DNA of 64,000 bases from Scatophagus argus (lineage: Eukaryota > Chordata > Actinopteri > Scatophagidae), in contig NC_058501.1 in assembly GCF_020382885.2 (NCBI RefSeq), positions 18,100,001 through 18,164,000 on the forward strand, written 5' to 3'. Shown here piece by piece: positions 1-64,000 of the stretch (position 1 is the first letter of the stretch; every line of letters begins with the position of its first letter). The notes under the pieces were generated by a model, which did not search any database, had not been told where the DNA came from, and saw only the letters and a list, made by a program, of their open reading frames with translations. The position numbers were made by a program, and so were the translations under genes.

Positions 1-3000
1 GATGATAGCCGGTGGAAAAACATTTATATTTGACTCTTGGACTAACAGAGTTACACTGAATTTAAGCACTAACTACACATCATTGACCATAAGGTCACTA
101 AAGGTGGAAGACTCTGGACTGTACACATTACAGAAAATGAATACCTCTCGTGCTGACTTAAAACTGTCAGTCCAAGGTAAGGATGACCTAATCACTTTTA
201 ATGTTTACTACTTGATGTTAATCTCATATACTTACATACTACAAATTTATATTAAACAAAGCTCAATACACACATACATCCATACACACAAATACTCATT
301 CAGTCGCAATGAGCAGAGCATTTTCACATTCTGTTGTCTACTTCTATGTTTGACAAGCGGTGATATGCAAAACAAAAGAACAGGGCAGAGTGGGAGCCTG
401 AAGCTATTACGGTCACCTTGACTTTGGCAGTATGAGAGTTAGCTTTGCTCGAGTCCTAAACTAAGTCTCAGTTTCAGTCTTCAGATTGGATAAATAGGAA
501 ATTTTGCCTATTTTTAATTATAAAAACTTAATTCTAATCATTTTAAAGAAATGACATGAGCTTTTAATGGATCTGGTGAAATAGCTGGTACTATTGTCAC
601 ACAGCATTATTAAAACTTAGTTACCTGAACACAAGTCAGGCCCTCTGACGCTATAATTAGGTAAGAGTAGGCTACTTTGGACTGAAGGCTGAATGTTAGA
701 TGTTGATCATTATCCAGTTCTTCAGTTAGCATGCTAACATGCTCCCAATTGCTCATATTGTCACAGACAATATTGATGTGTAATATGATGTAAGCCAGGT
801 TGACATCTTTGGCGTGTTGGCATGCTAACATTTGCTATTAAGCAAAAAAAAGAATAGAAATAAAGATGAAAGAAAAGAAAATAGGTGGGGCTGATGGGAA
901 TGCCATGTGATTACTTTTGCTGTTGCCGTAAGCGAGGCTAAAGACAGACTTCTGACAATCAGACTTAAATTCAAGACGTCACGTCACATTTGCGTCTACT
1001 GTCAGAGATAAATTACCTTGTTTGTCCACTGCAATCTTGCCTCTCCACAAAATTAGATAAATAGCTTTTTATTTCCTTCCTTGCAGTACCTGTTTCAAAT
1101 GTGACTCTGAGGGCACAGAAAACCAACCTGGTGGAGTTCAATGACACAGCAGTTCTCATGTGCTCTGTGTCCAGCGGGACATCCCTGTCTTATGCTTGGC
1201 TGAAGGGCAGCTCTGTGGTCACAGCCGGTGATGGAATACAGCTAAGCAATGAAGGAGCCACTCTTACTATTGTTGGGGTGACCCGCTATGACGCAGGGCC
1301 ATTCATGTGCAACGTGTCCAATGGTGTAAGCCATGAAACCAGTCCCCCTGTCCATCTGAACATCAGCTGTGAGTTTTCACAAGACAACTTGTAGGTCTAC
1401 TGTATGTATTTTAAAAAAATAGTTCCAATCACACATAAATCCCTAAAACATTTTCCCTCTTGTTGCTTCACTAGATGGTCCGAGTAACACGATGATATCG
1501 CTCATGCCCATGAAGTACATCTACAGAACGGGATCGAACATCACGCTGCATTGCTCATCGGAGTCCAGCCCTCCAGCGATGATCCAGTGGATGCTTGATG
1601 GAGTGTACCTAAATCAGTTTGCCCCGCAGCTTCAGCTAGAAAAGACTACAGAGAGCAACTCAGGAAATTACCAATGCATATTACACAACACAGTCACATC
1701 GAGGTTCAGCAGCACGAGTGCAATTATCAGGATTTTAGGTGAGGATTGGATTTGATTTGTAGAATTTTAGAGAGTACATGATTTCAAACTTATCATCTAA
1801 CTCTCAAGAAAGCAAATAAGTGTATTTCCCAAAATGTTTAACTATTCACTGAAATTATCCAGTGGCATGTGTCACATTTATTCAACTAACCGAGGTGTTA
1901 ATTTAAATGACCTAATTCCCTTCTCGTCCCACAGATCCAATAGAAGCAGTTGTGGTGAATCACACAGGTGGACCAGCGATACTTAATGACTCATTCACCA
2001 TGTGTTGTGAAGTGACTGGATCTGTTGACAGCATTCAGTGGTGGAGGAATGGTCAGCTTATTCCTCCTGACAATTCAACAGTCTTTGACATGGGCAACAA
2101 GACATTAACCCTCAGTCCAGTACAACATTCAGATCAAGGAGATTATCAGTGTCAAGCCTTCAATTATGTAAGCAACATGACCAGCAGCCCATACACAGTG
2201 GATGTGATCTGTAAGTATTTTAATTTCACTTTCTCTCTTTAATGCTGTCCTTGTTTTCTCGGTCCACTGATATATTGTGTGGATCAAATACTAAAGCAGA
2301 AATATTTGAAAATGTAACATTTTTACTTAATTGTCTGACATCACAAAATGGCCCACTGAAACCTGTGATCACGAGGCCAACAGAAATTAACCTTCAAACA
2401 CTTCTGTGCTGCAGTTAGACAAAGCAAATCTGAAAAATGCAAGAAATCCTCTAGCAAATGTGACAACACCTATAGATTCATCACAAAATATTGCCTGACG
2501 TCGATTAAACATCAGATTGTTGGTCTCGGGTCATCTAGTGACTCCATTCATGCACAGTTCTGTTCTCATTTGAATGTCTTGACAGTCATGTAATTATGAT
2601 GATTAAAGACAATATCAATGTGTTTTAGATGGACCAGAGATGACAATCATCACTGGACCAAAAATGGCAAAGACTGGATGCAATGTCACACTCAGCTGCA
2701 ATGCATCATCGAACCCTCTCAGCATCAAATGGTTCTTCAATGATACTGTTGTAGCCACAATGCCCGAGTATGTCACACCTCCTCTTACCGAAGACATGAG
2801 TGGGATGTACACCTGTATGGCCTACAACAACATCACCGGCAAAAACAGCACTGCATATACAATGCTTACTGTTATTGGTGAGACTTGGATGGCTATTTTT
2901 AGGTTTCTGGAAACCTAAAAATGTAATTGTGTACATTAAAAAAAAGGAAAGGTGAATCGAGATAGAACTACATAACGTTTTCCTTTTTGATTTTTTGTTT

Positions 3001-5214
3001 TCAGACCCAATAACAGATGTACAAATAGACTCACCAATGGATCCTGCCATGGATGGCCATTATTATAACCTAACATGCAACGTGACTGGACCTGCCATGC
3101 ATGTTTACTGGATTAAAAATGGCGAGCCGCTGCGTGAAGACAACAGAACTGTTTTCTGCATAGATAATAAGACAGTCATGTTCAACCCACTAGAACAGGA
3201 TGATACTGGAAACTACCAGTGTATGGCTCTTAATGCTGTTTCGGACATGACCAGCCCTCCTTACAAGCTCCTTGTGAACTGTGAGTATCGTAAAGGATTC
3301 TTGTCGCTGACTGTTTTAAACTCACAGTGTTCGTGCATCATCCTATGTATTTGACTCCTTTGCCGTTGCAGTTGGACCAGAGACGCCCATCATTGACGGG
3401 CCAGCTTTCGCAGAGACAGGACACGTCGCAGTCTTCCACTGTTCTGCCAAGTCAGTGCCACCCAGTCAGTTCAGCTGGTGGTTCAATGGCTCTGAGGTGG
3501 CCAGTACTGCAGAGTTTACAACTGGTCTTTTGCATTTAAATATGAGTGGAGAATACACTTGTATGGCCTACAACAGTGTGACGGGAATGAACAGCACAAA
3601 CACCAAGATGCTCACAGTCATTGGTAAGAAAACTTAAATATGAATTTTACTATTCCAATGCATCATGTCATGTGATTGTTTAGCTGATAAAATACTGGTT
3701 TCTACTGTGTTTTGTGTTCACAGAAGCAATAGAGTCAGTGATGGTCAGAGCCCACTCAGTTCCAGTAAACTCTGAAAACTTCACTCTCACCTGTGAAGTC
3801 ACTGGGCCCTATGACAAGATCTACTGGATGAAGAACAACATGTACCTCAACATGAACACTTCCAATGCTAAAGAAAACATGTCCTACTACATGGAAAACA
3901 ACATGCTGCACTTCACTCCAGTGACAATGTACAATGATGGGAATTACCAGTGTGTCGCCACCAATCAGGCTGCCACACATCAAAGCCCCCCATACATGCT
4001 CCTAGTGAACTGTAAGTTGTTTTCTTCTACATTTCATTCAGTTAATCATAACTGGTTTTAAGTATAATAAATAAGTATTATTTAATACATAAATAAATAT
4101 TTTAACATGCCACATGAAAATATGTAAAGATTTAAATATATAATATTTAATAACTTTACTATGTTTATGTACTAAAGTGGCAACAGAGAACCTTTTGCTA
4201 GCTCATCTAAGGTGTATTATTGCTGGGACAGCTGTTGTAAAGGCAACAGATTGCCATACGTTTATTTAGTTTTTCCAGTCATTTAGTTTATAATAGAAGT
4301 GTAAAAGCAGATAGGAATGGCGCCAGGCAGACAGTCTGACAGTATTGTGAGACAGATAAAACTGCATAGTGAAGGCGAGGTTGTAGGGACCCAGGCTAAC
4401 CACAGACAGTGTCATTATCCTATAGCATTGCGTTATGCAATGATTTCATTGATGATGATTTCTGATTTCATTTGGAAAGCTCTCCAAATGCTGCTCAAAA
4501 CAAACATGATTTAAGTTTTTCAGATTAAAATTGAGAATTTTGTGCAAAAGCAAAACTACAGTCATTGTTTTATTGAATTTTGACCAACTCTCTCTGTTTA
4601 TTTCCAGATGGCCCTCTGAGTATGCATATCTCTGGTCCAGATTCTGCAGAATATGGTCACCTCGTGTCCCTGAGTTGCTCTGCTGATTCTCAGCCAGACT
4701 GTGACTTCAGCTGGTTTTTTAGCAGTAACTCGTTAATTCTAGTGACGGGCCCTGTTATCACGTTCCCTGCCGTAAAGCAGAATGAGGGGAACTACACATG
4801 TAAGGCGAGGAACCCTGTGACTAATGTCATGATGTACCAGACTAAATACTTCACTGTTGGTGAGTGAGCCTCACTTCTTCTCTTCCTAGTTTTAATCTCT
4901 ATCTCCATAATACTTCTTTGGAGATCTTTCACATTTGAACAAACAGTATACGTTTGTGATATCCAAGCTCACAACTAAAATATGGATGAAACATGTTCCA
5001 ATGTTTTGACAGGATCATTTCAAAATGATCATTTTGCTAGTGATTAAAGCACTATCAGAACCACTGCTTTACAATTACAAATGTGTCATGTTAGGCTAAA
5101 TGTAACTTTGTTCTCATTTCAGAAAATCACGCGTCTGCCCTCCGCATCTCATCCCAGGGAGCTCTGATGTTGATCAGTCTGTTGGCTTTGTCTGTCACTG
5201 TGCTGTTCAACTGA
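1..5214 (+). CDS. CEACAM-like Ig-superfamily cell-surface protein (5' end outside window)
   Basis: Seen: ten exons, all joined by phase-1 introns: 1-176 (partial), 1087-1368, 1475-1738, 1935-2210, 2629-2877, 3005-3280, 3372-3623, 3724-4011, 4608-4859 and 5123-5214. The partial exon ends an N-terminal V-like domain (SLTIRSLKVEDSGLY). Eight further exons each encode one Ig domain with paired cysteines, a core W and a D/E-x-G-x-Y-x-C signature. They alternate between two types: one ends in VNC/VIC/ISC, the next starts Y/F-G-P. The array is thus four two-domain units. The last exon gives a short hydrophobic tail (ALMLISLLALSVTVLFN, then stop) with no cytoplasmic domain, which suggests a GPI signal. 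Many N-x-S/T sites are present. Known: CEACAM-family proteins are glycosylated adhesion and pathogen-binding proteins. Inference: a teleost CEACAM5-like member; another multi-Ig adhesion protein is possible. Signal peptide and start lie upstream. Confidence 0.82.
640..910. repeat. Interspersed teleost repeat in a CEACAM-like intron
   Basis: The intron after the first visible exon holds a stretch rich in GCATGCTAACAT motifs (about 729-740 and 820-830), followed by GGGGCTGATGGGAATGCCAT near 886. I recognise this combination as a dispersed repeat common in fish introns. Its class (probably a non-autonomous DNA element) is not certain, and its ends are estimated. Confidence 0.45.
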
Positions 5215-5645
5215 GTCCTCTACACTGAGAAATCCAGTCAGACTCAAAGGCCTCTTGCTCCCTCTGCAGTCAACAGTCTCACTGTGAAATGAATGGGAAG
5301 GGACTGTGCCATCACTTCTTGGGGGTTTTGCCTGAAGGGCAAAGAAGAAGTGTGGTAGGCTTTTTCATGCTAAATGTTATCATTATTAGCAGATAAGGGT
5401 AGTGGTCTAAGTGTCATTGTGCTGGTTGTTGCTTGTGCACTTAATAAAAATAATTCATAGTTCAACTAAGGGAAACAACACCAATGTGTTTTGCTAAAAT
5501 ACCTCCATACTCTTTTGACATTGATTGCACGTCTTCAGTCTGCACTCCTGCAACTTTTTCTTTCATGTGTGATGATATTTAAAATGTATCTGAATGTAAA
5601 TCTTATCATGCTTTGATTTACTGTATTTATTTCTATATGAATAAA
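5215..5645 (+). other. 3' UTR and poly(A) signals of the CEACAM-like gene
   Basis: No coding potential follows the stop codon. AATAAA hexamers occur at 5443-5448 and 5640-5645. The opposite-strand gene has its own AATAAA, reading leftward, at 5685-5680. The two genes are therefore convergent and their transcripts may overlap by a few tens of bases. Confidence 0.6.
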
Positions 5646-5844
5646 AAAAAAATCAACAACAGTAAATTCTTTTGGGGGCTTTATTGAAGAGGTTACAGTC
5701 TTTGTATTGATTCAGAAAGTTACAGTCAAGCAAACATTTGGTAGTGAAACATTTTGCTGTTAAAAAAAATGTAACTACATACAAATACGTATGCCAGTGA
5801 TTGTTGCTTAAACATCATTCATACATATAAAGAGCTCTTCTTGT

Positions 5845-6982
5845 TCAGATGGGGACACTGGGAGCGAACTTCCTGCCGTTTCTGCCCCTTCTGTTGAGAA
5901 ACAAGCTGCACTTCTTGAGATTCTTGTTTTTCTGGCACAGTCTATTCACTTGTGATTTGAATAGATCCAGACGGGTAAAGAAAAAAACAAAAAAAACAAT
6001 TTAAGTTTGATGACCAAAATATTTAAAATTCTGTAATTAACACTTTTCAAAGAGTTCTTTCCACTGATCATTGATCTCATTTTTCACTGGTTGTTTATTC
6101 CATAAAGCTCAAAAACTTTTTAATCAAAACACTCTGTTGTAGCCGCACAACACAAAACACAACTATTTAATGTAACTGACTCACTATGTAATGTAAATTC
6201 ACCACATACTTGTACAATGCCTTTATATACCTGTACAATGGTTTTATATTCTAGACATATTTCTATTTTGGCCTGTAGACTTCTCGTCTTGATTGGAGCA
6301 ACTGTAACAATCCCGATTTTCCGCACTGATCATTAAAGTATTCTGATTCTGATTCTGATTCAACTCACATTGCCCTTGCTTGCTGCGGCGTCCGGCAGTC
6401 GGCTTACAAAGGCAGCCTGCACCCACCGTCTCTCTTCTCTTTCCTGGGTGATGCAAATACACAAAGACAAAAGAGCAGAATGGGTCAGGATAATGCACTC
6501 TGCATTATGAGACCATAACCGGATGTGTGTTTCATTTATGTTGCTTTCACCTTTACAGGTACACAGTCCATTGTGCTGTCTTGGGGTGTTGATTGGTTTT
6601 GCAGCAGTCAGTGGTTGTCCAACATCAGGAGCTTATAAAAAATGATTAATAATAACAATTAGATTAAATTAAGTAATGCTAATGTAAATATTCAATAAAT
6701 ACTAATAAACAACTCTTGTGAATTTTTAAACTCATCACATCTCACATACCATCAGTGAATGTCTTGACTATCGACGATTGTTCATGTGTTTCAGGAACAC
6801 CTTTACAAAAAAGAATTAAAATAATAATGTAATAAAAATAAAAATGACAGAATAAAATGTACATGAAGTAAACTTTCTTTTTAAACTCAGTACATTATCT
6901 TATTCAGGTGTACAATACCTTGGCTGTGATCAGTAAATAAAAGCAGTAGAAACACCAACAGCAAAAACATCCTTGACTCCAT
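5845..6982 (-). CDS. cxcl17: CXCL17-like secreted chemokine (124 aa, five small exons)
   Basis: Seen: exons 6982-6919, 6800-6750, 6631-6551, 6443-6369 and 5948-5845, all with GT/AG ends and all phase 1, joining into 124 codons. Residues 1-20 are a strong signal peptide (MESRMFLLLVFLLLLF). The mature protein is basic and has six cysteines as C62-x-C64, C76-x-C78, C95 and C104. It ends KFAPSVPI. Known: mammalian CXCL17 is a small secreted basic protein of about 119 aa with two CXC pairs, two later cysteines and a C-terminal x-Pro-x, encoded near CEACAM1. Spacing differs: 11 residues between the CXC pairs here, about 22 in human as I recall. Neighbours are a CEACAM-like gene (convergent) and pafah1b3, as in human 19q13.2. 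Inference: the fish CXCL17 counterpart. Gene structure is firmer than the name. A lineage-specific cysteine-rich peptide is the alternative. A TATA-like box lies about 105 bp upstream. Confidence 0.73.
6125..6358 (+). mobile_element. Non-LTR retrotransposon 3'-end fragment in intron 4 of the cxcl17-like gene
   Basis: A stretch ending in CATTAAAG followed by (ATTCTG)n at 6337-6358 has the form of a LINE or SINE 3' terminus with a short tandem tail. It lies between exons 5 and 4 of the minus-strand gene, inserted in the opposite orientation. The left boundary is a guess. Confidence 0.45.
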
Positions 6983-7085
6983 GTTGTGGTAAAGCCAGTA
7001 CAACACGGTAGACCCAGAGAAAGAAATCCTGTGTGCGCACTCCCTTCGAGTCAAGTGAAGGAATGAAGTGGTTATTGTTGTAGCT

Positions 7086-7094
7086 CCTTATAAA
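7086..7094 (-). promoter_or_regulatory. TATA-like box of the cxcl17-like gene
   Basis: On the minus strand the bases read TTTATAAGG, about 105 bp before the ATG at 6982. That is a suitable distance for a TATA-driven transcript with a 5' UTR of roughly 70-80 nt. The downstream UTR has no obvious splice site. Confidence 0.4.
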
Positions 7095-7099
7095 GGAGT

Positions 7100-8665
7100 T
7101 GGTGTTGATTTCTGAAATTATAGCCTTGGTACATTCAGTGAATGGCAGTTAAATGCAGCATGGCAACTCCTTTGCAGTGGATGACTTTGAATAATAGAAA
7201 TATGTACCTTTCCCCTGATTATGTATTTGGGTAATGGCTCGTTGCCGTGAGAAAGTGAGGGGCCCACACAACTTTCACTCAAGCAATGTCAAATATCTCC
7301 ATGTTTGGAGACATGGAGCGTCTTATACTGAGTGCTAGTATGCCACTTACGGTACACATTTAGAGTTCTTCTCTTCTCACTGATCCAAGCTGAGATCAAA
7401 TTTGTTCAGTATCCTTTTACACTCTTTCAAACTACATAGTAGAAAATTGCATGTATTTTTAATGTGTGCTCATCCAGCTCCCTGCTTACGTTTGGTGTAC
7501 AACACATGCTTACATACTCGCAAAAGCACTTCATACTATATGGATAGGTTTACCATCAATCACAATTATGTGTGCTCATTATTAGCCTGTTGGCAACACT
7601 GCAATGGATACGCCGCTAACTGTCACAGGAAAGACTGTGGTTGTCATATTCATTTGAAATTTTAGTATGATATGGTCCATTGTGTTATGCGTGACGACTG
7701 TTGAAAAGTGCCAGTCTGGAAGGGATACTAGCGAGGCTGAGTGCAAAATAAGAGCAAATCGGGACTTGCCCCAGTTGCTCAAGTTTCAGAAATGCATCCA
7801 TCTGCTCAAAACCATGCCTGAGACTGGAAAAAACCAAGAGCAATATAATATGTGTATGTGTACTCTTCCAGAACCCGGTGCTTAGTGATCAGTCTTCAGG
7901 CATAAAAATGAAGCACTGCATCAGTGGCAGTCAATGTCTCTTACTATCAGCAGACAGATCTGACCAATCAATCAAAGAAGTGTGAAACCATCTTGTTTTT
8001 TCATATTTAATGCATTCTTTCATCACTTACACAATGAGCCATTCTGAATCATAATTCAAGTTCTGCAGCACAATTCTTATCAGACAGGCTCACAAGCATT
8101 TTAGTGTGAAGTAAAGCCTTTTAAGACGGTCTCATTGTATATGAAGATAGTTTACATATATGTATACACAACTTGGGAAGTCATGTCAAACTGAAGCAAA
8201 AAGCTGCACGGACAACAATGAGAGATGCTAAAAAGCAAACAGACAGTCAAAACATTTGGTCATTCATATCAACACATACAAAAGACATCAGGAATCAATA
8301 AAGGAGTAAATAAAGCTATAGCCAAACGAATGTATTTCATGGAACTTAGTGAAACTAAAAAAACAAAACGACAAAAAAGATTTCTGGTAAGGGGAGTTCT
8401 TGTGTCTCATATTTCTTCCCAGACATGTCCCGGCACCTAAGAAACAAAGCCTCGCAATATTTTTTTCCAGTTTCTTACTGTAGTAACCTCAGGCAGAAAA
8501 CGTATTTGGTTATAGAAGGTGTCTTCTGAAAAGCTGATGTACATATTCTAATGTTAATTGGCCTTTGGTTGACACCTGGATAGTAATCGTATAAATAAAG
8601 TGAGGCAGCTAATGTTTTGACCTACAGCATATCTTTGAAGAAGTAAAAAGCTGCTCCATCTTTTT
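7100..8665. other. Intergenic stretch without a recognised gene
   Basis: This AT-rich stretch between the cxcl17-like promoter and the 3' end of pafah1b3 has only short open frames without splice support or recognisable domains. I see no array, RNA gene or clear transposon end. Confidence 0.5.
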
Positions 8666-8669
8666 AAAA

Positions 8670-9147
8670 GCTTTATTCATAACCACCGGGTTTATAATTG
8701 TATAACTGTGTCTTGCAGTGTCATCCCCTCAGACATCATTTCATTCTCCCGAATGCTGAGTCACTGGTTGATCCCTCATGTATGACAGACGGGGCGTTCC
8801 TCTTATGAGAATTATTATCAGTATCATGTATCACAGAAATGAAATAATCCTCCCATGGAAAAAACACTTGTGGAACAGAAGGTTACTGGGCATTGAGGCA
8901 AGACTTTGCCTCTCTACAGCACAGCACATGCAATTTCTGACTGTATAAACACAAAAGAATTGTTGGTCCCATTATCTGTTACAGTGGTCACCAACCTGGA
9001 TCCCGAAGAGAACATAAATAATGTGTGCAGCTCACAGCCCTTAATAACCGATTCTATCCATCATTTAAGGTGTTATGATGAGCTGCGGTGCTCTCTGGAA
9101 ATAGGCATGAGGACCACTGTGATAGTGTAAGTTTGTGCCCTGGTTGT
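8670..9147 (-). other. pafah1b3: Probable 3' UTR of pafah1b3
   Basis: The stretch runs from the pafah1b3 stop codon down to an AATAAA read on the minus strand near 8675. No coding frame is evident, and the length fits a normal vertebrate 3' UTR. Confidence 0.45.
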
Positions 9148-10836
9148 TTAGTTCTCAGCAGGCTTATCTAGCATGGACGTGAGATGGGCATGCAAGGGTT
9201 CACACACAGCCTGGTAGCCCTGAGGGGTCAGGTGAAGGTAATCGTACATGTCCTGATGGGAGATGCTACCATTAGAGTGGACGAAGCCTGGGTCCACATT
9301 GAGGAAAGAAGCATGGGGGAGGGATGATAAGGCCTCCTGGACCAGCTTGTTCACCTTTTCATTTCGCTCCCGCAGAGGGTTTGGCATTTTACCCCTGGGC
9401 AGTAGACCCTAGAAAACAGATTTATGGATGTTATTGTATAAAAGGTGGAATATTCTTAGAAACAGATGCACCGATGTAACTGTTCAATCTGAAAATTAAC
9501 ATTAATCAGACACATTCTACTCACCCAAACCAACATGTCAGTTGAAACTCAAATGAAGTTTGTAGCCCCAACAAACATACAGAAAACCTGCATGTAGTTC
9601 AATCTCAGCCCTCTCATAAACAACTAAAAACTTTCAAACATAATATGAAAAGTAGCAAATTACCCAACAGTTCAAACCCCAAGTTCAAAAGTATATTGGC
9701 ACAAAACTGAGGTGGAACTAATAGGGATGACATAACTGTAGAGTTTTATGGTTGTATGAACTTCACTTATCATTTTCAATGAACATGCAGGAGAGTGAAT
9801 CAACACATTTAAGGAATGCATCAGGAAACAAAAAAACCTACAAGTACTAGTGTCCGGGCATGGGGGAGCTTGTTCTTGATGACTTGGACAATGGCCATGA
9901 TCCCTCCACAGATTTGTTCAGCAGTGTGTCCGTGATTGTTAGTGCCTACACACAGCACTACAACCTACAACGACAAAAGAGAAAGGAGTTCGATATACTG
10001 TACGTGGAATTTGGACAAAAAGTTAAGCACAATAAGTCTACTGTGTGAATAAACAAACATAATCGTGTTCTCTATTTTTAGCAGTGATCAGGACCTTTGG
10101 GCTGATGTTATCCAGTTCACCGTTGCTCAGTCTCCACAGCACATGTTGTGTTGCATCACCACCCACCCCAAAATTGAGAGCATGGAGAGGAGAGAACAGC
10201 TGTCGCCATACCTGCAGAAAAAAACACAACGACATGCATAAACATGTTGAAATCTAGATTAAACAGAATTTTAAATTGTGCATGGATGCTTATGAGAACA
10301 AGACCAACTATCAGTCACTGTATACAGATATAGACACAGCAAAGTGTGCGATCAATGTTTTACCCCAAACTGGTGCATGAGCTGAATAATAGAGTCTCCT
10401 ACAAACAGAACATCAGGTTCTTTGTCTTTGCTATCGGCCACAAAGCGGTTGTGCTGTAAAGAGAAAAAAGAAAAGGTGAACTTTAATAATTTTGTGCATG
10501 TTATTAAGCATCCCCCCAGATGCAGAAACAAAGGCTGCTCTTGAAGGTGAAACATATCAGTTGAACTTTATCAGCGGATCAAATATCAGTGCATATTCCC
10601 ATGTCAATCTGATGAAAAAAGGATGTGTCAGGATTATGACTGTGTCTGTACAGTTAGATGTCCTCAAAATAACTAATGGATTATTCTTTTATTATTGTTA
10701 TAAATTTACCAAGATACATATTAACCAGAAAGTAGACCGGGAAAATTTTACACACCAGAGACATCCATCGTCCATCTCCCTGGGTGTCATCACAGGGGGT
10801 GGGTGTGGCGGCTGGGTTTGGGTCTTCTGCACTCAT
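9148..10836 (-). CDS. pafah1b3: Platelet-activating factor acetylhydrolase IB, catalytic gamma subunit
   Basis: Seen: five coding exons, 10836-10756, 10453-10364, 10211-10095, 9964-9842 and 9408-9148, giving 223 aa with all joins phase 0. The protein starts MSAEDPNPAATPTP and has the family's GDGRWMSL and HNRFVADSKDKEP stretches, the nucleophile motif GDSIIQ, GGDATQHVLWRL, VGTNNHGHTAEQ and the catalytic D-x-x-H in YDYLHLT. Known: a GDSL/SGNH-fold esterase that removes the sn-2 acetyl group of PAF and forms dimers bound by LIS1 (PAFAH1B1) in the cytosol. Human PAFAH1B3 is 231 aa, so length fits. HGHTAEQ and HDMYDYLH-like wording favours B3 over B2. The donor after exon 3 (AAG|gtcctg) is weak, but the joined frame matches the family exactly. 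A 5' noncoding exon probably ends at 11395 (donor GAGGAG|gtaaaa), with an acceptor just before the ATG. The gene is head to head with the prr19-like gene, as in human. Confidence 0.93.
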
Positions 10837-11394
10837 GACTTGGCTCTGTCTGAGTTGGGAAAGCAGTCACGTAGTGTCTTACTGGTGCTTTTTTTAACAG
10901 CAGAAACAAAGCGATGAACAAATAGCATATAGCTGTAAGTGCTAGCTAAATCTAAAGGTTGGTAAAATTAGCCTCTGTAGCTAGCCTACTTGCTGAAACA
11001 CAAGATAAATGTGGTTTCACGGAAAGATAACGGTCCCACAATTGAAACACCGATTGATATTAACGTTAAAGTATGCAAGCCTGTACAAAACAAAAGTAAA
11101 TGGGCAGAGCTTTATATAGCGGCTACATTTAGTGATACTGTTGAACACAGGATACCACAAAATCAAAATATCCTCACCTCCCAATTCAGTTTCAGGAAGT
11201 AAATTTTCCTTATAGTTGCATGTACCACTGATCTCCATGAGCGGCAAATTATACGATTTCAAGTATTTTACAAATTTTCCTCACTTTGTTTGTATTATGT
11301 GCTTGTATGTGAATTTCGTAATGTGTCATATGAATAAATGATGGAGTATACATTATTCAAGAGAATAAGAATATAAAATATGAGACAGTTTTAC

Positions 11395-11533
11395 CTCCTC
11401 GTCTGTGTGAGTGGATTCACCCTGCTCGTTGGTGTTCGTGAGAGTTGGTGCTGCGCAAAGAAACTCTTCTGCGGCATGTTGCCCAGCAACGACTGTTTTA
11501 CGTGCGGCAAAGAAACGTTGGCAGATGTTCTCG
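11395..11533. promoter_or_regulatory. Shared promoter of pafah1b3 (-) and the prr19-like gene (+)
   Basis: A minus-strand donor at 11395/11394 (GAGGAG|gtaaaa) and a plus-strand donor at 11533/11534 (CTCG|gtaaggc) face away from each other across about 140 bp that is more CpG-rich than its surroundings. The arrangement fits two noncoding first exons transcribed from one bidirectional promoter. No TATA box is evident. Confidence 0.5.
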
Positions 11534-11807
11534 GTAAGGCAAGTTATTAACTAATGACTTTAAGTTTGTTTAAATCTTTATTTATAGATTTGTCTTGAGT
11601 TACATATGTTTTTAAAGTTAAGCTTATGTACCATGTTTTGTAGCAGTCACAGACGCATATTGTAAATTAAAAAGGTGTGCCTCGAGTTTTGAAGTGCACC
11701 AGGTGCTTGACGTTATCATTACCTGCTGGCTAACCACCTAATGCTAACTAGCTAGTCAGCTAACGGTTGAGCTAGATTAAGTGGCTGAATACAAGTCTCT
11801 ATTTGGA

Positions 11808-11825
11808 ACCGCAGGGGGCGCAGCC
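11808..11825 (+). promoter_or_regulatory. Candidate CTCF site near the prr19 5' end
   Basis: The sequence ACCGCAGGGGGCGCAGCC fits the core of the vertebrate CTCF motif (C-x-G-x-AGGGGGCGC). It lies within the presumed first intron of the prr19-like gene. This is a match by eye only. Confidence 0.4.
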
Positions 11826-12421
11826 GCATGGATTTTGTGGCACTCCCGTAAGTGATTGTTTTTATTAATGTTGTTAATATTCAGTCTTTAAACATGGTGA
11901 GAGAAAGCCTTGACATATTTGAATGTTGTTTATTCTATTTGCTGATTAATATTTACCAGATTTTGTTTTCAGTGTACCACTAAATTGATCTGAAGTGCTA
12001 ATATCAGAGTGCTTATGGACTATCTTTGGGCACAGGCTCCTTTGAATAGGAACCCACGTGATACAGGTGTCACAAACTTTTAAATGAGGAAAATATATAT
12101 GTACCAATGCAGATCTTAGACACTAGGTGGTACTTTTTCCTAAACAACTTCAGCAATGTGTTTTATGTTATCTACTTGATTTGCTTATATCCCCCATAAT
12201 TTTCCGATGAAGAGAAATGGGTCTGGGTTCTAATGGGTTAAACAACAAAGGGGTCAGTATACTTTTCATTCAGCTATTACCATGTGTGATTCTAGTGTTG
12301 ACCTCATTGTGGTGCAACAGCATCCTGTAGAGGTTACCCAGCTCTCTCTTCTCTGTTTCCTCCAGCATTGCACATGACTACCTTCAGTTATCTTTCTGCA
12401 GAATCCAAAGCAGCATGAACC

Positions 12422-15150
12422 ATGTATATGGATGCTTCAGACAAACAGAAGATCTCAAATGTTTTCAACGAGCAATTGAAAACAACAGATAAAAATTGTT
12501 GCTCAGTAAACAGATTCACTGCAGACTGCAAAGCTTCAAACCCCAAAAGTAAAACAGATGGCCAGCACAAAATGAAGCGACTGAAGAGCCGCAGGAAGAG
12601 GAGCCAGATGAGAGGTGTTGGGAAAGAAGCTCTAAAGTCCAGATCACATCACAATCACTGTTGTCGCCAAGCCAGTGAAAACATAGCACATTACCATAAC
12701 TGCTGTCACAATAGCTGTCATTGTCCTTCAAGGAGTGGTGCACTTTTTCCAAACGCCCGTCCTGCTGCACAGGAGTCCAGTATCATTACAGACAGTCGCC
12801 TGATAGGACACCAAGGCCTGTTCAACCATGAAGTGAAATCTATTGACATTGAACGCTTGTTAAGTGAGCAGAGGAAACTGGAGAAATGTGGGCAGCAAGT
12901 ACAAAAAAAGAACAATGCTACTTCACATCCATCTTCAGCCATCTCCACTCGTGATTTCTTGGGTACTGATGAAAAAAAAGCAAGCCCAGAGACAAAGGCC
13001 CGTGATGATTTTCAGGACATAAAGAATTGGATCAGTCAGGGAGCAGATGTTACACTAGGGCAGAGATCACAGCAACAACTTGATCTTTCATCAGGAAGTG
13101 GTAAAAGCACCTTCTCATCTAAACACAGCCCTGTTGATGTAATTAAGAGCAGGAAAGCCAACCCTGCTGTGTCTGAAAGGGGCAGAGAGCCACAGCAGAT
13201 TCCCACAGTTGACAGGGAAAATGTGAACACATTGAATAAGAAGGTAAAGGGTCACATGATTTCTACTCTGGAACACACTCCAAGGAACCAGGAGTCTCCT
13301 GTCCACCTAACTCATGGTTTCAGCCCAAGCCCACTTCAGGTCTCCTGCTCAAATACCATTGACAACAATGACATGCAGCATGGAAGACAAGATCCTGACT
13401 GTGTATCTCAGTTTGTCAGTGCAGTGGCAGCAGATTTGTGTGATAGTCTGCAGTTTCCAGTTCTGAAAAGGAGAAGCCTGGTGGCAGAGAGCAGAGAGGT
13501 GCTATTGAAAGCTCTACGGGAGAGTCATGGACCCCATCTTGAGAAAAACCTCCTCAAGGTGCAGAGATACTTAAGCTTTGACACTGATCCAGCAAAGCAT
13601 GGCCAGCATCAGGAGCCCACCATGACAGATGAAGATGAGCCCTTGCCCACAGGTAGGCACTTAAATACAAGAAAGCCCTGAGATTCACAGTGGAAATAAA
13701 ATATTGTGATTTGCTAAACCTTAGTGTTGTTTCAAAGTGATAGTTACTGCATGTTTTATCACCTCAGTATTTTAGGTTGAATTTTTGGAAAGAGACAAAT
13801 TTTTTGAATATTTTAAAAAGATAATTGTTTACATCTGCTTCCTTGGCTTTCACCATGCTCACAAACATGCTTATTTGTCTTTATATGATGACGATACAGT
13901 AACATATCGAATTAATTTGTCTAAATCAGACAGCTGAAGCATATTAACTTCAGAATACATTATTGCATTAAACAAGGACTCTGGATTTGGTCCTCCCATT
14001 GTTTACAATACACTGAAAGCACATTTAAAGGCCAATATGACCAGGAGGAGTAAATACAGCAGCTTCAAGTTTTCACACTTGAAAACATATGATGCTGTTT
14101 ATTAAAATGGCCTTTAACAGCATACTGTCCATAGCAATTTGGATTTACGTCAAAAAGTAAATTTCTTGTTTTTAAAAAAGCAGTAGTAATCACTGCACAC
14201 ATCATAGTTTGTGGGGAAGTTTTCAGTTGTGTGTTCTTCTTTTTGGTGTGTTCGCAACAGCCAACAGAGAAGGTCAGCCAAGTTTTGACAGCCATAAAAC
14301 CACCTCTTTCAGAGTTACAAGAAACAGGCGTTTTAACTGGAAGTCCAGACCACAGAGACACCACAACCGTAAACAGGTAAGACCTCAAGTTTACTCCTCC
14401 ACTCTCTTACTTAAGTTAATTTCACATATGGCCCAGTTGTTATCTTACCTAATTGTCAGATAATTTTTGATTCCATCATTTAGAAATAAAATGCTTTTTG
14501 TTTTTCATGTAAAGACTGCTGAATGGTTGAGAAGCCCTGTGCTGACTTCGGACAACCTTATGGATGATATCCTCAGACATACTCGCTCTCCTCAGTCATG
14601 CATGTACTTTGAGAACTCTGGAGCTACAGCCGGTGATCATTTGTTCTCTCCCTTTCCCACCTCATGCTGTGAAGAAAAAGCCTCAGTATTTCATCAGGGG
14701 GAAGACAAATTTAACAGGCCAAAGAGCAAAGAGGCTGTTATGTTCGGTACCTTTGGAAACAGCTTTGTGAACCAAACCAGAGCAGATACAGAGAGGAGCT
14801 CTGGGTTCCAATACAGTGATGGCAATATCCAGCCTTTCTTTTCTTACAAAGCACAGCGGCCACATAGATATTCAGCAGGCCCAGCGCCCTATCCCCAGGA
14901 GCAAGACCTATTTGAAACTGACAAACATTTGTTTTCCCTCTCTGCCCAAATTCACCATCCTCAGCAGCGCAACTGCTTCCGGCCTTTCAGCCGATTCAGT
15001 CGCCCTTCAGTTTGCCCTCCCCTCAGGTCCCACCATGCTGACATTACGCATTATCCCCCATCTCACATGCTTGAAAGAGACCCAGCGACTCCTGTTTCTG
15101 CTCTCTTGAGCCCTGAGCACTGGTCCTTCCCCCCTATGAGACTGTACTAA
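12422..15150 (+). CDS. prr19: PRR19-like protein (meiotic crossover factor candidate)
   Basis: Seen: three coding exons, 12422-13652, 14261-14376 and 14515-15150, joining in frame (phase 1, then 0) to 660 aa. The first coding exon follows an acceptor at 12400; an upstream noncoding exon probably ends at 11533. The ATG at 12415 is in another frame and soon stops, so 12422 was chosen. No catalytic domain is visible. Residues about 48-64 are a basic stretch, residues 76-101 are very rich in His and Cys, and residues 121-155 hold a conserved-looking block with HQGLFNHEVKSIDIERLL. The C-terminus is Pro-rich and ends SFPPMRLY. Known: PRR19 acts with CNTD1 in meiotic crossover formation in mouse and lies head to head with PAFAH1B3. 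Inference: named mainly from that position plus general composition. Human PRR19 is, from memory, about half this length. Confidence 0.66.
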
Positions 15151-15811
15151 TGCGTGGTAAAGGCCTCCATAGGGACAAGAGGATTTCTTTACGTAATATC
15201 AAGACTTTGTGTTCACAGTCAAGATATGTGTGTTGTATGCCCATGTTTTATTAAAAACACAGTATTATTTGCAATAACAGTAGCTGTCATCGCAAGAGTC
15301 AACTCTTATTATTTTGTCCCATTTATACTGAGATCAAAAAAACACAATTATGTATGTGTTTGCATCCTCAAAGCATTTTTTAATATACAGAATTGTGTAT
15401 TAATACATATCTTCTTCAGCACAAAGATGCTAGAATGGGAAATTCTTGACAGACCGAGAAGTTTTAGTTAGGAATATGCTATTGTTAAAGCAGTTTGATA
15501 TTTTGTTGTGCATGTGGTCTACATTTAAATAATAATAATAAAAAAAAAAACATCTTTGTACAAATGTGCAATAGAGACATGCAGTATAAAGCATAGCTAA
15601 ATATACAATTACACTGAGCACAAGATAATAAATTGCATTTCTGATTCATGCTTCTATAAATGATGACATTATTATTAATCCTAGAGTGCATCACACTACT
15701 TTTACACAATATTTTCATCGCTCTCTCTCACTGCAGTAGAGAATTTGGTAATTCATTTAACATGAACATCAACATTTACCTTGATGACATAAATTAAATT
15801 GTCAAATCTTT
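15151..15811 (+). other. prr19-like 3' UTR and space to the TLR gene
   Basis: An AATAAA at 15537-15542 followed by an A-run could end the prr19-like transcript. The TLR gene on the other strand stops at 15812, so the two genes are convergent with about 660 bp between stop codons. No coding frame of note lies between them. Confidence 0.5.
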
Positions 15812-18763
15812 TTAAGGTAACAAGTAATTGTTTTCATCTGATATGTGAGTCTCAAAATGTTCAGTTTCCTTGTTTTCAATTGCACAAACTTCACTTGTGC
15901 TATTTTCTTCTGTTTCAACTCGGCTCCCCGTCCTTATTGCCCTACGTAGCTGATTCCAAAACAGGTCTTGGGCCTGCATCGGGTCAGTGCAGTCTGAGCC
16001 AGGCCACTGCAGATAAGTCTTTTTCAACATCACTTTCCTCATGCGGTGATACGACGACAGCTGCCTCTCAGAGATTGGCTCCAGAAACACGAGTAGGAGA
16101 ACATCCCGGTGTTCATCGAACAGTCGGTAGCTGGCCAGTTGGATTTCCAGAGAACACCACTCACTTTTGAGGAAATTCCTGCTCACCACACAAATAGTTT
16201 TACGGCTGCCATATACAGCAGAGACAATGTTGTCCACAATATCGCGGCCCGGCTCAAAGTCCCTGTGATGTAAGCAAAGTTTGAAAGATGATCCCTTTCC
16301 CTCCAAGTTGGGCAGCAACTGGTCCATGACCCATTGTTCATCGGAGGAATTATAGGAAATGAATGCATCATATTTGCAATTTTCCTCCTCCTCTATTAGT
16401 CTGCGCCAGTGCTCACCAAACCAAGAGCGGAACACATAGTAGCCATACTTAATTTTCCAGTAGAGTTTGACGTAAAGCAAAGGAGTGACTGTGAACAGAA
16501 AGATCGCAAGTGCTGTGCTGAAGAACAGGTACTCTCCGAGATTTATGTAACAAACGTTGGTATCAAACTTGTAGAATTTGAGACTCGCGTTATGTGGGCA
16601 CGGAAAACTGTAGAGATAGACCACTTGAACCTTTGTGTTATTCATTGTCCAGTTTTTCAACAAGTTGTTCTCACAGGTACAGCTTAAAGGAACATTACGT
16701 ATGTCAAGATATTTGAGTTTAGGTAAACTTTCTAGTACATCGACACGGATGGTCTGCATCACATTGTGATTGAGCTGGATTGTGCGTAACTGTGTAAGGT
16801 TCCCAAAAATCTCCTTCGAGAAGTTCTGAATTCCCATATTTTCTACAATCAATTTGTTCAATTTTCTTACATTTTTAAAGACTCCTGGTTGTATTTGTGC
16901 CACCCCAACACAGCAGTTATCCAGTGTGAGGAATTTTAAGCCTGTCAGATCATTAAAGACATCAGGAGCAAGATAAGAGATCTTATTGTTGGTGAGATAC
17001 AGAGATTTCAGTGAGCGAAGACCACGGAATAAAGTGTGGGGTAAAAGGGTGAGGCCATAAGGCCGTTGTCCATCCAATTTCAGATCTCTGAGTTTTGTGA
17101 GATTCATAAATGGTGAATAAGAGATATCTTCTTTGAGGAAGCGAATCTGATTACTTTGTAAATCAAGCACTGTTAGTGTGTCTTGAAATACATGATGGAG
17201 CGAAATGTCGATCTTTTTGAGATTGTTTCCATCTAGATAGAATTTGGACAGACGTTTTAGTCCATCAAGGCCAGATTTCTCAAAATGAGTGATCTTATTA
17301 CCTCCTAGGTCCAGTGTAGTCAGATTTCCGAGACTGAAGAAAGTCCCGTTGAAGATGACAGAAATACGATTGTTGCGCAAGTTAAGGGTTTGCAGGTTGA
17401 AAAGATCTTCAAAGGTGTTGTTGAACAAATCGGTTAAGAGGTTATTGTCCAAACGGAGTGTTGTAAGGTTTTTTAGCCCTTTGAGAGCTTTACGATGGAG
17501 AAAAGCAATCGTGTTTATGTTAAGTTTTAATGTTTTGATATTTGGTGTATGATAGAAAGCATAAAAGTTTACAGAGCGGATACGATTGTAACGATAGCTC
17601 AGCTCTTTCAGCTCTCGGAAACTAACTGCATTTTGTTTTTTACATGATGGCAGTGAGGTCAGGTGGTTATGCTCTGCACTGAATGATTTTATCTGTGTCT
17701 GTCTCTTGAGAAAATTAAGACAACTCGTGCTTTTCAGTTGGTTGCGGGATAGATTCAGAGCCCCTGTGATTTCAGGACAATAGTGCAGTGCAGTGCAGTT
17801 TGTCAGATTCTCAATCCTATTACTAGTCAGGTCCAAATCTTTGATCCTTTTCATCTTTGTCCTTAATAATTTGCATAGTTCGATGAGCAAGGTGTCATTT
17901 TTTAGACCTGTGTCAGAGAAATCGATGTGACCTGCATAGATGTTGCTGATGTTTAAAAACTCCACAATCTTAACACTTGTTGACCGCAAACGCAGATAGT
18001 TTACATGCCTTAAATCCACTCCTTGAAAGGCCACTGTTGGAAGCCAAGGATTGTATGACAAATCTAGTACCTGGATGAATCTGAGAAACGAGTGTTTACA
18101 TCCTAATGTAGACAGATTATTTCTACATATGTATAAAGTAGTGAGGGATTTGGGTAGTGACATGTTTGAGTGGTCGAGGGAGGTCAATTTGTTAAAGCAA
18201 AGGTCTAGCATACTCAGATTTTTTAGATGTGACACAGACTCAGCAATGCGCGAGAAATTTTTCAGAAAGTTTTGTCTCATGATTAACTTGTTTAGATTGA
18301 GAACAGTGAAGAAAATTCCTTCGGGAAGCTGTTTCAGGTTATTTTTTGTCAGTGACAGAAAGGTGAGGCTGTGCAGGTCCCGAAAGAGAGAAGGGTTGAG
18401 CTCTGATATATTGTTAAAAGACATATTCAGAGACTGAAGTTGATGCAGTTTTTGGAAAGCAAATTGGTCGATGGTAGTCAAGTTATTACAATCTATTCTG
18501 AGGTTTGTAAGGTTTGGCAGATGAGCGAAGCTCCTGTCAGAAATGTGCCACACAGGATTAATGGACACCGTGAGATTGATGGCTGACTGGGGCAGGTCGT
18601 TTATAATAGCCAACATGTCCTCAGCCTTTCGACGGATGCACTTGAAACTTTGTCCGTTTGAGCCTGGGTCTTCAATGCAGTTGTTGAAGCTGTAACCGCT
18701 AATAAGTTGAACAGCACCAAGAATGACTGTAACTGGTAACAGCTGATAATTTAGACCTGCCAT
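15812..18763 (-). CDS. Toll-like receptor of the TLR11 subfamily (TLR22/TLR23-like)
   Basis: Seen: one uninterrupted 983-codon frame. Residues 1-23 look like a signal peptide. A long leucine-rich-repeat ectodomain with many N-glycosylation sites follows, closed by a C-terminal cap (CTCENNLLKNW) and one membrane segment at about 743-766. The cytoplasmic TIR domain begins at CKYDAFISYNSSDEQW (residue 796). It has the BB-loop HHRDFEPGRDI with its proline near residue 838, then SRKTICVVSRNFLKSEWC and a box-3 region ending FWNQLRRAI. Known: intact TIR domains recruit MyD88 or TRIF adaptors; TLR22 is reported in fish to sense long double-stranded RNA and is often encoded by one coding exon. Inference: active receptor of the TLR22/23 group. 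Residue wording in the TIR fits TLR22 best; TLR23 or TLR13-like are alternatives. It is flanked by prr19-like (convergent) and the CXCR3 cluster. Confidence 0.88.
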   Translation of the reverse strand: MAGLNYQLLPVTVILGAVQLISGYSFNNCIEDPGSNGQSFKCIRRKAEDMLAIINDLPQSAINLTVSINPVWHISDRSFAHLPNLTNLRIDCNNLTTIDQFAFQKLHQLQSLNMSFNNISELNPSLFRDLHSLTFLSLTKNNLKQLPEGIFFTVLNLNKLIMRQNFLKNFSRIAESVSHLKNLSMLDLCFNKLTSLDHSNMSLPKSLTTLYICRNNLSTLGCKHSFLRFIQVLDLSYNPWLPTVAFQGVDLRHVNYLRLRSTSVKIVEFLNISNIYAGHIDFSDTGLKNDTLLIELCKLLRTKMKRIKDLDLTSNRIENLTNCTALHYCPEITGALNLSRNQLKSTSCLNFLKRQTQIKSFSAEHNHLTSLPSCKKQNAVSFRELKELSYRYNRIRSVNFYAFYHTPNIKTLKLNINTIAFLHRKALKGLKNLTTLRLDNNLLTDLFNNTFEDLFNLQTLNLRNNRISVIFNGTFFSLGNLTTLDLGGNKITHFEKSGLDGLKRLSKFYLDGNNLKKIDISLHHVFQDTLTVLDLQSNQIRFLKEDISYSPFMNLTKLRDLKLDGQRPYGLTLLPHTLFRGLRSLKSLYLTNNKISYLAPDVFNDLTGLKFLTLDNCCVGVAQIQPGVFKNVRKLNKLIVENMGIQNFSKEIFGNLTQLRTIQLNHNVMQTIRVDVLESLPKLKYLDIRNVPLSCTCENNLLKNWTMNNTKVQVVYLYSFPCPHNASLKFYKFDTNVCYINLGEYLFFSTALAIFLFTVTPLLYVKLYWKIKYGYYVFRSWFGEHWRRLIEEEENCKYDAFISYNSSDEQWVMDQLLPNLEGKGSSFKLCLHHRDFEPGRDIVDNIVSAVYGSRKTICVVSRNFLKSEWCSLEIQLASYRLFDEHRDVLLLVFLEPISERQLSSYHRMRKVMLKKTYLQWPGSDCTDPMQAQDLFWNQLRRAIRTGSRVETEENSTSEVCAIENKETEHFETHISDENNYLLP

Positions 18764-20162
18764 TTTGTCCGGTGGAACAGTGCTTTAAACCTCCTTCATC
18801 TGGATCTTTGCTGGTTTCAACAAGGCCTCAGGGTTGTTCACCAGTTGAACGCAGTACAGCAATCTGAGGACAGAGAGCAGGACTTAACACACATCACACG
18901 TCGGAAGTTACCATTTCAAATCAGATCTGGCTTTTTACTTTCAAAAAACAACACATGTAATCCAGTGCAGTACCATAATCATTATACATACACACCGACA
19001 CACACAGAGTTGAGTTTTTATCACGTCTGGGGACATTACATAGACTTACATTCTTTTCCTGGAGGCTCATGTTGTGGGAACTTGCATTTTGTCCCTATAA
19101 GTATGGTGAGTCCTCACAATGCGACTGTGTTAAAAAGGTTTTTGTCCTCATAACATGAATATGCATCCACATATACACACACTTACACAGACCTACCTAT
19201 ACACACAAAAAAAATCATAATATTCCTACTCAGTTCTGTGTTTTGCCATGAAGTTTGAACCACACAGTAAGATAACATGGGTTCCTCTTGTAACATTTTC
19301 ATATCCCTTTTCACTCTGTCCACGCGTTCCTTCTCCTCTTGACATTTGTTCCACTTTGTGATAACCCAAAACTGACACTGTTAAAACATGCGATGAATGG
19401 GCTGATATTGTTCAAAAAAGCCGAAAACAATTTGGCCTGCACTGATTTTACTGCAGGAATTTGCTAAATATATGACTGAAGTGCAGTATATAAAGTATCC
19501 TAATCCTTATTCATTTTGTGGCATGTAATTACAGATTCAACCTCTTAAAAGACAGTATTTTTAGTTTAGTTTACTTTGTTAAGCAAGTCTTTCACACCAT
19601 CTTTCGCACAATCTTTCAGCCCGTGTCTGATCAGAAAACCACCTGCCAGTCACTGCTAAATAGAAAGTTAGAATTAATGAGATTAGTTTGTCATGAGAGC
19701 CTTACCTGTTTAAATGAGTTTCATTCACTTGACATTGCTTCTTCCTTAAAGAGCTTCTTGCACAGTGGAAATGTTAGATACACGCTAAATCAGGAAGAGG
19801 AACATGGGTGTAGTTCTTGCAGGAGTGTGGAAGAGCCTAAACCGCAGCATTATAATTGCAGGAAGTTTTTTTTTTTTTTTTTATTGAAATACTGTTGCTT
19901 AAATTGATATACATTAGTTAATTAGCCATACATAAAATACTCCTATTACAGAATACTACATGAAGACACATTGTATATGTATATATATGTGTATATGTGT
20001 GTATGTGTATATGTGCATATGTGTATATATATATATACACATTGCAGGTACACATTGCATTAAACAAAGCAACAATCCGGTATTAATTACATTCCGAATG
20101 AAATAATGTGTGGAAATTCAACGCTACAAACTTGCTGATTTGTTGTACACATACAAGGTACT
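18764..20162. other. TLR upstream region and AT-rich intergenic DNA
   Basis: The stretch should hold the TLR promoter and any 5' noncoding exon, but I cannot fix either. It contains simple sequence and no supported gene. A T-run occupies about 19866-19882. Confidence 0.4.
19972..20040. repeat. TATG/TA simple-sequence tract
   Basis: Alternating purine-pyrimidine repeats (TATATG, TGTA, TATATA units) run with little interruption. It is a compound microsatellite and likely polymorphic. Confidence 0.85.
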
Positions 20163-20257
20163 GATTTAGCCCTTTGCCATCTGCAACATCAGACAACCTT
20201 TTCAGGAGCCGTACACGAGCCTCATGAGGTGGGACCAAGTCAGATGTGAAACAACAT

Positions 20258-20655
20258 TAGATTAGATTCAACTTTATTGTCATTACACATGTACAAGTAC
20301 AATGCAACGAAACGCAGTTTGGCATCTAACCAGAAGTGCAATAAGCAGTAAGTGCCAGATATACAATAATTTTCAGTATGTACAGGGTATGTACAGGTGT
20401 CTATGCTACAGATATAATATAAACATGATACACAGGTAGCTGTCATAATATACAGAGATTCTAAGTACTATGAACATACTATACAGATGGATATGTGCTT
20501 AAATGTGCATCCAGTGTAGGCGGAAACTATAACACAATTTACAAATGATATTTACAGATGTTAAATTAACCATAAATCACTAGTGCAATGGACAATATGG
20601 TGTGCACAGCGATAGGCAGTAGGCTAACTATATACTATAACTATAACTATAACAT
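20258..20655 (-). mobile_element. Non-LTR retroelement 3'-end insertion inside the left arm
   Basis: On the minus strand the insert ends with GACAATAAAGTTGAATCTAA, the typical tail of fish LINE/SINE elements. AACAT is present on both sides (20253-20257 and 20651-20655) and fits a target-site duplication. The uninterrupted right arm shows the pre-insertion sequence. Confidence 0.6.
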
Positions 20656-20995
20656 GTCCTCTAAACCAAAGCTGTCCAATCCTGCTACATGGTAAAGTCT
20701 TCAGGTTTTCATTGCAATTAATTACACCAACTGACTTGGACTAATTTAAGTTAATGTATCCCTCTCTGGTTTCTGGTACACTATTAGTGAAATGAACTTA
20801 AATTGTCTTTGACTGGAATGAAAACCTACAACACCTACAGTATCAACGTTTACTACAAGTATGGCTAAAAAATATTACCAGATGTATAGGTAACTGGGAT
20901 ACTGTGATTTAGCTCAGCTGCCTGATTATTATGACACATCAGTCTGCTTTTATATTTCTTTTCTTCCACAACTGCCTTCTCTCTTCTACTTGCAG

Positions 20996-21283
20996 CAATG
21001 GTATTTCAGTCAAACGTGGTCAGTTTGCAGCCTGAGGTCAGATTGGAGTTCAAGTGTGTGCGACTGCTGCAAAGACTGTGGAATCTGTAAGTGTTGAAGT
21101 GTGTTTGGGGAAGCAGGCAGAATGCCAGAGCAACACTGCAAGATGGATATGACCATGTGTCTCTTGCCTGCAGGTCTTGGTGCATCGCTGGTCCCTTGTA
21201 TCCTGGCTTGCAAGATGGCTCAGGACATCGGGGACAGCTGCTGAGTGCCTTTCCTTCCCGGTGCCATGATTGCTCTGAGGACG
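20996..21283 (+). pseudogene. Cornifelin/PLAC8-family pseudogene
   Basis: Seen: exon-like 20996-21086 starts at ATG 20998 with MVFQSNVVSLQPEV. A frame change of one base then leads into DWSSSVCDCCKDCGIC starting at 21041. A GT/AG intron spans 21087-21173. The next exon reads C-LGASLVPCILACKMAQDIGDSC, then TGA at 21242-21244 where a cysteine is expected, then VPFLPGAMIALRT in the same frame to 21283. No final exon is recognisable. Known: PLAC8/cornifelin proteins are small and Cys-rich, with a W-x-x-x-x-C-x-C-x-x-D-C-G-I-C core. CNFN is near MEGF8 and CXCL17 in human. Inference: an inactivated copy that kept its intron, so not retroposed. It lies in the loop of the inverted repeat. An assembly error is a less likely explanation, since there are two lesions plus a missing end. 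Confidence 0.75.
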
Positions 21284-21571
21284 AACAAATACAACAATAG
21301 TGTGGTAAAGATGAAAGATTAGACCCCGGAAAATGATAGCCGATTATGTACTGAAAATAGGATGTTTAATTGTGTCATCCACCACAAACCGTTTCCATTT
21401 GTTGTGTGATGAAAACCTGAAGACTTTACCATGTAGCAGGATTGGACAGCTGTGGCTGTGGTAGAGGTTTTTAGAGATGTTGCTTCACATCTCACTTGGT
21501 CTCACCTCCTGAGGCTCGCGTACGGCTCCTGAAAAGGTTGTCTGATGTTGCAGATGGCAAAGGGCTAAATC

Positions 21572-24476
21572 CACAAACTGGACAGGACAAAGGCAGGACC
21601 ACAGTTCTTATACCCAGGATGACATCAGTCTTACATTGAAGTCCAATTTCTAAACTTTGCTGACATGGCAAACAGTGACCGTTTGGGCAGTTGCAAACAC
21701 CTAAAATAAATAGGTAAAATAAAACTCAAATGCTTGGTTTTGTAGTGTGCCACCCATTTCTAAAGGGTGCACCTTTCATGATCAGATCTTTATGAGCATA
21801 CAGCAATTGAAGAACAAAGCTGATGTGGCCTGAGCTGATATTGAAAAGGGTTTGTGCTTGTGTGCAGCAATGCACAACAGCTCTCACCATGTTGCATATT
21901 GTGGTTAGGAAAGGTGTGAAAAGACAGATATGTAATGGAACTTCGGAAACCATCAAACAAACTGAGAAACACAACAGAGTATGTAATAGTAATCATATAA
22001 TACACAAAAATGATGCAAAAAATGTAGCACAACAGGGGATAAAAACATTTAAAAGTTAGCATAATTTATTTCCATAGAGGTGTGGTCAAAGAGCACGTTA
22101 TATAACAGCAGACTGCTTTTCAGTGACACATTATACATTTGAATCAAAAGAACTGTATCTGAATTTTGACTTGGCCATGGCACCTGGTCACACTCAAACA
22201 ACTGGAAATATTCAGCGCCTGGTCTTTTAATCACTTATAAACTAATAAAACTAAAAACCCTTAATATTCTACCTGATGTGCTGGACACCCCAGAACTTCT
22301 TTAATGGCTCAAAAAAAATGTATATTGATATATTACCTTAATACTTGACTTGAGGAAAAAAAAAACATATTTGAGGGGGAAAAAAATTTGATTTTGAAAT
22401 TATTAGTTTCATCGTGAAGTCCATGAGATTCCAAACAATGATGAAGCAAAACCAGTGTCAACAAAACACAATGATTACTTTATTATTGTTATTATTAGTA
22501 GTAGTATTGAGGCTTGGTTGACTTTAAGCCAGAACCACTATTTAAGACAGCCAAATTAAGCCTTTAAACAGAACAATGTTTAATGTCTCACAGATATAGC
22601 ATCGTTTATAGATATATGAGCTTCTTGTAGAGTGGGACTAATAAATTGTCCAGGTCGATATATCAGGCTGATATTAGCTTGATGCAGATATGCTGATACG
22701 GGCTGCTGATGAGTAACAAGAAAATGTTTGATATGAATGCTTGATGCTAGATTTGAGGTACTACAGTGAAAACAGTGTCACGATTGCACACTTTATCCAC
22801 CAGAGAGCACTGACTAGTTTCTTTTCACATTGTAAAATACAAAAAAATCAAGATTATTTGATTATGTGCTTTTCTTTTAAGAAATTCTTGTCAGGATAGT
22901 CCGGGTCAGACTATAGCTTCTTGAATACGGCAGTGCTAGTAAACTTATTCTGGAGTAAGGGCCAAATAAAAGAAAAAGCAAAACAGTATGCAGGACTAGG
23001 ACTCAGGTCGCATCAAAATAGCCAGAGAAATCCCAAGTTGGGTCGAGACAGAAGTAGCCACAAAAGTTCTCAGTTCCTCACACATTAAACACATTGTTTT
23101 TAAAAAGACATGATATAGTCAAAATGAAAGGGGATTTTTCACAGCACATTCTGTCCATCCTGTCTGTGTCTTGTTTGTGGAAGCTGTAAAAAAAATGGCC
23201 TTGTTGACTCATCATTGCACTTTATCTCTTAACCAGCATTTGCTGAGCTGAGTCTCCAAGAGCCTCTTTACTAGAGCATGCAACCAGCAACCTAAACCCT
23301 ACCACAAAAAGAAAAAAAAAGAAAAAAGAAATCAGTTTCAGTGGACGTCTTTGGCTACACTGAAATGAAGCGTTTATCAGGTGTCTGATCTGAAGGAAGG
23401 TGTCAAATCATTATCACAAGATTATTTTCAACTGATTGAGGCTGAAAGCTTGTCCAATGAGCACTTGTCTTATGTTGCTGTTTGCCAAAAAATGACTGCT
23501 ATGTTTAACCACAGATGAACAAATTACCTCATTTCCTGTTATGTTCAGTTAAGAGTAACTAATCATAGATAGCATTCAGTACGTCCGACATCAGCCCTTT
23601 AGTTTGCACAGTCTTTTTTGCAAGATCTCAGAAGGTAAGTAAGCTGTGCCCTCCTCTTGATTTACAGCTAAATTTGATTATTTATTTATTTATTTTTACC
23701 TTTTTTTTTTTTATTTCATTCAGCACCCATACATACTCACTATTTTCCACTTGGCAAATATTTTCAACTGGATTTAAAAATCACAGAAATTAAAACCATA
23801 AACTAACTTGAAGCATGTTGTACTACAATTTTTTTTTTCTTGAACAATTTCATGTTAAAGATTTGTAAAATTCATGACAGAATTCTCCCGCGGGTCTTCA
23901 CCAGGTTACTACAACATAGTCTGGGAATAATGCTTGTTGTCTCAACTTGAAAACACAAACAACTGAGTGGTAATTCCTGCCAACCAAGCACTTTCACTTC
24001 CCCTACATTTGTGGTGGATTTGTTTTTTGGTTTTTTTTTTGGAGTTTCTACTTCTGGAAAGTTACATTCCCATGCATTTTGTTTACTGAAATTAAGATAA
24101 ATAAATTATTTTATACCCCAAATAAAAGATAACTTGGATGTGCAGTACATGCGGGTGCACAATCCAGACAACAGAAAATAGACTTTTCCATACAGAGTAC
24201 TCCAGTCACGCACTGTCTGACGTTTACGTTATGTTTTAAAAAAATATGTCACAATTTCCTGAACAGTCATCTATTCCTACTATATCTCTGCATCTGTCTA
24301 AAATCTGCAAGGATTCAGTTCCTGAAATTGTGACTTCTTCTTTCTGATCCGCCTTCATCTAGACAAGCTCTGCCAAGCTACTCTGTGAAAAAGGATGTTT
24401 AACTAATATGGTTATGAGTGTGTTCTCTTGATTGCTGGTGGGTTTCAGGTGTTCTGCTGCCTCGTTTGCAACAAAT
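21572..24476. other. Intergenic DNA before the first CXCR3-type gene
   Basis: AT-rich with A- and T-runs, for example near 22355-22390, 23305-23330 and 23680-23715. Short frames lack domain or splice support. A splice acceptor-like TTTCAG near 24446 may begin the exon that carries the receptor's start codon. Confidence 0.4.
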
Positions 24477-25999
24477 ATGAATCAAGTGATGCCTGTCACA
24501 GAAGATTACTGGGTGAGTTGATATTTTTACAGTCCTGAGACTGCAGACTCTATTTGCATTTGATTTGGTTTTTCACATTTATGTTTAAAATATTGTAGAG
24601 ATCATTCAACCAGGAAGAGTTACTCAGCTGCATCGAGCACATACATGAGTTATCTCGAAGCTCCTTTCTTGATAAAGCAACATGATCAAACACATTTTGG
24701 GACTCTTATAACATTCATGTCCAGAACTGCTCTTACTGAGGATCAAGTAAATTAAATGAAAATAGTAAACAGTTGGGTCCCACATTGCAAGTGATTTGAA
24801 ATGCTGCAAAGTACAGCTTTCTTGATTAACCCGTCTATTACCAGAATCTGACAAAAGCGAATTCGTGAAATAGTCAGAATTCTTAATGCCTCTCTTGTCA
24901 ACAGAGCTTCGACGACTATGACAATTACACCTTGCCCCCTGACACGGGCAGGAGTCATGCAGTGCCATGCATGCAGGGGGACATCTACAGTTTTGCCCAG
25001 AGGTTCTCTCCTGTTGTATACAGCCTGGTGTTCCTCCTGGCTGTTGTGGGCAACGTGCTGGTGCTGTGTGTGATCCGACGCTACCGAAACTCTCAGAGCA
25101 GAGGAGCCTGTGCCTTCTCCCTGACGGACACCTTCCTCCTTCACCTGGCCATTTCTGACCTCCTGCTGGCCTTCACCCTCCCTCTTTTTGCAGTGCAGTG
25201 GGCTCACCAGTGGGTGTTCGGCTTGGCTCTTTGCAAGATCTCCGGTGCCCTCTTCTCCCTGAACCGTTACAGTGGCATCCTTTTCCTGGCCTGCATCAGC
25301 TTTGACCGATACCTGGCCATTGTTCACGCCGTCAGCTCTGGCTGGAAGCGCAACACCTGTCATGCCCAGATTGCATGCTCTCTCATATGGGTGGTCTGTC
25401 TGGGCCTGAGTGGGGTGGACATTGCCTTTAAACAGGTAGTGGAGGTGAACATGTTAAGCCATAAGGAGGTCCATTGCAGGGTATGGTTCACTGAGAATTC
25501 CACACAGTGGCAGGTGGCTCTGCTGCTGGTCAGTGCAATTCTGGGTTTTGGCCTCCCCCTGCTCATCATGCTCTACTGCTACATTCGTATCTTCAGGTCT
25601 CTCTGCAATGCCAGTCGCCGCCAGAAGCGCAAGTCTCTCCGCCTCATCATCTCCTTAGTGTCTGTGTTTGTCATCTGCTGGGCACCATACAGCTGCTTCC
25701 AGCTGGCAGATAGTCTGCAGAGGCTGGGCGTAGTGAGCGGAGGTTGCCAGTTTGGCCGTGTGGTGGATGTTGGGACTCTGATCACTGAAAGTGTGGGCCT
25801 GACGCACTGCGCCCTGAACCCTCTGCTGTACGGATTTGTGGGGGTGAAGTTCAGGAGGGAGCTGGTCAGGATGTTTAAGGGACTTCTGGGAGAGAGAGGC
25901 TTGCTGGAGATGGCAGGATCGAGAAAGAGGAAGAATAGAAAATGTAAAGGATCTTTCAGTTCAGAAAGCGAAAACACCTCTTATTCTGTCATGATGTGA
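24477..25999 (+). CDS. CXCR3-family chemokine receptor, canonical motifs
   Basis: Seen: exon 1 at 24477-24512 encodes 12 residues (MNQVMPVTEDYW); exon 2 at 24905-25999 encodes the rest, 376 aa in total. The N-terminus is acidic and tyrosine-rich (SFDDYDNY), apt for tyrosine sulfation. It has seven hydrophobic segments, DRYLAIVHA after helix 3, CWAPY in helix 6 and NPLLY in helix 7. Cysteines in the N-terminus, helix 3, loop 2 (VHCRVW) and loop 3 (GGCQF) support both usual disulphides. The tail ends with a Ser-rich segment (SFSSESENTSYS). Known: such receptors couple to Gi and guide leukocyte migration. The short first coding exon matches the mammalian CXCR3/CXCR5 layout and differs from the next two genes. 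Inference: teleost CXCR3, perhaps the copy called cxcr3.1. CXCR5 was considered, since the DRYLAIVHAV wording resembles it. Confidence 0.84.
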
Positions 26000-26690
26000 A
26001 ATTATTTAGAGAGACGGGTGTAAAGAGTGAGATATGTGTGTGTGTGGTTGTGTGTGTGGGAGGTGGGGGTGGGGGTGGGGAGGTAGAAAGAAAGAACTAA
26101 ATGAAAGTATAAGTTTAAAAACGTTCTCAGTGGGCAGATTTCTGCACATGGTGTGTTTCTTTCACTGGTGCTTTTCCGTCTGGTTGTTGGTATAGTGCAG
26201 CTTATAACTTGTTGTTTTGCAGTTGTTTCTGTTTTTTCAAGAGTACTGCTTTCATGTCATTAAATGGGGATGCGACAAGTAGTTAAACAGAGCACCATTT
26301 CCCACAAGCTGACGCTGTCACGTAAGCTTTTTTTTTTTTTTTTTTTTGAAATCGTGTTGATTGTAGTGTCCGTAAGGTCAGATCTTATGAAACATCTAGA
26401 TTTCTTCATACTCCCAGGAGAGCTTGTTCAGCACTTAAAATGTAGTCAGCAGAGTCCATACTCATGCAGTAAAACCAGTTTCATCTTATAAAACAATGAA
26501 AATGGTTGTATACATTGAATACTTATACATGCTGAATTTCTCATTTTGCCTTTCTTTTTTTCATGATCCATTTACAGCTGCACTGTGAAAGAGGAAATGA
26601 ATAGTGTGACTCGTTTTGAATTTTGCAAAACTAAAACTCTTTGTTGTGTACACATTTTTTTTTTATATAAGAAATATTTTGGAATAAAAA
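26000..26690 (+). other. 3' UTR of the first CXCR3-type gene
   Basis: Noncoding after the stop, with a GT-rich then G-rich tract (about 26034-26086) and a T-run near 26330-26347. An AATAAA at 26683-26688 is the likely poly(A) signal. Confidence 0.6.
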
Positions 26691-27149
26691 TACAGTATCG
26701 TGTTCGTCAACATCTCAGTTTGTCTCTCGGCTTTCATTAATCCCAACATGCTGCAGAATGCAATGGCCAACTGGGGTACACTGAAGCCACCATAACATTG
26801 CCACAAGTACAAATCTAAAAAGCAAATGATGAGTTATACACATGCTATATTGGAAAGACAGCATATGGAGTGATTGTCATTTTGAAGAAATTCAAAATCC
26901 ATTGTCAAAGACCACAGTATTCAGACCTGAATTTACTGAAGTAAAACTAGTATTACTGCAGTGGAAAAATGACCCCATTACAAGTGACTATGGGAGTACT
27001 GACAGCAAAATGTGTACATTATTACATGTGGATGTGGATTTGTCAGCAGTTTTTAAACACTGCAATACGTCTTTATTAAAATTGCTTATAGTGTTTTTTA
27101 TTTATGCCAGATAACTAGAGGTCAAATGAACAGAGCTGGAACCAAGAAC

Positions 27150-27420
27150 AGGAGAAGCAGTGGTGCGAAACATACTGAGGTTCTTTACTTGAGTAAAAGT
27201 ACCAGCACAACAATCTAAAAATACTGCAACACAAGTAAAAGACCTACATTCAAAATCCCAAAATAAAAATACAGAAGTATTATCTGCAACCAGGTCCTAG
27301 TAAAAGCATCCATTCTGTAGTAAAATGACCCCTGTGACTGATATTATTTTTACATCATTAGATTATTAAAACTGATGTGCCAGTGTGTAAGCAATTACTT
27401 TAGCCAGTTAAAGTGTAACT
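27150..27420. repeat. Teleost interspersed repeat of the ACTTGAGTAAAAGTA type
   Basis: The motif TACTTGAGTAAAAGTACC near 27186, then ACAAGTAAAAGACCTACATT, AATGACCCCTGTGACTG and GATTATTAAAACTGATG, occur in the order I know from a very common fish dispersed repeat, probably a non-autonomous DNA transposon. A further degraded piece lies near 26940-26990. Confidence 0.55.
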
Positions 27421-27757
27421 ATAACACAGTGTGCTAGTTTAGTCCAGTGTTTCCCAGCAAAATATAAAGCTGAGGGGTTGATGGGAGAGGGAAAACAAAC
27501 AAACAAACAAAACATATCTCTTAAACTGTTGGTGAAATAGGAGTATAGAGCGGAAACGTCCCGGGTGGAAACTGACACCTGAAACATGGTTCTCCATGCA
27601 AACTGATTTCATAAATATCAAGGAACTGCACTTTACAACATTAGAATTTATATTATATTTGAATTTAAATCAAGTAACTTACAACTTTCAGATGAATGCG
27701 GTGAAATAAAATGTTCCCACTATAATGTAGTTAAGAATAAAGACAGAAATAAGATAA

Positions 27758-27962
27758 TAAGATAATCTTTTATTAGTCCCGTAACTGGGAAATTACAGAG
27801 TAAAAAACCAAAAGGAAAACTAGTGCGAACTGCACAGACGTAGCGTCCATGTTTACACAGTAAAAACAAAGGAGAAGAGCAAACAAAAACGAGATATATT
27901 TACAAAACAACACCGGAGCTGCTGCAACAGGCTGCCACTCACGCAGCGCCGGAACCGGAAGT
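27758..27962 (-). mobile_element. Non-LTR retrotransposon 3' end
   Basis: On the minus strand this reads GC-rich 5' sequence, then a stretch ending GGGACTAATAAAAGATTATC with a TTATC-type tandem tail. That is the form of a truncated LINE/SINE insertion. It lies upstream of the second CXCR3-type gene. Confidence 0.55.
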
Positions 27963-28199
27963 AGTTAAATACTTAAGTACAAGTTGTATTTCAGAACTAC
28001 ACGTGTTTAATAGTAAACAGTACTTGAGTAGCCTATGCGTAGGCCATGACTAACTTTGGTTGTTCAACATAGCCTACCTCAAACACTTTGGTATGTTTTT
28101 TGTTTTCTTCTTTCCTCTCTGAAACGTTAAAAAAACATAATCTATCAGTATAAATCCTTAGACACTGATGTAAAGAAAAAAAAAACGTTTTGGAAATTT

Positions 28200-29653
28200 T
28201 GTTCATCTTGATTGTCCTGATTATTTTGTAACGCTGCAGGATGGACGACGGAGCTCTGACTGTGTCTGTTCAGTTCGGAAAACACAAACACAACAGCTCC
28301 ATCTCGTGGAAAGCGACTCCTTGTCCGGCGCTTTGTTTCACTGCTTTGTGTCCAGCGCTCCGAGTCGGTATCTGTATATCTGCATCAAGTCAGCCATAGG
28401 ACGTAAGTATGCGGAAGTTCGGTGTATTTCAAAATAAAATAACTATGTTGTACAATGCTGGCTAAGACTACAATGACAGCACATTTTTTAATATCATGTG
28501 CTTCTCATTAAAAACCGAAGACCTCTGTCTTCAACCTTCACTGTTTCAACCTCCTTTTCCGTTGCTTTCGAATCGTAGACGCAACGTTGAATTTCATTAT
28601 ACATTTTACTTTGAAAAAGAACTTATCGGAAAATGCGGTTTTTCGTGTGATTTGGTAGATGTGACACAGTCGGTCATGTACTGGAAGGTTAACGTCTGAT
28701 TAAACGAAACAGCTAAGAGCGTGGATATAATCAAAGTGCATGTAAGTATATTTTATGCATGTACAGGCTATACGAGTCCGTGTTGTAAAACTTTGAGCTA
28801 GTGAATAAAGCGCAGGTTTTCTCGTCGTCTGTTTTTCAGTTTCTGCTATCCGGTGGTTTTGTAGTTTTGGGTTTTTTTTTAATTAACCTTCAGCCCATTT
28901 AAACCATCCGCCGCCCTTTAATTCTAGGTTTAAAGCTGTAAGTTTGAGCTCAAAACAAGAACAAAGTTTTTGGTGCTTTTATAGGCCAGAGTTGACGGGC
29001 GGTCGGCAGCTGCAGGAGATCGTTCATCCTCCCTCCAAAACAACAACAGAGACGGTAACGAAACTGTTGACCCTGGCATGTACGGGCACCTGTGGAAACC
29101 TGTCATGCTTAAATTATTTTTCTCTTACAATAGCCTGTATATTGACCGTTACAACTTTATGATCGTTACATCTGCCACTGCAGAGCTGATATTCTGTTTC
29201 TATGCTCGTTTCTGTTTCGAAACGGAACCCTGCCTTGTGTATTTCATTTATCTCCTCACCTCACGCCTCACGAAAAACGTCTTATCTTCGCACCTACCAC
29301 CACTTTTGGTTTCGTAACGTGTTTGCATATGCACAGTAAAATGTTACAATACCTCGCAGACACTGTGCATAAAATATTTTCATAGAATTCAAATGTGTGT
29401 GTGTGTGTGTGTGTGAGAGAGAGTGTGTGTGTGTCTTCGTGTATGTGCGTTGGCGGGTATGACCGGGGGAGCTGTACTTTCCGTTTAAGGCCACTGTTGC
29501 CTCATCCTGTGAACTTGTACCATGTGATTTGCGTGTGTTAATAAGATCTGAGTTGGGCTTTCCACGCCTGAAAGACGATACAGACTGGGGAGTTTTTAAG
29601 CAGCAGCACTTTTGATTTCTCACTAAACTGCTGTGGTCTGTTTGTCTCCACAG
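28200..29653 (+). promoter_or_regulatory. Probable promoter and 5' noncoding region of the second CXCR3-type gene
   Basis: The segment around 28230-28400 is richer in CpG than its flanks and has a good donor at about 28403 (GGAC|gtaagtatg). A splice acceptor at 29653 directly precedes the coding exon. At least one noncoding first exon is therefore likely. A short 52-codon frame from 28241 has no family resemblance. A GT microsatellite lies at 29393-29434. Confidence 0.4.
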
Positions 29654-29663
29654 TTGATGAAGT

Positions 29664-31112
29664 ATGGATGTGGTTCTCGATGGATTGTTTCGCTACAACA
29701 GCAGCTATGACTACGACGACTATGAGTATAAAGATGAGTTTGAGTCAGGACACAACAAAGCACTATGGATGACAGTTTTGTTCTCAGTGGAGCTGGTTAT
29801 CGGTCTGCTGGGGAATGGACTACTCCTGGCCTCTGTGGTTCAGAAGAGGCGATTCTGGAGTACATCAGGCACCTTCGTCCTCCACCTGAGTGTTGCAGAC
29901 CTCCTGCTGCTGGTGACGCTGCCCTTCTGGGCCGCACAGGCCGCTCAACGTTGTGAATGGTGCTTTCGAGGTTTCCTCTGCAAGATTGCTGGAGGCATTT
30001 TTAACGTAAGTATACTGAGTGATGTGTCTGCAGAACAGGCAGGGAGCTGAAACGAAAGTGACTTTCAGTGAAGACAAATGAAAGCTTGTTTTGAGTGGAT
30101 TGTGTCTGGCTGTATGCCATTACTTCCTGCATAATCAAGACTAGACCAGGGTCATTGAACTTAATACTGTTCCCGAGTAAGTATACACCCCTGACATCCA
30201 CATTTTATCAGGGATCTCAGCATTTCTGGGAAATGACGGGAAAGAGGGAGGGGATCAGAGTAGGAAAGAGGTGAAATTTGGGTCATAAAGATGGCTGGAG
30301 GTTCTCTTTCTTATGCGAGATCACAGCTCAAGTTTTCTTTTTCTATTCCATAGGTCAACTTCTACTGTGGAATCCTTCTGTTCGTTTGCCTCAGTGTGGA
30401 TCGCTACCTGTCCGTCGTCCATGCCACCCACCTGTACTCACAGAGGAGGCCCAGGTTGGCTCATATCAGCTGCTTGGTGGTCTGGATCATTTCTCTGATC
30501 CTCGCAATCCCTGGATGGGCTTCTGTGGAAGTCTCAGCACCAGAGAAAACCCTGTGTGTTTACAAATTCACTCATTCACATGGTTCACAGAAACACATGG
30601 TGTCACGTCTTGTCCACCTCACACTGGGCTTCCTGCTGCCCGGGGCCATCCTGATCATCTGCTGGTCCTGCATCCTGCTACGGCTGCAGCGCAACGCCAA
30701 AGGTCTCCAGAAGCAGAGGTCCATCATGGTCATCCTGTCCCTGCTAGTGGTCTTCTTCCTCTGCTGGATGCCATACAACGTAACGCTTCTTGTGGACACC
30801 ATCAGAAGAAGGTCTGCGGAATCTAATGATAGTTCGTCTGGAAATCCTGAAGGTTCCCCGAAAACAGCTCTGATGGTCACATTTGCTTTGGGTTGCATTC
30901 ATGCCTGCCTCAGGCCTCTGCTCTATTTTTGCCTGTGTGCAAACTTCAGGAAACAGACTCTGGCCATGCTGAGTTGTGCTACAGCTGAATCTGAGGGCTC
31001 GCTGTGGGAGTTGGATGTGGGTGAGAAAGCCATGCCTGGCCAAAGCGATGAGGGGGCAGAACTGAAGCAGATGACAAGTGTTGATCATCAGATGCAGTCA
31101 TCGCAGTGCTGA
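29664..31112 (+). CDS. CXCR3-family receptor with atypical features (cxcr3.3-like candidate)
   Basis: Seen: exons 29664-30005 and 30354-31112 join in phase 0 to 366 aa. An in-frame TGA at 29658 fixes the start. The N-terminus is rich in Asp and Tyr (YNSSYDYDDYEYKDEF). DRYLSVVHAT and CWMPY are intact. Helix 7 has RPLLY instead of NPLLY. The N-terminus and the third extracellular loop both lack the cysteine that normally links them, while the helix 3 and loop 2 cysteines remain (LCK, EKTLCVY). Known: fish have several CXCR3 copies, one of which (cxcr3.3 in zebrafish) is described as an atypical scavenging receptor. Inference: this may be the counterpart with weakened G-protein signalling. The intron in helix 3 is shared with the third receptor gene. 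The upstream ATG at 29657 opens a short overlapping frame that could lower translation. Confidence 0.83.
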
Positions 31113-31565
31113 GGACTTGAGTAATACTCCACCTCTGAGGGGAATTTAGTGTCAAGTCATGTCATGGGTTTAAGTACTATTTTCTGTCCAATGATGAGAA
31201 GTAGATCTCTATAAATGAATTACTTCCTTACACTGCACTTTAATGTGAAGGATTCACAGCTACATTATGGTGACATATAAGCTTTGTGGTGTTTTTATTT
31301 TTCAATCAGTCACTGTTGCACAACTTTCACTTCTCACCCTAAACCATGAGGGTTTTTTTTACCCAAATGTAGATATATCTATTTTTTTATTACGTATTAA
31401 TATTATTACTGAATATTTTATATGTAGTGAAAAATACTGTTGTGTCAGTGAACAGTTGTGAACAGTCCTGCAGTTGTACAATAATCACAAAGCTCATGTC
31501 ATAATGTTTGAAAGTGGGGGAAATATAAGTTGTTATCCTTCCCAGTTTTCTGCTTCCATTAAACA
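31113..31565 (+). other. 3' UTR of the second CXCR3-type gene
   Basis: Noncoding and AT-rich, with an ATTAAA near 31557 that may serve for polyadenylation. Confidence 0.4.
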
Positions 31566-32808
31566 ATCCGACAGAGTTTATAACTTAATGGCTGATAACA
31601 TATCAGAAACTCTTTCACTTTTCATTTTACATGTTATCTCCAGGCAGTAAAGATTCTGTGAATTCCACAAGTGCGCAATGACTATGTGGACATCTGTGTA
31701 TGACCACAGGGGTGGTATTCCCGTGTAAATCTCACAGCCTTTTGTCTTCTTTACTTTGCATTTGAGATATGGCTGTGTGGACTGTAGGACGCAGGATGTC
31801 ACAAACAGGTGGTGATGTCATCAGTCAGGTGACAGAGAGCGAGATGGTGGAGGAGGGGCAGGGATAAAAGCTCTCTGTTGTCTCTGCGGCCTTTTCATAG
31901 CTCTGTGTTTACTCTCATCTAAAGACTTGGCTGGTTGTTTGGTGGGGAGAGAACAGTGGCGGGCTTTGTATGCCGGAACAAGAGAAAAGAGTGTAGGTGG
32001 AAAATGGGGGACAGAAGAGGAGTTAGAGAGATTTTATCTTTAACTCCTCTTCTGTCACTAGCACTAAATCTGTGGTTCCACCTCCAAGCTGATGTGCAGG
32101 TTGTACCCTGTCAGCAATACCAGATTTAATTAGTTTAAACACACATAAGTGTGATCTGAAATGAGGTGCTCTTTCACAAATCAGTGTTCTTTTAGAAACC
32201 TCACCGAGGTTAATTTCACCCAAGAAAAACTGCTTCCTTTATCTCAGGCTGCAGATTTTCCTTCCTCTTTTCACTTTAACTCGCACCAAAGAAAAAAGAG
32301 GTCTGTTCTGAGAAATACTGGCTGACTGTAGCAGCAGCAGCAGCGGGATGTGGAGTTTAGAGCATGATTGATCATGATAAATGTCGCATTTGATCGAAGA
32401 GTTATTTCCTGAATGAGCTAGACCTTAGAACAAACCTGTTATCACTACATAAACTTTGTTAGTGTTGAGGCAACACGATGTTATTCCCCTTTAAAATCAA
32501 GGCTTCATGAAAGTGCAAAAGTTAAAATAGAAAAAAACATTAAGTATTGTGACTGTATGATGACAAACTAAAGCTTTGCGTGTTGACCACACACCACACA
32601 AGTTTGACTGGCCTGGAGCCAACTCATTGTGGGAGAGATTACGTTGTTGCTCTGCTGGTAGCCACAGTGACTGAACCGGTAGAGCTGCTGCTTCTGGAGA
32701 AACTGTTTGTACTATAGATCCACTGGCTGTTGTTCAGACCTGTGCTTACAACACCACCACTACACTGATATTGTGAAATGTTTGTTTGTCATGTACATAA
32801 AGTTGTCA
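31566..32808. other. Intergenic; possible promoter-like segment near 31.86 kb
   Basis: A GGGATAAAAGC box at about 31860 follows a GGAGGAGGGGCAG stretch, which resembles a TATA-type promoter, but no coding exon can be tied to it. A GCA repeat of five units lies near 32331-32345. Nothing else is recognisable. Confidence 0.25.
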
Positions 32809-32810
32809 GA

Positions 32811-33314
32811 CATACACTGTATAGTCAAAAGTATTGGGGTGGGGAATCCAGGCACACCTCTTTATGGGGGTGTTTTTCAGGGGTTCAACATACCAAGACA
32901 TTTTGGACAATGCTATGCTTCCAGCTTTATAGCAGTTTGGGAAGGTCCTTTCTGTTCCAGTGCACAAAGCAAAGTCCATAAAGACGTGGTTGGATGAGTT
33001 TGGTGTGGAAGAACTTGACTGGTCCACACAGAGCCCTGACCTCAAAACCTATCCAACACCTTTGAGATGAACCGGAACGGAGATTGTGAGCCAGGCCTTT
33101 TGGTCCAACATCAGTGTCTGACCTCACAAATGCTCTACTGCATGAATGGGCAAAAATTCCCACAGAAACACTCTGAAATCTTGTGGAAAGCCTTCCCAGA
33201 GGAGTGGAAGCTGTTATAGCTGCAAAGCTGTCTGTGTATTTAGAATGTGATGTCATTAAATCCCAGTTGGTGTAATGGCCATCTGTCCCAATACTTTTGT
33301 CTATTTTGTGTATG
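32811..33314 (+). mobile_element. Degenerate Tc1-like element with terminal inverted repeats
   Basis: The left end (ATACACTGTATAGTCAAAAG, then TATTGGGG) and the right end (CCCAATACTTTTGTCTATTTTGTGTAT) are inverted copies. The interior carries fragments of the C-terminal part of a Tc1-type transposase: SPDL, then LTNALLHEWAKIP and NLVESLP pieces, in broken frames with a stop. It cannot encode an active enzyme. Confidence 0.75.
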
Positions 33315-34329
33315 TTATTGTAATCAAAATATAAAACAGTGTATCTACACTTAATAGAACTGTAATCCCAGAAGCATTTAAAAAAATTTACAAACCAAGG
33401 CTGCACAGATATTAACATTATTTCACGTGTCTGCGTGTATACTTTTTCTGTACTTGCAATGGGCACAAAAAAGTAAAAACAATCCCCTTTTGTATGTCTA
33501 GTATTTTTCTCTTTTTTTTTTTCATTTTTGCCAGACTTCCTATGTAAGTTTCGAGTATCTGTTTTGTTTGGGATTTTTTTTTTATCTGTATCAGAGTTTA
33601 AAATTCTGGTGTAGTGAAAACCTTACATGTAAATTATGAATAAGATGTGTTAGAGGTGGTTGCACGTTGTGGTTAATCACATGCATAAATTGTCTGTCTG
33701 GAAAAGTCCCACAAGTATGTGCACAACACGTCTCCGTGCTCTTTTCACAGCTCTTGTCACTTTGCTGCTGACGCCAGGCTAAGGCGGATGTGTGGCTGCT
33801 TTTTTGTCACTTTGTTTCTATTTCCTGTGAAAAAAAGTCGAAGATATTTCCACTGAAACCACCACGTCGGTTTGCAGCTTCCATTATTCTCATGTTTAAT
33901 CACTCATCTACATCATCAGAGCACAGAACATTTTAGAATGTGCTACATACCTTTAAACCAGGATTTAATGATTTAATAGCAATATACCTTCAATCCAAGC
34001 TTTATGAGGAGCATATAAGTAAAATACATTAGCTGCTGTTAGCTTTGACAAGAAAAACAAGCAACTCCCTGATAGAGATATTAGTTCACACTTAACAAAA
34101 AAAACCAAAGCCTTTAAATAACAAATTAGCCTAAATTCATGTCTTCTCCTCTTCAGTTGTGAAATTGTATCCTTCTTGAATATATTTTTAGTTTAAATTT
34201 AGAAAAATTTTGATTATCAACTCTTGGCTATCATGAAGTTCTCCTAAATGGCACTAACACTAAATATAATGGCAATATGTTAATTTGTGCAAGAGATGAC
34301 ATTGGGAAACAGATGACAAACATGTTGAC

Positions 34330-34760
34330 TCATTGCAGAGAAACATCCCTTGTGACTGCTGAATTATTCTGCATTACATCAGCAGATGCATGTGCATTAA
34401 TGTAAAAGGTGAATTTTATTGTTGTGGTTGGCTGAGGTGGAGCTCATTTTGAATACATTTTTTTTTCTTTTTTACAAGACTGCCAATTTTTTGTCAAACC
34501 AACAGTGCAAACCTGTACATTATTAAAAATAAATAATTGAAATGTTTTCAAATGAGAAATGACTGGAACAAATATCAAAAATAGTCTCCATTTAATTTTC
34601 TGTCAGCTAATCAATGTCACATTTCAGCTGTATAGTTGGGCAGCTTAATTTATGACAAAACATCATATATCAATAAAAATCTAATCCAAAGTAACTAAAG
34701 CTAACAAATAAATATAGTGAAGTATAAAAAAGTACAAGATACTGTTTAGATATGGTTAAA
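34330..34760. repeat. Second, degraded copy of the ACTTGAGTAAAAGTA-type repeat
   Basis: GTTGGCTGAGGTGGAGCTCA near 34427 and AAAGTAACTAAAGCTAACAA near 34690 match, in order, later parts of the same dispersed fish repeat as at 27.2 kb. Boundaries are approximate. Confidence 0.45.
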
Positions 34761-35495
34761 CATACTTAAGTAATTTTTTATTCTGTTATTTAAGATAAAT
34801 TTGACAGGCCAAAAAATTTTGTTTGTTTTATGAATTCCTGCTAAAGGCACACAGATGATATCTCCTCCAGCATATACCACACAACAGGTTTACATCATCC
34901 GCTCTGCTCAAGAGTGCTTGCAGACAATGACGGAGGAGGCCTGAAATCTAACACCGGGCACATAACGTTCCCTGAAGCTGAAGCCAGTCCTTTTAGCATT
35001 AGTCATTTTAGTCAGCCAGTTCAGTTCAAGTACAGTCAGTTTATTTAAGTAGTAAAGCGAAAGTACGGGAGGATGTTTAGTATCAAGGCTTGTCAAAAGC
35101 AATAGCCATATTGGAATAAAAATGTGAAAATTACCGTATGTGGGCATTTGGTAACCTTGATACAAGCTGATGTGTATTCATCCAAAATAAACAATCCACA
35201 AGCAGCAGCAGCGGAATACAAAACCTCACAGCAGCAGGCATCCGGTCACTGTTCCCAAGAATGAAGTGACAAAAGCTGTGAAAATAAAATATCTGAAGGT
35301 GATGGTGTGTGGTGAGATGCTGATATTAAGTGCCTCTAACACATATATTCACAACCGAACGGGCGTGTTTCTGTAGATGTAAAATTATTCCCCCTTGAAA
35401 GCTGGCGGTTAGTTTTTCTTTCTATAGAGAAGAAATGATTAGTAACCACATCAGTGCGGCTTCTCAAGACAAAATCAGCAGCCCCCTTTCGTCCT

Positions 35496-35514
35496 GAAGG
35501 CGCCCTCTAGTCTG
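35496..35514 (-). promoter_or_regulatory. Candidate CTCF site between CXCR3-type genes
   Basis: On the minus strand the bases read CAGACTAGAGGGCGCCTTC, close to the CTCF core (C-x-x-CTAGAGGGCGC). It lies between the convergent second and third receptor genes. Match by eye. Confidence 0.4.
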
Positions 35515-36514
35515 TAAAACATTGCAACATGTTTTTTGGTCATGTTTTTTTTTTACAACATGAACTTTTCGGGCGTTGCCCTTTAACAAATTCCCCTCAG
35601 TACTGAAAGCTAAACTGAAAGAAAGAAAACAAGAAAGAAATAAAGGCTACAACAATACCTACAAATTATTTTGTAGGCTCTCTGGGTTTTTTTGTTTGTT
35701 TGTTTGTTTGTTTTTGGTAGTGTTAACTTTTTGACTGTAATGACTTTTAAAGCTGCAGCATCCAAACTCTTCGACCTACCACTGAACCAGCTGCTTCACT
35801 GAACCTACAGCGACCAGTTCACCACATTGTCAGCCTTCATCACCGCAGAAAAAAGTAGGAAGTTAACCTCAAAGTTACAAAGCTGCATTACAAAAAAAAT
35901 GCAACATTCAATAACACAAAAATGTGCAATAAGCAGAACAAAGGCAGTGGTAAACAGGAAAAGACCTGATCACTATTTTGGTATCCTTCCACTCAGATTA
36001 CTGTGGAGTAGTAGTAAACTTTTCTAAGTATTTAAAAACTATCACAATATTTGATATTTTATTTGTTAATCTAACTGTTTGTTTTCAGTTTTCAGCTTTC
36101 TCTATACTACCAGATATGCCTGTAACACGTGAGGACGTTGTGTAAAAAGTAGAAAAGAAAAGGTGAAGAGTCAGCTGTAATGTTGTAATGTAGAATAAAG
36201 CTAAAAACACACTGGTTTATGGTTAAAAAAAAAAAACAAAACAAATTTAATCACACATTTGAACATTCCATATACAAAAATAAACATAATGCAATATTGT
36301 AACATAAACGCCACTTAAAAGTTTGTATAAGAAATAGTATAACAGTGTTCAACTACTAATGCACTATGAAACTAAGGAAGGAACATAAAAGAAAACTGCT
36401 TCAGGTTATATAATACAGGAACTACAGAAATACACTATGGTTAGCTGCACACGTTGCTGTCTTCATGTCAGTTTTAAGTTGGTTCAAAAGCTTCTTCAGG
36501 TTTGTATCTCCCTC

Positions 36515-37733
36515 TCAGATTGCAATGGATTTGGACGTGTCAGCAGACTCGGACCAAATGGAGCTTCTCCTACTGCTGGCAGCCTGGAGTTTGGCACTTA
36601 TCTTCAGCTTGCAGCCCAGAGATCTGAGGATCTGCCAGAGCTGACGCCGAAACTTCACACCCACAAAAGCATACAGGATGGGATTGAGGCTGCAGTGGAC
36701 GTAGCCCAGGCAGGTGGTGATTATAATGGCTTTCTCCAGAGACTTTCTGGCCCCACAGGTCTCCCTGCTGCTTTCAGAATAAAGTGTGTCCACCATGAGT
36801 GTGATGTTATGTGGTGTCCAGCAGAGGAAGAATACGACCACCACGGCCATGATTACCTTGAAAGCTTTCTGCTTTTGGAGGCTATGGGAGCCGCATCGCA
36901 GCTGCCACAGAATGCAGGAGTAGCAGAAGATCAGGACAGCTGAAGGCAGCAGAAAGCCCACCGTGTGGTAGAGGACCCGTGAAGCCAGCCGCCAATCATG
37001 TAGTGACTGAGAGGCGAACATTAAGTAGTTGCGGACGCACTCCGTTATGAGTCGCCTGTCATCCTCCTTAGCCTCCAAAAAGATCCAGTCAGGGGTGGAG
37101 AGGAGCATGGAGAAGAGCCACACTGCCAAGCAGCTGACCTGCACCATCCAGGGCTTCCTGCGAGAGTACATCTGGGTAGCGTGGACGATGGACATGTAGC
37201 GGTCCAGGCTGATGCAGGCCAGGAGAAAGATCCCACAGTAGAAGTTAATCTGAAATAAATCAGCCAAAGAGAAATGAGAAGCACATTTACTATCATGCAC
37301 TTTGATGCTTAGTGCATCTTTCCCACTGCACACTTCTTACCGTGGTAACAGCTCCAATGATCTTGCAGAAAGGCGTGCCAAAGGTCCATCCTTGAACTGC
37401 CTGTGCAGTCCAAAAGGGCAGCGTCAGCAGCAGCAGGATATCTGCCAAAGCCAGGTGGAGGATGAAGGTGTCTGTCACACTCCAGGTCTTCCTGCACTGA
37501 AACAGAACTCCAAGGAGCACTCCATTCCCCAGGACACCAACAAAAAACACCACCGAGTACAGAACTGGGATGAACACCGCCCCAAAATGCATGTTCTCGT
37601 TCAGGTCGCATACGTCACCCCCAGCGCAACAGTAGTCATAAGATGAGTTGTAAAATGAAGAGTAGTTGTCATATAATTCATCATAGCCTTCAAGAAGATC
37701 TCCGCTCAGTGTAATCACGCTACTGGATCCCAT
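36515..37733 (-). CDS. CXCR3-family chemokine receptor, canonical motifs (cxcr3.2-like candidate)
   Basis: Seen: exons 37733-37341 and 37249-36515 join in phase 0 to 375 aa. The N-terminus has repeated Tyr-Asp pairs and N-glycosylation sites (YDNYSSFYNSSYDYCC), followed by seven membrane helices. DRYMSIVHAT, CWTPHN and NPILYAF are intact. Cysteines for both extracellular disulphides are present, including loop 3 (RETCG). The C-terminal tail has a Ser-rich phosphorylation-type end (SSRRSSIWSES) resembling the tail of human CXCR3. Known: CXCR3 directs T cells, NK cells and macrophages toward CXCL9/10/11-type ligands; in zebrafish Cxcr3.2 acts in macrophage migration. Inference: the signalling paralogue of the neighbouring receptor at 29.7-31.1 kb, with which it shares the helix-3 intron. 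The two lie in convergent orientation. Copy numbering is tentative. Confidence 0.87.
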
Positions 37734-39384
37734 CAGTGAAATCTGAACGAGAAGAGAAAGAGGGAAATCTTCACATTAATGAGCATTCGATCTGTGCCAT
37801 CTGTTTCAACCACATGGAGGTGCTATGTCGCTATGCTGTTAACAACTGAACCCACTGAATCTATCTAGGCCTACGTAAAGCATCTTTCGTAGATCAGAAA
37901 CAATCTGTTCAATATAGTAGAGAAGACTATTCAAAAATTACCATTAGCTAAATATTGTTTTATTATTGTTCTTTAGGACTATTTAGAGAACTCTCACAGC
38001 AGTATTGCGAAAAAAAGTTTTATCTGTGCAGTAACTTTCTGGAAGACCGTAAAAATTTGTGAATTACAGCAAATCTAACCGTTTGTGACAAAAGTGTGCA
38101 TTCATTGCTTTCTGCCTTCTGAGGACATGACCTTTGAAATACTGTGAAGTTGAAAGCAGACCTCTTTTATCTACTCTTGTTACACATTAAGACTAATGGT
38201 GACATATAACCATACTTTTTCTTGTCTTTGGTGTAACAATAAATTATCATTTGGTCGCAATAAATGATTCAAAAGTCCAATTTTTTAACTCCCACACAAA
38301 GTTGACTGCAGCTTCTCATTGCTTGATCCTTCATAAAATGCTACAAATCTCTCCTAAATGGCACTGAGCTACAAAACCGAACGTGATGAGAACATCGAGG
38401 ATGAACAGCGAAAGAACCGAACAAAGATATTAATAATGTAGCAAATGTGCTGTATCAAAATTCAATTTGAGTTCATCACTAATTAGTTAATAAAGTAAAG
38501 GTAACACACACAACACAGACAAACAGGGATATAGAAGAACATTAAGTGCATTATGCCATGTGTCATTCACATGTGAATGTAAGTAATAAAGCTTGATAAA
38601 TGCATGTTAATTAAATCTTCTTTTTGAAGAATAATAAATGCATCATCTAAGAATTGAGGTTTGAGGTAACTTACCAAATTGTAATCCTCTGTCTTATACT
38701 GATACTGTCTTGTCCTTAGAGAGCAGGCTCAACAACGTGTTCTACCTGGTGATCAAGAGACTTAATGTTGCCAATAACCACATAACACAGAAGAGGAAGC
38801 AAGTGACGAGACGAAGAAGAAAAAAAAAGAGGTGCAGCATACAATCATGCAGTATTGTTGGGGGAAATGTACGACCAAAACTTCAAAACTTTCATAATCA
38901 GGGTTGAAAAATTGTAATTTTATTTCCTTAATTGAAACATTGAACAAGCAGATCTGCATGAATTCCTTTTTAATTTGAATTTGTTTAACTAACCCTGATT
39001 CTCTATGCTGCCCTCTTGCCTTATGGTGGTTTTTTTAAGTGGTTTTACATCAATAGAAAGAAAAGATGTTATTGTGAGTGTGTAGGCTGGACTTTTCCAA
39101 GAAACTTATGAATAATACTCATTTGAATTTACACTGACTGAATTTGAGAACACTTATTACCTTCATGAGTTTCAGTGTTTATCAGGCATCAGCTTAATGA
39201 CACTAGAGACAATATGCTTTATATACAACAAGTTAGCACTTTACTGATTATGGACAAAACACAAACAAAATACACAAAAGGTAGAATTCGCTTTCATCTG
39301 CTTTACTAGGCTCAAGGTAGTTTAGTTCAGACAATGCTGTGCGACTGGATTGTTCATTTAGTTTAAGCAGACTGCTATACTATA
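37734..39384. other. Upstream region of the minus-strand receptor gene
   Basis: The receptor's promoter should lie here, but no clear TATA box or first exon is recognisable. The rest is AT-rich with no supported gene. Confidence 0.35.
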
Positions 39385-39595
39385 TAGACAAATGACCTCA
39401 CAAATGCGCTACTGCAAGAATGGGCAAAAATTCCCACAGAAACACAAAACACACAATCTTGTGGAAAGTCTTCCAGAGGAGTGGAAGCTGTTATAGCTGC
39501 ACAGCTGTCTGTGCATTTAGAATACGATGTCATTAAAGTCCATGTTGGATTAATGGTCAGCTGTCCCAACACTTTCATACTGTATATATAGCATA
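39385..39595 (+). mobile_element. Truncated Tc1-like element, related to the 32.8 kb copy
   Basis: GGGCAAAAATTCCCACAGAA, GGAGTGGAAGCTGTTATAGC and GTCATTAAA match the right half of the element at 32811-33314 nearly base for base. The left half is missing and the right terminal repeat has diverged. Confidence 0.7.
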
Positions 39596-39713
39596 TATTA
39601 GACCAGTACATGAAAAATAAATTATTTTATCTTACTTATCTTACTAATGGTTTGTGGCTATTGTGGTTCAGTTATTTTCCTGAGTTCACTCTTGTCTCCT
39701 CCTTTCACAGATA

Positions 39714-40390
39714 AGAATCAAGAATCAAGAGTCTTTATTGTCATTATGCGAGCATAACGAAATTTTGTAGATTCTCAGCTTAAAGGCACACGTAATAAAT
39801 AGCACAAATACTTAAAAAAACACTGAAGAAAAATATAAAGGATAGATAGATAAAGTGGTAGATAAAGGTTGATAAAGTGCACTTAGTGCCAGTCTATGGT
39901 AGGGTATGTGAGAGAAGGTGTGTGTATGTGGCTAGAGGGGGGAGGTGCATGTGTAAAGTTCCTGTAGGGGGATGGGGTGTGAGTGTTTCACTGCAGGGGG
40001 CTTTTATTGGTTTTACAGCTCTGGGGAAGAAGCTGTCCCTGAGTTTGTTTGTCCTTGTTTTGATGTTCCTGTACCGCTTTCATGATGGAAGAGGTACAAA
40101 CAGTTGCCGGGTGGGTGGGATCTGTGGCAATGCGTCTGGCCTTTCTCTGGACTCGGGCAGCGTAAACTGAGTCCAGATCTAGTAGACGGCAGCCCACAAT
40201 TCTCTGTGCTGTCCTCACCACCCGGGCTAAGTCCTTCCTGTCCTGTGTAACTGCCATACCGCACAGTCACACTGAGACACAAGATGCTTTCAATTGTGAC
40301 CCTGTAGAAGTTCGCGAGCAGCTGAGAAGACAGTCCAGTCTGCTTCCAATTCCTGAGAAAGAAGAGCCGTAAGAGAGCAATGTCATCATT
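39714..40390 (-). mobile_element. 5'-truncated L2-like LINE
   Basis: Read on the minus strand, the segment encodes the C-terminal end of a non-LTR reverse transcriptase. One frame has the family phrase RVVRTAQRIVGC, then a KA-R-I-x-DPTHPA stretch, but the frame shifts from one part to the next. It ends in ATGACAATAAAG and an (ATTCTTG)n tail at about 39714-39735. The copy is dead. Confidence 0.75.
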
Positions 40391-41077
40391 TCCAAATCAG
40401 AAACAGGTGCAACATTATGGATCTTAAATCATAACAGTGACAGTTATGAAACAAATTACAATCTGAAAGGTCTCTGTTTTCTCAGTTCCAGGGGCAGTGT
40501 CACAACAATTTCTTATAGGCATACATTTAATCAGTCTTGTTAAGTTATAACCCAAACATTCATACAACCTCTTACTCTTAATTTATTGAATGGATGCATT
40601 TTAAACATTTGTGATTTATTATGAAATTATTTCTGCATTTTAATGAACCATTTACATCTATTTATTGAACTTACTGAACTCAGTTCTATGTTGCTCTGGG
40701 TAACCTGAATTTGCAAGTGAGTCCGTAACCACTTCACTCAAATTCTGAAATAGTGACATGACTATCTTAACTAAGGGATTTACTAGCTCAGGGTAAGTAT
40801 GTCATTTAGTGGCCTTTCTGTCTCTTTCAACACGTTTTGTCTCTTTCAATTTCTGTTTCAGTTTTATCTGTCAGAGCAAGGTTCTCATTCATTTCTAGAT
40901 TAGGGACTAAAACTCTAGACTAGTAGAATGGACATCATTCAGATTTTCTTCAGGTAGGTGTTGAGATAACGAATTTTTCGTTATTCAACAGATGATTTAC
41001 GCTTTCCATGATGGTAGCTTGCGCTCTCCACTTTGGTTTCTGGTAAGGCTAAACCATAAGTCTCCACTGGAGACTGC

Positions 41078-41118
41078 TTATCTTTGGCTACATCTGGAAG
41101 AGATGTAGCCAAAGATAA
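41078..41118. other. Perfect 18-bp stem-loop
   Basis: TTATCTTTGGCTACATCT at 41078-41095 is followed by a 5-base loop (GGAAG) and its exact reverse complement at 41101-41118. No gene is evident around it. It may belong to a transposon remnant or act as a hairpin in a transcript. Confidence 0.7.
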
Positions 41119-41989
41119 TGATGACATTCCTCAGGGTCAGATTGAGATACGTTCTCATCAGCATCATCTAAGCTGTTTCTTTCAGGGTGTCGTTGAGCTC
41201 TGGGCTGTCTAACCATCTTTGTAGTGTTAATTCAATCTCCAACTGGTGTCATAGGAAGGAAACCACATGGTAGCAAAAGAAAGTGGAGAGTTTTTTCTGG
41301 ACCTTCTCCAGCCCAAACGTTAACTCATAAGGGGTAAAATGGGGTAAAACAGTTATAAACATGTACTAATGGCTTTACATAATCATTCCCACCATGTTAA
41401 ATAAGTTTAGTTGAAACCTTCAGTTGGGTTGACAAGGAGTAGTCCTTGTTTTCTGAGAACCATTGTATTCACACAGCGTTTTAATCATTCAAGATTCACA
41501 ACCTTGAATGTTGTGAAGCCTCTCAAGGATTGTCACACCTTCCAGCCACACTGAATGGTGTGCTCTGTTTCCGGTTTTAGTGTGGTATTGTCAAGTTGTG
41601 CTGTTTGTGCTTTACACTTCCTGCCACCAATGTGATTGTTTGCCCTGATTAGTCTCACCTGTGCCCTAATCTCTAGCTGTGTTCTCCATCATATGTTCCA
41701 GCATCCTGCATGTTTTGTCTACTTGTTTTGTGGACTCTTGCATTGTTTTGTGTCCTCACCTATCTCTTTGGATTTGTTTGCCTTTTCTGACTGCCTTACC
41801 ATGTACCAACATGTTGCTGCCTCATTATAGACTATGAGTGCTTCTCAAGTCCTGATCCAGAGCCATGCTTTTGGGTCCTTCTCTCTGCGTCATGCATATG
41901 GTCACAATGGATGAGGAAGTGATCCCGAAAACGCTTAAGACTTTTGGTTCTGGGTATGCATGGCCACTGCATACTTTGTAAAACATTAC

Positions 41990-43080
41990 TTGATGATCAG
42001 AATGTCTTGATGTATGATCTGTTTTTTGTTGGTTTTTTTGTGTGTTTTTTTTGTTGTTGTTGTTGTTTTAGGCAGGTTCTCCTGTATATATGCAGCTCAG
42101 GTGGTCCTGTAGCTATAATATTAACAAGAAGTGCGGTTTTCTCAGGTAAGGATTTATGACATATGCAGCAGTTACAAGTTCCGATTTTGTTTTCCACGTT
42201 AGCTGACATTTGGGACCAATAGAACCAAGTTCCTACAAGGTCTAAAGTATGCTCAAGACCTATTTGGCCAATGTCAACATGCAGGCTAATCAAGATCGAC
42301 GGTCTCAGGTCTTCCGCCATACAATCTAGTAAGATGTCTATGCGATACAATATGTCATCCAATACTTCCAGCCAGTTCCATTCCCTTAACTGCAGGTAGA
42401 GCTCAGGAAGTTCCTTCCTCACCAATGGTGGGTGGTTTTCTCCACACTCCATCTGGTTGATGACTCTTTCAATATCAGTTGTTTGTTTTTACATCAGCTC
42501 TACAGCTGTGACTTGGGGAATGACCGCCAACCAACAAACCACCAAGCTGGTCTTCATCTTCGAAGCTTACTGGTATAGCTTTTGGGTGATGCAAAGCAAG
42601 TGAGATGACTATGGCGGTGCCAGGAAGTGTTCCTGCAGGTTCATCGTCACCTATGCGATGGACAAGGTGTTTCTGACCAATGGCTTTGACTGTGTTCTCT
42701 GTCAGTTTTGAATGTTTAGGCTCATACAGGTGTTTTTGCACAAATTATTTTATCCTTTCCATCCTTTCCATAGAGTAGTAGTAGAGTCAAGCATAGCAGA
42801 GGTGAAGATGGATTACTCTCAGTAACAATAATGAACGGGCTTCCATACAAATAGGCTTGGTATTTTGGTTTCGGACAAGTTTTAAGAGTTTTAAGGATGT
42901 TTATCTTTGCAGAGTCAAGTTCAATACCTTTTTCAGATACAAAGCAGACATGAGTTTTCCAGTGTTGGTCATCCACGAAGCAAGGGTTTGCTTCAACTTT
43001 AGTTTGCTCATGCAGTGCTCCATAAGCCTCTCTAATGTACTATGCTAATATACTGATGTGCTGCTGTTAGGGGCACGCAG
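41990..43080 (-). mobile_element. Decayed Ty3/gypsy retrotransposon pol fragment
   Basis: On the minus strand, 42452-41997 encodes a recognisable integrase zinc-binding region: H-x-DIGQIGLEHTLDLV, FYW, then C-x-x-C-x-x-C-x-x-KSLPEK. Upstream pieces (42976-42475) look like the RNase H and linker part of pol, broken by frame changes. No LTRs or gag were found, and frames are interrupted, so the copy is inactive. Confidence 0.7.
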
Positions 43081-46017
43081 ACTTTGTTTTGTGTTTGCCT
43101 GACACAGTGCAGAAAACGAAAGTCTCTTAAAGGAGAATTGTGATTATAATTTGCATGCTTGCATAATTGCATACTTTTAATCATTCTTGTTTAGCCAAAC
43201 TATTTTTATCTGTCTGTTAAGGTCTCTAAAGATTTGAACTGACTGGAATTTAATTCTGCATTTTAATGAACAATAATGACTCTTTATATATCTATTTCTG
43301 TTATATTTTAATGTGGGATACAAACAGTGTGCAGGGTTTTACTTTCTGGTGTATGAGACCTTTTGGTTTTTTCCCAACACCTTTGTTTTTCAGAAATGCT
43401 CATCAGGCTATTTCAACTGATGTTGGTATTTATGGTCTGCCCTTTTAAGTATCAGTTTCACTGATATGCAGATTATTAAAAGTAATGGAATTTTTAATGT
43501 GTAATATTCAGTGCAGATGTTGATATCATTAATTACATTTCTGGACTGTGCATTTAGATTAGATAATGTTTTTAGCCCCCAGATTTGTTGTTGTTGATCA
43601 ATGTGGTTGCAGATGAGCAATTATTGAGTATAGGGACGGTCATAAACGACGCAATTAAAACCAAGACCAATAAATTTGTTATTACTCATGAAAGTAAACC
43701 TTAAGAATTTTGTGGACTTTTTAGAACTATTTACTAAGCCAGAATATTTGTAGAAAAGAGAGATTAAAGAAAAGAGATTAAAGTACTTAAATGCAACATT
43801 GACAGCTCATTTCATTTTGAAAAAAAAAAGACAGAAACAACAGAAAATATAAAAAATATAAAAAAAATTATATACTAATTTTTTTCTGTTTGTTCATTTT
43901 TGCAAAAAGGGCAGTGAAATGGCTAAACATATTCATCTTTATTATCTTATTATCTGACATGCATGCATTTACAGGAAGGGAAAGTCTGAGTTTTGTTCTT
44001 GTGATATTAGTACAGAGATGACTTTACTTTTATGTACTATTCAATTTGACCTTCTTCCTGTTGGTTAATCAGCTTTCTGGAAATAACCCTGTAGAGATTT
44101 TGGCTTCTGGTAGCCCTACGGCACAATTTTCACTCTGTATGATGCATGGTGGTGGTGGTGGTGGTGGTGGTGATACACTGTTATACTGATCAGCAGGTGC
44201 CAGAAAGAGGTCAAAATATGCTGCAAAGCACCAACAAAAACAGTTAAGAACAGGACTGCATCTGTTATGCCTGTCAGAGATGCACTCAACACTTTTTACA
44301 TGTCACATATTATAGTACACATTTTGTCAATGGGCATTAAATGTAAAAACAACTTCACTGTGCATTTTTGAAACCTTATCAAAACCCCTGATACTATTTA
44401 TATATCTCATATCTGTGTAAATCTTTTCATGAACGATCTCCAACCATCTCATAGATTAGCACTTGCCTTCTCCAAAAACCTCAAGATTTTATCACAACTT
44501 TTTATTCTTGGTGTTGCTCACATGCATAGTGTCATGCAAACATGACACCTGCGACAGCATGAGGTTTGAAGTCTCTGTCTTTCCCCTCACCCATCCCCAG
44601 TGCAAAGGTTGACAGTGTTCCTGTTTTTATCACACCTTTTCTTCCGTCTTCAGTTGTGCAGCCTCTGTGCAGTACTTGTGGTGAAAGATGATGATGGAAA
44701 TGCAAGCATCTGGCCATGAAAGTCAAATCATCATTCAGCCCACAACCAGACAAGAAACATTACGGGAAAATGAAATGTCAAATAGACCAATAATTTTACA
44801 TCAAATGGAAACTGAATGCATGTCTGGTGTTTTAGTGTGTGGTTGAGCTGTGAAATAAACTGTGTTAGACTTGCAAATTTAAACATCACTCCAAAAAAAA
44901 TTTTGAAAGCATATATAAACTATTGAAATTCTGATCAATAGCCTCATTGTGGTTTTATAGCGACTGAATGGTTTTGTTTTATTTTGATGTGCACACGAAT
45001 AAGGCCAAATACGCTTTGGTTGAATGCAAAGCAGATCTGAGGCTGCTTCTAAGATTTTTGTCTTCATTGACTTTAAAAGTAAACAACACCAACTGTCACT
45101 GATCTTCCTCATCCTGGTTGTGAGTTAGACAGGAAAAGGGTCTTTATTTTTTCATCACCACCTCTTAAAGTGTCTCTGTGTCACTGGGCAACATTTATAA
45201 CCCAGAGTATGCATACATCACTACAAAATTACAAAATATGAAATAATGAAAGTGGTGCTTTAGTCTTGAAAAGCTTTCTTAAGTATTCGAATTAAGTGAG
45301 ATAAAGTAAAAGTCTGGTTTTGACATGACTTGTTACGAATGAGCCCCTAAGTTTGGGTTCTCTTTTAAATCTGTTAAACCATCAAAACGTGTCACTTGAA
45401 GAAGTGAAACCTCAAAGGACAAAAAACTATTCCCACATGCTAGCTTTGATCAAATATGGTCATGACATTTCTAAGTCTGAGTATTTTATGCAGCCACTGA
45501 TCAGTGGTGCACTATCTCCAACCTCCCGTAGTGATGTTGTTGAATGAATGTCAATAAAGGTACAGAATATAAATATATGTGAGAAGATGTTTATTTTGCA
45601 TTTCTGTTTGAGCACCTGCAGAAATGGTTTTGTGTAACCTTCACTCTGAACCCTTCCTTCCCTTTTACATCTTTCGGTTTTGACTACTAGTGGTCATTAC
45701 AACCACATGGTAGGTTAAGGTGCCATAGCATCAGAAGTGTAGCTTTCACTTGTACCAGCTTCCATTAATTTTTAGTTACGATTTTTTCATTTTCAATATA
45801 CAAAACAAATACACGTTATGTCCTTCCCCATTGCTCCCTACCCAAAGCAGCAGAATTTAGTCTCACGGCTTGGTAAAGATATAATTAAGACAATGAATGA
45901 CATAACATAAATGCATTCATTCACAGAATATTAAGATGTAAAACTGACCTAATGTACTCGTGTTTCATGTGCCTCCTTATACCCTTAAACTTACGCACTT
46001 TCAAAAGCAGCAAAACT
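43081..46017. other. Gene-poor AT-rich stretch
   Basis: No coding exon, RNA gene or complete element was recognised. It contains a GGT trinucleotide tract at 44147-44172 and several A/T runs. Confidence 0.45.
44147..44172. repeat. GGT trinucleotide microsatellite
   Basis: Nearly nine uninterrupted TGG units. Confidence 0.9.
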
Positions 46018-46205
46018 GATTTTGGAGGTCCCCGTTGTGCTGCCAAAACATGGCATGCATTGTCTAGCTGGGTGGGAGGCTGCTGCAGACGGGAAGAGCC
46101 GTTTCCATGGTTTCCCTGCAGAACATTGCTTTGTAAACAGATGATTAATGTTATTCACTTCACCCGTCAGTGGTTTTAATATTGTGGCTAATTGGTGCAC
46201 CTTCC
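46018..46205 (-). mobile_element. Degenerate Tc1-like transposon fragment
   Basis: On the minus strand, CCACAATATTAAAACCACTG, GTGAAGTGAATAACATTAAT and AGACAATGCATGCC follow the order of a widespread fish Tc1-like element (its right terminus and transposase end). No open frame or left terminus remains. Confidence 0.45.
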
Positions 46206-48167
46206 CCGCTTGAGCCAACATTTTCCTGCCCCTTTACAAGTCCTCTTTGACATTCTTTCATACAGCATCCTTTCTAATTTCTGTTCCAAATCAGGTGCAA
46301 ACCTCAAGTTCTTCACGCTTCTGCATTTTGGTGTTTGTTCCTTGTTTTGTTTTTTTTTCAAAAAGCACGTACAAAAGTTTGTTACTAACCAACTCCGGAC
46401 ACTGCTGCTTTAATGGATTCCTCTAATCTATTTGCTTGCTTGTATTTATTATTTTTGCCAATAAATCACCGTTACTTTACACATTAGTCTCTTACTTTTG
46501 TTGTAGTCTAAAAACCAGCCTGTGAAATATTAGATTAGCCTAAAGATTTTCTGCTTAAATGTGCCGTGGAATGTGGCCTTGATGCTGGTACTGATTTCAT
46601 GCAGTGTTGTTGTTGTGCAAATGATGTGGAGACATGGAGCTGCTTTGACATATGAGTATCTCACGTATTATCTCACAAGTTGCTTTTGCTCTGATCTTTT
46701 GCCACTGCTCGTAGCCGCTACAATGTGTTGTAGCCATGCATCCTCCATTGCCAAGCCAGTGCACATTTGAGGTTGGGGCTGGCCTGGTGGTTTGCGTGTG
46801 AAGCCTTTGCTGTAAAGGTTTGCAACACCTACGACAAGCTTAAAAATATTCCCTACTGTAAAAGCCCCAAGAAAGTGTCAGGCCCCTGCAAACACAGATG
46901 ATTTTTGCAACTTTGCTTGAACAAAGAGGGAAGAAGCCCTCAGCAACTGTGACAATTTCTTATGCAACTTTTTCCGTTGTGACTATCACAAACTGTGTTG
47001 CCAATTTTTGTATTTTAACCGCAAACAAAAATATTGACTCACTGTTGTCCTAGAACAAGAAACCTACCTGACAAAGATGTGTGAATGAAATGTAGCTCCT
47101 GTCACACATTTTGTTCTGCCAGTGAGGAACAGTCACGGTTTGTTGTTAGAAAATGGTGCTGTTTTTATTCAACTTTTTACCTCGTATTTTTATATTTTTA
47201 TATGCTACTTATTGCTCCCGGGACCTGAGTCCTAATTTTGTACCATAAACATGTGAATGTGAGCTGGTATGACAATAAAGTTCCTTGAATCCTTGAATCC
47301 TTGTTACAGGCCTGTACTACATTGAAATTAAGTGAAATCAAAGTCTGCAGACATCTTGTATGAAGGGCAGAGCCGCCCATACACGATAACTGAACTGCTT
47401 GTTTAAATTAATGAACTCATTAAATATAAGAAATATATATATATATATATAATAATAATATTTTGTTTTTTGGGTGACCGAGTTTTCATACATAATCTTA
47501 ACAAACGTAGTGTGCCAACAGCTGCCTCCCTCATGCCCACCCATTATAACATCAGACGGCCATCACATATCTAATCCAGTGTAATGGACAGACATTTATT
47601 GTGAGTCACACTGCTTTGGTTTCTGTTTTAAATGACTGCAAAGACTTTTTAAAGGGCCGACATGCTAACAAAGATTTATCACACACAACGTCATGATAGA
47701 CCACATGGGTCCCATAATGGAACTGTGGCTCCATCTGTTGGATGTACATACAGCATGAACCCTGAGAATTAAAAAAAAAAATTAAACAGGATATATGACC
47801 ACTAAAAGTGAAATTATGAAAACTTCACTGTGGCAAAACACTGTAGCATCAGATTTTTATGTGTCAGAAGGCATGAAGCTTTAATGAGCTGTGATGTGAA
47901 AGTAGTTTATTGTGATATAATGACAGACAGCTTTTGATCCGTCGCTTGCAAGTAAACACATCAAGAAAATAAAATCTTAAAAGACTGCGCTTAAAAAATG
48001 ACCACTGATGTATTCTGTTCTAAATAAAGAAATATTTCATTACATGGGCTGCAAAGACTGGATGAAAGAATAAATGAATGAACAAATGAAAACAGCTAAC
48101 TAACATCTGTCATTGATTCTGCTCTGCTAAGAGAGGAAGACAGAGAGCTGTGACACCTCTCTCATGA
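46206..48167. other. Intergenic stretch with LINE-tail and TA tract
   Basis: No gene is supported. TATGACAATAAAGTTCC followed by (TTGAATCC)n at 47259-47302 is a non-LTR 3' tail in plus orientation whose body starts at an unknown point. A TA tract lies at about 47433-47450. Confidence 0.45.
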
Positions 48168-48300
48168 TACATTACATTACACTTCATTTAGCAGATGCTT
48201 TTACCCAAAGCGACTTACAGAAGGAGTAATAACAAGTTTCAGTACAATAGAATTAGACTAAAGCAAGGGGGTGTTAGGAGAGAAGGTGCAGTTGGATGAT
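48168..48300 (+). repeat. Dispersed fish repeat (TTTAGCAGATGCTTTTA type)
   Basis: TTCATTTAGCAGATGCTTTT followed by ACCCAAAGCGACTTACA is a signature shared by many copies in fish genomes. The right end is uncertain. Confidence 0.6.
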
Positions 48301-48785
48301 ACAGCATAATGACACAGCAACTGCAACGTTATCTGAGACCAGCAGGAACACAAGTTGGAATGGACTTTCTCGTGCAGGCAAAAACTAAACTATGTTAAGT
48401 TCGGGATCAAGTTCACTTGTTACTCGTGCTACAAATGAATCATGCATTGTTTCTTTGGGACCAGGGCATGCAAACACGTAGAACATTTTTGTTTTTAAAA
48501 CTACACAACATAAAACATATAACTTTGATAAAAACATCTGAGGCTGTTCAAATACAGAGGACAGCACAAAAAAAGACATAACTTGTGGGGTGAATGTCAA
48601 GTAAAATGTCCAATAACTGATTAGTAAATGTGTTTGCCATGATGTGTTTGCGTCCCCTCAAGGCAAAATGGGAAATTAGACAATGCTGATGTGTAGAGTA
48701 AAGCTGTCTCGGTCACATAGCACAACACCTGCCTGGGTCTTTATGTCCGTTTATGCGTCATTACAGCGGCGTCCCTCTCACGGGC

Positions 48786-48905
48786 TGTGCGGACAGGACA
48801 GGGGCAGTCGTGGATCAGCGGTTAGGGTGTCGGACCCGTAACCGGTGGATCGCTGGCTCGATTCCCCGTCCTGGTGTCCATGGCTGAGGTACCCTTGAGC
48901 AATAT
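48786..48905 (+). mobile_element. tRNA-derived SINE head
   Basis: A Pol III A-box-like GTGGATCAGCGGTTAGGGTG and a B-box GGCTCGATTCC are spaced as in a tRNA gene. The segment continues with GGTACCCTTGAGCAA, typical of fish SINEs. It does not fold into a complete tRNA and has no acceptor-stem partner, so it is not a tRNA gene. Confidence 0.65.
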
Positions 48906-48988
48906 ATGTCACTTTAATCTTACAGACTAGACGTGCTCACCTCCACAGGAGACACTGATTGTAATAACGTCTGTCACAACCTCCAGAT

Positions 48989-49004
48989 CCACCAGAGGGC
49001 AGTG
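48989..49004 (+). promoter_or_regulatory. Strong candidate CTCF site upstream of the TRIM gene
   Basis: CCACCAGAGGGCAGTG is essentially the consensus core of the vertebrate CTCF motif. It lies about 280 bp before the TRIM start codon. Confidence 0.55.
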
Positions 49005-49281
49005 TCGCACAAACACTGACCAGCTTTACTTCCTGTTAGTATTAATACGGAACAGACGTTTAAGGCACAACACAGTGAACTTGCTGTGACTGCAGGGTCC
49101 AGTTTGTTGGTTTTCGAGCCCGACACTGGGTTTTTTCCCGCTTTTGTACTCGTTATTAAACTGGTGAAGCTTTGACACATCGCACAGAGACAGGCAAGTG
49201 TGTATTTTCCCCGTGTATATCCGTCACTCTGGGGTTTGTTGATAACGAAAGTTGACTGAAGAAGGCCCGTGAAGCCTCAGT

Positions 49282-51866
49282 ATGGATGAAGAAATGCCGG
49301 AGGAGCCTCTCCAGCAGGACCTGACCTGCTCCGTGTGTCAGGAGATCTACCGGGACCCCGTGCTGCTGCCGTGTACGCACAGCTTCTGTCGGGAATGTCT
49401 ACAGAGAAGTTCACAGTTCAGCAAAAAGTGTCCCTTGTGCAGGAAGGAGTTTGAGGAAGGGCAGGACATCGCCAACCGAGCGCTCAGCAGCGCCTGTGAG
49501 ACCTTCCTCAAACATGCAAACCCTTTGCCGCGCCAGAAACGTGCCAGCGAGGACACCTGTAACCTGCACCTGAAGCCGCTCGAGCTCTACTGCGAGAAGG
49601 ACGAGGAGCCCGTGTGTGTGGACTGTGTCTCACTGCACAGCACACACAGGCTGTGGTCACTGAAGGATGGATTGTCATTTTGCAAGGTAAAGGACTGTCA
49701 CCTTTCATTCAATATGAGAGAAAGAGAGAAGAAATGTTTGCCTTGATGACCTCAGTTTTGCACTATGAAGGAAAAGAACAACTTGGTTTGATAATCATTG
49801 TAACCAGTGAGGCTATAAATTACAATAGTCTCACACCGAAATGTTATGTAAGAGTGCTGTTTGTACTCTAGTGAGTCAGTACAGATACTGTACTACTGTA
49901 TTGTAACTTATGTGACCTCTGTCTGAATCCTTTTACTACCAATTCTAATACTAAAATTAAGCATATTCTTATATTTCGCTTTTCCTCACCATTCATGATA
50001 ACTTCTGTACATTTTAAGTTGTCTTATACTGTATATTGCTTGATTACAATAGCTATGGAATTACCACACAGGTGCTATAGGCTTATTACAGGATTGCTAT
50101 AACTATATGTTAGGTCTTGGTAGTGACAAGCAAGCACCCACTGTGGACGCAAGTTTATGGAATACAAATCTTAGCACAACGAAAGTCATTACAACATCTT
50201 TTCATGACATGCTGTTTGCTTTTTCCACCCTTCAGAAGGAGCTCAGCTTCAAAGTTGGGATTTTTGAAAAGAAAGTGGAGTCATACAAGAAAACGACGCA
50301 TAAACTCAGCAACGCAGTGGAATACATCAAGGTAACGTTACCTTCATGTCTCATGGTGTGCGGTGAGCAGCACCAGTCTTCCATACAGTGCAGAATAAAA
50401 GCACAAGACATAGAAAACACAATATTTTATTTTGTACACACAAGCCATATGTAAACCTTCTCTGCTTTCTTAATGTAGTATCAAGCTGGGCAGGCAGAGA
50501 AGCAGATCAAGCTGGAGTTTGAGAGGCTCCACAAGGTGCTTGTCACAGAAGAAGCTCTGCGTCTAAAAGCCTTGGCCACTGAGGAGGAGGAGAAGATTGC
50601 TGCCATACAGGAGCTGATGGATAACACAAACAAGGACATTATCACTCTGAAGGAGCTCATCGACTCCCTGAAGAAGGAGATGGGCAATGAGGATCTACCC
50701 CTCCTGCGGGTAAAAGGAGGCAGCTCATCCTCAAAGATGCTATTTTGTTGTGTGTCTCATGTTTAAGCAAAGCTGTAAAAACCTGCGTTAAACTAAACTC
50801 ACTTACTGTCTTTTGTATTTTTAGAATTTCCAGAGTTTAAAAAGAAAGTAAGTAACTGCAAAACACACCGAGGGAATCAACATGTGTCTTGTGCTATGAA
50901 TTCTCTAACTATAGAAGTGTTCAAATATTCCCTGTCGCACCCTTTGTCACACCATAGTCACACATTCTTCTGATGAAGATCTGCGTTTACTAATGTCTCC
51001 TGTTGACTTGCTAGAACCCAGTGGAGTCGTGAAGAACCTCGCCTCTCTGACGACTCTCTTTTGGATATGGGAAAGCATGTTGGTTCTTTGAGCTTCAAGA
51101 TCTGGAAGAACATGCAGGCCCATGTCAAATATAGTGAGTAAATTAGTCTGTGGAAGTTCGGATTGGCCTCTGGTTTTAAGTACTGGTAGTCTTTACTGCA
51201 GTTGGACCAATCTGTGTTTATTTTTTCAGTAAAACATTGTTTGTGACTTGAAATTCTTTGCCAGCATATCAAATGTCAGTGATGCAACTTGTCTTTCCAC
51301 TTGCCACTTGTCTCTTCCTGTATGCAGACCCTGTGGTGTTGAACCCGAACACAGCCTCTCCTTGGCTGTGCTTGAGTGCTGACCTGACCAGTGTCAAGGA
51401 AAGCTCAGAGCGAATGACCACACCTGATAACCCGGAACGCTTTGATCCCTGCGTCTTCGTCCTGGGTGCTGAAGGTTACTCCTCTGGGAAGCACAGATGG
51501 GACGTCATTGTTGGTGACAACCCCAAGTGGATTGTGGGAGTGTGCAAAGAGTCAGTGGTCCGTAAAAAGAAGTTCACAGTCTCTACGAACCGTGGCGTGT
51601 GGTGTATAGGGTTGAGCAAAGGGGTGTACACCGCTTTAACAGCACCTGAGCGTACAGAGCTGCAGGTGCAGCAGCGTCCTGAAAGGATCCGCATCAAGCT
51701 AAATATAGAAAAGGGAGAGGTGTCATTTTGGGATGGGGGAACAGCAAAGCACTTGGTCACTTTAACACACAAGTTTGATGAGAAGATATTTCCTATTTTT
51801 GGCCCTGGGCTCCACACTACGGAAGTGATTCTTGCTCCAGGAAAAATAGCTGTGCACACCTCCTGA
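49282..51866 (+). CDS. TRIM E3 ubiquitin ligase (RING, B-box, coiled coil, PRY-SPRY)
   Basis: Seen: six exons, 49282-49686, 50236-50331, 50479-50709, 50825-50847, 51015-51133 and 51328-51866. The 96, 231 and 23 bp middle exons are the classic sizes for this class, and the join gives 470 aa. The RING is complete: C16, C19, C31, H33, C36, C39, C50, C53. A B-box 2 follows (CNLHLKPLELYC to CVDC and the H-x-x-H in HSTH), then Glu/Lys-rich helices of a coiled coil. A PRY-SPRY domain begins at LNPNTASPWLCLS and includes KHRWDV and a C-terminal FPIFGP. Known: class IV TRIM proteins ubiquitinate targets chosen by SPRY; many act in antiviral defence. Inference: a TRIM35/TRIM39-like or fish-expanded family member. 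The exact human counterpart cannot be told. It lies 1.3 kb before megf8 on the same strand. Confidence 0.88.
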
Positions 51867-52535
51867 TGGGCCAGGAAAAAGTGCAGAGGGATGGTTGTTT
51901 ATTGTAAATAAGCACTAAATTCTACACACTAGACCATTAAAACATGCAGGCAGTGAAGAATGGCTTTGATAGGTGTAACGCGGTCATGGAGGTAATCAAA
52001 AGCTTTGTTAAAAATACAAAAACCCAGAGGGGATTAGAAAAGTGTTTCAAATGGTCAAAGGATGAAAACTAACTTTTTTTTAAAAAATGTGCCTTAGGTA
52101 AAGGAAACTGGATCGACCAGTCTTCCGTGAGTCTACTGTGGACACACAGATAAGAATATAAAATAATACCAATATAACTGGCTGTATGGCCGATGCTGGT
52201 GGCTAGTATTGATAATGATAAAGAGGTGAATTAAATAGTCTGTCTTGATTTATTCTTCTTGAAAGAAGAAAAACGTCAAATGTCAAAAAACAAACAAAAA
52301 AAAATCTTGATTGTGAATGTGATTGATAATTAAATGTGCTGCTTCACTAGCTTTTGGGCTTCTTATGTTTGTAGGTAAATTTTATATTTGAGGTAATGTG
52401 CTTTAATTGTGTGTTTCTACTTTACATAATCTTAGTGTTTACTGTTGCCAGCATGTACTTTCAAGTAGGATGAACTGCTACTGCTTTGAATCTGTAATCA
52501 TTTAAACGCATGCTCATTAAAATGCGTTAAAATAA
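51867..52535 (+). other. TRIM gene 3' UTR
   Basis: Noncoding, ending near AAAATAAAAAAATG at about 52528-52540, which includes an AATAAA. A segment near 52443-52480 recurs in a megf8 intron (54938-54985). Confidence 0.55.
52443..52480 (+). repeat. Short repeat shared with megf8 intron 5
   Basis: TGTTGCCAGCATGTACTTTC and the following AAGTAGGATG-ACTGC recur at about 54938-54985 with about two changes. They probably stem from a small dispersed element of unknown type. Confidence 0.55.
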
Positions 52536-52669
52536 AAAAATGTTTCGTTTCATTAATTAAAATCACATATAGCCATTGTTTGCTGCAAATTCTGCACTTG
52601 GGGCACATACTTGATTAAAAATCACCCGGGAATTAATTGTATTTACTATATATCCAGATGTTTAAACGA

Positions 52670-53144
52670 TATGTCCCCACCTCCGTTAGATGGCAGCGGT
52701 GGGGCAGGCCACTCACGGCGCTCTCTTTTGTGTTGGTAACCACCGTTAACTGCTAGCCAGCCATAAACACCAAAACAACGGGCTTCTATCCCGAATATGC
52801 ACCGCAAGAATTGGGTCGATACTGTTAAAAGGTTTCGTTGTTAGCCGGCCGCATTTTATATTAGTGTAATGGTCGTGTTTTATAAACACAATCCTGTAAT
52901 TACATAACGATTAATCACTCCCAAGAATGACTTATCGAGGTAGATTTTGCAACCGCTGACGATTGCGCATCTGGATTCGGCTGAGTCGCTACCGCTAGCT
53001 AGCGAACAAGCTAGCACACCACTGTTTATTAGTCAGGGCTGTCCACTGGCTAATTTAGTTATCTGACCGCCTTGAGCAGTACTAACCATAAGTTAGCTCA
53101 TGTGGTAGCTAGCGTTAACATTCCCACCGAAAATGTAAATTACC
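52670..53144 (+). promoter_or_regulatory. megf8: megf8 promoter and 5' UTR region, with candidate CTCF site
   Basis: CpG-containing sequence with several GCTAGC palindromes precedes the first coding exon, with no TATA box. A CTCF-like core, CCGTTAGATGGCAGCGG, lies at 52683-52699 just downstream of the TRIM 3' end. Confidence 0.45.
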
Positions 53145-56100
53145 ATGAGGGCAAAGAGACGGGAACTGGTGAGTACGAGTATACTGCAAACTATCCAGCT
53201 AACGGCCTCTGGCTGTTAACGGTATTCGGTTAGCTTGCTTCACGTTAGCTGTGTTGTTGTGTTGTGGTAGCCTGCGGAGAGCCCCTTGTTGTTGATACTG
53301 GTTGGCTTACCCTTTAGCTAGCGTCAGCTGGGTGTAGCAGACGCAATTAATAAAGGCTACGTTGGTATATATCATTGTCTATGTATGACGATATATGTGT
53401 TAAAACATTACCAGTACCTTGACTGTTATGTTGAGAATGATGCACCAGTGCTAACAGTTCATTAGCTCCATTAGAATCAGTGATTTGCATTGAGGTTGCC
53501 ACTGAGTCTGGTAATGCGCATAGGCATTGTAATTTGGTCACCTTAAAATCTGTTTAATAATTGAGTAGTTTTAATTTCGCTGCACTGCTATCACTACATC
53601 CTTAACGTGGAATTTTGCAGTGAACCAAAGCAGCCAAGGATTGTATGTAAACTGACAGGGACCTGCAGTGACCACACGATATTGACTGACTGTTGGATTT
53701 CCAGTCCTCTATATCGTGCAGGTATAGTTCATTTATCTTATGTGAGAGATAAAGTGCTTTATCCAAGTGATGTTTAGGACCCACATCAAATGATTACCTT
53801 TCACCTTTTGCTTCCCGTCATCTAGGCAGTGCCAGTGATGGCCTCCCCCCTCCCTGTCTCCTTCATCCTGGTGGTTCTGCTGTTGGCTGGGTCGCCTGTG
53901 TGCCAGGCAGGGGACTGCAAGGGCCACAGGCAGGTGTTGAGGGGACAGCCAGGCTATGTCACAGATGGGCCAGGAAACTACTCTGTCAATGGAAACTGCG
54001 AGTGGCTTATCAAAGGTATGATTAGCTGAAATATAAGTCTTCTACACAGGAAATCACAGATGAAGCAAGTAAGTTGCTGTCAGTAGACTGTCAATTAAGT
54101 CACACTTTCTTTCTGTATTTTCCAGCTCCCAGCAACAGTCACCGCATTGTCTTGAATTTCACCTTTATGGACACAGAGTGTACCTATGATTACCTGTTTG
54201 TGTATGATGGAGACTCCTACCAGAGCCCTCTGCTAGCCAGCCTGAGTGGCCACACTCTGCCTCAGCCTATTGAAGCCAAATCTGGCAAGGTAACCAGTTA
54301 AGACATGATGAAAGAATTTGTGGAGCCTTTCAGTTATGGAAAATGCTAACTTTGTGTTGTATCATTTATTTCCCTTTTTTCCAGATGCTGCTTCATCTTT
54401 TCAGTGATGCTAATTACAATCTCCTGGGGTTCAATGCAACCTACACCTTCTCTTTGTGCCCTGGAGCCTGTGGTGGTCATGGTCGCTGTGATTCCTCTAC
54501 GTTAAAGTGTCACTGCTATCAGGGATGGGGAGGAGCAGCTTGCACAACCCCTCTGTGCTCCCAGGCTTGTTCTGTGAATGGCCAGTGTGACAAGGTAAGT
54601 AGGAGGAGGCGGAGATTTAATAAACTCAAAAAGTAAACAATTTTCTGGAAAAGTGCCTCTTATCTGCCAATTGTACAGTAAACTTATTCCTCTGTGTTTT
54701 GTCTTAGAAAGGAGAGGGTTGTCTGTGTAACCCAGGCTTCATGGGTCACAGCTGCCAGCTTGGTTTGCATGATGACAGGGGGGCAGGGCAGTGGTGGCAT
54801 GTGAATGAGGGAAACCCCTACACGCCTCCCAGGACGGGGTCTGCTGGCGTGTACTTGTCCTCCACTGGAGCCATGTACTTGTTTGGCGGTGAGAGCAACA
54901 TATTCTTGATTTCCACTGATATTTTAGGAGTCATTACGCAAACTGTTGCCAGCGTGTACTTTCAAGTAGGATGGACTGCAGTATTTTGTGAACAAACCAT
55001 CCTTCAGCCCACCTTTTGTTGTTTTTAATGGTGCTTCATTTGTAAGCAGATTTATTAAATTCTAACTTACAACACTGTTTAACACTTCAAGCAACTATTT
55101 CAAGGGTTAAATTTTAATCAACATCAATATTGAGGTTTTTTTTTTTAGCTGCAGCCTGTTAACAGGCTTGTAGGCATCTCCAGTATCTGATAGTGTTTGA
55201 CTATTAATGACTAATGTATCTTTGTTTCTTCTTTTCCCCAGGGTTTGACCTGAATAGAGCTCTTGGTGACCTAATCAAATATAACTTCACATCCAACCAA
55301 TGGGAAAGCAGGTCTTACGGTCACTCTCCTGTAAGTGGCTTGGCATACACAGTTAAACGCATGCACACACACTGATCTTGCATTTGATATACATTACTGT
55401 GCAAAAGTGCTAGGCAGTTGTGAAAAAAATGCTGTAAACCAAGAATACTTTCAATAATGGAAGTGTTAAGTTTATTTTCAGTTAACAAAATGCAGTGAAT
55501 GAACAGAGGAGAAATCTAAAGTCAAATCAGATATTTGGTGTGACCACCCTTTGCCTTCTAAACAGCAACATTTCTTTTAGGTACACTTGCACAGTTTTTG
55601 AAGGAACTCGGCTGGTAGGTTGTTCCAAACACCTTGGAGAACTAACCACAGATCTCCTGTGGATGTAGGCTTCCTCAGATCCTTCTGTCTCTTCATGTAA
55701 TCCCAGACAGACTTGATGTTGAAATCAGGGCTCTGTGGGGGCCACTTCCATTACTTCTTGTTCCTCCTCTTGTTCCAAACAGTAGTAACACCAAATATTG
55801 ATTTGATTTAGATTTTTCTTTTGTTAACTAACTTTACATTTTGTAAATGGATAAAAACAAACAATTTTTATTTATATTTTTGACAGCTTTCTTAGTTTAC
55901 AGCATTTTTTCACACCTGCCTAAAACTTTTGCACAGTACTGTATATTTTGTTTTTATAATCAGTATAAATATTCTATAAGCCAATTGCAAAACAGACAGC
56001 AGAAGACAACAAATAGAGAAAAGTGAGCATTGAAGTGAAGAGGTTCAAAAAGCAAGAACACAAACCCTGTCAACACAAGTAGAAAAAGAATCTTTGCTAC

Positions 56101-59100
56101 AGAAACTGTGTAGCAAGTAAACTGCTCAAAGAATTGGTTTCCACAGCTGAACAGTAGATCATTTTTAAAATTCAGGAACAGATTCACATTGTGTTGCTTA
56201 CAGAGCCTGTCTGCTCACAGTGTTGTCAGTCCACACACCATGGCAAAAAATCTCCCCAGGCCACAGCATCATATGACACTTAAAACTTTTATTTATTATT
56301 TAATTTTATTGAGATATGTTTATTGCAGTGCATGTAAATGTGTTATCCTATTACCTTTGTTATTCTAATTACTTAAACATTAAACACTGTCACCACGTTA
56401 TTATTTTACATTTCCTTTTCATTCACTTCCCTCTGCACTGTTTGGCTCCCTTATGTTGTCAGGTGGCTCGTCATTCCCACACAGCAGTAGAGTGGTTGGG
56501 TAATATGGTTATCTTTGGAGGAGAGCTAGCCAACGGCTCCCTGGCCAGTGATGTCTGGATGTACCGCCCACTCCATGATGACTGGCAACAACTTGGCTTT
56601 TCAAATTCACACGGTGCTCCTAAACTGGCCAATCACGCTGCAGCTGTAGTGGACAGTTATCTTTATGTATTTGGAGGTTGGTATCATTTTATCATTTTTT
56701 TTAAATATATATTGTTACCTAACAGTCTGTGTGAATTGGCTTACGCTTATCTTTTAAAACTTACTTAAGCAGCATTTTTTTCCTTTTTTCTGTCATTGTT
56801 GCTCAGGTCGCACTGAGGAGGATATGTTTTCCTCTTCTCTGTATCGGTTCGGCCTGCATGGCTCTGGACGATGGGAGACTGTTCAGCCCACTGGTGGGAA
56901 GCCCCCAGCCACCGCTGGCCACTCAATGGTGTTCCACAGCCCATCTCGGACACTGCTGGTCTATGGAGGCCACAGGCCTACCACTGCCAGGTACATACCC
57001 CCTCGTGCACAAGCGGACTGGGTGCACTAATACACGTGCAGCTAGTATGAAGACTGTGAGAGAGCACGGACTGTGACATGTGTGTGTCAACACTCTGTAT
57101 GCTCTTGTGGCTGTTAATTTGTTTAGGGACTGTAAATATAATATTTCTGTTTCACCCTTTACACATAGAGTGAATTGTAAACTATTTGTTTCATTACATT
57201 AGAATAAAATAATATACAACATCTTTTATGGATACTTAAAGTACACTTGCTGTTTATTTTTCTAAGGTTTAGCGTGAGGGTGAACAACACCGATGTATTT
57301 CACGTAGACAGGCGGTTTTGGACATCCTTCCGTTCCCGTTTCCCAGCGACAGGCCCCAGAGAGAGAGCTTTCCACTCAGCCACCGTCATTGGAAACTACA
57401 TGGTGGTCTATGGTGAGCACTGAGAGAGTCGGCAGACATAAGACATAAAGTGCAGTCGTGTGTATATTTATCTATGTTCTTCCTGCATTACTCCTCCAGG
57501 AGGGAATGTACATATTCATTACCAAGAGGAGAAGTGCTACGACGAGGAGATCTTCTTTTACCATCTGGGCTGTCACCAGTGGGTGTCTGCTGGGGAGAGA
57601 CGGTCACTCAGTGAGTTCCAGTGGACTGTGTCTTCTGTCGCAACCCTCACTGAGGTTTCTACATCTGTCTATCTCTGCGCCGACAGTTCTGATTGAATTT
57701 TGTTTTCTTTTGCTTCAAAGGTGGGAATGAAGTGAGGGGACGTTACTCTCATGTTGCTGCTGTAATGGAGGGACGAGTGCTGCTGGTTGCTGGGGGTTAC
57801 AGTGGTGTTGCCCGCGGAGACCTGGTGGCTTACAAAGTCCCGCTGTTCGTCAGTAGCGATCAAGGTGACAGGGTAAGTGCAAGTGTCATAAAATAAAAAA
57901 AAGAAAGCAAAACATTGGGAAGCAAAATCCAGCTGTGTAAAGACTGATGGGAGAAAGTTGATCAACTACGGATAGCTACATTGTTGTAAAATGCCTGTGT
58001 GTGTGTGTGTGTGTGTTGCCTTACCAGGATGCTGTTTGTGCAGAGGCACTTGATGAAAGTATGTGCCTTAAGAACCCAGAGTGCAGCTGGTGTGAAGGCC
58101 GTTGTCGAGAGTACCAGCCCACTAATCCGGTAACACTTTGTTTAGTGTATTTCTACATATCTGTTAGATTTACCATTGCATATATATGCATGTAAATAAA
58201 TGTATAACCCCTGTTTTCGGTCCACAGTGTGGCAGTACTGGTTGCTTGGGCCTGGCTCGCTTCCTGTCTGATTGCCAATCCTGTCTGGTGTTCAGTGGCA
58301 CTCCAGCTTTTCTGGCCCGTGCCCCTGGGGAATTTGGCTGGTGTGTTCAGAATGAGTCCTGCCTACCAGTGTCAGGTGAGACCCAGGGAGGGAGGAAGGA
58401 GGGCAGAAGAGAAGGGCTAAGCCTCAGACTGAAAAACAGATGTTGGGAGTTGACATGGGAGGGACTAGACTTGTGTTGGGCGTGTTTCAGAGATTGAGCG
58501 CAGTGACTTGACTACACTCAGCTGAGACTGGACAGGCTACTCAGGCCAGGGTTTGACTTGCCTGCCCAATCACATACTTCCTTTGGTGCAGCAAGGTCAT
58601 GTCGTTTTACTCTTTGAACACACGTCACACCAAAGTCACAGTTTTCAGTGCAGTAGTGCACTTTAGGAAACTGCTGTATTATGAGATTTTAAGAGGTCAG
58701 ATGTGTTTTTTGTGTGCTGACCTCTCCCTCTCGGTCTCACAGAGCGAAGTGCGTGCCGTGTGGACCAGATCTCAGGGGCGTACGGCTGGTGGGGGGAGCG
58801 TACCCTTTTCCTAACCTCCCTCCACTCCTGTCGCACCGAGAACTATGTCCCGGGACTGCACCTGCTCACCTTCCAGCACCCCCGCAACGACTCCCAGCCT
58901 GACAAGGTACGGAGTCAAAATCTCAAGTGCTAACTGTACTGATTGTCGTTGTAACTACTTCCCTCTCTGCTTATACTTATCCCTCCTTCCTTCCTCCAAC
59001 ATTGGTGTGAAACTCTGACTCTGTGTCAGTCCTCCAACTTGAATAATATATCCTTTGTTGCTTATTCCTGCTTTGTGTTCTTGCTTTTTGAACCTCTTCA

Positions 59101-62100
59101 CTTCAATGCTCACTTTTCTCTATTTGTTGTCTTCTGCTGTCTGTTTTGCAATTGGCTTATAGAGAAGATTGCTTTATCAAGTAGTCTGTCAAACTTGTGG
59201 AGCAGTTTGTAGAGAATAGTGCTTCTGTTGATGTGTTTCCACTCCCATCCATCCTCCACTATCCTCCATCCTCATCACCCCTTTGCCAGGTGTCCATCCT
59301 CCGCAGCACCACCATCATCCTTAGCCCCACTACAGAAATGGACGTAGCCCTACAGTTCCGGGGCTTCATCCACCCGCTCTGGGGGGCTCCTCCACCTGCA
59401 TCTCCTCCCACTGAGACTGTCTCCATGTGGGCCCGCATCCAGAGGCTGCACTTTGAGGCTCGAATGGCAACAGGGCCCAACTCCAGCCAACTGGTGAGAG
59501 AAAGTGAATTTCCACATTGGACAGGATGAGAAGTGGGGTGTTCAGCTGCTTGTAATCTGCAGCCACTCAGCTGGATGCCACTAAGTCCTACAAACTGGGT
59601 CTTTAAAGCAAAATGCTCACCTATAATGGGAAAATATCATTAGGATTAGTTGTTCTAGATGAGATGTTGTAGTAGAATTTTCACTGGACATAATTTAGTG
59701 ATTGTGTGGGAGGGAGGGAGACCCCGCAGGAGTAAGCTGCGCAGGATAGATAACTAACTCTGTATTACTGCTTAAGCCTAGATTTTAATCACTATCAACC
59801 TTAGTTGACAGCAGGACTGTGTATTTTGACAGTTTTGCAGTCTTGCTTCCTAAGTGCTTTGTTCTCAAGAAGTAAACATATACAGTAATGTAGTGGAATG
59901 TGGACCAATATTATGATAGATTGTTATTTTGTATGTTTTTGTATTTACATTCACAATTTTATAATTAAATATCATGTACATTTCTGGAATGCAACCCTTT
60001 ATCTTAAATTAAATGACTTAGAAATGTATTAAATTATCAGAACTTAATTATTCCCATTTTTCTCATTCTTATCCACTTTTATTTTCTCTCTAATTGTCTA
60101 TGCGTTCTTTCAACCATCGGAGCAGGAGGTGGTGGGCCGTTGGGCAGCCCAGCAGGAGAAGGAGTTGAAGCTGTTAGCTCGCACAGATGGGAGTAGACTG
60201 TTCACTAACCTGACCAGGGGCAACCATTACCTCGTCCAGGCTGAAGGCTACCTTAACAACTCGGGCTCAGGACAGACGAGTGAGATGGCTCTGATCTGGA
60301 ACAGAACACTGCCCGGAGGGAGTGTGAGTGCTTGCACAGTTAACTTGTGTTTCTCCACAACAACAAAGAGATTTAGCCTGCATAAGCAATGAAAGTTAAA
60401 CAATAACTTGGTGTTCCCTGCACACGTTCATTTCTGTCATTTTTCTGCGCAGTGAGTTTTGTTCAGTGGAAATAAGATATCTAATATCCTCTTTTCCCCA
60501 TGATCGCCTTCTAGGAGATCTCCTTCCTGTTCTTGGAGCCTTACCGCTCAGGTTCCTGCTCGGGGTACATGTCCTGTCTGGCCTGTTTATCAGACCAGTC
60601 TTGTGGCTGGTGCCCATCTGTGTCTCGCTGCCTGCTGCGAGACAGCCTGGAGCCCTGCCCTGAGGGAGAAATGGGGGAAGGCAAGGGAGGAGGTCAGCGC
60701 CATCTGCTGCTGGCACCTCAACACTGCACCTTGTGTGAAGAGTACAGGGACTGCTCAGCTTGTACTCAGGTACGTCACAGAGAATTTAGCAGAGAGTGTA
60801 GCCATATTATTTAACTTAATTTAGAGCAGCTGTATTCCTGACTCATGCATCGCTAACTTTGGCGCACAGGACCCTTATTGCGAGTGGCAGATAAACTCCA
60901 GCAAGAAAGGCGACTATCAGTGCAGTAGACGGGGAAGACTAGATGGATCCATACGTGACCCAAAAGGATGTCCTAAAGTCTGCAACCAGTGAGTTGGAAA
61001 ATTATAATTTTGTCAGTTTTTTTTTTTTTTCTAAAACCGTGTATGATATGGGATATTGATTTTGATATAGGAAAATTAGGTCTGATAGTGATAATGTGAT
61101 TGCTTTTGACATATAGCCACTATTTAAGATGGTCTAGCATTAAAACATTGCAAATAAATGTTATTTTGCATGTTAGACAAAATATATGGGAGTTTGTTTG
61201 CAACTTTTGAGAACTATATGATTAACATAATTGATTTCAAATACATTTTTCAAATGCACGATTTCAACAAGAACTCACTTGTTTTATTGTCCTCCCTTCT
61301 CTGGTCATCTTTTTGTCTTAAAAAGGAGAAAGACGTGTGCCGAGTGTCTTTCTAACTCCAGCCAGTGTGCATGGTGTGAGTCAGCCCAGGCCTGCTTCTA
61401 TTTTGCTGCATACCTCACAAAGTACCCCTATGGAGAGTGCAGGGACTGGTATGACAGGTAAAATGAGGACGCTGTTAAGACTTTCCCTGTTTTATTTTTA
61501 GTTGAGACTAGATGCAAGTAATAACTATTGGCAGATACACATACAGTTACCTGCTTTCAGCTTGAACTCATACTGTAGCACAGTCACATTACATGAACAA
61601 GCAGAAAGAAAACGATTGACTAAAAGTGTAAGTTTTGTGAGTGCAATCATGTGTGTTGTGTCAATCAAATTAACCTTAGATCAGTAATCTAATATTCTCA
61701 TTCTCTTCACATTTTTGTCAGTGTTCATTCGGTTCCCCAGTGTAAGCAATGCTCAGCTTTGAACACGTGTACAGACTGCCTGCGGACGTTCCAGTGTGGC
61801 TGGTGTGGTGACTACAACAACCCCACAATTGGGAAGTAAGTATGGCAAGCTTGCAATACCATGACAAGTAAAGTGAAAGTGCCAGCTCACCTGCTGAGTG
61901 AATGACTGATAAATTCCTTTTGTGAGCAATAAATTGCTTATAAGTTAATACTGATGTTTGGGATTTTCATTTTTTTAATTTCATGTTTTCCACAAATCTT
62001 TTCAGATGTCTGAGGGGAGACTGGGCAGGAATGGACGACCCCTTGGTGTATAACTGCAGCGTGGCTGTGGCTGAAGCACGGGCTGCAAAGTAAGATATCT

Positions 62101-63858
62101 CTTACTGCATTTTGACTTCATGCACTAAGCTGTCTGTTAGCATAAGGCTTTTACTTGTAAGATGAGCTCTTGGCATATGGGCAATTTTATACTTTGAATA
62201 TTGAGGGTGAACTTTTTATCACAGGTTGCGTATTTGTCTGTGGTGCTTCAGTCCTTGCAGAGGAGAAGGGGTCCTTAAGTACAGTTACTTACAAAAACTG
62301 TAATTAGCAAATATTATGTTCCCCACTTTCATTGTTCCTTTTAAAAGCCAATCTCACATTGTGTGTTCAAGAGTATTTTAATAAATATTTGCTAGACTCA
62401 TCAATAAATAAAATCCTCTTGTCCCAGAATGGGTATTTAAAGAATTTTAAGATAAGATTTCAACGTTGTCAACTATAATCATTTGTAAAATGAATAATGA
62501 AAGAGTTTGATGGCTGGTGTTTCCTTGGTAAAACCTTCAGATAGCTCAGAATGCCCTCAGAATGATGCAAAGTAAGCAGAGCTTCTACATACAGCCATAA
62601 TAAAATGGATGGATGGATAGATTGATTGATAAAGTATACCTGGTCAGCTCCACCTCGCCTTGTCTTGCTCTCTTCCAGTCCTGAACCTCAGACCTCAGCC
62701 CCGCCTCGACCTATGGAAATGGAGATGGAGTTGGAGGACTTTGGCGACGAAGAGCGAGATGCGATCTGGTCTTACCCCACCTGCCCTGATGTAGAGGAAT
62801 GCAGGCTGGGTCTCCACAACTGTCACCCTTTTGCCACCTGCATCAACACTCCCACTTCCTACGAGTGCCACTGTGAGAGAGGATACACAGGAGATGGTAC
62901 ACTGCACTGCAACCAGACGTAAGAGTTTTAAATACTGCGTTCCTCTTGTTGATTCACCATTCATCTCTTTTAATGGTATAATATGCAGCCGTTTCCATCA
63001 GCCATGACCCTCCAGAAGTATGTGCCGCTGTCTGTAACTGTCCTCTGCCGCCCTTTCCTTATTTTCTTAGTACTTTGCTGTGTTAGGACATTTCTTGGCA
63101 TCAGCTTTTGTGCAGTATGGTGCAAGGTGGTCACACTACTGTTAAGCTGCAGAGCAGGAACAGCAAACTTTGGATTGTGTGCTTACACATGGCAATTGAA
63201 ATATTCTGCATTTTATGCCTTTTATCTATAACTACCATTCCCATTAGAATTACCTTTTTAAATCTGAAACAAATGACAATTTGAATTCTCCTCTCACAGG
63301 TGCTACAATGAGTGTCGTGAGGGCCAGTGTAGTGGCAGCCCACGGTTTGAGTGTGAATGTTCCCTTGGCTGGACATCTGACCCTGCCACTCTGGTTCTGA
63401 GTGGTGTTGAATGTGATGTGGACTGTGGCTGTAACTTCCACTCTACATGTATTACTGCACCAGGGATCTGTGATGAATGCCAGGGTGAGTCCTTGATACA
63501 TGGCTTATCTCATAAGCTTGTTCTGTGCCCTCTTGTGTATTTAAGTCACACAGAACAAGGCCAGTTTATGAGTAATAAACTTTCTGAGATTTGAACTGCA
63601 TTTGTTGAAATTTGCTCTGCTGACATTATTCCCCCGTCCTTCAGATTGGACTACAGGGCCCCACTGTGAGCACTGCCGTCCAGGGAGCTTTGGCTCAGCC
63701 CTGGCTGGTGGTGGTGGCTGTGTGCCTTGTGAGTGTAATGGCCATGGCGACCCACTGCGAGGATACTGTCACAACCAGACTGGCCAGTGCTACTGCACCC
63801 ACAACACTCAGGGACCACACTGTGAGTCCTGCCTGCCTGGTTACTATGGAGACCCCAG
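53145..63858 (+). CDS. megf8: Multiple EGF-like domains protein 8 (3' part outside window)
   Basis: Seen: 24 exons. 53145-53168, 53826-54015, 54126-54289, 54385-54594, 54708-54888, 55242-55330, 56463-56676, 56807-56990, 57267-57412, 57500-57610, 57721-57872, 58028-58129, 58228-58375, 58743-58906, 59290-59493, 60126-60323, 60515-60769, 60870-60988, 61326-61457, 61722-61835, 62006-62089, 62679-62918, 63300-63484, 63645-63858. Domains in order: signal peptide, CUB ([10 protein letters not shown] to NYNLLGFN), EGF-like pair, kelch repeats (YVFGG, LVYGG, VVYGG), PSI cysteine modules, EGF ([16 protein letters not shown]) and laminin-type EGF ([13 protein letters not shown]). Wording matches human MEGF8 throughout. 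Known: a large single-pass membrane protein needed for left-right patterning; with MGRN1 and MOSMO it promotes Smoothened ubiquitination. The start at 53145 adds MRAKRREL and five residues before MASPLP; ATG 53838 is the alternative start. The gene continues past the edge. Confidence 0.95.
54936..54990 (+). repeat. Partner copy of the 52.4 kb short repeat
   Basis: In megf8 intron 5, TGTTGCCAGCGTGTACTTTC then AAGTAGGATGGACTGC match the TRIM 3' UTR copy. Confidence 0.55.
55389..55947 (-). mobile_element. Tc1/mariner-derived element in megf8 intron 6
   Basis: Terminal inverted repeats of about 50 bp (55389-55440 and 55896-55947) both read ACTGTGCAAAAGT, then a TAGGCAG and TGTGAAAAAA-TGCTGTAAAC. 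The interior on the minus strand has decayed Tc1-transposase pieces ([12 protein letters not shown]). Stops and gaps rule out activity. Confidence 0.8.
57990..58016. repeat. TG microsatellite before megf8 exon 12
   Basis: A (TG)n tract of about twelve units ends ten bases before the exon's acceptor, inside the region where the polypyrimidine tract should be. Confidence 0.8.
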
Positions 63859-64000
63859 GTAAGGAGCTCTTGAGTGTAATGCACACTTTTGTTTTCCTTT
63901 GTGTCTGACCTGATTATAAGCAAACGTAGAAGTATACATTATAGAAAAATACTGATAAGAAGAAAAAAAGTGTGAAAACATTGATAATACCTTTGGTTAA

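Follow-up and report, generated by a model that had tools for sequence, protein, structure and literature searches.

In mammals, the secreted chemokine CXCL17 recruits immune cells. Canonical CXC chemokines (e.g., CXCL8 and CXCL11) are small, basic, secreted proteins that carry a CXC motif and have four cysteines, not six. CXCL17 was called mammal-specific in a large 2024 survey (PMC10792014). The first fish CXCL17 to be described, in January 2026, was zebrafish cxcl17 (zgc:158701, B0S594, NP_001138293), found by its x-Pro-x end together with a signal peptide and six cysteines (PMC12905490). Zebrafish cxcl17 has four exons, lies between pafah1b3 and ceacam1, and encodes 109 aa with a CXC-CXC-C-C layout and an LPI end. 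The protein binds and activates zebrafish GPR25, and removal of its last three residues almost eliminates the effect; W104 and K274 of this receptor are predicted to touch the proline and carboxylate of the ligand (PMC12905490). A number of further ray-finned fish also have homologs, some of which have two splice variants, and fish members escape mammalian queries (PMC12905490).

The window (the whole stretch of DNA that was analysed, 64 kb) contains a cxcl17 candidate on the minus strand, running from 6982 to 5845, in which five exons of 64, 51, 81, 75, and 104 bases (the stop codon counted in the last) join into 124 aa. All four introns (118, 118, 107, and 420 bases) are of phase 1 and bounded by GT..AG. 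Re-joining the minus-strand exons exactly reproduced the five phase-1 exons with GT/AG ends and the 124-aa product of the first-pass annotation. The gene and its flanking motifs comprise:

7088..7092, minus strand: TATAA motif, a possible TATA box (motif scan only; 4 other TATAA in the scanned stretch)
6919..6982, minus strand: exon 1, start codon and signal peptide (MESRMFLLLVFLLLLFTDHSQ), donor AAG|GTATTG
6750..6800, minus strand: exon 2, a 51-base in-frame cassette of 17 codons, phase 1 at both ends
6551..6631, minus strand: exon 3, first CXC (C62, C64)
6369..6443, minus strand: exon 4, second CXC (C76, C78)
6210..6362, minus strand: interspersed repeat fragment in intron 4 (genome matches, 72-85% identity)
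5845..5948, minus strand: exon 5, C95, C104, basic tail, SVPI C-terminus, and stop, with a weak acceptor (AAG|T)
5680..5685, minus strand: AATAAA, a possible polyadenylation signal (motif scan only; 2 other AATAAA in the stretch)

By motif scan, the first base of the TATAA is 7092, which places it 110 bases ahead of the ATG; that of the AATAAA is 5685, 160 bases beyond the stop. The length of intron 4 is probably due to the repeat fragment, for which 40 of 98 first-look genome places were scored, the 39 besides itself falling within the identity range given above. The fragment also carries a (TCAGAA)n tract.

The predicted protein begins with a strongly hydrophobic leader (maximum 10-residue hydropathy 3.64, at residue 7), giving a signal peptide by hydropathy on a protein of 124 aa, within the limit of <200 aa used for fish CXCL17. 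Six cysteines in the mature peptide (62, 64, 76, 78, 95, and 104) form the CXC-CXC-C-C layout, and the Xaa-Pro-Yaa C-terminus, in which X and Y are large aliphatic residues, is VPI (the protein ends SVPI). If the leader is cleaved after residue 22, the mature peptide is basic (pI about 10.6, net charge +16). The signal peptide, cysteine layout, high basic charge, and SVPI end that had been annotated are thus all present in the joined translation. The protein has no match in Pfam or NCBIfam; 0 Pfam families were returned at a limit of E 10, at which HMMER filters remove most matches above about 0.1, and the canonical chemokine Pfam profile gave no match.

The gene lies in the following neighbourhood:

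1065..5214, plus strand: CEACAM-like gene, the convergent neighbour downstream, with tandem immunoglobulin domains and a short hydrophobic C-terminus
9148..10567, minus strand: pafah1b3 exons, upstream of the cxcl17 candidate (solved-structure and Pfam matches)
12419..13681, plus strand: prr19 exon, beyond pafah1b3 (Pfam PF15455, E 5.9e-12)
24887-25999, plus strand: first chemokine-receptor gene, best match CXCR3 among solved structures
29661-31112, plus strand: second (middle) chemokine-receptor gene, more divergent
36515-37775, minus strand: third chemokine-receptor gene, best match CXCR3 among solved structures

The candidate therefore occupies the place published for fish CXCL17, between pafah1b3 and ceacam1, with a CEACAM-like Ig gene standing for the latter; Ig domains were found in three of the four stretches of this gene that were scanned, and its name is given by domain make-up and place only, not by a named-family match. 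More Ig-like exons, read by eye over the 20 kb that precede the window (C9:18080001-18100000), suggest a cluster of CEACAM-like genes. For pafah1b3, the last exon scored 104 bits to solved PAFAH1B gamma/alpha vs. 89.5 to beta, Pfam matched one of the three exons scanned, and the only other match in the genome at E <= 0.001 is 49% identical. Near prr19 there is a 990-aa open frame for a Toll-like receptor (15812-18784, minus strand) with leucine-rich repeats and a TIR domain. The first-pass annotation had placed three CXCR3-type receptors nearby; this description holds for the outer two, whereas the middle one scores slightly higher against CXCR1 than CXCR3 (121.9 vs. 111.9 bits). Beyond the chemokine receptors lie a gene with RING/B-box and PRY-SPRY domains and then MEGF8-type exons with EGF and Kelch domains, which we take to be MEGF8 by name; the human CXCL17 gene order presumably includes both PRR19 and MEGF8.

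When the 124-aa protein was searched against its own 570.7-Mb genome, five of the eight matches fell on its own locus at E < 0.001; no other place in that genome gave a good match, the other three matches having E values of 1.26-3.99. The Pfam CXCL17 profile (PF15211) gave nothing above cut-off at the locus or elsewhere in the genome, and the translations read at two weaker places outside the locus, both below threshold (E 0.18 and 3.25), contain no CXC pairs. A second, cxcl17-like gene was sought by way of PLAC8 (ponzr-type) sequences, for which the sole match at E <= 0.001 (C6:6450788) carries stops; a search for CXC-C-CXC-C models in the surrounding 82 kb (10 overlapping stretches) and in the window returned nothing, which is a weak negative.

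The genome also encodes a receptor candidate of GPR25 type. With a human GPR25 sequence as the query, and 113 of 397 first-look candidates scored, the best of 115 listed matches is C3:15623783-15624748 (44% identity, 232 bits). The next three in rank are, by best solved match, two apelin receptors and ACKR3. Among solved structures GPR15 is closest to the C3 candidate, which is the only one of the four best receptor loci to match GPR15 best, with no separate GPR15 among them; judged by sequence, the candidate could be GPR25 or the related GPR15 instead. A stretch with a TGF-beta domain lies about 21 kb upstream, and a 284-aa stretch nearby matches no Pfam family, so that this reading of the synteny did not reveal the expected neighbour, INAVA. 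The candidate has W108 and K275, near the predicted contact positions W104 and K274 of zebrafish GPR25 (PMC12905490), an equivalence that is taken from the numbering.

From this evidence the gene is very probably an ortholog of zebrafish cxcl17 (zgc:158701) and encodes a chemoattractant that would act on GPR25 through its C-terminus. The main evidence for orthology is the agreement with zebrafish CXCL17 in place, cysteine layout, and length; the case for orthology is built on gene anatomy and synteny, and that for function on published work in zebrafish. Every published family feature visible in the sequence is present, with exon number (five as read vs. four) as the sole difference, which supports the earlier CXCL17-like reading. 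The accompanying statement, that CXCL17 pairs with GPR25 through its C-terminus and that fish orthologues have been reported, proved correct (PMC12905490). A fish CXCL17 is not in itself new, as the January 2026 report already covered the family in zebrafish and other ray-finned fish (PMC12905490). What is added here is modest, namely a further fish gene, which may be among the homologs of that report, and a fifth, in-frame cassette exon.

By the mechanism taken from zebrafish CXCL17, in which the C-terminus leads the interaction with GPR25 (PMC12905490), the gene would be expressed as a precursor from which the signal peptide is removed to give a small, very basic secreted protein, and the six cysteines would pair in three disulfides; for zebrafish CXCL17 the predicted pairs are C1-C4, C2-C3, and C5-C6. 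The basic body may be held by glycosaminoglycans on the cell surface, and the GPR25 pocket on lymphocytes would take up the free C-terminal Val-Pro-Ile, with the carboxylate on a lysine. Activation of GPR25 in this way would draw the lymphocytes in by chemotaxis.

The splice signals differ in quality. On splice-site matrices, the acceptor and donor of exon 2 are good (95th and 98th percentiles), the exon-1 donor is at the 90th and the exon-3 acceptor at the 78th percentile, and the acceptor of exon 5, at the 43rd percentile of all AG, is weak. Of 13 AG sites between 6056 and 5881, six outscore the exon-5 acceptor, which is the sole in-phase AG among the 13 within the open stretch 6000-5845. 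Its use is consistent with the T-rich run of intron 4, which precedes it by about 25-50 bases without an intervening AG. All six higher-scoring AG are out of phase with exon 4, and use of the top-scoring one (start 5890, score 2.90) would also remove C95 and C104. An acceptor 7 bases downstream (start 5941) would give a frame-shifted product of 134 aa with seven cysteines and no x-Pro-x end; it scores lower (-7.86 vs. -5.66), so the junction at 5948 was kept.

The weak, outscored exon-5 acceptor might indicate that the exon chain is a chance assembly of unrelated open stretches, and that there is no such gene. Codon preference is also weak, only mildly coding: in a comparison set of 1152 stretches from the window, each of 30-80 codons without a stop and with coding ones included, 15% score as high. 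This reading was addressed by an exhaustive search of both strands for models of 3-5 exons with a signal peptide, CXC-CXC-C-C, basic charge, and an xPx end, in which the splice-score floor was that of the candidate itself, and the cysteine ranges were set around this protein at first and widened in a second search. One of 26 xPx stops in the 64-kb window qualified, namely that of the cxcl17 candidate, with four model variants (two start codons, each with and without exon 2). No model arose in 60 dinucleotide-shuffled windows at the first thresholds or in 500 with looser cysteine spacing, whereas nine of 300 shuffled windows gave some model once every threshold had been loosened. The 0/500 result at the real thresholds, and the position of the single qualifying site at the genomic place of zebrafish cxcl17, make chance assembly highly improbable.

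A more serious alternative retains the cxcl17 identity and concerns exon 2. Skipping this exon keeps the frame open and gives four exons and 107 aa; models with and without it are equally open, so that the exon number is five as read or four, the latter as in zebrafish cxcl17, which has three introns. Exon 2 is probably optional or lineage-specific, because the form without it agrees with zebrafish CXCL17 in exon number and approximately in length. Accordingly, the main transcript might have four exons, with exon 2 skipped or not an exon at all and the 124-aa product a minor or false form. The correspondence of 107 aa with the 109 aa and four exons of zebrafish, and the two splice variants of some fish homologs (PMC12905490), argue for this form, and the good acceptor and donor of exon 2, with a frame open where it needs to be, argue against it. 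On balance the four-exon form is a plausible but less favoured version; it refines the preferred explanation, and the confidence given to each overlaps with that given to the other. A different departure accepts a real, secreted, cationic peptide but assigns it a main role other than GPR25 signalling, for example as a mucosal antimicrobial peptide or as a ligand of the nearby CXC-type receptors. The charge and pI of the mature peptide and the three chemokine-receptor genes about 18-31 kb away are compatible with such a role, but the VPI C-terminus fits the published requirement of GPR25 (PMC12905490). Moreover, CXCR3 has its own ligands, derived from an ancestral CXCL11, and proximity, the one point in favour of the nearby receptors as targets, is by itself no evidence. 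A main role outside GPR25 signalling is therefore improbable, although less so than chance assembly, and a GPR25-directed cxcl17 ortholog remains the preferred reading.

Regarding the cassette, it is conceivable, if rather unlikely, that this lineage gained a 51-base phase-1 exon that separates the leader from the cysteine body, and that alternative splicing switches between two mature forms of the GPR25 chemoattractant that are 17 N-terminal residues apart, thereby tuning matrix binding or range.

A further fish cxcl17 at the same place, in a genome that also has a suitable receptor candidate, supports the view that the two arose in early bony fish, and adds a species in which the CXCL17-GPR25 pair can be tested. 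The case also shows that gene anatomy and genomic neighbours can reveal fast-evolving peptides such as CXCL17 when sequence profiles miss them.

Compared with canonical CXC chemokines, which have four cysteines, the present protein has six and gives no Pfam match. Mammalian CXCL17 lacks detectable sequence similarity to it, as judged by the Pfam CXCL17 profile, which gives no match; the two nevertheless share CXC-CXC-C-C, the x-Pro-x end, and a neighbourhood of cnfn, pafah1b3, and ceacam1 (PMC12905490). Zebrafish CXCL17-like (si:dkey-112a7.5) is also secreted, with six cysteines, an x-Pro-x end, and GPR25 agonist activity, but its layout is CXC-C-CXC-C and its gene lies elsewhere in the genome (ponzr, ugt5g1) (PMC12905490); it is not the present gene. 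Zebrafish CXCL17 itself differs in having four exons, 109 aa, and LPI, vs. five, 124 aa, and VPI here. It shares the pafah1b3/ceacam1 place, the signal peptide, CXC-CXC-C-C, few exons, an aliphatic-Pro-Ile end, and a mature pI of about 10.5 (10.6 here); the cysteine gaps, calculated from published positions, are similar (1-10-1-17-10 with a tail of 18 there, 1-11-1-16-8 with a tail of 20 here) (PMC12905490). Unlike in canonical CXC chemokines, the GPR25-active end of CXCL17 is the C-terminus (PMC12905490).
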